Virus record (IMG/VR): IMGVR_UViG_3300034407_000719
Coordinates: 1-27,769 of that record
Strand: one strand, 5' to 3'
DNA from: a virus
DNA: 27,769 bases
Shown here: piece by piece, positions 1 to 27,769 of the stretch
Position numbering within the stretch: position 1 is the stretch's first letter
Layout: each line of letters starts with the position of its first letter
Translations under genes and position numbers: made by a program
Notes under the pieces: model-generated
What the model was told of the DNA's origin: nothing
The model's database searches: none
Seen by the model: only the letters and a program-made list of their open reading frames with translations

Positions 1-1679
1 GTATGATCTACTACAGTCTCCTGTGGATGTAATATAGCATGGAAACCACCTCGACCATCAACACCGCCAGACCTAGACCCAGAACCTGTATAGCCACCTC
101 CAGCAAAACCTACTGTTGGTGCAACTGTGCTTGCTTTACCAAACCCACCTCCTGCCATACGTTGATAACCAAACATTCCCATTGCACCATTTACAATTTG
201 TTGAACAACAAGAACTCTATATAATTCTTTAATAACTGATACAGCCATTGATTTAAATGCGTCTTGAACAGTTAACGTCCCTTCTGCTAAACTCATTAAA
301 CTATTCTCTAAACTTTTTGCTGATGAAGTTGCTATTTTAGCAAAATCTAATGCCGCACCTGTAGCAATTTGATATTTACTTGTAACTATACCTAATTTGT
401 CAGCATATTCTTGTTCAGTTATTGCTCCTTTTTCTTTAGCTCTTAGTAATGTAGAAGTTGCTAATTCATATTCTTGTGTGAGAGTAATAATTGGTTTTAC
501 TTGAGCGGCATATTGTTTTAATTTATTTAATTCTTTATCTATAACTTTAATTTTTTCCTTAGTTTGTATAATTTCTCCACCAGTTCTCATAAAGAATAAA
601 TCTGAGCTACTTGGCATTACGCTTCCTCGCCCAATTTGTTTTTGAGCGGTTATGCTTATTTGTAATGCACTGCTTTGACTATCAATATATAGTTTATTGT
701 TTGCTACCATTTTCTTACTCAGATCATAAGCACTTCTAAACTCTTTTTGATATTCTAATAAAGCATCTGTTCCTCTATCAGTGCTAGATTCTAATTTATT
801 AAAAACTGATGAAACTTCTAACACTGCTTTTGCTTGCTCATCAAATGTAGTAGCCGCATTAAACTTTTGATATACTTCTGCTAACATTTGCGCTTGCATT
901 AATGATATGTCAAACTGTTCCTGCATATCTAATAGCGCACTAGCATTTCTACTAAGGTTATCTGATCTAGCATCTAAATAAGGTGAAATTGCTCCTGTTT
1001 CTCGTTGTATTCCAAGTGCCGCCATTTCATCAATTGCTAATGTAATATCTTTTAGTTCTATAAATTGACGTCCTATTCTTCTAATCGTGTCATCAAATTG
1101 ACCTGCTAATACTCTTTGTTCCATTCTAACAAAACTAGCTTCAGCTTCCTTAAATGCATTTCCAAGCACTCCATATCTTGCAATCCAAGCAGATAAAGGT
1201 CTATTTTGTAATTTTATTGCAGTGTTTAAACCAGATAATTTATCTGATAACTTTTCTACTGCTTCCCCAAACTCATCTGCTCCACCGCTTGCCATTCTCA
1301 TTGCGGCAATAATAGGAAAACCAATAGCCGCCAAAACACCAAGCAAAGGCATTACAACACCCATTGAACCACCTAATAAAGCAAAACCACCAGCTAACTG
1401 AGGCAACTGCATACCCATTACACGGAACATATCTGTTCCCATGCTTGCTTGAACAGCCATGTCTCCTAATTGGTTAGCAGTGTTATTAAATACAAACCTT
1501 GTGCGACCTGTCATGTTTGTACCAAGTCTGGTTAAAGCATTTCCTTGATTTGTAACAGATGTAACAACTTGTTTTTCTGTTTGTTTAGCTTGTGTTCCAA
1601 CAGTTTTTAATGCTTCTTTAGCTTGCTTTGAACCCTTAATAATTCCAGATGGGTCGGCATTTAGTCTAAGTGTTGCCAT
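1..1679 (-). CDS. Tail tape measure protein (3' end cut by window edge)
   Basis: Tape measure proteins set tail length and are ejected with the DNA. The frame is open from an ATG at 1679 (protein begins MATLRLNADPSGIIKGSKQA) to the left edge, 559 codons, so the C-terminus is missing. Visible are an N-terminal helical part with Gln/Thr-rich heptads, a hydrophobic stretch at about residues 90-125 (GGFALLGGSMGVVMPLLGVL and on), long alpha-helical segments, and near the edge a Gly-rich stretch ending in GGVDGRGGFHAMLHPQETVV, a motif typical of the C-terminal part of many siphovirus tape measures. It directly follows and overlaps by 14 bp the G/GT chaperone ORF, the standard gene order of lambda-like tails. 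Function is secure from context plus motif. Confidence 0.9.
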   Translation of the reverse strand, partial: MATLRLNADPSGIIKGSKQAKEALKTVGTQAKQTEKQVVTSVTNQGNALTRLGTNMTGRTRFVFNNTANQLGDMAVQASMGTDMFRVMGMQLPQLAGGFALLGGSMGVVMPLLGVLAAIGFPIIAAMRMASGGADEFGEAVEKLSDKLSGLNTAIKLQNRPLSAWIARYGVLGNAFKEAEASFVRMEQRVLAGQFDDTIRRIGRQFIELKDITLAIDEMAALGIQRETGAISPYLDARSDNLSRNASALLDMQEQFDISLMQAQMLAEVYQKFNAATTFDEQAKAVLEVSSVFNKLESSTDRGTDALLEYQKEFRSAYDLSKKMVANNKLYIDSQSSALQISITAQKQIGRGSVMPSSSDLFFMRTGGEIIQTKEKIKVIDKELNKLKQYAAQVKPIITLTQEYELATSTLLRAKEKGAITEQEYADKLGIVTSKYQIATGAALDFAKIATSSAKSLENSLMSLAEGTLTVQDAFKSMAVSVIKELYRVLVVQQIVNGAMGMFGYQRMAGGGFGKASTVAPTVGFAGGGYTGSGSRSGGVDGRGGFHAILHPQETVVDH

Positions 1680-1968
1680 GATGCTTTCTTTCTGCGCTGT
1701 CTAAAGCTGTAACAAATTTTATAAGTCTGTTTCTTTGTATTGGGCAATCTATACCAGTGTGTTCACAGTATGACATAATTTCCGAAAAAGGAATAGGAGA
1801 AACTCCGCTCATTCCTATTGTTCTTGAGTTTCGTAAATTCATAAATGCCACCCATGCAAATATATTTTGTGGTAATACTCTGTCAGTTATTTTTAACGCA
1901 CCCTTGCTTATTAAATACTTTTCATCATTTGGTTTATATTTAAAAGAATACAAAAGTGCGTCTATTAG
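1666..1968 (-). CDS. Tail assembly chaperone T-extension (GT), made by -1 frameshift
   Basis: This ORF is the T half of a G/GT-type tail assembly chaperone, which coats the tape measure before tail tube polymerisation. It has no good start of its own: the only candidate is a TTG at 1953 without a convincing SD site. Read in the -1 frame from codon CTA at 1968, the translation runs LIDALLYSFKYKPNDEKYL and on, continuous with the upstream ORF if the ribosome slips on A-AAA-AAC at 1968-1974. The shift adds 100 residues to the 158-residue (or 173-residue) G protein. Its end overlaps the tape measure start by 14 bp. Size, order and slippery site all match the lambda G-T arrangement; the sequence itself resembles nothing I can name. 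Confidence 0.85.
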   Translation of the reverse strand, partial: LIDALLYSFKYKPNDEKYLISKGALKITDRVLPQNIFAWVAFMNLRNSRTIGMSGVSPIPFSEIMSYCEHTGIDCPIQRNRLIKFVTALDSAERKHHGNT

Positions 1969-2441
1969 TTTTTTTCCGTTACCTCATCTGCTTTATTAAT
2001 AAAGTTTCCTAACTCCTCAACATACTTACTAAAATCTAAAAAACAATTAATAATCTCTTCTATTCTAATGTCTGCTAATAACATAAAGTTTTCTTTATTA
2101 CATTTCATAGCTTTACCATCGTTTAAAATATTTGTTTCCCAGCTAATAATACAAGCATCGTAAAGAGAGTTTAATTTCATTTCTCCCATTTCTCTTGAGA
2201 ATATATTCATCTCGTTTGCATATTTTATCTTATCTTTAAAATGATCACTTAATTCCATTGTTTTAATTTGTCTTTTTGTATCTATTTCATCCATCAATTT
2301 TTGTAGTTCTGTATTTATATAACCTCCAGCTCTGCATCGAATTGATATAAATGTTTTACCTCCAGATAAATAATTTAAATGATCTGGTAATTCTCGTTTA
2401 AATGTCATATCTGACATTCGTGGTTTAGATAAGTTTAGCAT
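1965..2441 (-). CDS. Tail assembly chaperone (G-like)
   Basis: This gene lies between the tail tube gene and the tape measure, the place of the G chaperone in siphoviruses. The frame is open from an ATG at 2486, but the ATG at 2441 (MLNLSKPRMSDMTFK, 158 aa) is preceded by GAGAGGA at good SD distance. The upstream 15 codons overlap a G-rich stretch and a hairpin, so I choose 2441. The protein is Lys/Glu-rich and probably helical, with no signal peptide or membrane segment. Its last codons, ACG GAA AAA AAC TAA, hold the A-AAA-AAC slippery heptamer for the -1 shift into the downstream T ORF. The family is assigned by position, length and frameshift signal rather than by sequence motif. Confidence 0.8.
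   Translation of the reverse strand: MLNLSKPRMSDMTFKRELPDHLNYLSGGKTFISIRCRAGGYINTELQKLMDEIDTKRQIKTMELSDHFKDKIKYANEMNIFSREMGEMKLNSLYDACIISWETNILNDGKAMKCNKENFMLLADIRIEEIINCFLDFSKYVEELGNFINKADEVTEKN
1968..1974 (-). promoter_or_regulatory. Programmed -1 frameshift site (A AAA AAC)
   Basis: In the minus strand the last sense codons of the G-like ORF read GAA AAA AAC followed by TAA. The heptamer A-AAA-AAC is in the exact zero-frame phase for simultaneous -1 slippage, and the frame entered is that of the downstream ORF with no stop before it. The stop codon lies immediately after the heptamer. Confidence 0.85.
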
Positions 2442-2490
2442 TGATTGTCCTCTCAAGGTTGTGGAGGTGGAGCAACCTAACCCCACCCCC

Positions 2491-2507
2491 TAACAGGCCA
2501 CCTGTTA
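2491..2507 (-). terminator. Hairpin after the tail tube gene
   Basis: A perfect 7-bp inverted repeat, TAACAGG and CCTGTTA around a 3-nt loop, begins about 15 nt after the tail tube stop codon. In the minus-strand direction a G-rich run follows instead of a T-run, so it is more likely an mRNA-stabilising or attenuating hairpin than a classical intrinsic terminator. In the plus direction it is followed by a T-rich tail, but no plus-strand gene ends there. Confidence 0.45.
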
Positions 2508-2521
2508 TTCTGTTTTTATTA

Positions 2522-3460
2522 TCAAGATACTGCTCTTGTTACTTTTAATACACAAGCATCTGACGCACTGTATTGTGGCATGATTGTAATATCCTGCATT
2601 GCATCAGCACCTGAAAAATCTATATCTCCACCTGAGAATGTACAGGTTGGAAATACAAGTGTGTATTTTTTACTTGAAACTGACCCTAATGGATAAGTCA
2701 CTGAGAAAGGTGTGTGATTTGCCCTAGCCGCATTATATATAGCAAGAAAGTTTGCTTCTATATACATTCTTGCAGTAATTGTAGGAACAAATGCACCTCT
2801 CGTAATACCACATAAATCAAGACTAGATAATTTTGTTTGCCTTTCTCTATTTTCATAAGCAAAGTTAATGGTTGAGCTTTCCATGCAATTTAATGTGTAT
2901 CCATTATATACAATCGTACCAACATCAACTCCTGATTGTAATGGTATTTTCTCTGTTGGATTAGTATATGATGAACTACCGATTGCTGAAGTTGTTGCAA
3001 TATCTGAGCCAATACCTTGAACATCAAACGAAAACTGCACGTCAGCATCTGAAGATAAAGTAAGAGATCCACCAGTTGCTTGTACACCTCGATAACGCAT
3101 CATTGTTAATGTTCCACCAACTCCTGCTGGTATAGCATTTTCAACAGTTAATGTTTTTATTGTTTTTGCATCTTTAAGAACATTAGTTGCAAACGCTCCT
3201 TGAAGCAAAGTTTCTAGCCATAAGTCATAATTTCCATAAATAAATGTTCCAGATAATGTACCTGATACATCTAATCCCGAAACTCCAACTCCACCTCTTG
3301 CACCGCCAGCAATTAAAGTTTTGCTTTCATATATTGATGGTGTTGCGGTCATAAGTATTGGAACATCAGTCGTTTTAAACGATGGTGATGATGGTGTAGT
3401 TCCAGCGGTTGATTCGGCCACATAAGCCGATCTTAGCTGATTTGATGCTGAGCCTGTCAT
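2522..3460 (-). CDS. Major tail tube protein
   Basis: A 312-residue beta-rich, Gly/Ser/Thr-rich protein with no signal peptide (begins MTGSASNQLRSAYVAESTAG), the size and composition of the siphovirus tail tube family (Phage_tube_2-like). The N-terminal part has the typical arm followed by repeated VSGTLSGTF-type strands. It lies downstream of the tail terminator gene and upstream of the G/GT chaperone, where the major tail protein sits in lambda-like genomes. The start has a clear SD (AGGAGGCC just upstream). A hairpin follows its stop codon, as also seen after the coat protein gene, consistent with high expression. Assignment rests on family resemblance and on gene order. Confidence 0.85.
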   Translation of the reverse strand: MTGSASNQLRSAYVAESTAGTTPSSPSFKTTDVPILMTATPSIYESKTLIAGGARGGVGVSGLDVSGTLSGTFIYGNYDLWLETLLQGAFATNVLKDAKTIKTLTVENAIPAGVGGTLTMMRYRGVQATGGSLTLSSDADVQFSFDVQGIGSDIATTSAIGSSSYTNPTEKIPLQSGVDVGTIVYNGYTLNCMESSTINFAYENRERQTKLSSLDLCGITRGAFVPTITARMYIEANFLAIYNAARANHTPFSVTYPLGSVSSKKYTLVFPTCTFSGGDIDFSGADAMQDITIMPQYSASDACVLKVTRAVS

Positions 3461-3469
3461 ATTGGCCTC

Positions 3470-3904
3470 CTATTGGTAAGAATAGCGCACGAATGGCGCG
3501 GTTAAAGTTGCGATGTTAAAAGGTATATCAGAAATTGTCCCAGAAATATATGGGTGTTGGTTAATAGGGGAGAATCTAATAAACTCATTTGACGATGCTA
3601 TATTACCAGCATTATCTAATCGTTTATTAAAGAACAGACCCATTAAAGTTTCCGCATAACCACGCCAAGAGGCTGAACCATCGCCCCCTGTCGTATATAT
3701 GTTAATAAACACATTACCCAAATGCTCTATTCTATTATCAGTTCTACCGATAGAGCCTTGCATAGTTGTTCCATTAACAATACTTAGTTTAAGGCAATTT
3801 GCTATCGGTTCAAACTCATGTTCATCTAAACCAATAGGCGTGGCGTTATTCCATGCCGTAACTAAATATTTCTCAATTGACTTACGTTCTAGTTGAAATG
3901 TCAT
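3470..3904 (-). CDS. Tail terminator-like protein (DUF4128-like)
   Basis: A 144-residue protein between the gp10-like tail completion gene and the tail tube gene. In this position siphoviruses encode the tail terminator, which caps the tail tube and joins it to the head. The sequence shows the usual pattern of this family: an N-terminal helix with a tryptophan (YLVTAWNNATPIGLD), a beta-rich core with a G-x-R-x-(D/N)-R segment (GSIGRTDNRIEHLGNVFINI), and a C-terminal strand FNIATLTAPFVRYSY. Its start overlaps the previous gene by 4 bp (ATGA), indicating translational coupling. The DUF4128 resemblance is from memory of the family and not verified. Confidence 0.7.
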   Translation of the reverse strand: MTFQLERKSIEKYLVTAWNNATPIGLDEHEFEPIANCLKLSIVNGTTMQGSIGRTDNRIEHLGNVFINIYTTGGDGSASWRGYAETLMGLFFNKRLDNAGNIASSNEFIRFSPINQHPYISGTISDIPFNIATLTAPFVRYSYQ

Positions 3905-4302
3905 ATTACCATTCCATTATATTTATGTTTAATTTCATTAACTGTTATTGCAACCATTCCTGCTGGTGCTTGTTTAGACCATCCATTCTCTAATCGCATT
4001 GCATATGGAAGATTATTTTGTATATAAACATTTGTTAGTTTCTTATTTGCTTTAATTTTGTTTCTACCTTCAGTCAAAACTTGATTAGCTGATTTAATAG
4101 TACTTTTAGGTAATATAGTTAAATCAGGAACACTAATAGAAACCGACCAATTTGACCTAAACCTTCCAGTATCAACAGGAGATTTCATTACAACACCAGT
4201 TAATGCATCATTTTCAATACTAGCAAATATTTTTAATATATCCTTTTCTTTTGCTTTCCAATCATTATTAATCTGAATAGAAAAGTTCTGTGCATTACTC
4301 AT
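3901..4302 (-). CDS. HK97 gp10-like neck/tail completion protein
   Basis: A 133-residue protein with the hallmark of the HK97 gp10-like family: a helical N-terminus followed by a SPVDTGRFRSNWSVSI segment (the consensus is xPVDTGxLRxSW), then a C-terminal YAMRLENGWSKQAPAGMV segment matching the usual YaxxlExGxSxqaPxGmv. These proteins sit at the head-tail junction or complete the tail. It overlaps both neighbours by 4 bp, so it is part of a coupled connector operon from 5167 leftwards. Family assignment is good; exact structural role is inferred. Confidence 0.82.
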   Translation of the reverse strand: MSNAQNFSIQINNDWKAKEKDILKIFASIENDALTGVVMKSPVDTGRFRSNWSVSISVPDLTILPKSTIKSANQVLTEGRNKIKANKKLTNVYIQNNLPYAMRLENGWSKQAPAGMVAITVNEIKHKYNGMVI

Positions 4303-4673
4303 GCTGGTATCTCCAAAGCAACTATCATTTGTATTGCTCCAGCACCTACTATATCTTGTACTCTTTTAACTGTGTATGTTTTTGATCCTAGTGTTAATGT
4401 CCATCCCTCATAAGGAACAGACGAAAACCCTTCAAGCATCATCATTTGTTCATTCGGACCTATTACATAATCTGGAAATATATCACTTGCTGGGGTTTGA
4501 CTATCTATTACACATCGACCAGAAATAGTTGTAGTTGTAGTTGAATATGCTCCAGTATCATAATTATATGAGCCATTTGCTACAGAAGAAAGAGTTGCAG
4601 TTTTAATTGCATCTGTAATTGCTAAAGCTACATTATCAAAAGCCTCATCTGCTATTTGTGCAACTGTTGTCAA
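4299..4673 (-). CDS. Head-tail stopper/connector-like protein
   Basis: A 124-residue, beta-rich protein between the adaptor-like gene and the gp10-like gene, the place of the head-tail stopper (SPP1 gp16 or lambda FII class). Visible features are an N-terminal helix (VAQIADEAFDNVALAITDAI), a middle segment resembling ISGRCVIDSQ, and a C-terminal GWTLTLGSKTYTVKRVQDI strand pair of the kind seen in stopper proteins that gate DNA exit. It overlaps both neighbours by 4 bp. Named by position and fold-like features; sequence identity to a characterised stopper was not established. Confidence 0.65.
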   Translation of the reverse strand: MTTVAQIADEAFDNVALAITDAIKTATLSSVANGSYNYDTGAYSTTTTTISGRCVIDSQTPASDIFPDYVIGPNEQMMMLEGFSSVPYEGWTLTLGSKTYTVKRVQDIVGAGAIQMIVALEIPA

Positions 4674-5167
4674 CCTCGCATCACCTTAATTTGTGATCCA
4701 CCAAATACAACATAAGGAGATAATAATCCTTCTACTGCTACAAATCTAGGAGTTTCCCTAAAACTTGCATATTCAGTTTCTGTTTCTACAATACCAGCTT
4801 TGCTCTTTGTTCTTCTAGTTGAGCCACCTGTTACAGTTGCCATTAAATCAGTTCCGCCATGAACTAAAAAAGCTAATTCTGCTTGAGCATCTTTTATATC
4901 TTGTGGGACAGTATCTGGATTTATAGGCCATCCATCTACTAATTGAGTTGTTAATCTAGGCCATGCCATCGCTTGTGTTTGATATTGAGCATCGCCTACA
5001 AAATTATAAACTCTGTTAATATAAACTGCGGCTCGCCTTAATTGATCTTCATGTGCCGCTGTATCATTACCAATAACCCACCCAAAATTATCCGCGTATG
5101 CACTATATTCAGCGACAGTTATATACGAATTCGTTGTGCTTCCTCCGATTGTTGTAACTATTGCCAT
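4670..5167 (-). CDS. Head-tail connector/adaptor (DnaT-like DUF family)
   Basis: A 165-residue protein starting MAIVTTIGGSTTNSYITVAE, matching phage proteins often labelled 'DnaT-like ssDNA-binding' but located in head-tail connector positions. Typical segments are SYITVAEYSAYADNFGW near the N-terminus, RRAAVYINRVYNFVGDAQYQ, and MAWPRLTTQLVDGWPINPDT followed by an IKDAQAELAFL helix. Given its place between the coat gene and the stopper gene it is almost certainly the adaptor that contacts the portal; the DnaT label is misleading. It is the first gene after a hairpin and a repeat pair, so it probably begins a transcription or translation unit. The SD is weak (AGGATAAAAC upstream of the ATG). 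Confidence 0.78.
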   Translation of the reverse strand: MAIVTTIGGSTTNSYITVAEYSAYADNFGWVIGNDTAAHEDQLRRAAVYINRVYNFVGDAQYQTQAMAWPRLTTQLVDGWPINPDTVPQDIKDAQAELAFLVHGGTDLMATVTGGSTRRTKSKAGIVETETEYASFRETPRFVAVEGLLSPYVVFGGSQIKVMRG

Positions 5168-5186
5168 GTTTTATCCTATTTATTTG

Positions 5187-5232
5187 CCTAGTGGGGTTTT
5201 TGGTTCACTTCTGTAGTGGGGTTTTTGGTTCA
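5187..5232 (-). repeat. Repeat pair 1 of the TGAACCAAAAACCCC family
   Basis: Two copies, at 5187-5207 and about 5214-5232, of the unit read on the minus strand as TGAACCAAAAACCCC followed by ACTA. The copies are 25 bp apart; the other three loci have 27. The inner edge is 20 bp before the ATG of the connector gene. In the minus strand the first copy begins ATGAACC; read from this ATG the frame passes through both copies and gives a 17-residue peptide, MNQKPHYRSEPKTPLGK. Confidence 0.9.
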
Positions 5233-5261
5233 TTTATTTCCTATATTTATTATTAAATTAA

Positions 5262-5284
5262 TGAGAGGCCATTACAGCCTCTCA
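5262..5284 (-). terminator. Hairpin after the coat protein gene
   Basis: A perfect 8-bp stem, TGAGAGGC and GCCTCTCA with a 7-nt loop, begins 13 nt after the coat protein stop. On the minus strand it is followed by an AT-rich tail (ATTAATTTAATAATAAA) rather than a pure U-run. It is a plausible partial terminator or RNA-stabilising hairpin separating very high coat expression from the connector genes downstream. Confidence 0.6.
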
Positions 5285-5296
5285 CTATAATCTTAA

Positions 5297-6457
5297 TTAG
5301 CCCATAAGGATTGCGATTGCATCGCTATTCCATGCTTTGTAACCCCAGACTGCTCCAACTTGAATCATTGCTTTGCTGTATCCTTTGTAGACAGAAATCT
5401 CAAACACAAGGCCAGAATTAGGGTCTTGTACAATCAATACATCAACAGCATTATCCCCACCAAGTGGTTTTGCTGGCGCTCTCATTGCAAGCTCCATTGC
5501 TTTTTGGTGCATTACGATATTAGCTGTAAAAGTGTTACCAATAGTCATTGCATTATTGTTTGCAATTGCTACTTGAAGACCATTATCACCAATAACAATA
5601 TCACCAGCAACAGCCGCTAAACCTGTATTAACAACATATTTATTAGCACTGTCAGCGGCAAATGTAACAACATCACCAGCTAAAATACCAGTTGTATTTA
5701 CTGTACCTGTATCTAGCGTAAGAGTTGTTTGACCAGCGGCTTCTGCACCATTTATAAGATAACCTGTTCCAGCACCTTTTGTATGAGTAACAACTTGTGC
5801 AGACTCACGCATCATAACACCTTGAAGATCAAGTAAAACACCCTGCCTCAATAATTCACTTCCACCAGCTTGATCTACACGTTGTAAGTGAGCCAAGTTT
5901 CTTAGTTTGGTTGAAGCCGCTGTATTCATAACTAACGATGTTCTGTTGTCATTTGTTGGCATACCATTATCAACAAGAATTTGTCTTGCTTCTGCTACAG
6001 TATTAAAGTTACTAGCAAATGGAGTTGTTCCAGCAGTTCCTACAGCTCTAGATGCATTTGTATATGCTTCAGTTGCAAGATCGGCTTCCATTTCGTTTAC
6101 TAGAGTTCTCATTGCTTGTGCAATTTGATCGCCATATACAGTTTCGTATCCAGCACCACCATTTAAAAAGCGAACATCTTCGCCTGTGTATGGTATTTGA
6201 ACACCTCTTTGTTGTGTTAGTGTTAAAGTTTTATTATCAATAGTTTGATCAGTTCCTTCTGGAATTGTCATTGAGGGTGCTATATCAACAGCAGTCGCCT
6301 GTCGTGTTGCGAATGATCGCACAGTTTGTCCAACAGCCGCGGCTTCAATGCCATTAGCATTAATTGTACTTGCTGGAATAAAGCCGACTAATTCTCGACC
6401 TACGATATCAGCCGCTGTGTAAATATCGGCGGCTAAGTCAGTTAAAACATTTGCCAT
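5297..6457 (-). CDS. Major capsid protein, P22 coat-like (HK97 fold)
   Basis: A 386-residue protein of the P22 coat (gene 5) family. It starts MANVLTDLAADIYTAADIVG and shows the family's early segments: TVRSFATRQATAVDIAPSM, then QRGVQIPYTGEDVRFLNGG, a helix with LVNEMEADLATEAYTNASRA, and AEARQILVDNGMPTNDNRTS. Residues about 230-310 form an inserted beta-rich region (LTLDTGTVNTTGILAGDVVTF and on), matching the P22-type I-domain. The C-terminal part, VFEISVYKGYSKAMIQVGAV, closes the core. It sits between scaffold and connector genes. A strong SD (AGGAGC) precedes the ATG. A hairpin follows the stop codon. This is one of the most secure calls here. Confidence 0.92.
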   Translation of the reverse strand: MANVLTDLAADIYTAADIVGRELVGFIPASTINANGIEAAAVGQTVRSFATRQATAVDIAPSMTIPEGTDQTIDNKTLTLTQQRGVQIPYTGEDVRFLNGGAGYETVYGDQIAQAMRTLVNEMEADLATEAYTNASRAVGTAGTTPFASNFNTVAEARQILVDNGMPTNDNRTSLVMNTAASTKLRNLAHLQRVDQAGGSELLRQGVLLDLQGVMMRESAQVVTHTKGAGTGYLINGAEAAGQTTLTLDTGTVNTTGILAGDVVTFAADSANKYVVNTGLAAVAGDIVIGDNGLQVAIANNNAMTIGNTFTANIVMHQKAMELAMRAPAKPLGGDNAVDVLIVQDPNSGLVFEISVYKGYSKAMIQVGAVWGYKAWNSDAIAILMG

Positions 6458-6483
6458 GTTTTTATGCTCCTATGTTTGAGGTG

Positions 6484-7221
6484 CTAAGTATCAAAGACTT
6501 TGCCACCATCTTTTGCGAATTGTGATCTTTCACGATGAGACATTGCGTCAAATTGTTGCCGATTCACGGATTGATTGAAAGGCTTACTGCCTTGTGACGC
6601 TGGTGGTTTACCTCCACCTGAAACTCCATCATCTTTTACAAAATGTTGACCAGTTTCTGACGCTACTAACTCTTTTGCTAAATCAGATATAGTTGCATAT
6701 CCATTAGCCCCCGAACCAGCAAGGGGTTTAGTGTTATCTTTGGCCATTATACGCGCATTTCCATCCTCGTCAAATGAAATCCGATCTCTTGCCATTAATG
6801 TTAATGGTTCTATTCCAGCAGTAATTACATTTTCAGCCGCAAGTTGAACCCTCAATTCGTTTACAGCTTGCTTTTTATTAAGTTGATTAACTCTTTCATC
6901 TGCCGCTTTTATTTTAGCTTCATACCCTTCTTTTACTTCTGATATAATTCTTTCTTGGTCTTCAGATGGTTGTGCTTTGCTGTTTAATAGTTCTTTTACA
7001 ACATCAGGTGATTTACCTAACTCTTGCCACCGTTCATTACTTTTACGTCTTCTTACAGCTTCTTCATTTGCATCAACTAACTGCTGTTTAACAGAATCAA
7101 AGTCACTCTTGGAGACTACATCTAAAACTTGTAATCGATATGAACCATTCTCTTCTTTGTATAAGGACTGAATATTCTCCTCTATTCCTTCCATATTATC
7201 TAATGTATATTTTAACGCCAT
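6484..7221 (-). CDS. Capsid scaffolding protein
   Basis: A 245-residue, highly charged, predicted mostly helical and coiled-coil protein (dense Glu/Lys/Gln between about residues 40 and 125). It begins MALKYTLDNMEGIEENIQSL, resembling phage scaffold proteins that start with a short DLxGLdExiqxLY-like helix. It lies directly upstream of the coat gene, the expected scaffold position. The C-terminus carries DAMSHRERSQFAKDGGKVFD, similar to the small helical coat-binding tail of many scaffolds. Scaffolds guide procapsid assembly and then leave. Role inferred from composition, order and the end motifs. Confidence 0.85.
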   Translation of the reverse strand: MALKYTLDNMEGIEENIQSLYKEENGSYRLQVLDVVSKSDFDSVKQQLVDANEEAVRRRKSNERWQELGKSPDVVKELLNSKAQPSEDQERIISEVKEGYEAKIKAADERVNQLNKKQAVNELRVQLAAENVITAGIEPLTLMARDRISFDEDGNARIMAKDNTKPLAGSGANGYATISDLAKELVASETGQHFVKDDGVSGGGKPPASQGSKPFNQSVNRQQFDAMSHRERSQFAKDGGKVFDT

Positions 7222-7244
7222 TTTATATTCCTTCTTTCGCTAGG

Positions 7245-8294
7245 TTACAGGCCAGCTTTAGCCCACGATGAGCTTTCACGCTCTTTTAGTTCTTGTAAGG
7301 TTAATTCGTTTCCAGCTTTATCTATAAATCTATCCATTGGGACACCAGCTCTAAACAAATCACCTTTTTTCCTCCCTAACACTTCATTTTGAAATGCTTT
7401 GGGTTGTTTCTTTAACCACTTGTTATAATCTAAATCAATTGCTACCTGTCCATTCATAGATGATCTAGTCCCTACTGGTATGTTCTTTATCTTTAACATC
7501 TTCTGTAATTGCCTAGAAGTTTTAAACACTGCAATAGTTGTTGATCTACAATTAATATGAATTGGTGGACGCGGCCCAGATTTAGGTGGGAATACTTTAC
7601 CATCATAAGCTCTACAAATAGCACTTGTTCTGCCGTCTAATGTAGCTACCCATTGGATTACTTTTATCCTAGAGTTGTTTTGTTTGTATATTTCATTTCT
7701 AGCAACATTTGCAGTATGAGCTAATGCAGTTCTTACAGTTGCCTCTGCTCCTCGACGCGATTGCTGTATAATTCCAGCTTGTGATCTTGTTCCTCTTATT
7801 TGCCTTACAATTTGCTGGGTTGTTTGCCCTTCAACATAACCTTGTCTAATTGCTGTCTTTACTCGTCTAAATGTACCATCTGGCATACCATTATACCATT
7901 CACGTAATAACAATCCTTGAAACGGTCGTGCTACAGCCGCCGCATATATTTGTTCATTGCTTGGAGATATTAAACTTAAATTAATTGGTATTAATCTTTC
8001 ATACATATTCATCTGAAATTGTTTTTCGTATGACCCCAGTTCTTTTACCTCTTCTGATAACTTATCAATTAAAGGTTTATAGCCATTCTTTATTTTACGT
8101 TTTAAGTTATTTAATAGTCCACCAAGTTGTTTTGGTGATAGCTTTTGCAAGTCTCGTTTAGCTAAATCAGAAACAATGTCATCTTCAACATTACCTAATA
8201 ATTTAAGTATATCTTTTACAACACCTGATTTATATCTTTGCAAGTATATCTGATGTCTAATGGTTGCGTCTGCTATATCATCAGCTAATGACAT
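7245..8294 (-). CDS. MuF-like (SPP1 gp7) head morphogenesis protein
   Basis: A 349-residue minor head protein. The C-terminal half has the MuF/gp7 signature: a helical RTALAHTANVARNEIYKQ segment, then VQWVATLDGRTSAICRAYDG, and PPIHINCRSTTIAVF with the conserved H-x-N-C-R-S-T. These proteins associate with the portal and are packaged in the head, influencing DNA ejection. It starts 14 bp inside the end of the portal gene, the usual portal-MuF pairing. No toxin domain is fused to the C-terminus; the protein ends soon after a short Lys/Glu-rich tail. Confidence 0.9.
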   Translation of the reverse strand: MSLADDIADATIRHQIYLQRYKSGVVKDILKLLGNVEDDIVSDLAKRDLQKLSPKQLGGLLNNLKRKIKNGYKPLIDKLSEEVKELGSYEKQFQMNMYERLIPINLSLISPSNEQIYAAAVARPFQGLLLREWYNGMPDGTFRRVKTAIRQGYVEGQTTQQIVRQIRGTRSQAGIIQQSRRGAEATVRTALAHTANVARNEIYKQNNSRIKVIQWVATLDGRTSAICRAYDGKVFPPKSGPRPPIHINCRSTTIAVFKTSRQLQKMLKIKNIPVGTRSSMNGQVAIDLDYNKWLKKQPKAFQNEVLGRKKGDLFRAGVPMDRFIDKAGNELTLQELKERESSSWAKAGL

Positions 8295-9687
8295 TGTCTG
8301 GCATATCCATTGATTGATCAGCGACCATTTCTATTTCGTCGTCAGCATTTACATTTTCTGCTAATATGCCTCGACGTTTAGCCTCTGCAATATAAGTTTG
8401 CTTAGAAATAACTCCAGATAAATGCATTTTATTAAGTGCATCCATATCAATATGACTCATTGCTGTAGCAGAATAATCCTTGTTGATAGTAATTTCTATA
8501 TCAGCATTTATATTTGCAAGATCAGCCATCCACTGAAAGCACGTTTCTAATGAGTCTTTTAAAGTATCTGCCCACATTGCAAGACGGCTATTAATCTTGT
8601 TCTCGTCAATCATATCACCAGTTGCTGTTGTTGTTCCTGATCGAGATACAATAAGCTGTAATCCCATAGCTTGCATCTGAAACTCCATATCTTTCAGCTC
8701 TGTGCGTCCAGCATCTATTGCCGCACCAGAATGTTCAACTACACCGATCTTTGCGTTTTCATTACTACTCCAAAAAGCATAACCAGCACCTTCTGTAAAT
8801 GATTGTAAATCTTCCCTACTATAACCATGGAAGTATTTCATTGGTGCGCGAGCATGATGCATAATATTCGCTTGATCTGATTGTGAACGCCAATGAGCAA
8901 GGTTAATTTCAGCTAATCTGCTGTGAGGTGGTTCAGCATTAAAGAAACTCTTGCGACCAATATCAACTGGTTTAACCATTATTTCAGCCATGCCAGTTCC
9001 ATATTCTTCACTTATATACCAGTCTTCTTTTTGGTCTTGACAATAAATGCGTACATTTACTGTGCCAATAATTCTTGATTCTTCTACTGGTAATGTTAGT
9101 ACTCTTATTTGCATAGATTTATCAGGAGCAAATTCATCTTCGCTTTCAGTTGATACACGTTCCATTATTCTTATTTGCGTTAATTTAGGAGCGTTGTTTA
9201 TTATCTCCCACTTCCAGCCTAATATATCTTCTAGCTTTAAGTGTACAAAATAAGGTCTAAAATTACCTTTAATAGCTTGTGCTTTAGTTATGTTTTCTGC
9301 CCTAGATGGTGCATCAACCATAATAAAAGATATTCCAGATCGTTGAGCGTCTGAGAATACATCCTTTGAGAATTGACTAAGATCTCTTGCTTCTAAGTCA
9401 ATATTAAAAGCCCAAACATCTAAATCAGTATTAGTTTCTAACAACATAACAGGCTGATCAAAAACCTTGCCGCTTAAATCTTCTATTGTTTTACCTACTC
9501 CATCAAACAACCAGCTACTGTTTACTCTAGCTTGATAATCGTCATCTGTTTCCTGTGGAAATTGAGGAAGGTATTTAGTTCCTAAACTCCTCATATGATC
9601 ACCACCTTCGACTAAATCTCTTACTGGTGCGCTATGCATTAACATTTCGTTAACTTCTTTACTGACTTTACTAACTGAGTTGCTCAT
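8281..9687 (-). CDS. Portal protein (DUF4055-like)
   Basis: A 468-residue portal of the DUF4055 type. N-terminal motifs match this family: RDLVEGGDHMRSLGTKYLPQ, then ETDDDYQARVNSSWLFDGVGKTIEDLSGKVFDQPV (clip and wing region). It continues with FSDAQRSGISFIMVDAP, HLAHWRSQSD-type stem residues (INLAHWRSQSDQANIMHHA) and a C-terminal helical crown. The portal forms the dodecameric DNA channel at the unique vertex and docks terminase. It overlaps terL by 4 bp and the MuF-like gene by 14 bp. Length and order fit. Confidence 0.92.
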   Translation of the reverse strand: MSNSVSKVSKEVNEMLMHSAPVRDLVEGGDHMRSLGTKYLPQFPQETDDDYQARVNSSWLFDGVGKTIEDLSGKVFDQPVMLLETNTDLDVWAFNIDLEARDLSQFSKDVFSDAQRSGISFIMVDAPSRAENITKAQAIKGNFRPYFVHLKLEDILGWKWEIINNAPKLTQIRIMERVSTESEDEFAPDKSMQIRVLTLPVEESRIIGTVNVRIYCQDQKEDWYISEEYGTGMAEIMVKPVDIGRKSFFNAEPPHSRLAEINLAHWRSQSDQANIMHHARAPMKYFHGYSREDLQSFTEGAGYAFWSSNENAKIGVVEHSGAAIDAGRTELKDMEFQMQAMGLQLIVSRSGTTTATGDMIDENKINSRLAMWADTLKDSLETCFQWMADLANINADIEITINKDYSATAMSHIDMDALNKMHLSGVISKQTYIAEAKRRGILAENVNADDEIEMVADQSMDMPDNVIS

Positions 9688-10892
9688 ATCCTAATTACCA
9701 TTTTTCCTGATGATTGCGCTTTAATTAATGGAGCAAGTGCATATCGCACTGCGTCTGGACTGTGGTTGTTTGAATCTTGTATATCTGGCAAAATATCTCC
9801 ACTTAATTTATCTGTTTTGTGGCTGTATAATCTAAAGTCTTCTGCTGACCCTTTACATTGTGGATGTATAATAACAGAATTAAAGCCACGAATAAACCTC
9901 ACACCTTCAGCAATTGAATTAGGCCACTTTTTGACACCTTCCATACGAGGTAATCCATTCCTTTGCAAATAACTAATTGTTTTAGGCTCTGCTGAATCTG
10001 CACGACTAACATATTTATCAAACTCAGGCATAATATCACAAATAAATTCTTTTGTCTTGTCTATTTCTACTCCAACACCATATGCTTCTTTTTCTATATA
10101 CAAATTATCATTATAAACCCAGCACTTTACAGCAACTAATGGATCTGGTCTAAATCCAAAATCAACACCAAAATAAGGACTTCCCCAATCTTTACCAACA
10201 ACAAAATCCTCTATTTTCCACTTATCATAGAATATTTGTGCTTCGTTATACTTTTCATAATCTCCTAGCCAAACATGATTATAACGCTCATAATCTAATT
10301 CCCTTGCATGATCCGCTAAAATGTTCATTGCTTTAGGGCAAAATGGATTATCTAAATAATTAACGTGAACAACCTTTGCTTGATTATTATTTGTAAACAA
10401 TTGCTCAACTGCATCTGTTTCATTTCTAGGATTCCAGCTAAACCATAACTCACTACCATCTTTTCTTAATGTAGGGTCTAATAGCTCTATTGATCGCTTT
10501 GATAATGACTGAGCTTCTTCGCACCAAGCTATATCAAAACCTTCTAATGATTTAATACTTTCAGCAGTATGATCTTGCATACCTTGAAATATAATAATTC
10601 CATTACCTTGCTTATTATGTATTTCTGTTCCCATAACTTCAAACATATGCTCAACATTTAATGATTTAATCTTATCTTCTAACAATTGCTTTGCGCTAAA
10701 CTTTAATGATCGTTGAACTTCTCTTATGCAAACTGTTCTACTATTTGCATCTTGTATATGTCTTTCTATAATAGCTTCAGCAAAGAAATGAGATTTACCA
10801 GACGCTCTACCACCTTTAGCACCTTTATACCGATGCTCACTTGTTATGATAGGAAGCACCCATCTTGGCGTTTTAATCTGTAGGGTCGACAA
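9684..10892 (-). CDS. terL: Terminase large subunit (PBSX/Terminase_3-like)
   Basis: A 402-residue packaging motor. The ATPase domain shows Walker A GGRASGKS (residues 27-34), preceded by the usual YKGAKGG, and Walker B ending in CEEAQS (about 124-129), followed by the coupling motif SWNPRNETD. The C-terminal RNase H-like nuclease domain has FGVDFGFRPDPLV (Asp 244), RADSAEPKTISYLQ and, near the end, NNHSPDAVRYAL with the last acidic residue. It overlaps terS by 20 bp and the portal gene by 4 bp. All expected catalytic elements are present, so it should be active. The PBSX-type subfamily suggests cohesive-end or headful packaging; which one cannot be told from sequence alone. Confidence 0.95.
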   Translation of the reverse strand: MSTLQIKTPRWVLPIITSEHRYKGAKGGRASGKSHFFAEAIIERHIQDANSRTVCIREVQRSLKFSAKQLLEDKIKSLNVEHMFEVMGTEIHNKQGNGIIIFQGMQDHTAESIKSLEGFDIAWCEEAQSLSKRSIELLDPTLRKDGSELWFSWNPRNETDAVEQLFTNNNQAKVVHVNYLDNPFCPKAMNILADHARELDYERYNHVWLGDYEKYNEAQIFYDKWKIEDFVVGKDWGSPYFGVDFGFRPDPLVAVKCWVYNDNLYIEKEAYGVGVEIDKTKEFICDIMPEFDKYVSRADSAEPKTISYLQRNGLPRMEGVKKWPNSIAEGVRFIRGFNSVIIHPQCKGSAEDFRLYSHKTDKLSGDILPDIQDSNNHSPDAVRYALAPLIKAQSSGKMVIRI

Positions 10893-11262
10893 TTATTCTC
10901 TCAATCTTTGTAGGTGTCATCGATCCATCTGGTGAGGTATGTTCTACAGCGGTAGTATCTTTCCAACCACCTTGAGTTTTAAGAAAGAACACTTGCGCTC
11001 CAAGGTCTCCGTTTCTTGCCTTATTTAATAAACCACCAGCAATGCTTCCTATCGCTTTTGCTTTTCCTTTTTTATAGCGTGTAAAAATATCCTTATCACG
11101 TTCCATAATGTTATAAAAAGTCTTTCTACTTATACCAAAATAGTCAGCAATTTGATCTGTTGTTAAGACAGCCGCAAGAGTTTCTACTTCATTAATTTGT
11201 TGCTCATCTAAAGTTATTAGCGGTCTTCCAGCCGCAGATATTCCTTGTAGTTCAGCTTCCAT
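10873..11262 (-). CDS. terS: Terminase small subunit
   Basis: A 129-residue protein directly upstream of terL with an N-terminal helix-turn-helix (LTTDQIADYFGISRKTFYNI, about residues 34-53), the DNA-recognition module of small terminases, and a helical oligomerisation segment (KGKAKAIGSIAGGLLNKARN) followed by the family-typical GDLGAQVFFLKTQGGWKD. It selects the packaging site and regulates TerL. The gene is preceded by a 123-bp non-coding stretch with a strong hairpin, a possible packaging or regulatory element. An ATG start with nearby AAAAGGAAT is plausible. Confidence 0.88.
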   Translation of the reverse strand: MEAELQGISAAGRPLITLDEQQINEVETLAAVLTTDQIADYFGISRKTFYNIMERDKDIFTRYKKGKAKAIGSIAGGLLNKARNGDLGAQVFFLKTQGGWKDTTAVEHTSPDGSMTPTKIERIIVDPTD

Positions 11263-11309
11263 TAGATATTCCTTTTATTAATACGTTTAATTATTCTCCC
11301 TGTATAACC

Positions 11310-11347
11310 GACCAACGACTTTCAAGGGAGGACAGAAGCCGTTGGTC
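11310..11347. repeat. Long hairpin upstream of terS
   Basis: In the 123-bp gap between terS and the DUF6378-like gene the plus strand reads GACCAACGACTT, a 14-nt loop, then AAGCCGTTGGTC: an 11-of-12 bp stem with one A-C mismatch. The loop contains GGGAGG on the plus strand. Position beside terS makes a cos/pac site or a structured leader of the terminase transcript possible. The rest of the gap shows no further gene. Confidence 0.6.
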
Positions 11348-11384
11348 AGGAAAGCTATTTTTTAATGCTCTCTTTTCCCCTGTA

Positions 11385-11660
11385 TCATAAACTTACTTCA
11401 TGCGCTAATGCTAAATAACCAGCCGCATCTCGTTTGTTATCCATTTTTACTTTATGTGCTTCTCTTCCCAGCTTTACAAACACCATAAACATACAAACAT
11501 CCTCTGAAGTAAATTCTATTCCTTTGTATGCAGAAATCATATCAGCAGTTCGCTGAAAGTTTATTTTAGGGTCGCCATATTCTTTGCGACGATCATTACT
11601 TACTAATTTACTTGCTGAGTTTAATATGTCCTTTGCTAAAACTATATCTTTGTCCTTCAT
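11385..11660 (-). CDS. DUF6378-like small phage protein
   Basis: A 91-residue cytoplasmic protein with the arrangement of the DUF6378 family: a segment RRKEYGDPKINFQRTADMIS, then VCMFMVFVKLGREAHKVK and DKRDAAGYLALAHEV. Proteins of this family are common in phages near replication or packaging genes; I know of no proven function. The conserved YGDP and N-F-x-R plus the R-D-x-x-G-Y near the end suggest a nucleotide-related all-helical fold, which is inference. It overlaps the preceding gene by 4 bp (ATGA). Confidence 0.65.
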   Translation of the reverse strand: MKDKDIVLAKDILNSASKLVSNDRRKEYGDPKINFQRTADMISAYKGIEFTSEDVCMFMVFVKLGREAHKVKMDNKRDAAGYLALAHEVSL

Positions 11661-12076
11661 ATCTTTTTAGACCCAAAGACTTCTTGCATAATCTTATTTG
11701 CTGTTTTTCTTCGCTCTTCCATATCAACACTATTTTCAACAGGCTCTTTAACATCCTTATCTAACTCAACTAAATGTTTAAGAGTGTTTGTTTTCATATA
11801 ACGCCTACGAGCATTAATTACTCTCTCTCTTATTATTCCCTCATGTGGCTTTCTCCTTGGCTCTTCAATTAAATGTTCCCAACAAGCCGCCTCAATTTCA
11901 TTCTTACTATAATTCTCTAATGTCTTCATCCACCCTAACATCATTTCATATTTAATTTCATCTCTAACAGGAGCAACGAAATAATTATTTAATAATGCCT
12001 CTGCTTTTAACGCTATCCACATACGATGCTTTTCTATTTCTTGTGGATCTAACTTTTGTGTCATCAATTCATACAT
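11657..12076 (-). CDS. Possible helicase loader (lambda P-like position)
   Basis: A 139-residue, helical, charged protein lying directly after the O-like initiator gene (1-bp gap) and overlapping the next gene by 4 bp. The middle part (MMLGWMKTLENYSKNEIEAACWEHL and then EEPRRKPHEGIIRERVINAR) resembles the C-terminal pattern of small phage replisome proteins in which a helical bundle is followed by a (R/K)RxPxxGxIR turn. By analogy with the lambda O-P pair it may recruit the host replicative helicase. No Walker motif is present, so it is not a DnaC-type ATPase. The call is mainly contextual. Confidence 0.45.
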   Translation of the reverse strand: MYELMTQKLDPQEIEKHRMWIALKAEALLNNYFVAPVRDEIKYEMMLGWMKTLENYSKNEIEAACWEHLIEEPRRKPHEGIIRERVINARRRYMKTNTLKHLVELDKDVKEPVENSVDMEERRKTANKIMQEVFGSKKI

Positions 12077-12077
12077 T

Positions 12078-12719
12078 TTATTTCTCCCTTGCCGCCATGC
12101 TCATTAAATTCATTATGTTACTTGGTTTATTTTTACTAAACTTCTTACTATTCCTCAACCATGTTCTCCAAGCCGCATCCCAACATTTAAACGATGAACC
12201 TTTACTAATGTGATAATCCCTAAACTGTTCTGCTTCAGTATTCCATTGAGTAAAAGATAAATTTAAACTTGTAGCATCACTTATATTTTTATCTGAAGGT
12301 ATCCAGTTAATAGGTATTTGACTAGATTTTTTTGGTTTACCAATACTTATATCACTTACTGGTTTACTTACCATGTTAAGGGAGTACGGTTTTTTAGACT
12401 GGGGGGGTCTAACTTCTAGGGGGGGAGGGTCTAAATATTGTACCCCCTCTAATTCAAAACCCAAGATATAGTTATTTGATGTTTGTGACCCATTATCACG
12501 CTTGCGCTCTTCCTTTTTAATTAGTCCCTTCTCCTCTAAATTTGATAGATGTTTTATAACTGACCCTCTTGATATTTCGCAATCAATAGTCAATTTCTTT
12601 ATGCTGGGAAAGCATCCAAAGTCTGGATTATGTCTATCTGCCAAATGCAATAATAATAGTTTTTGCGATGGCAATAATCCTTTCTGTTGAAATGCCCAGT
12701 TAGTGGCTTTGTGGCTCAT
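12078..12719 (-). CDS. Replication initiator, O-like with winged-helix N-terminus
   Basis: A 213-residue protein. Residues about 1-90 form a helix-turn-helix/winged helix (HTH_36-like): LPSQKLLLLHLADRHNPDFG, FPSIKKLTIDCEISRGSVIK, HLSNLEEKGLIKKEER, as in phage replication proteins of the O or DnaD class. A proline-rich linker (YLDPPPLEVRPPQSKK, about 96-111) is encoded by G/C runs. The C-terminus has FRDYHISKGSSFKCWDAAWR followed by TWLRNSKKF, a motif known from DnaT/O-like phage proteins that bind ssDNA or helicase. It probably binds the phage origin, which in lambda-like phages lies within this gene. A repeat pair ends 20 bp before the ATG. Confidence 0.8.
   Translation of the reverse strand: MSHKATNWAFQQKGLLPSQKLLLLHLADRHNPDFGCFPSIKKLTIDCEISRGSVIKHLSNLEEKGLIKKEERKRDNGSQTSNNYILGFELEGVQYLDPPPLEVRPPQSKKPYSLNMVSKPVSDISIGKPKKSSQIPINWIPSDKNISDATSLNLSFTQWNTEAEQFRDYHISKGSSFKCWDAAWRTWLRNSKKFSKNKPSNIMNLMSMAAREK
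12401..12434. other. G-run direct repeats in the initiator gene (possible origin/G4)
   Basis: On the plus strand two runs of seven G (12401-12407 and 12419-12425) and a further GGG (12427-12429) occur, with GGGTCTAA repeated directly at 12405-12412 and 12427-12434. They encode the proline-rich linker of the initiator. In a strongly AT-rich phage such G runs stand out; they could fold as a quadruplex and lie where lambda-type phages keep their origin. Confidence 0.5.
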
Positions 12720-12738
12720 AATATAATCCTATTTTAAT

Positions 12739-12786
12739 CCTATAGGGGTTTTTGGTTCACTTTTACCTATAGGGGTTTTTGGTTCA
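12739..12786 (-). repeat. Repeat pair 2 of the TGAACCAAAAACCCC family
   Basis: Two identical copies at 12739-12759 and 12766-12786, 27 bp apart, read on the minus strand as TGAACCAAAAACCCC followed by TATAGG. The inner edge is 20 bp before the initiator ATG. In this locus the frame EPKTPIG is open through both copies to a TAG, but lacks a canonical start; the ATG of the outer copy overlaps the stop of the upstream gene as TAATG and reads MNQKPL then stop. Confidence 0.92.
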
Positions 12787-12999
12787 TTATTTTATTAAAT
12801 GATATTGAGCAATCGGTGTTGTGCAATTGTCCAATACAACCATAATTTTACCAATATTATGACCACTCTCTTTCAATTCGTGAATTCTAGCGGCAAGTCT
12901 AGTGCTATTAACTGGTTTTTTGTTTGCCTCAATTGGATTAATTGTTAAACCTTTATTAAAATAATGATCCATAATTAGTTGCTTTTGATTTGGTTTCAT
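12787..12999 (-). CDS. Small HTH protein (HTH_39-like)
   Basis: A 70-residue protein with a phage-typical helix-turn-helix pattern: MKPNQKQLIMDHYFNKGLTI, then NPIEANKKPVNSTRLAARIH and ELKESGHNIGKIM, as in the small 'helix-turn-helix domain' proteins (PF14090-like) found in many phages next to replication genes. It probably binds DNA, perhaps as a regulator or replication accessory. It overlaps the upstream XRE-like gene by 4 bp (ATGA), so the two are co-translated. Its stop codon TAA overlaps the ATG of the outer repeat copy. Confidence 0.72.
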   Translation of the reverse strand: MKPNQKQLIMDHYFNKGLTINPIEANKKPVNSTRLAARIHELKESGHNIGKIMVVLDNCTTPIAQYHLIK

Positions 13000-13178
13000 T
13001 TGTTGTCCTCCAAATAATTAGAAATTAAAAGTAATGTTTTATAACGTGGGTTTGCATTTGCCTTTGAAAATTGAGCTATAGTTTCATATTTTAAACCCAA
13101 TGACTTAGCTATCGTATTCATCCTACGATCTTTTAAACGTTCTTTAATCTGAGCAAGACTTAATAATTTATCTTCCAT
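12996..13178 (-). CDS. XRE-family-like small regulator (Cro/CI-like)
   Basis: A 60-residue single-domain HTH protein: LAQIKERLKDRRMNTIAKSL, GLKYETIAQFSKANANPRYK, TLLLISNYLED. The N-terminal helix, the IAKSLGLKYETIAQF turn and the final TLLLISNYLE helix match small XRE-type phage repressors that lack an oligomerisation domain. It is the first gene leftwards from a divergent promoter region containing a perfect inverted repeat, its likely operator. A good SD (AAGGAG) precedes the ATG. It may switch between the left (replication/structure) and right (recombination) transcripts. Confidence 0.78.
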   Translation of the reverse strand: MEDKLLSLAQIKERLKDRRMNTIAKSLGLKYETIAQFSKANANPRYKTLLLISNYLEDNK

Positions 13179-13202
13179 TTTGTTCTCCTTATTAATAATT
13201 TT

Positions 13203-13232
13203 ACTTTACATTGTTACGATTAAATGTAAAGT
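13203..13232. promoter_or_regulatory. Operator-like inverted repeat in the divergent promoter region
   Basis: ACTTTACATT at 13203-13212 and AATGTAAAGT at 13223-13232 form a perfect 10-bp inverted repeat with a 10-bp spacer, so half-site centres are two helical turns apart. The half-sites contain TTTACA (a -35-like hexamer) on each strand, with TAAAGT 16 bp downstream in either direction. It lies 25 bp upstream of the leftward regulator gene and 34 bp upstream of the rightward gene. A binding site for the XRE-like protein is the simplest reading. Confidence 0.7.
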
Positions 13233-13265
13233 GTTTATGTATAAATAAAACAGGGAGCTAATATA

Positions 13266-13499
13266 ATGTCAAATTTAGACAAATGGCCATCACCATTAAA
13301 ACTAAAGTTATTTGCATCGCACAAAATTCATGCAATGCATCAAAACACCTTAAAAGAACCAATAAAAGATTACGGATCAAAAGCATATTTTTATAGTCAA
13401 TTCTATAAAGTATTTGCTGAAATTATAGATGAGACTGTTATTGCACATAAAAAACATGGGCATGATGCATCGCCATATAAGGATGAAACAAATGACTAA
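13266..13499 (+). CDS. Hypothetical protein, first gene of rightward operon
   Basis: A 77-residue protein (begins MSNLDKWPSPLKLKLFASHK) with no domain I recognise. It is moderately basic, with many His residues (HKIHAMH near the start, HKKHGHDASPY near the end) and no signal peptide or membrane segment. A good SD (CAGGGAG) precedes its ATG. It is the first gene after the divergent operator region and overlaps the ERF gene by 8 bp, so it belongs to the recombination operon. In this position phages often carry small recombination- or host-takeover genes. Confidence 0.7.
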   Translation: MSNLDKWPSPLKLKLFASHKIHAMHQNTLKEPIKDYGSKAYFYSQFYKVFAEIIDETVIAHKKHGHDASPYKDETND

Positions 13500-14037
13500 A
13501 ATTTATGAAAGCCTATTAAAACTGCAATCTGAATTACCTAAAGCAATTAACGACAGTAACAATCCTGCATGGAAATCTAAATATATTTCATTACAACAAT
13601 TATTAAATTTAGTTACGACTACAATTCATACAAATGGTTTTTGTATTATTACAAAATCAGGAAAGGATGAGTTTGGTCATTTTTGTGAAACTATGTTAGT
13701 TCATAGTACAGGTGAAGCTATAGCAAGTAGACAATATTTAGAACTTGGATCTAAACTTCATATGCAAGGAATAGGTGCGGCAAACACATATGCGCGTCGA
13801 ACTGGTTTGATGCAATTGCTAGGTATTACTAGCTACGATCAGAATGATGATGATGCTAATCAATTTGACCCACATGTTGAGAATTATACAAAATACAAAA
13901 ACAAGTTAGAGAATAGCTCAAAAGAACAACTAAGAGAAAACATTGATAATATTAAAACAAGAATAAATGATCTAAGTGATTTTAATCCCAAGTGGGGAAC
14001 TGAGTTAAATGCAATATTAAATACAAGGATAAATTAA
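13492..14037 (+). CDS. erf: ERF-family single-strand annealing protein
   Basis: A 181-residue ERF-type recombinase. Key segments: KAINDSNNPAWKSKYISLQQ followed by LL (the ERF KxxxNPxFkSkYaslxxil pattern), HTNGFCIITKSG, an M-L-V-H-S-T-G-E strand, and the hallmark GIGAANTYARRTGLMQLLGI with DQNDDDAN after it. These proteins anneal ssDNA and drive genome circularisation and recombination. A longer frame runs back to 13429, but the ATG at 13492 is preceded by AAGGATG at SD distance and gives the expected N-terminus (MTKIYESLLKLQSELPK). The stop overlaps the SSB start as TAATG. Confidence 0.92.
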   Translation: MTKIYESLLKLQSELPKAINDSNNPAWKSKYISLQQLLNLVTTTIHTNGFCIITKSGKDEFGHFCETMLVHSTGEAIASRQYLELGSKLHMQGIGAANTYARRTGLMQLLGITSYDQNDDDANQFDPHVENYTKYKNKLENSSKEQLRENIDNIKTRINDLSDFNPKWGTELNAILNTRIN

Positions 14038-14390
14038 TGTTAAACATATCAACAATTGGCAATCTTACAAAGGATGCTGAACAAAGAACAACACAAACAG
14101 GTGCTAAAGTGCTTAATTTCTCTATAGCTGTAAATACTGGATGGGGAGAAAATAAGTCAGTTATTTATTTTGATATTAGTTACTGGGGAAAGGATAGCAT
14201 TTTACCTTACTTAAAAAGGGGTCAAAAAGTTGGTCTTTCTGGTGATTTAACTCAACGTGAATATAACAAAAAAACTTATTTAGGTATTACAGCTAGAGCA
14301 ATAGATTTAGTTGGTGGCGGTGATTTCTCAAACACAGCACAAAAACAAAATCCAGCTATAAATGATATTGACGATGAGATACCTTTTTGA
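14037..14390 (+). CDS. ssb: Single-stranded DNA-binding protein
   Basis: A 117-residue SSB with one OB-fold: MLNISTIGNLTKDAEQRTTQ at the N-terminus (SSB consensus GxLtxDpExr), VLNFSIAVNTG, the YWGKDSILPYLKRGQKVGLS strand pair (consensus WGkxAexxxxyLkKGxxvxv), and a short linker ending in the acidic tail NDIDDEIPF, the typical SSB C-terminal tip that recruits partners. It coats ssDNA for the ERF annealase encoded just upstream, with which it overlaps by one base. Confidence 0.95.
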   Translation: MLNISTIGNLTKDAEQRTTQTGAKVLNFSIAVNTGWGENKSVIYFDISYWGKDSILPYLKRGQKVGLSGDLTQREYNKKTYLGITARAIDLVGGGDFSNTAQKQNPAINDIDDEIPF

Positions 14391-14788
14391 GTAAAGTAAA
14401 AGTTCAGTTGACCGTCTATTTAAAAGGCGGTCAGCTACGACCGATCTCAGCATATGATGCTGAAAAGTTTAGTGAATTTAAGGATGGTCAACAGTTTAAT
14501 ATGACCCCAATTTCCGAACGCTCAAACCCCCATCACCGTTTATATTGGATTACATTATCTAAAGTAGTTAAAGGCACTGGCAAATGGCCCTCAGTTGAGC
14601 ATTTACACAGGGATTTAAAAATGGCCTGTGGATATTACCAAACTGCCATAAGTAAATTTACTGGTGGAGTTATTTATATTGCAGACTCAACATCATTTTC
14701 TACAATGAGTCAGCAAGAATTTAATAGCTATTTTGAAACAACTATGGCAAAATTATCTGAAACAATAGGATTTGATCCACTTGAGTAA
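14387..14788 (+). CDS. NinB/DUF1367-like recombination protein
   Basis: A 133-residue protein starting at TTG (14387), overlapping the SSB stop by 4 nt. The pattern ISERSNPHHRLYWITLSKVV, a W-x-x-x-E helix (KWPSVEHLHRDLKMACGYY), GGVIYIADSTSFSTMSQQEF and a final helix ending FDPL resembles the layout of lambda NinB and of DUF1367-type proteins (SxxQ/HxRxYW ... STSxMxxxEFxxF). NinB-class proteins bind ssDNA in phage recombination. It sits between SSB and an HNH/DUF968 gene, as in lambda-like nin regions. The family is recalled by pattern and should be treated as probable. Confidence 0.7.
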   Translation: MSKVKVQLTVYLKGGQLRPISAYDAEKFSEFKDGQQFNMTPISERSNPHHRLYWITLSKVVKGTGKWPSVEHLHRDLKMACGYYQTAISKFTGGVIYIADSTSFSTMSQQEFNSYFETTMAKLSETIGFDPLE

Positions 14789-15098
14789 TTTAACAGGTCA
14801 AAAAGTATCTCAAAAGACAGGAAAACCAACTAAGAATATTAAGTGGTTGAATTATGTTAGAGGGTTAGAATGTGTCATATGTAAAACATATGGCTTACAT
14901 CAGGTCTCCAGAACGCAAGCTCACCATCCAATTCACGATAGATACAGCTTCAGAAAACGCGATGATTGCCAAGCAATACCATTATGCGAAGGTCATCATC
15001 AAGGGAACTTTGATACATCTAAAATTGCTATTCATCGAGAACCTAAACGATGGGAAGAAGAATACGGCTTAGATACAAGTTATTCCCAGCTAATATAA
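14781..15098 (+). CDS. HNH-type nuclease, DUF968/Ref-like
   Basis: A small (about 105-residue) protein with a zinc-binding HNH-like core: YVRGLECVICKTYG (two Cys), TQAHHPIHDRYSFRKRDD, then QAIPLCEGHHQGNFDTSKIA, and the downstream IHREPKRWEEEYGLD typical of DUF968 and Ref nucleases in lambdoid nin regions. It probably cuts DNA during recombination or packaging. Start choice is uncertain: two in-frame TTG codons at 14772 and 14781; AGGA at about 14767 is better spaced to 14781. Either one overlaps the previous gene. It overlaps the opposing rusA by 19 bp. Confidence 0.82.
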   Translation: MSNLTGQKVSQKTGKPTKNIKWLNYVRGLECVICKTYGLHQVSRTQAHHPIHDRYSFRKRDDCQAIPLCEGHHQGNFDTSKIAIHREPKRWEEEYGLDTSYSQLI

Positions 15099-15499
15099 AC
15101 CTTTATCATTGGCTTATTTTCTGGGGTTTCATATGTCTTTTCAGCTTGGAGATAATAAACCTGTCTATCATCTTTATAAACTACCGTATTTAAAGCGTCT
15201 AGAACTGCCTTTGCTACGTTATCTATGTCGTTTACCTTTGGTGTCACTTTACCCTCTACAGCGTCTTGTTTTGCCCTTTTAGACCATGATAGCGGTATTG
15301 GGTAAAACATATGTAAACTAACCCTGACTTTATTATCAGTAATTGTCAAATTAGCACGTTTCATAGCCATTTGAGCTATTGTTTTAATATATAGCTCATA
15401 ATCCTTTGTTTGCTTTGGAGTATATGCCCGACCAAACTTTGTGAATCGAGGTCTGCTTTTACCTATTGGCTTACCATCTATATTGAAAAATAATTGCAT
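15080..15499 (-). CDS. rusA: RusA-like Holliday junction resolvase
   Basis: A 139-residue RusA-family endonuclease. It starts MQLFFNIDGKPIGKSRPRFT (typical GxPxpKxRpR), has YTPKQTKDYELYIKTIAQMA, then KPKVNDIDN-like acidic residues (Asp 91 and 93 in NDIDNVAKAVLDALN, Asp 101) and YKDDRQV (Asp 110/111), the conserved catalytic carboxylates of RusA. It resolves branched DNA before packaging. It is on the minus strand inside a plus-strand block, convergent with the HNH gene and divergent from 15592-16131, so it has its own promoter in the short upstream gap. Confidence 0.92.
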   Translation of the reverse strand: MQLFFNIDGKPIGKSRPRFTKFGRAYTPKQTKDYELYIKTIAQMAMKRANLTITDNKVRVSLHMFYPIPLSWSKRAKQDAVEGKVTPKVNDIDNVAKAVLDALNTVVYKDDRQVYYLQAEKTYETPENKPMIKVYISWE

Positions 15500-15536
15500 T
15501 TTTATTACAATAAACTGTTTTTAGCTCTTTACAAAC

Positions 15537-15550
15537 TACATTATAATGTA
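15537..15550. promoter_or_regulatory. Palindromic promoter-like element between rusA and rightward gene
   Basis: TACATTATAATGTA is a perfect 14-bp palindrome containing TATAAT on both strands (plus 15542-15547, minus 15545-15540). It lies in the 92-bp gap between divergent genes and could be a bidirectional -10 element or an operator overlapping one. No good -35 hexamer at 17 bp was found on either strand. The half-site shares ACATT/AATGT with the inverted repeat at 13203-13232. Confidence 0.5.
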
Positions 15551-15591
15551 ATAGGGTTATATTATAAAGAAACAAACAAGGGAGAAGTTAA

Positions 15592-16131
15592 ATGTTAAAA
15601 AGATTTTATATTAAAGCAAGCACAACTTATGACGAGAGGCCAGATCTTGACCCTAATGTTACATATTATGATGGTAGACCACATCGGAGTAAGTTTAGTT
15701 TTCACATAGAAGTTACTTTTGCAACAAAAGCAGAAGCTCTAGAAATTGCAAATACTTTAGAAACTAAGATAAGTGGTATGCACCCAAAAACTAATAAATT
15801 TACAGTTGAGAGTGTTGATTACAAAAATGCTAATCACATGGGTTATTCTGATGTTAATCCTTTTGACATTGTTAAAGTTGTTTCACCTAAAACAATTGAG
15901 GTTAGAGCTGTAGATACTGAGGCAGATGAGTCAGTTAAACTTAATTTTGTACAAGGTGGCTTTTCACATATTTGTACTAATGATCGCGCTCAGAAATGGT
16001 TTTACAAATCTAACCCTGACAACCATATATTTAGAATTAGACTTTCTAAAAATCGTGGTTGGGTTGATAGTAATGGTGCAAGGTACAATTTAGATACCGC
16101 ACCGCATAAATTTTACGACAACAACTTTTAA
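15592..16131 (+). CDS. Hypothetical protein
   Basis: A 179-residue soluble protein with no recognised domain. It is alpha/beta in appearance: MLKRFYIKASTTYDERPDLD, a strand with FHIEVTFATKAEALEIANTL, and a C-terminal part rich in aromatic and basic residues (WFYKSNPDNHIFRIRLSKNR). No Cys pairs, signal peptide or membrane segment. A strong SD (AAGGGAGAAG) precedes the ATG. A 7-bp GC-rich hairpin follows its stop. It opens the right-hand block of small genes; function unknown. Confidence 0.75.
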   Translation: MLKRFYIKASTTYDERPDLDPNVTYYDGRPHRSKFSFHIEVTFATKAEALEIANTLETKISGMHPKTNKFTVESVDYKNANHMGYSDVNPFDIVKVVSPKTIEVRAVDTEADESVKLNFVQGGFSHICTNDRAQKWFYKSNPDNHIFRIRLSKNRGWVDSNGARYNLDTAPHKFYDNNF

Positions 16132-16138
16132 TTAATTA

Positions 16139-16157
16139 GGGGAGCTTCGCGCTCCCC
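16139..16157 (+). terminator. GC-rich hairpin after 15592-16131
   Basis: GGGGAGC, loop TTCGC, GCTCCCC: a perfect 7-bp stem starting 8 nt after the stop codon. On the plus strand it is followed by ACAAAAAACGG, so there is no U-tract; partial termination or 3'-end protection of the upstream mRNA is more likely than full termination. The SD of the next gene lies about 12 nt after it. Confidence 0.6.
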
Positions 16158-16177
16158 ACAAAAAACGGAGAAATATA

Positions 16178-16546
16178 ATGGTTAGTTATGCAAAGTTTAA
16201 TTATAAAACAGCTTCATTAGCTTCAGACTTTGGTTTTGATTTGGCTGTAAAATGGTTTGGAAATAAAGCAATCAACGAACTTCCTAAATTTAAAAAAGGC
16301 AAAAAGGTCGGAAAAACAAAAGGTTCTATAGTTTGGAAAAAAGTATTTAAGGGCGGTTGGGTTAGAACTGGATCATATGATTTTGATTCTGGCACTGCTG
16401 ATGGTTATGTCGAGCAGAGAGTTAACCAGATTATTGGAAAATGTTTATTAATTGAAGCATGGGGTGGTTCACCAGAAATAATAAAAGCTAAAGGTGATCT
16501 TACAGAATATTCAGAAAAAGACATAGCCCATATTTTATGGATGTAA
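16178..16546 (+). CDS. Hypothetical protein
   Basis: A 122-residue basic protein (begins MVSYAKFNYKTASLASDFGF) with a Lys/Gly-rich middle (KFKKGKKVGKTKGSIVWKKV) and a C-terminal acidic segment (LTEYSEKDIAHILWM). No known domain was recognised; the basic middle is compatible with nucleic acid binding, which is speculation. A good SD (ACGGAG) precedes the ATG. It is the second gene of a run of small plus-strand genes, each with its own SD or overlapping start. Confidence 0.72.
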   Translation: MVSYAKFNYKTASLASDFGFDLAVKWFGNKAINELPKFKKGKKVGKTKGSIVWKKVFKGGWVRTGSYDFDSGTADGYVEQRVNQIIGKCLLIEAWGGSPEIIKAKGDLTEYSEKDIAHILWM

Positions 16547-16570
16547 TAATTTTAACAAGGGAGAAATATA

Positions 16571-16936
16571 ATGGACAACACTAAGAGAGAAACATTTAGG
16601 CGGTTGCTTGATAGCCGTCTACCTAAAACCCACAAGTCAATTAAACTATTGGGCAACCTATCACGAAAAGGCCAGTACGAGTACACACATTTAGAGGCTC
16701 AAGAGTTAATCAAAGGGCTGAAGAATGAGGTAATGACACTGGCAACTAAGTTTAAGGTTACTACAACAACTCCAGAATCCACCGTCACAACCCCAACAGA
16801 GACCAATGATGGAGAATTAGATAGGAACGATAGGAGCAATTTAGCTTGGGCATATGATATGTTATTAAGAGGGCGTAACGAAGATGCTCACACACTCATT
16901 AAACGTATATTAAAACAACAACAGGGAGATAAATAA
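16571..16936 (+). CDS. Hypothetical helical protein
   Basis: A 121-residue protein with two helical parts joined by a Thr/Pro-rich linker (TTTTPESTVTTPTETND, about residues 64-80). The N-terminal part, RRLLDSRLPKTHKSIKLLGN followed by LSRKGQYEYTHLEAQELIKG, resembles small phage or bacterial proteins with an IrLLGNLs segment that I have seen without assigned function. The C-terminus is charged and helical (DMLLRGRNEDAHTLIKRILK). A strong SD (AAGGGAG) precedes the ATG. The next gene starts directly at its stop. Confidence 0.72.
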   Translation: MDNTKRETFRRLLDSRLPKTHKSIKLLGNLSRKGQYEYTHLEAQELIKGLKNEVMTLATKFKVTTTTPESTVTTPTETNDGELDRNDRSNLAWAYDMLLRGRNEDAHTLIKRILKQQQGDK

Positions 16937-17083
16937 ATGACAAAACAAATAGATAACATAGAGGACATATTAGTATGGCTTCGAACGTGTCCTTATGAAT
17001 TAAATATATCGTCGATGCAAACAGGACATTTACACATTAAAATTGATACTACAAATATTAAAACAGGGAAGGAAGAAATATAA
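16937..17083 (+). CDS. Hypothetical 48-residue protein
   Basis: An ATG directly after the previous stop codon opens a 48-codon frame (begins MTKQIDNIEDILVWLRTCPY, ends TTNIKTGKEEI). CAGGGAG lies at SD distance upstream, and the stop TAA overlaps the ATG of the next gene as TAATG. It has no recognised domain. The tight coupling on both sides and SD support a real small gene. Confidence 0.6.
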   Translation: MTKQIDNIEDILVWLRTCPYELNISSMQTGHLHIKIDTTNIKTGKEEI

Positions 17084-17259
17084 TGACTAAAGAAATAAGA
17101 TTTAACGATGTGGAGCTTATGTTTATTAGTGACGCACTTGACAGCATTTGGATGACAGATAATGTTCAAGATCCTGCTAATTCAAACAAGGCTGAAAAAA
17201 TTAGGATACAGCGAAAAATATCAAAATTGCTAGATCATCCTATGACGGAGTTTTTATAA
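17083..17259 (+). CDS. Hypothetical 58-residue protein
   Basis: A 58-codon frame (begins MTKEIRFNDVELMFISDALD, ends KISKLLDHPMTEFL) that starts inside the previous stop (TAATG) and ends inside the next start (TAATG). GGGAAGGAAG is placed as SD. Predicted helical, mildly charged, cytoplasmic. It resembles small phage proteins with two helices; no function is known to me. Confidence 0.62.
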   Translation: MTKEIRFNDVELMFISDALDSIWMTDNVQDPANSNKAEKIRIQRKISKLLDHPMTEFL

Positions 17260-17483
17260 TGAACAATAAAGATAAAGTTTGGAACATCGTACCAGAGTTA
17301 AAATCCAAAATGGATAAATTGTTAGAGCAACAAGAAAAAAGAACTTCATTAATTTGGGTTGATGATCGTCATTGTAAATTATGTAAGGGAAAAGGTTTAA
17401 TGAAGTTTGATAATGTTTCTGAGGATTGTTATGAATGTCATGGGACTGGCTTACACGTTCCCCTTCAAATAGTGCCTACATAA
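17259..17483 (+). CDS. Small zinc-ribbon protein (DnaJ-type CxxCxGxG)
   Basis: A 74-residue protein with two zinc-binding knuckles of DnaJ type: CKLCKGKGLM (about residues 39-48) and CYECHGTGLH (about 57-66). Four Cys in CxxC pairs with following G-x-G would bind one zinc ion. The N-terminal half is helical and charged (VPELKSKMDKLLEQQEKR). Such small ribbons are common in phages and are usually thought to bind nucleic acid or protein partners; the partner here is unknown. It starts in a TAATG overlap. Confidence 0.75.
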   Translation: MNNKDKVWNIVPELKSKMDKLLEQQEKRTSLIWVDDRHCKLCKGKGLMKFDNVSEDCYECHGTGLHVPLQIVPT

Positions 17484-17494
17484 TGGAGAACAAA

Positions 17495-17655
17495 ATGAAT
17501 TTATCTAAACCAATGAGAATAAAGTTTCTTACTGAAGAAATAGAACTATTAAAAAAAGGATAAGTGAACGTGGTTCGGGTCATATACATACAACAATTAT
17601 TGTACTCGAAGATCAATTATATGTTTTAAAGGGAGATGGATTAGATGATAAGTGA
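17495..17655 (+). CDS. Small protein requiring a -1 frameshift (or broken by an indel)
   Basis: From the ATG at 17495 (SD GGAG 6 nt upstream) the zero frame gives only 22 residues and stops at 17561-17563. The zero-frame codons TTA AAA AAA GGA contain the heptamer A-AAA-AAA. A -1 slip here leads into an open frame, RISERGSGHIHTTIIVLEDQ then LYVLKGDGLDDK, ending at 17655, for 53 residues in all. The joined pattern (helix, then GHIHTTI-x-VLEDQ) resembles small phage proteins with an E/D-x-G-H-I-H-T-T-I core that I recall. The -1 frame has no ATG, GTG or TTG of its own upstream, so slippage or a homopolymer indel must explain it. An in-frame ATG at 17483 is an alternative start. Confidence 0.6.
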
Positions 17656-17719
17656 TTTTATTGGAGCAGTTTGTATTTTTATTATTCCTGTTGCTTTTTA
17701 TATAATGGGAGCAGTTTAA
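17645..17719 (+). CDS. 24-residue single-membrane-segment peptide
   Basis: An ATG at 17645, preceded by GGGAGATGG at SD distance, opens a 24-codon frame (MISDFIGAVCIFIIPVAFYI then MGAV) that is nearly all hydrophobic and would make one membrane helix. Its start lies within the end of the frameshifted gene and its stop overlaps the ATG of the next gene (TAATG). Tight coupling on both sides supports a real micro-gene; function unknown. Confidence 0.55.
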   Translation: MISDFIGAVCIFIIPVAFYIMGAV

Positions 17720-18078
17720 TGAATAAAATAGATCAAGTTTTATTTACTATTAAACACGCATTTGAAACTCATAATGTTTCACAAACCTTCGATGGTAAAT
17801 TTCAAGATTATTTAAGAGCATATATGAATGGGAAAGAAAAACCAGAAGTTAAATGCCGTTTCCCAGCATCGCCAGTTGGAAGAATACCAAAAGAATTAAG
17901 AAAAGAACTATTTAAATATTTAATGAGTTTAAACTCTCAACCGATATCCTCTGGGGAAATAAGTGAGTTAATTAATAAACCAAAATATTTAACTCAAGTT
18001 TACTTAAACAAAATGACTGAAGAAGGAATAATAAACAAACAAAAATCAAGTGGTGGATATTGGGAATACTTTGTTTAA
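17719..18078 (+). CDS. Winged-helix-like small protein
   Basis: A 119-residue protein, last gene of the plus block. An upstream in-frame start at 17671 exists, but the ATG at 17719 overlaps the preceding stop and gives a natural N-terminus (MNKIDQVLFTIKHAFETHNV). The C-terminal half looks like a winged helix: LRKELFKYLMSLNSQPISSG, EISELINKPKYLTQVYLNKM, TEEGIINKQKSSGGYWEY. It may be a transcription regulator. It ends 4 bp inside the opposing endolysin gene. Confidence 0.68.
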   Translation: MNKIDQVLFTIKHAFETHNVSQTFDGKFQDYLRAYMNGKEKPEVKCRFPASPVGRIPKELRKELFKYLMSLNSQPISSGEISELINKPKYLTQVYLNKMTEEGIINKQKSSGGYWEYFV

Positions 18079-18587
18079 TCAAGCATTTCTAATGCAGTTT
18101 CTTTTGTCTCGTTGTTTCGTCTTGTCCAGCCTCTACCAAAATTAACAAAATTATCCAGACTTTCATAGAAATGTTGTCGAGATAAATGCATTTTAGTTAT
18201 AATTTCCAATGGATAAAAGTTATTAACAGCTTGTAAAGTCATCGGCCCAATTCCACCATCAGCTTCAACACCTACAATACGCTGTAATGCTTTAGCTGAT
18301 CTACTCATTCCACTATTAACGCCCCAGTCAAATATGCACCAATCTACACCACTAGGTAAATCATCACACTTTCCTCTGTCCCAATACTCATTTTTATATA
18401 TTGGAGCAACATCTTCTATAGTTAAATCGCGCATTTCTTGCTCTGTTACGTCACGCTCAACCCAATTTTCATAAACCTTTTGTGTAACACCAAGATTAGT
18501 GCGTCCCCCAGCATCGTTTGGGTCGTTCACATATCCACCTTCATGCTTTAATAACATTGTTAAACATCTGTCATAATTCTTGTTCAT
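18075..18587 (-). CDS. Endolysin, GH108 N-acetylmuramidase
   Basis: A 170-residue glycosyl hydrolase family 108 lysozyme. Catalytic glutamate 16 lies in LLKHEGGYVNDPNDAGGRTN, followed by LGVTQKVYE; the rest fits the family: YWDRGKCDDLPSGVDWCIFD, WGVNSGMSRSAKALQ, and the C-terminal peptidoglycan-binding-like segment VEADGGIGPMTLQAVNN with FGRGWTRRNNE. It cleaves peptidoglycan glycan strands at lysis. There is no obvious signal peptide, so export depends on a holin; candidates are the next two genes. It overlaps the next gene by 4 bp and the opposing plus-strand gene by 4 bp. Confidence 0.93.
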   Translation of the reverse strand: MNKNYDRCLTMLLKHEGGYVNDPNDAGGRTNLGVTQKVYENWVERDVTEQEMRDLTIEDVAPIYKNEYWDRGKCDDLPSGVDWCIFDWGVNSGMSRSAKALQRIVGVEADGGIGPMTLQAVNNFYPLEIITKMHLSRQHFYESLDNFVNFGRGWTRRNNETKETALEMLD

Positions 18588-18982
18588 TTTTTGCCTCCGA
18601 AGAATTTTGTTGCAGACCGCACTCCAAAACTAGCACTTACTATAACACCCAGTGTGTATTGATACCAGCTAGGCATTACCTCAAGTGCTAAAAACCCTTG
18701 TGCTACTACGGTGCGCCCCATATCGCCAGCAAACGCTAAGATAAGTGGTATACTAAATAAAATTGTTAGCCATTCGTCCTTCCATGAGTCTTGGCTTCCT
18801 TTAGCCATTATCTTTTCCCATTCGGCTGTGCTTGTAGCGGCACTTACCATAACCTTGGCTTCAGCTTCTGCTTTAGCTTTGGCAATCGCTGTCTTTCCTC
18901 TTTGCGCTTCAGTTTTATTTTCCATATAGCTTGACGCTAAATTACCAACAGGCCCTATTATTGAGCTTAACATTCCAAACAT
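18584..18982 (-). CDS. Holin-like membrane protein
   Basis: A 132-residue protein with a helical, Ala/Lys/Glu-rich N-terminal half (QRGKTAIAKAKAEAEAKVMV) and two to three hydrophobic segments towards the C-terminus (WLTILFSIPLILAFAG, about residues 70-87, and YQYTLGVIVSASFGVRSATK), ending in FFGGKK. The pattern WKDEWLTILFSIPL... MPSWYQYTLGVIVSASFGVR resembles phage holin-like proteins found next to GH108 endolysins. It overlaps the endolysin gene by 4 bp, so it is probably the holin, although the EF-hand membrane protein next to it is another candidate. Confidence 0.65.
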   Translation of the reverse strand: MFGMLSSIIGPVGNLASSYMENKTEAQRGKTAIAKAKAEAEAKVMVSAATSTAEWEKIMAKGSQDSWKDEWLTILFSIPLILAFAGDMGRTVVAQGFLALEVMPSWYQYTLGVIVSASFGVRSATKFFGGKK

Positions 18983-18991
18983 ATTGCTCTC

Positions 18992-19315
18992 CTATTTCAT
19001 CTTTGTTTTAGATAGTGCCGATCCTGTTATGTATGCCGCAACTATTCCAGTATTAGCAATTAAAAAAGTTGATAATACAGGCGATATAGATTCCATTCTT
19101 GCTAATGAAATTATAGGAAGTAATAACAAAGCCACTCCTGCAATACTAACAATCATAGAAGTTAAAGCCATTAACCGTTGAGTGTCTGCCTGTTTATCTT
19201 CATTCTCAAGCCGCACCCACATTGCATGACGATCCATTTCTTCATCTGTAACTATTCCATCACCATCAGCATCAGCCATTGCATATTTGCTGTCTGATTG
19301 TAATTTCTTACTCAT
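18992..19315 (-). CDS. Membrane protein with an EF-hand loop
   Basis: A 107-residue protein. Residues 15-26, DADGDGIVTDEE, are a complete EF-hand calcium loop with ligands at positions 1, 3, 5, 7, 9 and 12 (D15, D17, D19, I21 backbone, T23, E26). After a charged helix come two membrane segments (MIVSIAGVALLLLPIISLA and FLIANTGIVAAYITGSAL). The protein ends SKTKMK. It sits in the lysis region beside the holin-like gene and is coupled to the 16-codon basic peptide gene by an ATGA overlap. A second holin or a calcium-responsive membrane factor are possible; neither is shown. Confidence 0.75.
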   Translation of the reverse strand: MSKKLQSDSKYAMADADGDGIVTDEEMDRHAMWVRLENEDKQADTQRLMALTSMIVSIAGVALLLLPIISLARMESISPVLSTFLIANTGIVAAYITGSALSKTKMK

Positions 19316-19362
19316 TTATAAATCCTTTTTTTGCCGCCTTTTTTTGTACCTTTTTTAGCCAT
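19312..19362 (-). CDS. 16-residue lysine-rich peptide gene
   Basis: An ATG at 19362, preceded by GAGG at SD distance, opens a 16-codon frame (MAKKGTKKGGKKRIYK) whose stop overlaps the ATG of the EF-hand gene as ATGA. Seven of sixteen residues are Lys. Very short Lys/Gly peptides beginning MAKKGTKK occur in other phages as I recall, usually unannotated. It may be a real micro-protein or only a translational coupling leader. Confidence 0.5.
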   Translation of the reverse strand: MAKKGTKKGGKKRIYK

Positions 19363-19408
19363 TTGAAACCTCATATATATTAAATAATTATTCTATACAC
19401 TAATTTAC

Positions 19409-19984
19409 TCAATTCGACAAAGGATTATCTAATAATTCTTGTAACCGTTGATTTATATTATCTTCTAGTTTCTTCATTGATCGATCAAGTCTATCCTCAG
19501 TCTCTCGTAAATTATTACGAACATCCTTCTCACTCTCCCTGATTAATGCCTCTACCTCTCTTATAGAAACCGTTACATCTTTCTGCACTTGGTTCATTTC
19601 GTTTAAAACACCTTCAAGCACTAAATCAATTGATGCTTGCGTTGCTTTAATACTTATACCAGAAGTATCTATTTTCTTATCACTCTTATCAATTTTGCCT
19701 TCTAACTTATCAATGTAAGCCTCTAGCTTCATTAAATCATCTCGCAAGTTGTTCTTGATATCTCTTGTATAAACAATAGCTGAGTCTAATTTAGATATTA
19801 CCAATTCATTCTCTGCTTTTATCTCATCAATGTTTATTTCTTGTACAATCTCTTTCATATCCATGTAATCTGCATAAAACTCAAAGCCAGCCCATAATGA
19901 GCCAGCCAATGTTGAAATAACACTAATTACAATAAAAAACTTACCACCCGAAAACTTAATTCCACCTACCTCTACCTCAGCCAT
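19409..19984 (-). CDS. Membrane-anchored coiled-coil protein
   Basis: A 191-residue protein with one N-terminal membrane segment (about residues 15-38, GKFFIVISVISTLAGSLWAG) followed by a long charged coiled coil to the end, with repeats such as LEAYIDKLEGKIDKSDKKID and ETEDRLDRSMKKLEDNINQR. The topology (short inside, long periplasmic or cytoplasmic coiled coil) recalls i-spanins, but the coil is longer than usual. It is the last gene of the exported-protein cassette and lies next to the lysis genes, so a role in lysis or in envelope attachment is possible. A good SD (TAGGAGGAAG) precedes the ATG. Confidence 0.72.
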   Translation of the reverse strand: MAEVEVGGIKFSGGKFFIVISVISTLAGSLWAGFEFYADYMDMKEIVQEINIDEIKAENELVISKLDSAIVYTRDIKNNLRDDLMKLEAYIDKLEGKIDKSDKKIDTSGISIKATQASIDLVLEGVLNEMNQVQKDVTVSIREVEALIRESEKDVRNNLRETEDRLDRSMKKLEDNINQRLQELLDNPLSN

Positions 19985-19992
19985 ACTTCCTC

Positions 19993-20403
19993 CTAGTTCT
20001 CAAACGATAACGCTCGAAGCTGTTTAATTTCCTGTTCTAACCTCATAACTTCTAATCGTTTTTTAGTTAATTCTAACTCATATAAACGTGAGCAATCAAT
20101 CCTATTTTTATTTCGTTTACCTAATGGAATAGTAATCTGAGCAAAAAGCCCAATATCACCTGTGCGATGGCCCTCGTTAGCTAAACTGCTTCCTTGAATA
20201 ATTGAAGTCAGCCCAAAAGAGAAATTTGTAGCCGATCCGATGCTATTTGAGCAATCAAGATCGCCAGCTCTAAACTTATCACTTTGGTAATTTATGCTCG
20301 GACTAGGAAGACTTAAACTTAAAGAATTACTTGTTGAGTCTGCGTAACTACCTTGAGCAATTACAATAAACAATATTGCTAAAACTAATCTATTTTGGAG
20401 CAT
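19993..20403 (-). CDS. Exported protein with C-terminal coiled coil
   Basis: A 136-residue protein with an N-terminal signal peptide (MLQNRLVLAILFIVIAQGSY, likely cut near AQGSYA-D). The mature part has FRAGDLDCSNSIGSATNFSF, a THR/Gly-rich beta segment (HRTGDIGLFAQITIPLGKRN), a second Cys in IDCSRLYELEL and a final helix KKRLEVMRLEQEIKQLRAL. The DCSNSIGS...TGDIG...IPLGK...C-RLYELEL pattern is one I recall in several marine phages, always without function. Two Cys suggest a periplasmic disulfide. It starts 19 bp inside the previous gene. Confidence 0.75.
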   Translation of the reverse strand: MLQNRLVLAILFIVIAQGSYADSTSNSLSLSLPSPSINYQSDKFRAGDLDCSNSIGSATNFSFGLTSIIQGSSLANEGHRTGDIGLFAQITIPLGKRNKNRIDCSRLYELELTKKRLEVMRLEQEIKQLRALSFEN

Positions 20404-20771
20404 ATTCTTGACGCAATAACAGTGACCTTTAGATCTTCTTTAAAGTTCTTTGATATAGTGCAAATATAAACAACATATTTTAAGTCTTTCGTTTGGACAT
20501 ATACATCAAACGAAACTGATTTATTATGACCTATTTTTATTATTTTATTAGTAGATGCAAAAGGTACTGGTTCCCAATTATTGTCCCATACCTCAATTTT
20601 ATAATAACTAACATCATCTCGTCTGTTAAATAACTTCATCTTTGTTACAGAAACATCATCAATATATGAAGTAACAAACTTTGGATATGCTGGAGTCATT
20701 TCGTGAGCAAAGCCAAAACTTGCCCAAAAAACAAACACAACACTTAATAACAATTTCACTTTGCAATACAT
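20385..20771 (-). CDS. Exported chaperone-like protein (PapD-like N-domain?)
   Basis: A 128-residue protein with a signal peptide (CKVKLLLSVVFVFWASFGFA, cut before HEM). The mature part is a single beta-rich Ig-like domain: TKMKLFNRRDDVSYYKIEVW, then VPFASTNKIIKIGHNKSVSF, DVYVQTKDLKYVVYICTISK. The order (a K-x-F-N-R-x-D strand, a W-x-P-V-P segment and a conserved basic K-I-I-K-I strand) recalls the N-terminal domain of fimbrial chaperones but is only half their length, so the similarity may be superficial. It follows the pilin-like gene with a 16-bp overlap, the natural order subunit-chaperone. I recall similar proteins in marine phages, with no function assigned. Confidence 0.65.
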   Translation of the reverse strand: MYCKVKLLLSVVFVFWASFGFAHEMTPAYPKFVTSYIDDVSVTKMKLFNRRDDVSYYKIEVWDNNWEPVPFASTNKIIKIGHNKSVSFDVYVQTKDLKYVVYICTISKNFKEDLKVTVIASRICSKID

Positions 20772-21256
20772 TCTGCAACAATTTCAGCAACATAAGACCC
20801 TGCTGGTAACGATTTGTTATAGCCATATAATGCAGTGGAGCTAACAGTAAACCAAGTTGATCCAGCCAAAGTCATATCGAAGGTAGTTACATTTGATGGA
20901 CTAATTACTTTTGCGGTTTCATAAGCACTCATTTCCGTTACCGAAACCTGACCAACAACTGTTGACCCACTCCACACAACTGTATCACTTAAAGTCGGAG
21001 AAGAACTGAACGAAATCGGATGCGTAAAGCTAGTCTTATAGAAGTTAGCTTGAGCAATATCTACACGGATGGATGCGTGAGTACCTCCACTAGCTGGTAA
21101 AGTGTCGAGCTTGTTTGGTAATGGGTTTCCGTAAACACCTTGAGTTTCAGTCCAGATAGAACATTTTGCCTGTACTTGTCCATTTATAGGGCTGTTTACT
21201 GCAAGAGCTGGAGAAGCGAAAATCAAAGAGCTTATAATTACAAGTTTATTAAACAT
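20756..21256 (-). CDS. Exported pilin/spore-coat-U-like subunit
   Basis: A 166-residue secreted protein with a signal peptide (MFNKLVIISSLIFASPALAV, cut after ALA). The mature part is beta-rich: a first Cys in VQAKCSIWTETQGVYGNPLP, an IRVDIAQANFYKTSFTHPIS strand region, DTVVWSGSTVVGQVSV, FDMTLAGSTWFTVSSTALYG, and the C-terminal strand SYVAEIVAECIAK with a second Cys. Two Cys and the strand order resemble DUF4402/pilin-like subunits that polymerise by donor-strand exchange, but no usher is encoded here. A strong SD (GAAGGA) precedes the ATG; a repeat pair ends 19 bp upstream. Confidence 0.72.
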   Translation of the reverse strand: MFNKLVIISSLIFASPALAVNSPINGQVQAKCSIWTETQGVYGNPLPNKLDTLPASGGTHASIRVDIAQANFYKTSFTHPISFSSSPTLSDTVVWSGSTVVGQVSVTEMSAYETAKVISPSNVTTFDMTLAGSTWFTVSSTALYGYNKSLPAGSYVAEIVAECIAK

Positions 21257-21274
21257 AATAGTTCCTTCTTTTAG

Positions 21275-21322
21275 CCTAGAGGGGTTTTTGGTTCATTATT
21301 CCCTAGAGGGGTTTTTGGTTCA
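21275..21322 (-). repeat. Repeat pair 3 of the TGAACCAAAAACCCC family
   Basis: Two identical copies, at 21275-21295 and 21302-21322, 27 bp apart, read on the minus strand as TGAACCAAAAACCCC followed by TCTAGG. The inner edge is 19 bp before the ATG of the pilin-like gene. The outer copy's ATG lies directly after the TAA of the upstream gene. The EPKTPLG frame is open across both copies but has no canonical start. Confidence 0.92.
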
Positions 21323-21323
21323 T

Positions 21324-22214
21324 TTATTTGTATTGCGACCTAACTATCTTTCTATGGTTAGCATCATTTCGTAAATTTCTCAATGCCTTGCGATTATCTT
21401 GAATATTACTGTCATTTAATTGAATTGTATCCTTATATATACCACCATCAATCTTTACATCATAATAAGAGTTTATTTTCCCTACAGCCGCCATTTCTGT
21501 AAGCATATTTAGTTGTTGAGTTGGGTCAGCTATTTTTTCTACTGCACCTGAGATTGCAAGAACCTTCTCCATTGTAACCTCTTTCTTTTCCTCCTCTTCT
21601 TTAGCTTCCTTTAGTTTCTCTTCCTTCTGTTTTTCAGCCTTACGTTCTAGCTGAAACTTTACCCATTCATCATAATATGGATCATTTACATTAGGGTCAG
21701 TATCAAGCAGATTATTATTTAACAAATATTGATATAAGTTTGCTTGGAAATCTGGGCAACTAGGGTCTGACAATGGAATAAAACAAGGGTCGAACGAGTA
21801 ATGATAATTAACTGATACGTCACTTAAAGTGCCATCCCCAGTAACACTTATTGAACCATCTCCCCATAATGGCAGTAAAGATGGTGTTACAGGGTCGTAG
21901 CCAATCTTAGTTGATCCAGCAATTCCATTCCAATTATCAACATTTTCATAAATGTTTCCTGTGCCATCAGCGTTCTTGTTTTTAATAATTACAGATCCAT
22001 TAGTGCTTTCATTCTTATCTAGTGTGTATTGATGAAAGACACCTTTTACTGTTAACCCTGTTTGGCTGGGGAATAGATTTAACATCTGCCAAATATAAGC
22101 ATCTTTAGCCGCATTATTAGTGCTGGAGTTTACTACTTCAGATGAGGAGGAGTAAGGAAATAAGCAAACCACCAATCCCAATGACACCTTTTGCAGTATT
22201 TTTATCATCTTCAT
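21324..22214 (-). CDS. Exported protein with charged C-terminal helix
   Basis: The frame opens at 22304, but the N-terminus of a signal peptide (MKMIKILQKVSLGLVVCLFP, then YSSSS) begins at the ATG at 22214 (or 22208), which I choose; 296 residues. The mature part has a beta-rich first half (GDGSISVTGDGTLSDVSVNY), a PCFIPLSDPSCPDF segment with two Cys, DPYYDEWVKFQLERKAEKQK, a Lys/Glu-rich coil, and a C-terminal domain (TQQLNMLTEMAAVGKINSYY). I recall similar proteins with the YDEWVKFQLERKxE pattern in marine phages; function unknown. It overlaps the end of the PPPSA-motif gene by 77 bp. Confidence 0.72.
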   Translation of the reverse strand: MKMIKILQKVSLGLVVCLFPYSSSSEVVNSSTNNAAKDAYIWQMLNLFPSQTGLTVKGVFHQYTLDKNESTNGSVIIKNKNADGTGNIYENVDNWNGIAGSTKIGYDPVTPSLLPLWGDGSISVTGDGTLSDVSVNYHYSFDPCFIPLSDPSCPDFQANLYQYLLNNNLLDTDPNVNDPYYDEWVKFQLERKAEKQKEEKLKEAKEEEEKKEVTMEKVLAISGAVEKIADPTQQLNMLTEMAAVGKINSYYDVKIDGGIYKDTIQLNDSNIQDNRKALRNLRNDANHRKIVRSQYK

Positions 22215-22719
22215 CCCATTTCTTTTTACCATTTGCTTTATAGTCAGGCCATCTTTCTGGTGTTGCTTCCCACTTCTGTAATGCCGCCGCACCAACAAGA
22301 CCATCTATTGGACAGGGCGTTCCAGCATCTTTCATGCTTTGCCATATCGTTTTATCGGTACACATTATGCTAACCGCTGAAACTTTCATCCCCATATCAA
22401 ACATTACTTTAGCCTTTTTTAATAGAACGCAATTAGGCTCTGTAAATGTCTTTCCAGCACTAATACCTAGTATTTGCGTTTGAACTGCACCAGCAACTCC
22501 TACCGTACATAAATCAGTATTAGATGTACTAATTGAGGGTGAAATAGCAGATGGTGGAGGAGATTTTATAGTTGAGTTTGTTGTCGAGTTTACTGTAGAG
22601 TCTGTTGTGTTATCTGTTACTATTGTCTCTGCACTCGTTATAGACGCATAAAACAAGTAACCAACCATAATAAATGCTATAATAAAACAGATTAAAGCAG
22701 TTTTCTTCTTAACTCTCAT
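22138..22719 (-). CDS. Membrane-anchored Ser/Thr-rich protein with SPPPSAI motif
   Basis: A 193-residue protein starting at the ATG at 22719, preceded by GGGGAGGAAA (an ATG 6 codons upstream is less likely). It has an N-terminal membrane segment (ALICFIIAFIMVGYLFYAS), a Thr/Ser/Asn-rich linker (TDSTVNSTTNSTIK), the motif SPPPSAISPSI, then four Cys (TDLC, EPNC, SIMC, GTPC) in a conserved-looking domain CTVGVAGAVQTQILGISAGK, and a C-terminal membrane segment (GVIGIGGLLISLLLLI). I recall the SPPPSAIAPS...DLCxVGVSGAVQTQILG pattern in marine T4-like and other marine phages, where it is uncharacterised. A virion-associated or envelope role is inference. Confidence 0.75.
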   Translation of the reverse strand: MRVKKKTALICFIIAFIMVGYLFYASITSAETIVTDNTTDSTVNSTTNSTIKSPPPSAISPSISTSNTDLCTVGVAGAVQTQILGISAGKTFTEPNCVLLKKAKVMFDMGMKVSAVSIMCTDKTIWQSMKDAGTPCPIDGLVGAAALQKWEATPERWPDYKANGKKKWDEDDKNTAKGVIGIGGLLISLLLLI

Positions 22720-22829
22720 TTTCCTCCCCATGAACAAAAGTTATCTAAAGTAAGAACTTTGCAATTCAAATTCTCACAGCCAGATAAAAACACTGCCAAT
22801 ATAAGAAAAATAACATAGTTTTTATACAT
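22716..22829 (-). CDS. Tiny lipoprotein (lipobox LSGC)
   Basis: A 37-codon frame (begins MYKNYVIFLILAVFLSGCEN) whose first 17 residues form a signal peptide ending in the lipobox LSGC, with Cys 18 as the expected lipidated residue. The mature peptide is only 20 residues (ends NFCSWGGK) and has two further Cys. It overlaps the next gene by 4 bp (ATGA). The SD is weak, so coupling to the upstream membrane peptide gene is likely. It might be an outer-membrane-anchored accessory of the cassette or an entry-exclusion factor. Confidence 0.62.
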   Translation of the reverse strand: MYKNYVIFLILAVFLSGCENLNCKVLTLDNFCSWGGK

Positions 22830-22838
22830 AACACATAA

Positions 22839-22991
22839 TTACTTATCTTCTTTTATAATCATTCCAAGCACACCACATCCAAGACCTATAAAAATAAGCT
22901 CACCTGAGAAAAGTACACCAAGTCCTATTAATATAATACCTATTCCACCCCATGTGGAACTTTCCTTTAATCTATCTATAATCCAACTCAT
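22839..22991 (-). CDS. 50-residue double-membrane-segment peptide
   Basis: A 50-codon frame (begins MSWIIDRLKESSTWGGIGII) with a strong SD (AAGGAG) upstream. An amphipathic start is followed by two hydrophobic segments (GGIGIILIGLGVLFSG and LIFIGLGCGVLGMII) and a charged end KEDK. The layout resembles very small holins, and it sits just downstream of the XhlA-like peptide gene; a function in membrane permeability is possible but unproven. Confidence 0.65.
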   Translation of the reverse strand: MSWIIDRLKESSTWGGIGIILIGLGVLFSGELIFIGLGCGVLGMIIKEDK

Positions 22992-23006
22992 ATTTATTAC
23001 TCCTTG

Positions 23007-23201
23007 TTAAATACCTATTAATTTTAGAAATGTTGACAATCCAAATTGGTTTGCAACTACCACAACAACCGCACCAATACCAAACCATTTCATCTGCTGT
23101 AAATTTGCATTTATACTTGCAAGACTTTTTATTGAGGTTTGTATCAATACATCGTGTCTTTCTAATGTCCATTCTATTTTTTCTAATCTTACATTGCTCA
23201 T
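23007..23201 (-). CDS. XhlA/holin-accessory-like small membrane protein
   Basis: A 64-residue protein starting at the ATG at 23201 (1 nt after the fibre gene stop). The N-terminal half is a coiled-coil helix (LEKIEWTLERHDVLIQTSIK and SLASINANLQQ) and the C-terminal half one membrane segment (WFGIGAVVVVVANQFGLSTF). This matches the layout of haemolysin XhlA-type phage membrane proteins, which support holins or anchor tail-associated lysis. The other reading frame here (22972-23172) is not coding. Confidence 0.65.
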   Translation of the reverse strand: MSNVRLEKIEWTLERHDVLIQTSIKSLASINANLQQMKWFGIGAVVVVVANQFGLSTFLKLIGI

Positions 23202-23202
23202 T

Positions 23203-23871
23203 TTAATGTCCAATCGCTATAAATCTACATAATAGTGAACTCTCTTGAATAGCTCCAATCCCAATCTTAACGGTCGTGGTTGTTAACGTGTGAATTGATA
23301 CCATAGCGTCATCAGTAGAAGAAGTATTTGCTTGGGCTCCATAAGTAGCAGTGGCTTGGAGACACGCATTAGGGAACGTATAGGGCAGACTTACAGTCGT
23401 GCTTGAATCTCTCCCACAAGTAGCACTTCCCCATTGTATAACTAAACCACTTGCAAATTTCTGATATCCATTTGACGCTAAACTTTTAGCTGGCGAATCT
23501 AATACACCTTTTAGTTTAGCTGGTGAAATTAAACTTTCAGTCGTACCTGATCCAGCAGTCCAAACATTTTGAGCTTGGTCACCTAATAAACCAGTTTGAG
23601 TCCCACCTGTATTAACTACTTGAGTATTATCTAAAATATTGTTTGTGTTTGCTGATTGATTTAAATAATTTAATGAGATCCAAGCATCGTCAGCTTCTGA
23701 CCTCATTTTAAGAATGTTTGTGTTTGTATCGTACCATAACATATTTGCATAGGTTGTGCTTGGTGCTGATGATCCAGATGAACAACTTGCTAATGCTTGT
23801 AATGCATTATTAATGTCTGCTCTAGCGTTTGACGCTGATTGATTTGCTATTGTGTAATCATTTTGACTCAT
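23203..23871 (-). CDS. Tail fibre with Gp53-like C-terminal domain
   Basis: A 222-residue receptor-binding protein. The N-terminal part has ANQSASNARADINNALQALA and YANMLWYDTNTNILKMRSEA (the collar-like segment common in fibres), the middle has low-complexity Asn/Thr/Gly stretches (NTGGTQTGLLGDQAQNVWTA), and the C-terminus carries a Gp53-like receptor domain: YQKFASGLVIQWGSATCG, VSLPYTFPNACLQATATYGA, then VKIGIGAIQESSLLCRFIAI. It lies downstream of the J-like gene, so it is probably the side or central tail fibre deciding host range. Confidence 0.82.
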   Translation of the reverse strand: MSQNDYTIANQSASNARADINNALQALASCSSGSSAPSTTYANMLWYDTNTNILKMRSEADDAWISLNYLNQSANTNNILDNTQVVNTGGTQTGLLGDQAQNVWTAGSGTTESLISPAKLKGVLDSPAKSLASNGYQKFASGLVIQWGSATCGRDSSTTVSLPYTFPNACLQATATYGAQANTSSTDDAMVSIHTLTTTTVKIGIGAIQESSLLCRFIAIGH

Positions 23872-23872
23872 T

Positions 23873-26383
23873 TTAGAATTCCACTGTTGCTTTTAATAAA
23901 CTTATTGACGGACTGACATTTGTATTTGTACTTGTTAATTCTGCTTTAAATTTAAACGCTCTCCCAACAACATCCGCTCCATTTGCTAAAGTAAATGGTC
24001 CATACGTTGGACTAGAAGCTGGATCGTCTGGTGTTGCCGCAACATAAACTTCTACATTAGTATCATTAAATGCGGCTTGCTCATCAGTCCAGCCATCAAA
24101 ATTATCAGGCCATGTATCCCAGTCTCCTACTATATTATCCCACGTTCCAGCAGTTGGTTGATGCCGACTAAAAACTGTTATTCCAGTTATTCTAGCAGTT
24201 CTTGAACTGGATGTATCTATATAATTTGCAAAATTATACGTTCCTGACGGATTTGCTCCAGAAATATTGCTAATTATTAGCTCATCAGGGTTAGGTGTTG
24301 TATCAATAACAACATTTGTTTTACTACCAGCAAAACTAGGATTTTCTGTTAAAGTTGATGTTGTACCTACAGGTGGCAATTCAGTAGGCTGTATTACTAA
24401 ACTTGTTGCAGTAACACTTTCATTTAAACCTTTATCAAATGCTTTAATAAAATACATACCTGATCTTGCTGGAAGAGTTGCATTTGTTGCTGGTCTTCCA
24501 ACTTTATTAATTATTGTTGATGAATTTGCCCACGTTCCACTGGAGGTTTGTGAGTAATGTCGTATTCTGTAATACGATAAATCTAAATCTGCTACTGGAG
24601 TCCACGATAAAAACAAAGTCCCACTTGATAATTCATGAACAAAGTTTGTAACATTTGCTGGGGGAGCTGATAAAGCATCAACAGTAAAATTTGGTAAATA
24701 TTCAAAATCACCTTTAATACCAAAAGTATTAATAGCTCTTGCTCGTATATCATAAATACCTCTTGCCAAATCAACGACAATAAATTTACCTAGTTCTCCA
24801 GTTCCCATAGAATTGTAAATCGTATCTGCATCAGCTTTATATTGCACTTCAACTAAATCAATTCGTTCTGCCGCCCCTGCTGTAATTGTGACTTCTAACT
24901 GATTAACTAACTTTTCTGATAATACTCTTGCAACCGCTTCAGCAGAAACACCAACAGAAGGTACATCGAATGGAGATAATAGATTTGTATTATCATTTTC
25001 ATAAACCACGCCATCACTTACTTCATCAAATACACTACTAGAAATTTCTCTTAGAGTAATCTCTATTTGTAAATCAAGATCATCACGTAAACCAAAATTC
25101 CAACTAACAACTTCAAATGTCTTTGCTGTCCAGCCAAATCTAACATTTGTTAAACTAACCGTATCTCCTACTTGCACTTTAAACGCTCGCATCCCAAAAC
25201 TAGCGTTTACAGTTATTTGCTGTCTGTTTCGCTCTAATGCTATCAACGCAATTCTTCTAGCTTCAATAGAATTATCTGTAAAAGGTAAATCAAAATCTAT
25301 TGTACTATCTTGATTATTATCAGCTAATAAAAATGCTGTGTTTGTAATTGCAGGATAATCTGTAACTTGCCAGTTACTTTCAGCACCTCTGAATGTACCT
25401 TTTACTTTATTAAAGTTATCTCTGCGAGAATGTCTTGTGCTTATTTTAATATTAGAGCGTAAATCATCATCGGTTAAAGCTAACTGAACACTTGTAAAAT
25501 ATGCTGGTTTCATTCTCCACTTGCCTTGAGAATACCAAAGCATACCACCAAATGAAGTAATTATATCATTTAAGAAATCTAATGGAGTGATGCTAGTAAC
25601 AAACGCTCCATTACAAGTATATCGAGTAGTAGATGCTAATGTATTAGTTTGATCACAAATATTAGCCGCTGTTATTACCAATGCATCATCTACATTTGCT
25701 ACGTTTTCAGCTAGACCATAACTGGATGTTAAATAATCTCTTATACATAATGCTGGATTATCCGACCATGCTGTTGAGCTATCTCTAGGGTCGTAAACTT
25801 TCTTACCTTTTATAGTGGTTGTTATATTAGGAACACCATTAGGAAATACATCAGCATCAAACTTCAATCTAATATATAAATAAGCTAAACCACTTAATTT
25901 GTGTTCTAATGTCCATTTAGTAGACTCACTTACTAAGTCGCTGTCAGCCGCTTGGCCACTTGTTCCTAAATGTTTATTGATTCTAATAAAGCCGTTATAC
26001 CTAGATGGTGACGTTACATTACCCGACCCATCTAAAGTTATTACTTCATCGTTAATATATATTTCATTAAACTCTTGTATCTCATGTCCAGCATAAGCAA
26101 TAATTCTATGAAGGAATTTATTGTTATTGCCTGTGGCCTCATCAAATACAATAACCCCACCGACCCTCATCTTTCCATATATAATTTGATGATCTAAAGC
26201 AGACCCTTTTGCATTTATTTGATAACCTAAATTAGCTCCTGATTTTGGAGGTTTTGGAGTTAAAGCTCTTAAGGCTAATCCTAATGCCAGATTAGCCGCA
26301 AAAGCCGCTTGAAACCCAGCAAAACCCACTGCAAAAGTTGATGCACCTGCTGAAAATGCCGCTACTCCAATACTAACAGCCAT
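23873..26383 (-). CDS. Tail tip/host-specificity protein, J-like
   Basis: An 836-residue tail hub protein. The N-terminus is Ala/Gly-rich and hydrophobic (VGFAGFQAAFAANLALGLAL), followed by NLGYQINAKGSALDHQIIYG and KMRVGGVIVF typical of J-like tip proteins, a beta-rich hub domain (RDYLTSSYGLAENVANVDDA), the KVQVGDTVSLTNVRFGWTAK strands, then at least two fibronectin-III domains (about 490-670, with LSWTPVADLDLSYYRIRHYS) and a C-terminal domain (TWDNIVGDWDTWPDNFDGW). It closes the tail tube tip and contacts receptors. It is between a GNAT gene (1-bp overlap) and the fibre gene. Confidence 0.9.
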   Translation of the reverse strand: MAVSIGVAAFSAGASTFAVGFAGFQAAFAANLALGLALRALTPKPPKSGANLGYQINAKGSALDHQIIYGKMRVGGVIVFDEATGNNNKFLHRIIAYAGHEIQEFNEIYINDEVITLDGSGNVTSPSRYNGFIRINKHLGTSGQAADSDLVSESTKWTLEHKLSGLAYLYIRLKFDADVFPNGVPNITTTIKGKKVYDPRDSSTAWSDNPALCIRDYLTSSYGLAENVANVDDALVITAANICDQTNTLASTTRYTCNGAFVTSITPLDFLNDIITSFGGMLWYSQGKWRMKPAYFTSVQLALTDDDLRSNIKISTRHSRRDNFNKVKGTFRGAESNWQVTDYPAITNTAFLLADNNQDSTIDFDLPFTDNSIEARRIALIALERNRQQITVNASFGMRAFKVQVGDTVSLTNVRFGWTAKTFEVVSWNFGLRDDLDLQIEITLREISSSVFDEVSDGVVYENDNTNLLSPFDVPSVGVSAEAVARVLSEKLVNQLEVTITAGAAERIDLVEVQYKADADTIYNSMGTGELGKFIVVDLARGIYDIRARAINTFGIKGDFEYLPNFTVDALSAPPANVTNFVHELSSGTLFLSWTPVADLDLSYYRIRHYSQTSSGTWANSSTIINKVGRPATNATLPARSGMYFIKAFDKGLNESVTATSLVIQPTELPPVGTTSTLTENPSFAGSKTNVVIDTTPNPDELIISNISGANPSGTYNFANYIDTSSSRTARITGITVFSRHQPTAGTWDNIVGDWDTWPDNFDGWTDEQAAFNDTNVEVYVAATPDDPASSPTYGPFTLANGADVVGRAFKFKAELTSTNTNVSPSISLLKATVEF

Positions 26384-26850
26384 TAATTATTTTCCCTTAT
26401 TAATGCTTTAGAATAAACTGTTTCTACTGGAGTATAATCTAATCTTTCTAATATTACACCAAAAGATTTATGTTCTTTTACATTTATAGTCATAACTGAA
26501 ATACCATCTTCTTTTATACATCGTTCAGCATACTTTATTAATTTAATTCCAGCAAAACCTTTTCTGTGATCTGGATGCATATATAAAATATCATTTGTAG
26601 CAAATAAATGATCCTTATAATGCAAATGTACACTAATAATAACAATAAAATATCCAATTAACGCATCATCAAAACGTGCAGTAAATATCTTCAATTTGTT
26701 ATTGTCTTCTAAATCATAATAAGTATTCCAATCTGGATTTAACTTTATAACATCTTTATTTAATGCTATTTCTTCCCAGTGCAAATTAATTAAATTAACT
26801 ATCTCTGGTTTTACGTTATTAATAAACTCTTGTTTAAACTCAAGAGCCAC
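26383..26850 (-). CDS. GNAT-family acetyltransferase-like protein in tail operon
   Basis: A 155-residue GNAT-fold protein. It shows the family's central strands (IGYFIVIISVHLHYKDHLFA), the DILYMHPDHRKGFAGIKLIK segment with an acetyl-CoA-binding loop like R-x-x-G-x-A/G, and SVMTINVKEHKSFGVILERL with the Y-x-P end. Start is GTG at 26850; its SD GGGGGAGGAG is embedded in the last codons of the preceding tail gene, so translation is coupled. Some marine podoviruses carry a GNAT-like gene near tail genes as I recall. A structural or virion-modifying role is possible; the substrate is unknown. Confidence 0.8.
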   Translation of the reverse strand: MALEFKQEFINNVKPEIVNLINLHWEEIALNKDVIKLNPDWNTYYDLEDNNKLKIFTARFDDALIGYFIVIISVHLHYKDHLFATNDILYMHPDHRKGFAGIKLIKYAERCIKEDGISVMTINVKEHKSFGVILERLDYTPVETVYSKALIRENN

Positions 26851-27472
26851 TACTCCTCCCCCATGAAATATCCTTGTCTTGCAAATCCTCTACAAAATCC
26901 AACCCTAAATCTGTTGGATAAATTGATTTTTGATATTCTGATGTAAATCGAGCTATTCTTGCTCGTTGTAAATCTATTAATCTATTCTCAACCACTAACT
27001 CTATTGTTGATGTTGATGGCGTTTCTAATATGTTCATCTGATCCATATAGCCTGAGAATATATTAGATATTGATGTTTGATCTGTATCAAGTAAAATCTT
27101 TGAGCCTGTTTGTAATAAAATGTAATCATCACTTTGTTGAAGTAATCTATCAACTGTAAACATACCGAAATAAAGATTACACACTCTGCCTTGATACGGC
27201 TGAGATAATGCCAGTGAAATAACAGATGAAGGTATTCCACTTAATGTAACAGTTGCACCTTTTACTGCAATTTCAGATGCTTCTTCAACTGTACTGATGT
27301 TGAGTAAAGTTCCTGTACCCACCCAATCTTGACTGTCATGAGTGAGAGTTCCAAGACCTGTCCAAAGTCTTAATGTATTATCACCATCAAATAATAATTC
27401 TATTGCAAAGAATGGATAAATAACATCGTCATCAAGTGCTGTAATTATATCTGTAGCTAGATCACGACTCAT
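26840..27472 (-). CDS. Tail assembly protein (DUF2163-like region)
   Basis: A 210-residue protein at the place between tape measure and J-like tip where siphoviruses encode minor tail proteins. Segments: VIYPFFAIELLFDGDNTLRL with WTGLGTLTHD, the TLLNISTVEEASEIAVKGAT strand region, PYQGRVCNLYFGMFTVDRLL, IFSGYMDQMNILE and, at the C-terminus, SIYPTDLGLDFVEDLQDKDI followed by SWGR, a pattern shared with phage tail proteins of this position (LDFVDxLQDxxIxWGR). It overlaps the GNAT gene by 11 bp. A repeat pair ends 21 bp before the ATG and a micro-ORF runs through it into this gene's start. Confidence 0.8.
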   Translation of the reverse strand: MSRDLATDIITALDDDVIYPFFAIELLFDGDNTLRLWTGLGTLTHDSQDWVGTGTLLNISTVEEASEIAVKGATVTLSGIPSSVISLALSQPYQGRVCNLYFGMFTVDRLLQQSDDYILLQTGSKILLDTDQTSISNIFSGYMDQMNILETPSTSTIELVVENRLIDLQRARIARFTSEYQKSIYPTDLGLDFVEDLQDKDISWGRSSGS

Positions 27473-27554
27473 TTATAAACCACATAAATCTGCCTAGAGG
27501 GGTTTTTGGTTCATGTTTGGGTAGTGGGGTTTTTGGTTGATTTTCTCTGGACAT
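27462..27554 (-). CDS. 30-codon leader-type ORF containing the repeats
   Basis: An ATG at 27554, preceded by AAGGAAAAGACC (SD), opens a 30-codon frame: MSREN, QPKTPLPKHEPKTPLGRF, MWFINES. Both repeat copies are read in frame as QPKTPLP and EPKTPLG. The stop lies 11 nt inside the following tail gene, so translation would be coupled. This is the only locus where the repeats lie in an ORF with a normal start. It may be a leader peptide or a short protein. Confidence 0.5.
   Translation of the reverse strand: MSRENQPKTPLPKHEPKTPLGRFMWFINES
27493..27540 (-). repeat. Repeat pair 4 of the TGAACCAAAAACCCC family
   Basis: Copy A at 27493-27513 ends in TCTAGG; copy B at about 27520-27540 is slightly diverged (CAACC instead of GAACC, CCCCACTACC). 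They are 27 bp apart, with the inner edge 21 bp before the ATG of the tail assembly gene. Both copies are inside the 30-codon ORF. Confidence 0.9.
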
Positions 27555-27568
27555 GGTCTTTTCCTTAT

Positions 27569-27769
27569 TTAGTTTACAACCTCTGCATCTTCAGCATTAT
27601 CATCTTCAGTAGTAGCATCCAATGAGGCTGTGAGCATATTTACAAATGCATCTTTTCCTACTTTCAATTGATCTAAGTTGAACTGAGCAGAGGCCATTTT
27701 TCTATCTAAGTCTGTGCAGTGGTTTACCATTAGCTTTTGGTCATTGGTTAAATCATCAGCATTATATTC
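27569..27769 (-). CDS. Small acidic protein, 5' end cut by window edge
   Basis: The last 66 codons of a minus-strand gene: NADDLTNDQKLMVNHCTDLD, RKMASAQFNLDQLKVGKDAF, VNMLTASLDATTEDDNAEDA, ending EVVN. The helical pattern (D-L-x-D-x-Q-K ... D-x-x-x-x-x-x-A-Q-F-N-L-D-Q-L-x-x-G-K-x-x-F) resembles DUF6447-like small proteins common in marine phages, with no known function. The N-terminus is outside the window. It is the first gene of the J-side block as far as can be seen. Confidence 0.65.
   Translation of the reverse strand, partial: EYNADDLTNDQKLMVNHCTDLDRKMASAQFNLDQLKVGKDAFVNMLTASLDATTEDDNAEDAEVVN

Follow-up and report, generated by a model that had tools for sequence, protein, structure and literature searches.

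The stretch of DNA analyzed here (hereafter the window) is the 27,769-bp IMG/VR virus record IMGVR_UViG_3300034407_000719, which is probably a fragment. On its minus strand, six genes follow one another with small gaps or none, in the order p199, p326, pilin-like subunit, half-length chaperone-like protein (hereafter half-chaperone), p136 and p191. These genes belong to a conserved late envelope cassette of five to seven genes, flanked in the window by gpJ and a tail-fiber gene on one side, and by p107, p132 and a GH108 lysozyme gene on the other. The features of the locus are as follows.

22138..22737, minus strand: p199, exported and Cys-rich, with an S/T/N-rich linker and a C-terminal hydrophobic anchor; opens the cassette
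21324..22304, minus strand: p326, exported and beta-rich, with an acidic linker and a conserved C-terminus; adjoins the subunit gene on its upstream side
20756..21256, minus strand: pilin-like subunit of 166 aa, with a signal peptide (residues 1-19) and two Cys that are invariant
21164..21199, minus strand: candidate donor strand, subunit residues 20-31 (VNSPINGQVQAK), at the mature N-terminus and ending right before C32
20759..20800, minus strand: subunit C-terminal strand, residues 153-166 (GSYVAEIVAECIAK), with an invariant Gly 14th from the end; closes the protein
20385..20771, minus strand: chaperone-like protein of half length (one domain, 128 aa), with His23 at the mature N-terminus
20394..20426, minus strand: half-chaperone last strand, residues 116-126 (VTVIASRICSK), from DSSP of the model; G1 equivalent, with C124 beside C104 across the hairpin
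19993..20403, minus strand: p136, exported, with an amphipathic beta-hairpin-like segment and a coiled coil at the C-terminus; completes the minimal unit as its third member
19409..19984, minus strand: p191, an N-terminal membrane helix followed by a long periplasmic coiled coil; closes the cassette
18992..19315, minus strand: p107, an EF-hand-like DxDxDGxxTxEE segment and two membrane helices; often 3' of the cassette
18075..18982, minus strand: lysis neighbors, comprising the small membrane protein p132 (18584-18982) and the GH108 lysozyme (18075-18587)

Several further observations concern the members and surroundings of the cassette. A tandem 23-bp repeat, CCTAGAGGGGTTTTTGGTTCATT, separates the p326 and subunit genes, at 21275-21297 and 21302-21324, the two copies lying 27 bp apart. 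The window p326 carries a single copy of a CxxxPLYDxxCPGYxxAY element (CFIPLSDPSCPDF), and the p326 homologs of T4-like records, which are positive for gp23, and of related marine records have grown by many such repeats (L127:6443-8536, L118:4026-5606 and L119:6314-8326). In many marine phages, p107 is again found next to p191 and to lysis genes. At two other loci (L009:757-1548 and L186:5129-5458), the gene just upstream of the cassette encodes an exported, porin-like protein of beta-barrel-looking sequence with a terminal Phe and no PHROG match, which could be an outer-membrane partner. Searches against antiphage libraries returned coiled-coil noise for p191 and nothing else.

Alignment of 101 subunit sequences revealed a signal peptide with an AxA cleavage site, in which A17 and A19 (positions -3 and -1) are each conserved at 94%, and two cysteines, C32 and C163, conserved at 100%. 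Within the candidate donor segment, I24 and G26 are invariant and V28 is conserved at 95%, with variable residues in between. Alternating hydrophobic residues at the N-terminus are the mark of the donor strand in CsuA/B and in classical pilins (PMC4654587). The motif [IVLFM]xGx[VIL]x2-4Cx[IVL] is present at the N-terminus of FimA, FimI, FimF and FimG of E. coli K-12 and in 49/49 non-redundant phage subunits, with FimG (VNGKVVAKPCTV) and the window subunit (INGQVQAKCSI) following the same arrangement. The pattern was composed with the Fim sequences already seen, the invariant columns I24, G26, C32 and G153, and the nearly invariant V28, having been found earlier; it matched 20 of 24,500 shuffled sequences and, among 606 exported-like background proteins, one in its strict and four in its relaxed form, matches that are probably Vibrio phage subunits themselves, since the background set took in loci of the Vibrio relatives. 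At the opposite end, a Gly at position 14 from the C-terminus is shared by 49/49 representatives, seven Vibrio phage relatives and E. coli FimA, FimI, FimF, FimG and FimH. The penultimate aromatic residue of the classical beta-zipper motif is not present in the subunit, where A165 is conserved at 100%.

The AlphaFold2 model of the subunit, built on a 49-sequence alignment, has a mean pLDDT of 90.9 and an Ig-like fold in which the last strand (160-165) is the end of the chain. In this monomer model, residues 20-31 form no strand and stay unpaired. A bond between C32 and C163, if formed, could narrow the putative subunit groove. Foldseek comparison with the PDB places the PapGII pilin domain first (E 8.3e-4), and the top 50 matches also include donor-strand filaments, namely FimF, FimG, CfaB, Pyrodictium cannulae and Pyrobaculum bundling pili. 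The list is nevertheless mixed, with beta sandwiches other than pilins (SdrE and AP2 mu2, for example) scoring nearly as well. Pfam pilin families, PF00419 and PF05229 among them, gave no match for the window, marine or Vibrio subunits, and profile comparison of the same members with SCPU was not significant.

In the marine family, the half-chaperone signal peptide ends in A22 (93%), the next residue, His23, is invariant, and two cysteines, C104 and C124, are conserved at 100%. The protein consists of one Ig-like domain only, as do 24 diverse relatives, so that none of them has the two-domain architecture of a periplasmic chaperone. Its AlphaFold2 model (25-sequence alignment, mean pLDDT 87.1) comprises one Ig-like beta domain, which closes with a hairpin of two strands (102-111, 116-126) bearing both cysteines, and the last of these strands may act as a donor strand. 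The best Foldseek match in the PDB is SfaE (E 5.8e-4), followed by FaeE, Caf1M, FimC and MSP domains, with probabilities of 0.99-1.00 and TM-scores of 0.4-0.6 for the chaperones. The half-chaperone model thus has the fold of PapD domain 1, at the level of fold only: no sequence or profile match to PapD_N (PF00345) was obtained, the first strand shows no conserved Arg equivalent to Arg8, and position 126 in the last strand (Lys in 87%, Arg in 12%) is a candidate counterpart of the carboxylate-anchor Lys112. Global alignments of half-chaperones with FimC gave Z values of -0.2 to 2.0, at most weakly above shuffled sequences, and homology to FimC is therefore not claimed. The codon for His23 lies at 20703-20705; the residue opens an H-[EQ]-[MFL]-x-P sequence in all marine relatives and is also found in Erwinia and Klebsiella phage relatives, but not in those of Vibrio phages.

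The initial annotation had described, from sequence inspection, a pilin-like exported subunit with two cysteines beside an exported, one-domain chaperone-like partner, and had named folds that are not Ig-like, or a subunit that completes its own fold, as grounds for abandoning the idea. The description holds for both proteins. Both predicted folds are Ig-like, with a pilin and a chaperone as their respective best matches, and the conserved N-terminal segment is left free in the predicted subunit. Since TM-scores across the pair are moderate (0.3-0.6), this structural support amounts to a fold-level resemblance, not an identification. The modest scores, the many other beta sandwiches matched and the silence of bacterial family profiles would also fit two unrelated Ig-like exported proteins, for instance a carbohydrate- or metal-binding pair, that recall pilins and chaperones through the general beta-sandwich fold. 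We consider this quite improbable, because pilin motifs at both termini, a chaperone-matching neighbor and obligate linkage would all have to coincide. A metal-binding variant, in which the half-chaperone would be a histidine-brace copper protein (as in LPMO or CopC), is not supported, since His23 is invariant in the marine family but a second conserved His is absent.

The two genes are invariably linked. A subunit gene is followed by a half-chaperone gene in all 171 loci with enough downstream sequence, and the reverse holds for 162/162 loci. The open reading frames overlap in the window by exactly 16 bp (20756-20771), and 128 of 175 homologous pairs retain this overlap. Patterns derived from the subunit, the half-chaperone and p199 identified 129 viral loci, 108 of which harbor both genes in the same order, and the recurrence of this order in more than 100 viral loci indicates that the pairing is not due to chance. 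An alignment-based scan located the subunit in at least 569 viral contigs, and 306 viral contigs were confirmed in the scan for the half-chaperone. Across 84,980 bacterial and archaeal genomes, the subunit was detected only in two contigs of a single metagenome-assembled Rhodobacteraceae bin, one of which also encodes the half-chaperone; both are probably phage contigs. The pair thus constitutes a real, conserved and phage-specific module. It is found in T4-like genomes (gp23 being present in records of 201 kb and 166 kb) and in lambda-like siphoviruses whose tail protein is of the gpJ type, and some of the records that carry it look podovirus-like from their neighboring genes.

The distribution of p199 is far broader than that of the pilin pair. 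Homologs occur, without the rest of the cassette, in cultured pelagiphages, roseophages and the N4-like phage JWAlpha, and we read the larger exported, beta-rich protein that follows p199 in pelagiphages as a putative counterpart of p326. Other routes to relatives of the pair were unproductive: a structure search of BFVD returned no viral protein at E ≤ 0.001, PDB sequence searches with profiles of both proteins or with single Vibrio phage proteins gave only noise, and direct BLAST of the window and marine subunits and half-chaperones against cultured phages yielded nothing.

Cultured relatives were reached solely through p136 as query, which led to Vibrio phages encoding the subunit, the half-chaperone and p136 (Ceto, pVp-1, which is T5-like, vB_VhaS-tm, 1.205.O, K478b, D80 and 264E42.1). 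Profile comparison with the window proteins supports these as true relatives of the subunit (96.5%, E 8e-10) and of the half-chaperone (88.4%, E 3e-6). Subunit and half-chaperone are each present in 179 phage records, all from Vibrio, whereas p136 is present in 181 Vibrio records and also in Erwinia and Klebsiella phages. The three proteins correspond to PHROG families 25895, 25455 and 37374, respectively, which have no assigned function. p199, p326 and p191 were not found in the Vibrio phage stretches that were read, and the occurrence of the trio alone defines subunit, half-chaperone and p136 as the minimal unit; this three-gene form is present in Ceto, Thalassa and Achelous, phages whose hosts are laboratory strains (V. 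harveyi BAA-1116 and V. campbellii BB120). The pair had originally been put forward as a unit in itself. Its linkage is indeed constant, but it does not stand isolated, being embedded in the larger cassette or, in its smallest form, accompanied by p136. An N-terminal LxLxLP element of p136, considered as a general donor strand, was dropped because the Vibrio p136 proteins lack it.

In the Klebsiella jumbo phage Eowyn (L279:3170-4423) and the Erwinia phage pEp_SNUABM_01 (L278:3164-4426), a half-chaperone-like protein and p136 are accompanied, in changed order, by a different exported two-Cys protein. This trio includes a related half-chaperone (81.8%, E 1e-5), but its third protein shows no detectable relationship to the subunit; the arrangement gives the impression of one and the same pair attending to a different client.

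The large late genes directly upstream of the Vibrio trio are taken as tail-fiber genes. This position, shared by the Vibrio phages examined among the 179 records with the pair and paralleled in the window by the location downstream of gpJ and the fiber gene, could mean that the exported subunit joins the tail fibers after cell burst and becomes part of the virion. Such a role is disfavored by the signal peptides, which together with the paired cysteines of all members point to the periplasm, whereas tails are assembled in the cytoplasm; the neighbors, furthermore, vary in podovirus and T4-like records, and we deem incorporation into the virion very unlikely. Much the same holds for a part in lysis, in which the cassette would break or fuse the envelope in the way of a spanin. 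The cassette does adjoin holin-like and lysozyme genes, p191 combines a membrane anchor with a periplasmic coiled coil, and no Rz/Rz1 pair was recognized in the window. In a 101-kb record, however, an Rz/Rz1-like pair followed by a lysozyme gene (L106:4634-5316) directly precedes a complete cassette, and the Vibrio form dispenses with p191. The presence of a spanin-like pair beside an intact cassette and of a unit without p191 argues against a lysis function, to which we give little credence.

The absence of an usher, already remarked upon in the initial annotation, was substantiated on a wider sample. No usher (PF00577) was found in the window, in 24 viral records or in nine cultured phage genomes (33 viral records besides the window), and no TcfC-type usher (PF16967) in 19 records. 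With usher, two-domain chaperone and family profiles all sought and none of them found, the module is not a member of the chaperone-usher family; its two proteins resemble pilin and chaperone by fold and motif, not by sequence family. Our literature searches found no relevant description of phage-encoded pili, fimbriae or pilin chaperones, and the pilin-chaperone reading of the three PHROG families is new here.

We propose, with a probability of about one half, that these phages encode a donor-strand pilin-like subunit and a dedicated one-domain chaperone that act without an usher at the host envelope late in infection, making a short fiber or a capped complex. Sec would export both proteins to the host periplasm late in infection, where the last beta strand of the half-chaperone would complete the subunit's putatively incomplete Ig fold. 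In a transfer step, the chaperone would then be displaced by the subunit's N-terminal strand (IxGxV) and by the strands of its partners, and the resulting short fiber or capped complex would be held at the envelope by p136, joined in marine phages by p199, p326 and p191. p136 is the candidate anchor because Vibrio phages retain it together with the pair. An usher would not be involved at any step. FimA rods form in vitro without an usher, slowly and with defects (PMC11001860), and usher-less assembly is hence possible. The late position, close to fiber genes and to lysis genes, points to a role at the dying cell's surface, such as receptor masking or adhesion, and we infer that the most likely purpose is to alter the infected-cell surface so that the cell or its debris stops binding phage, or so that cells adhere.

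A variant that involves no polymer deserves separate consideration. The subunit-chaperone pair, with p136, may form a single capped outer-membrane complex that blocks the phage receptor, providing superinfection exclusion or preventing re-adsorption in the manner of lambdoid Cor and T5 Llp. An usher would be unnecessary, the carriers include T4-like, lambda-like and podovirus-like phages, and the sites, which in the window lie between tail-fiber/host-specificity and lysis genes and in Vibrio phages directly 3' of tail-fiber genes, are typical of surface-modifying accessory genes. The conserved donor-like N-terminus of the subunit is left unexplained, however, and we hold receptor blocking without a polymer to be possible but rather unlikely. 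The suggestion that the pair is a decoy jamming host pili, raised in the initial annotation, found no direct evidence, and it does not account for the constant company of a private chaperone and p136.

Together, the pilin-like subunit and its chaperone-like partner suggest that phages make their own simple fiber or plug on the infected cell. Taken further, and more tentatively, several kinds of tailed phages might build an usher-less donor-strand fiber in which the one-domain chaperone loads the subunit and p136 substitutes for the usher as anchor or exit, the whole being a portable three-gene system to which p199, p326 and p191 are added in marine phages; this bolder form of the proposal is a speculative one that we would not yet favor. 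If a donor-strand pair is indeed at work, its stripped-down version, standard in marine and Vibrio phages that number at least in the hundreds, would show the minimal working set of such a system, offers a function for three PHROG families that have none, and points to an unrecognized phage-host step at the cell surface. The idea can be tested at once, given that the cultured phages Ceto, Thalassa and Achelous carry the three-gene form.

Chaperone-assisted donor-strand subunits are known from bacterial pili, which rely on an usher and a chaperone of two domains. Assembly by donor strands in the absence of an outer-membrane usher is a feature of the archaeal Pyrobaculum bundling pili and Pyrodictium cannulae, which match the subunit in fold but show no sequence similarity to it, and for which we know of no dedicated chaperone. 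Rz/Rz1 spanins consist of an inner-membrane coiled-coil protein and an outer-membrane lipoprotein, and the subunit and half-chaperone are neither. Caf1M, the FGL-type chaperone that acts with Caf1, is among the best fold matches of the half-chaperone, and FGL chaperones have two cysteines placed to join their last two strands, as does the half-chaperone; unlike Caf1M, the half-chaperone lacks a second domain, has a short loop between the last two strands and shows no sequence match. Among archaic and alternative systems (Csu, CFA/I), CfaB is a fold match of the subunit, whose C-terminal YG...PAGxYxA resembles SCPU pilins by eye. The chaperones of these systems have a two-domain carboxylate anchor (PMC4654587), which is impossible in the phage module, where the chaperone has one domain. 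With respect to type 1 pili (FimA/F/G with FimC), the phage module differs in being phage-encoded, in having no usher and a one-domain chaperone, and in giving no sequence-profile match. Its donor segment of about 12 residues is short in comparison with the classical extension, and the second Cys, which lies in strand B of Fim subunits, is located in the last strand, which also lacks the penultimate aromatic. The likeness to type 1 pili extends nonetheless to an exported two-Cys subunit with an N-terminal IxGxV...CxI, a Gly 14th from the C-terminus and a last strand that ends the protein, and to a partner folded like domain 1 of the chaperone.
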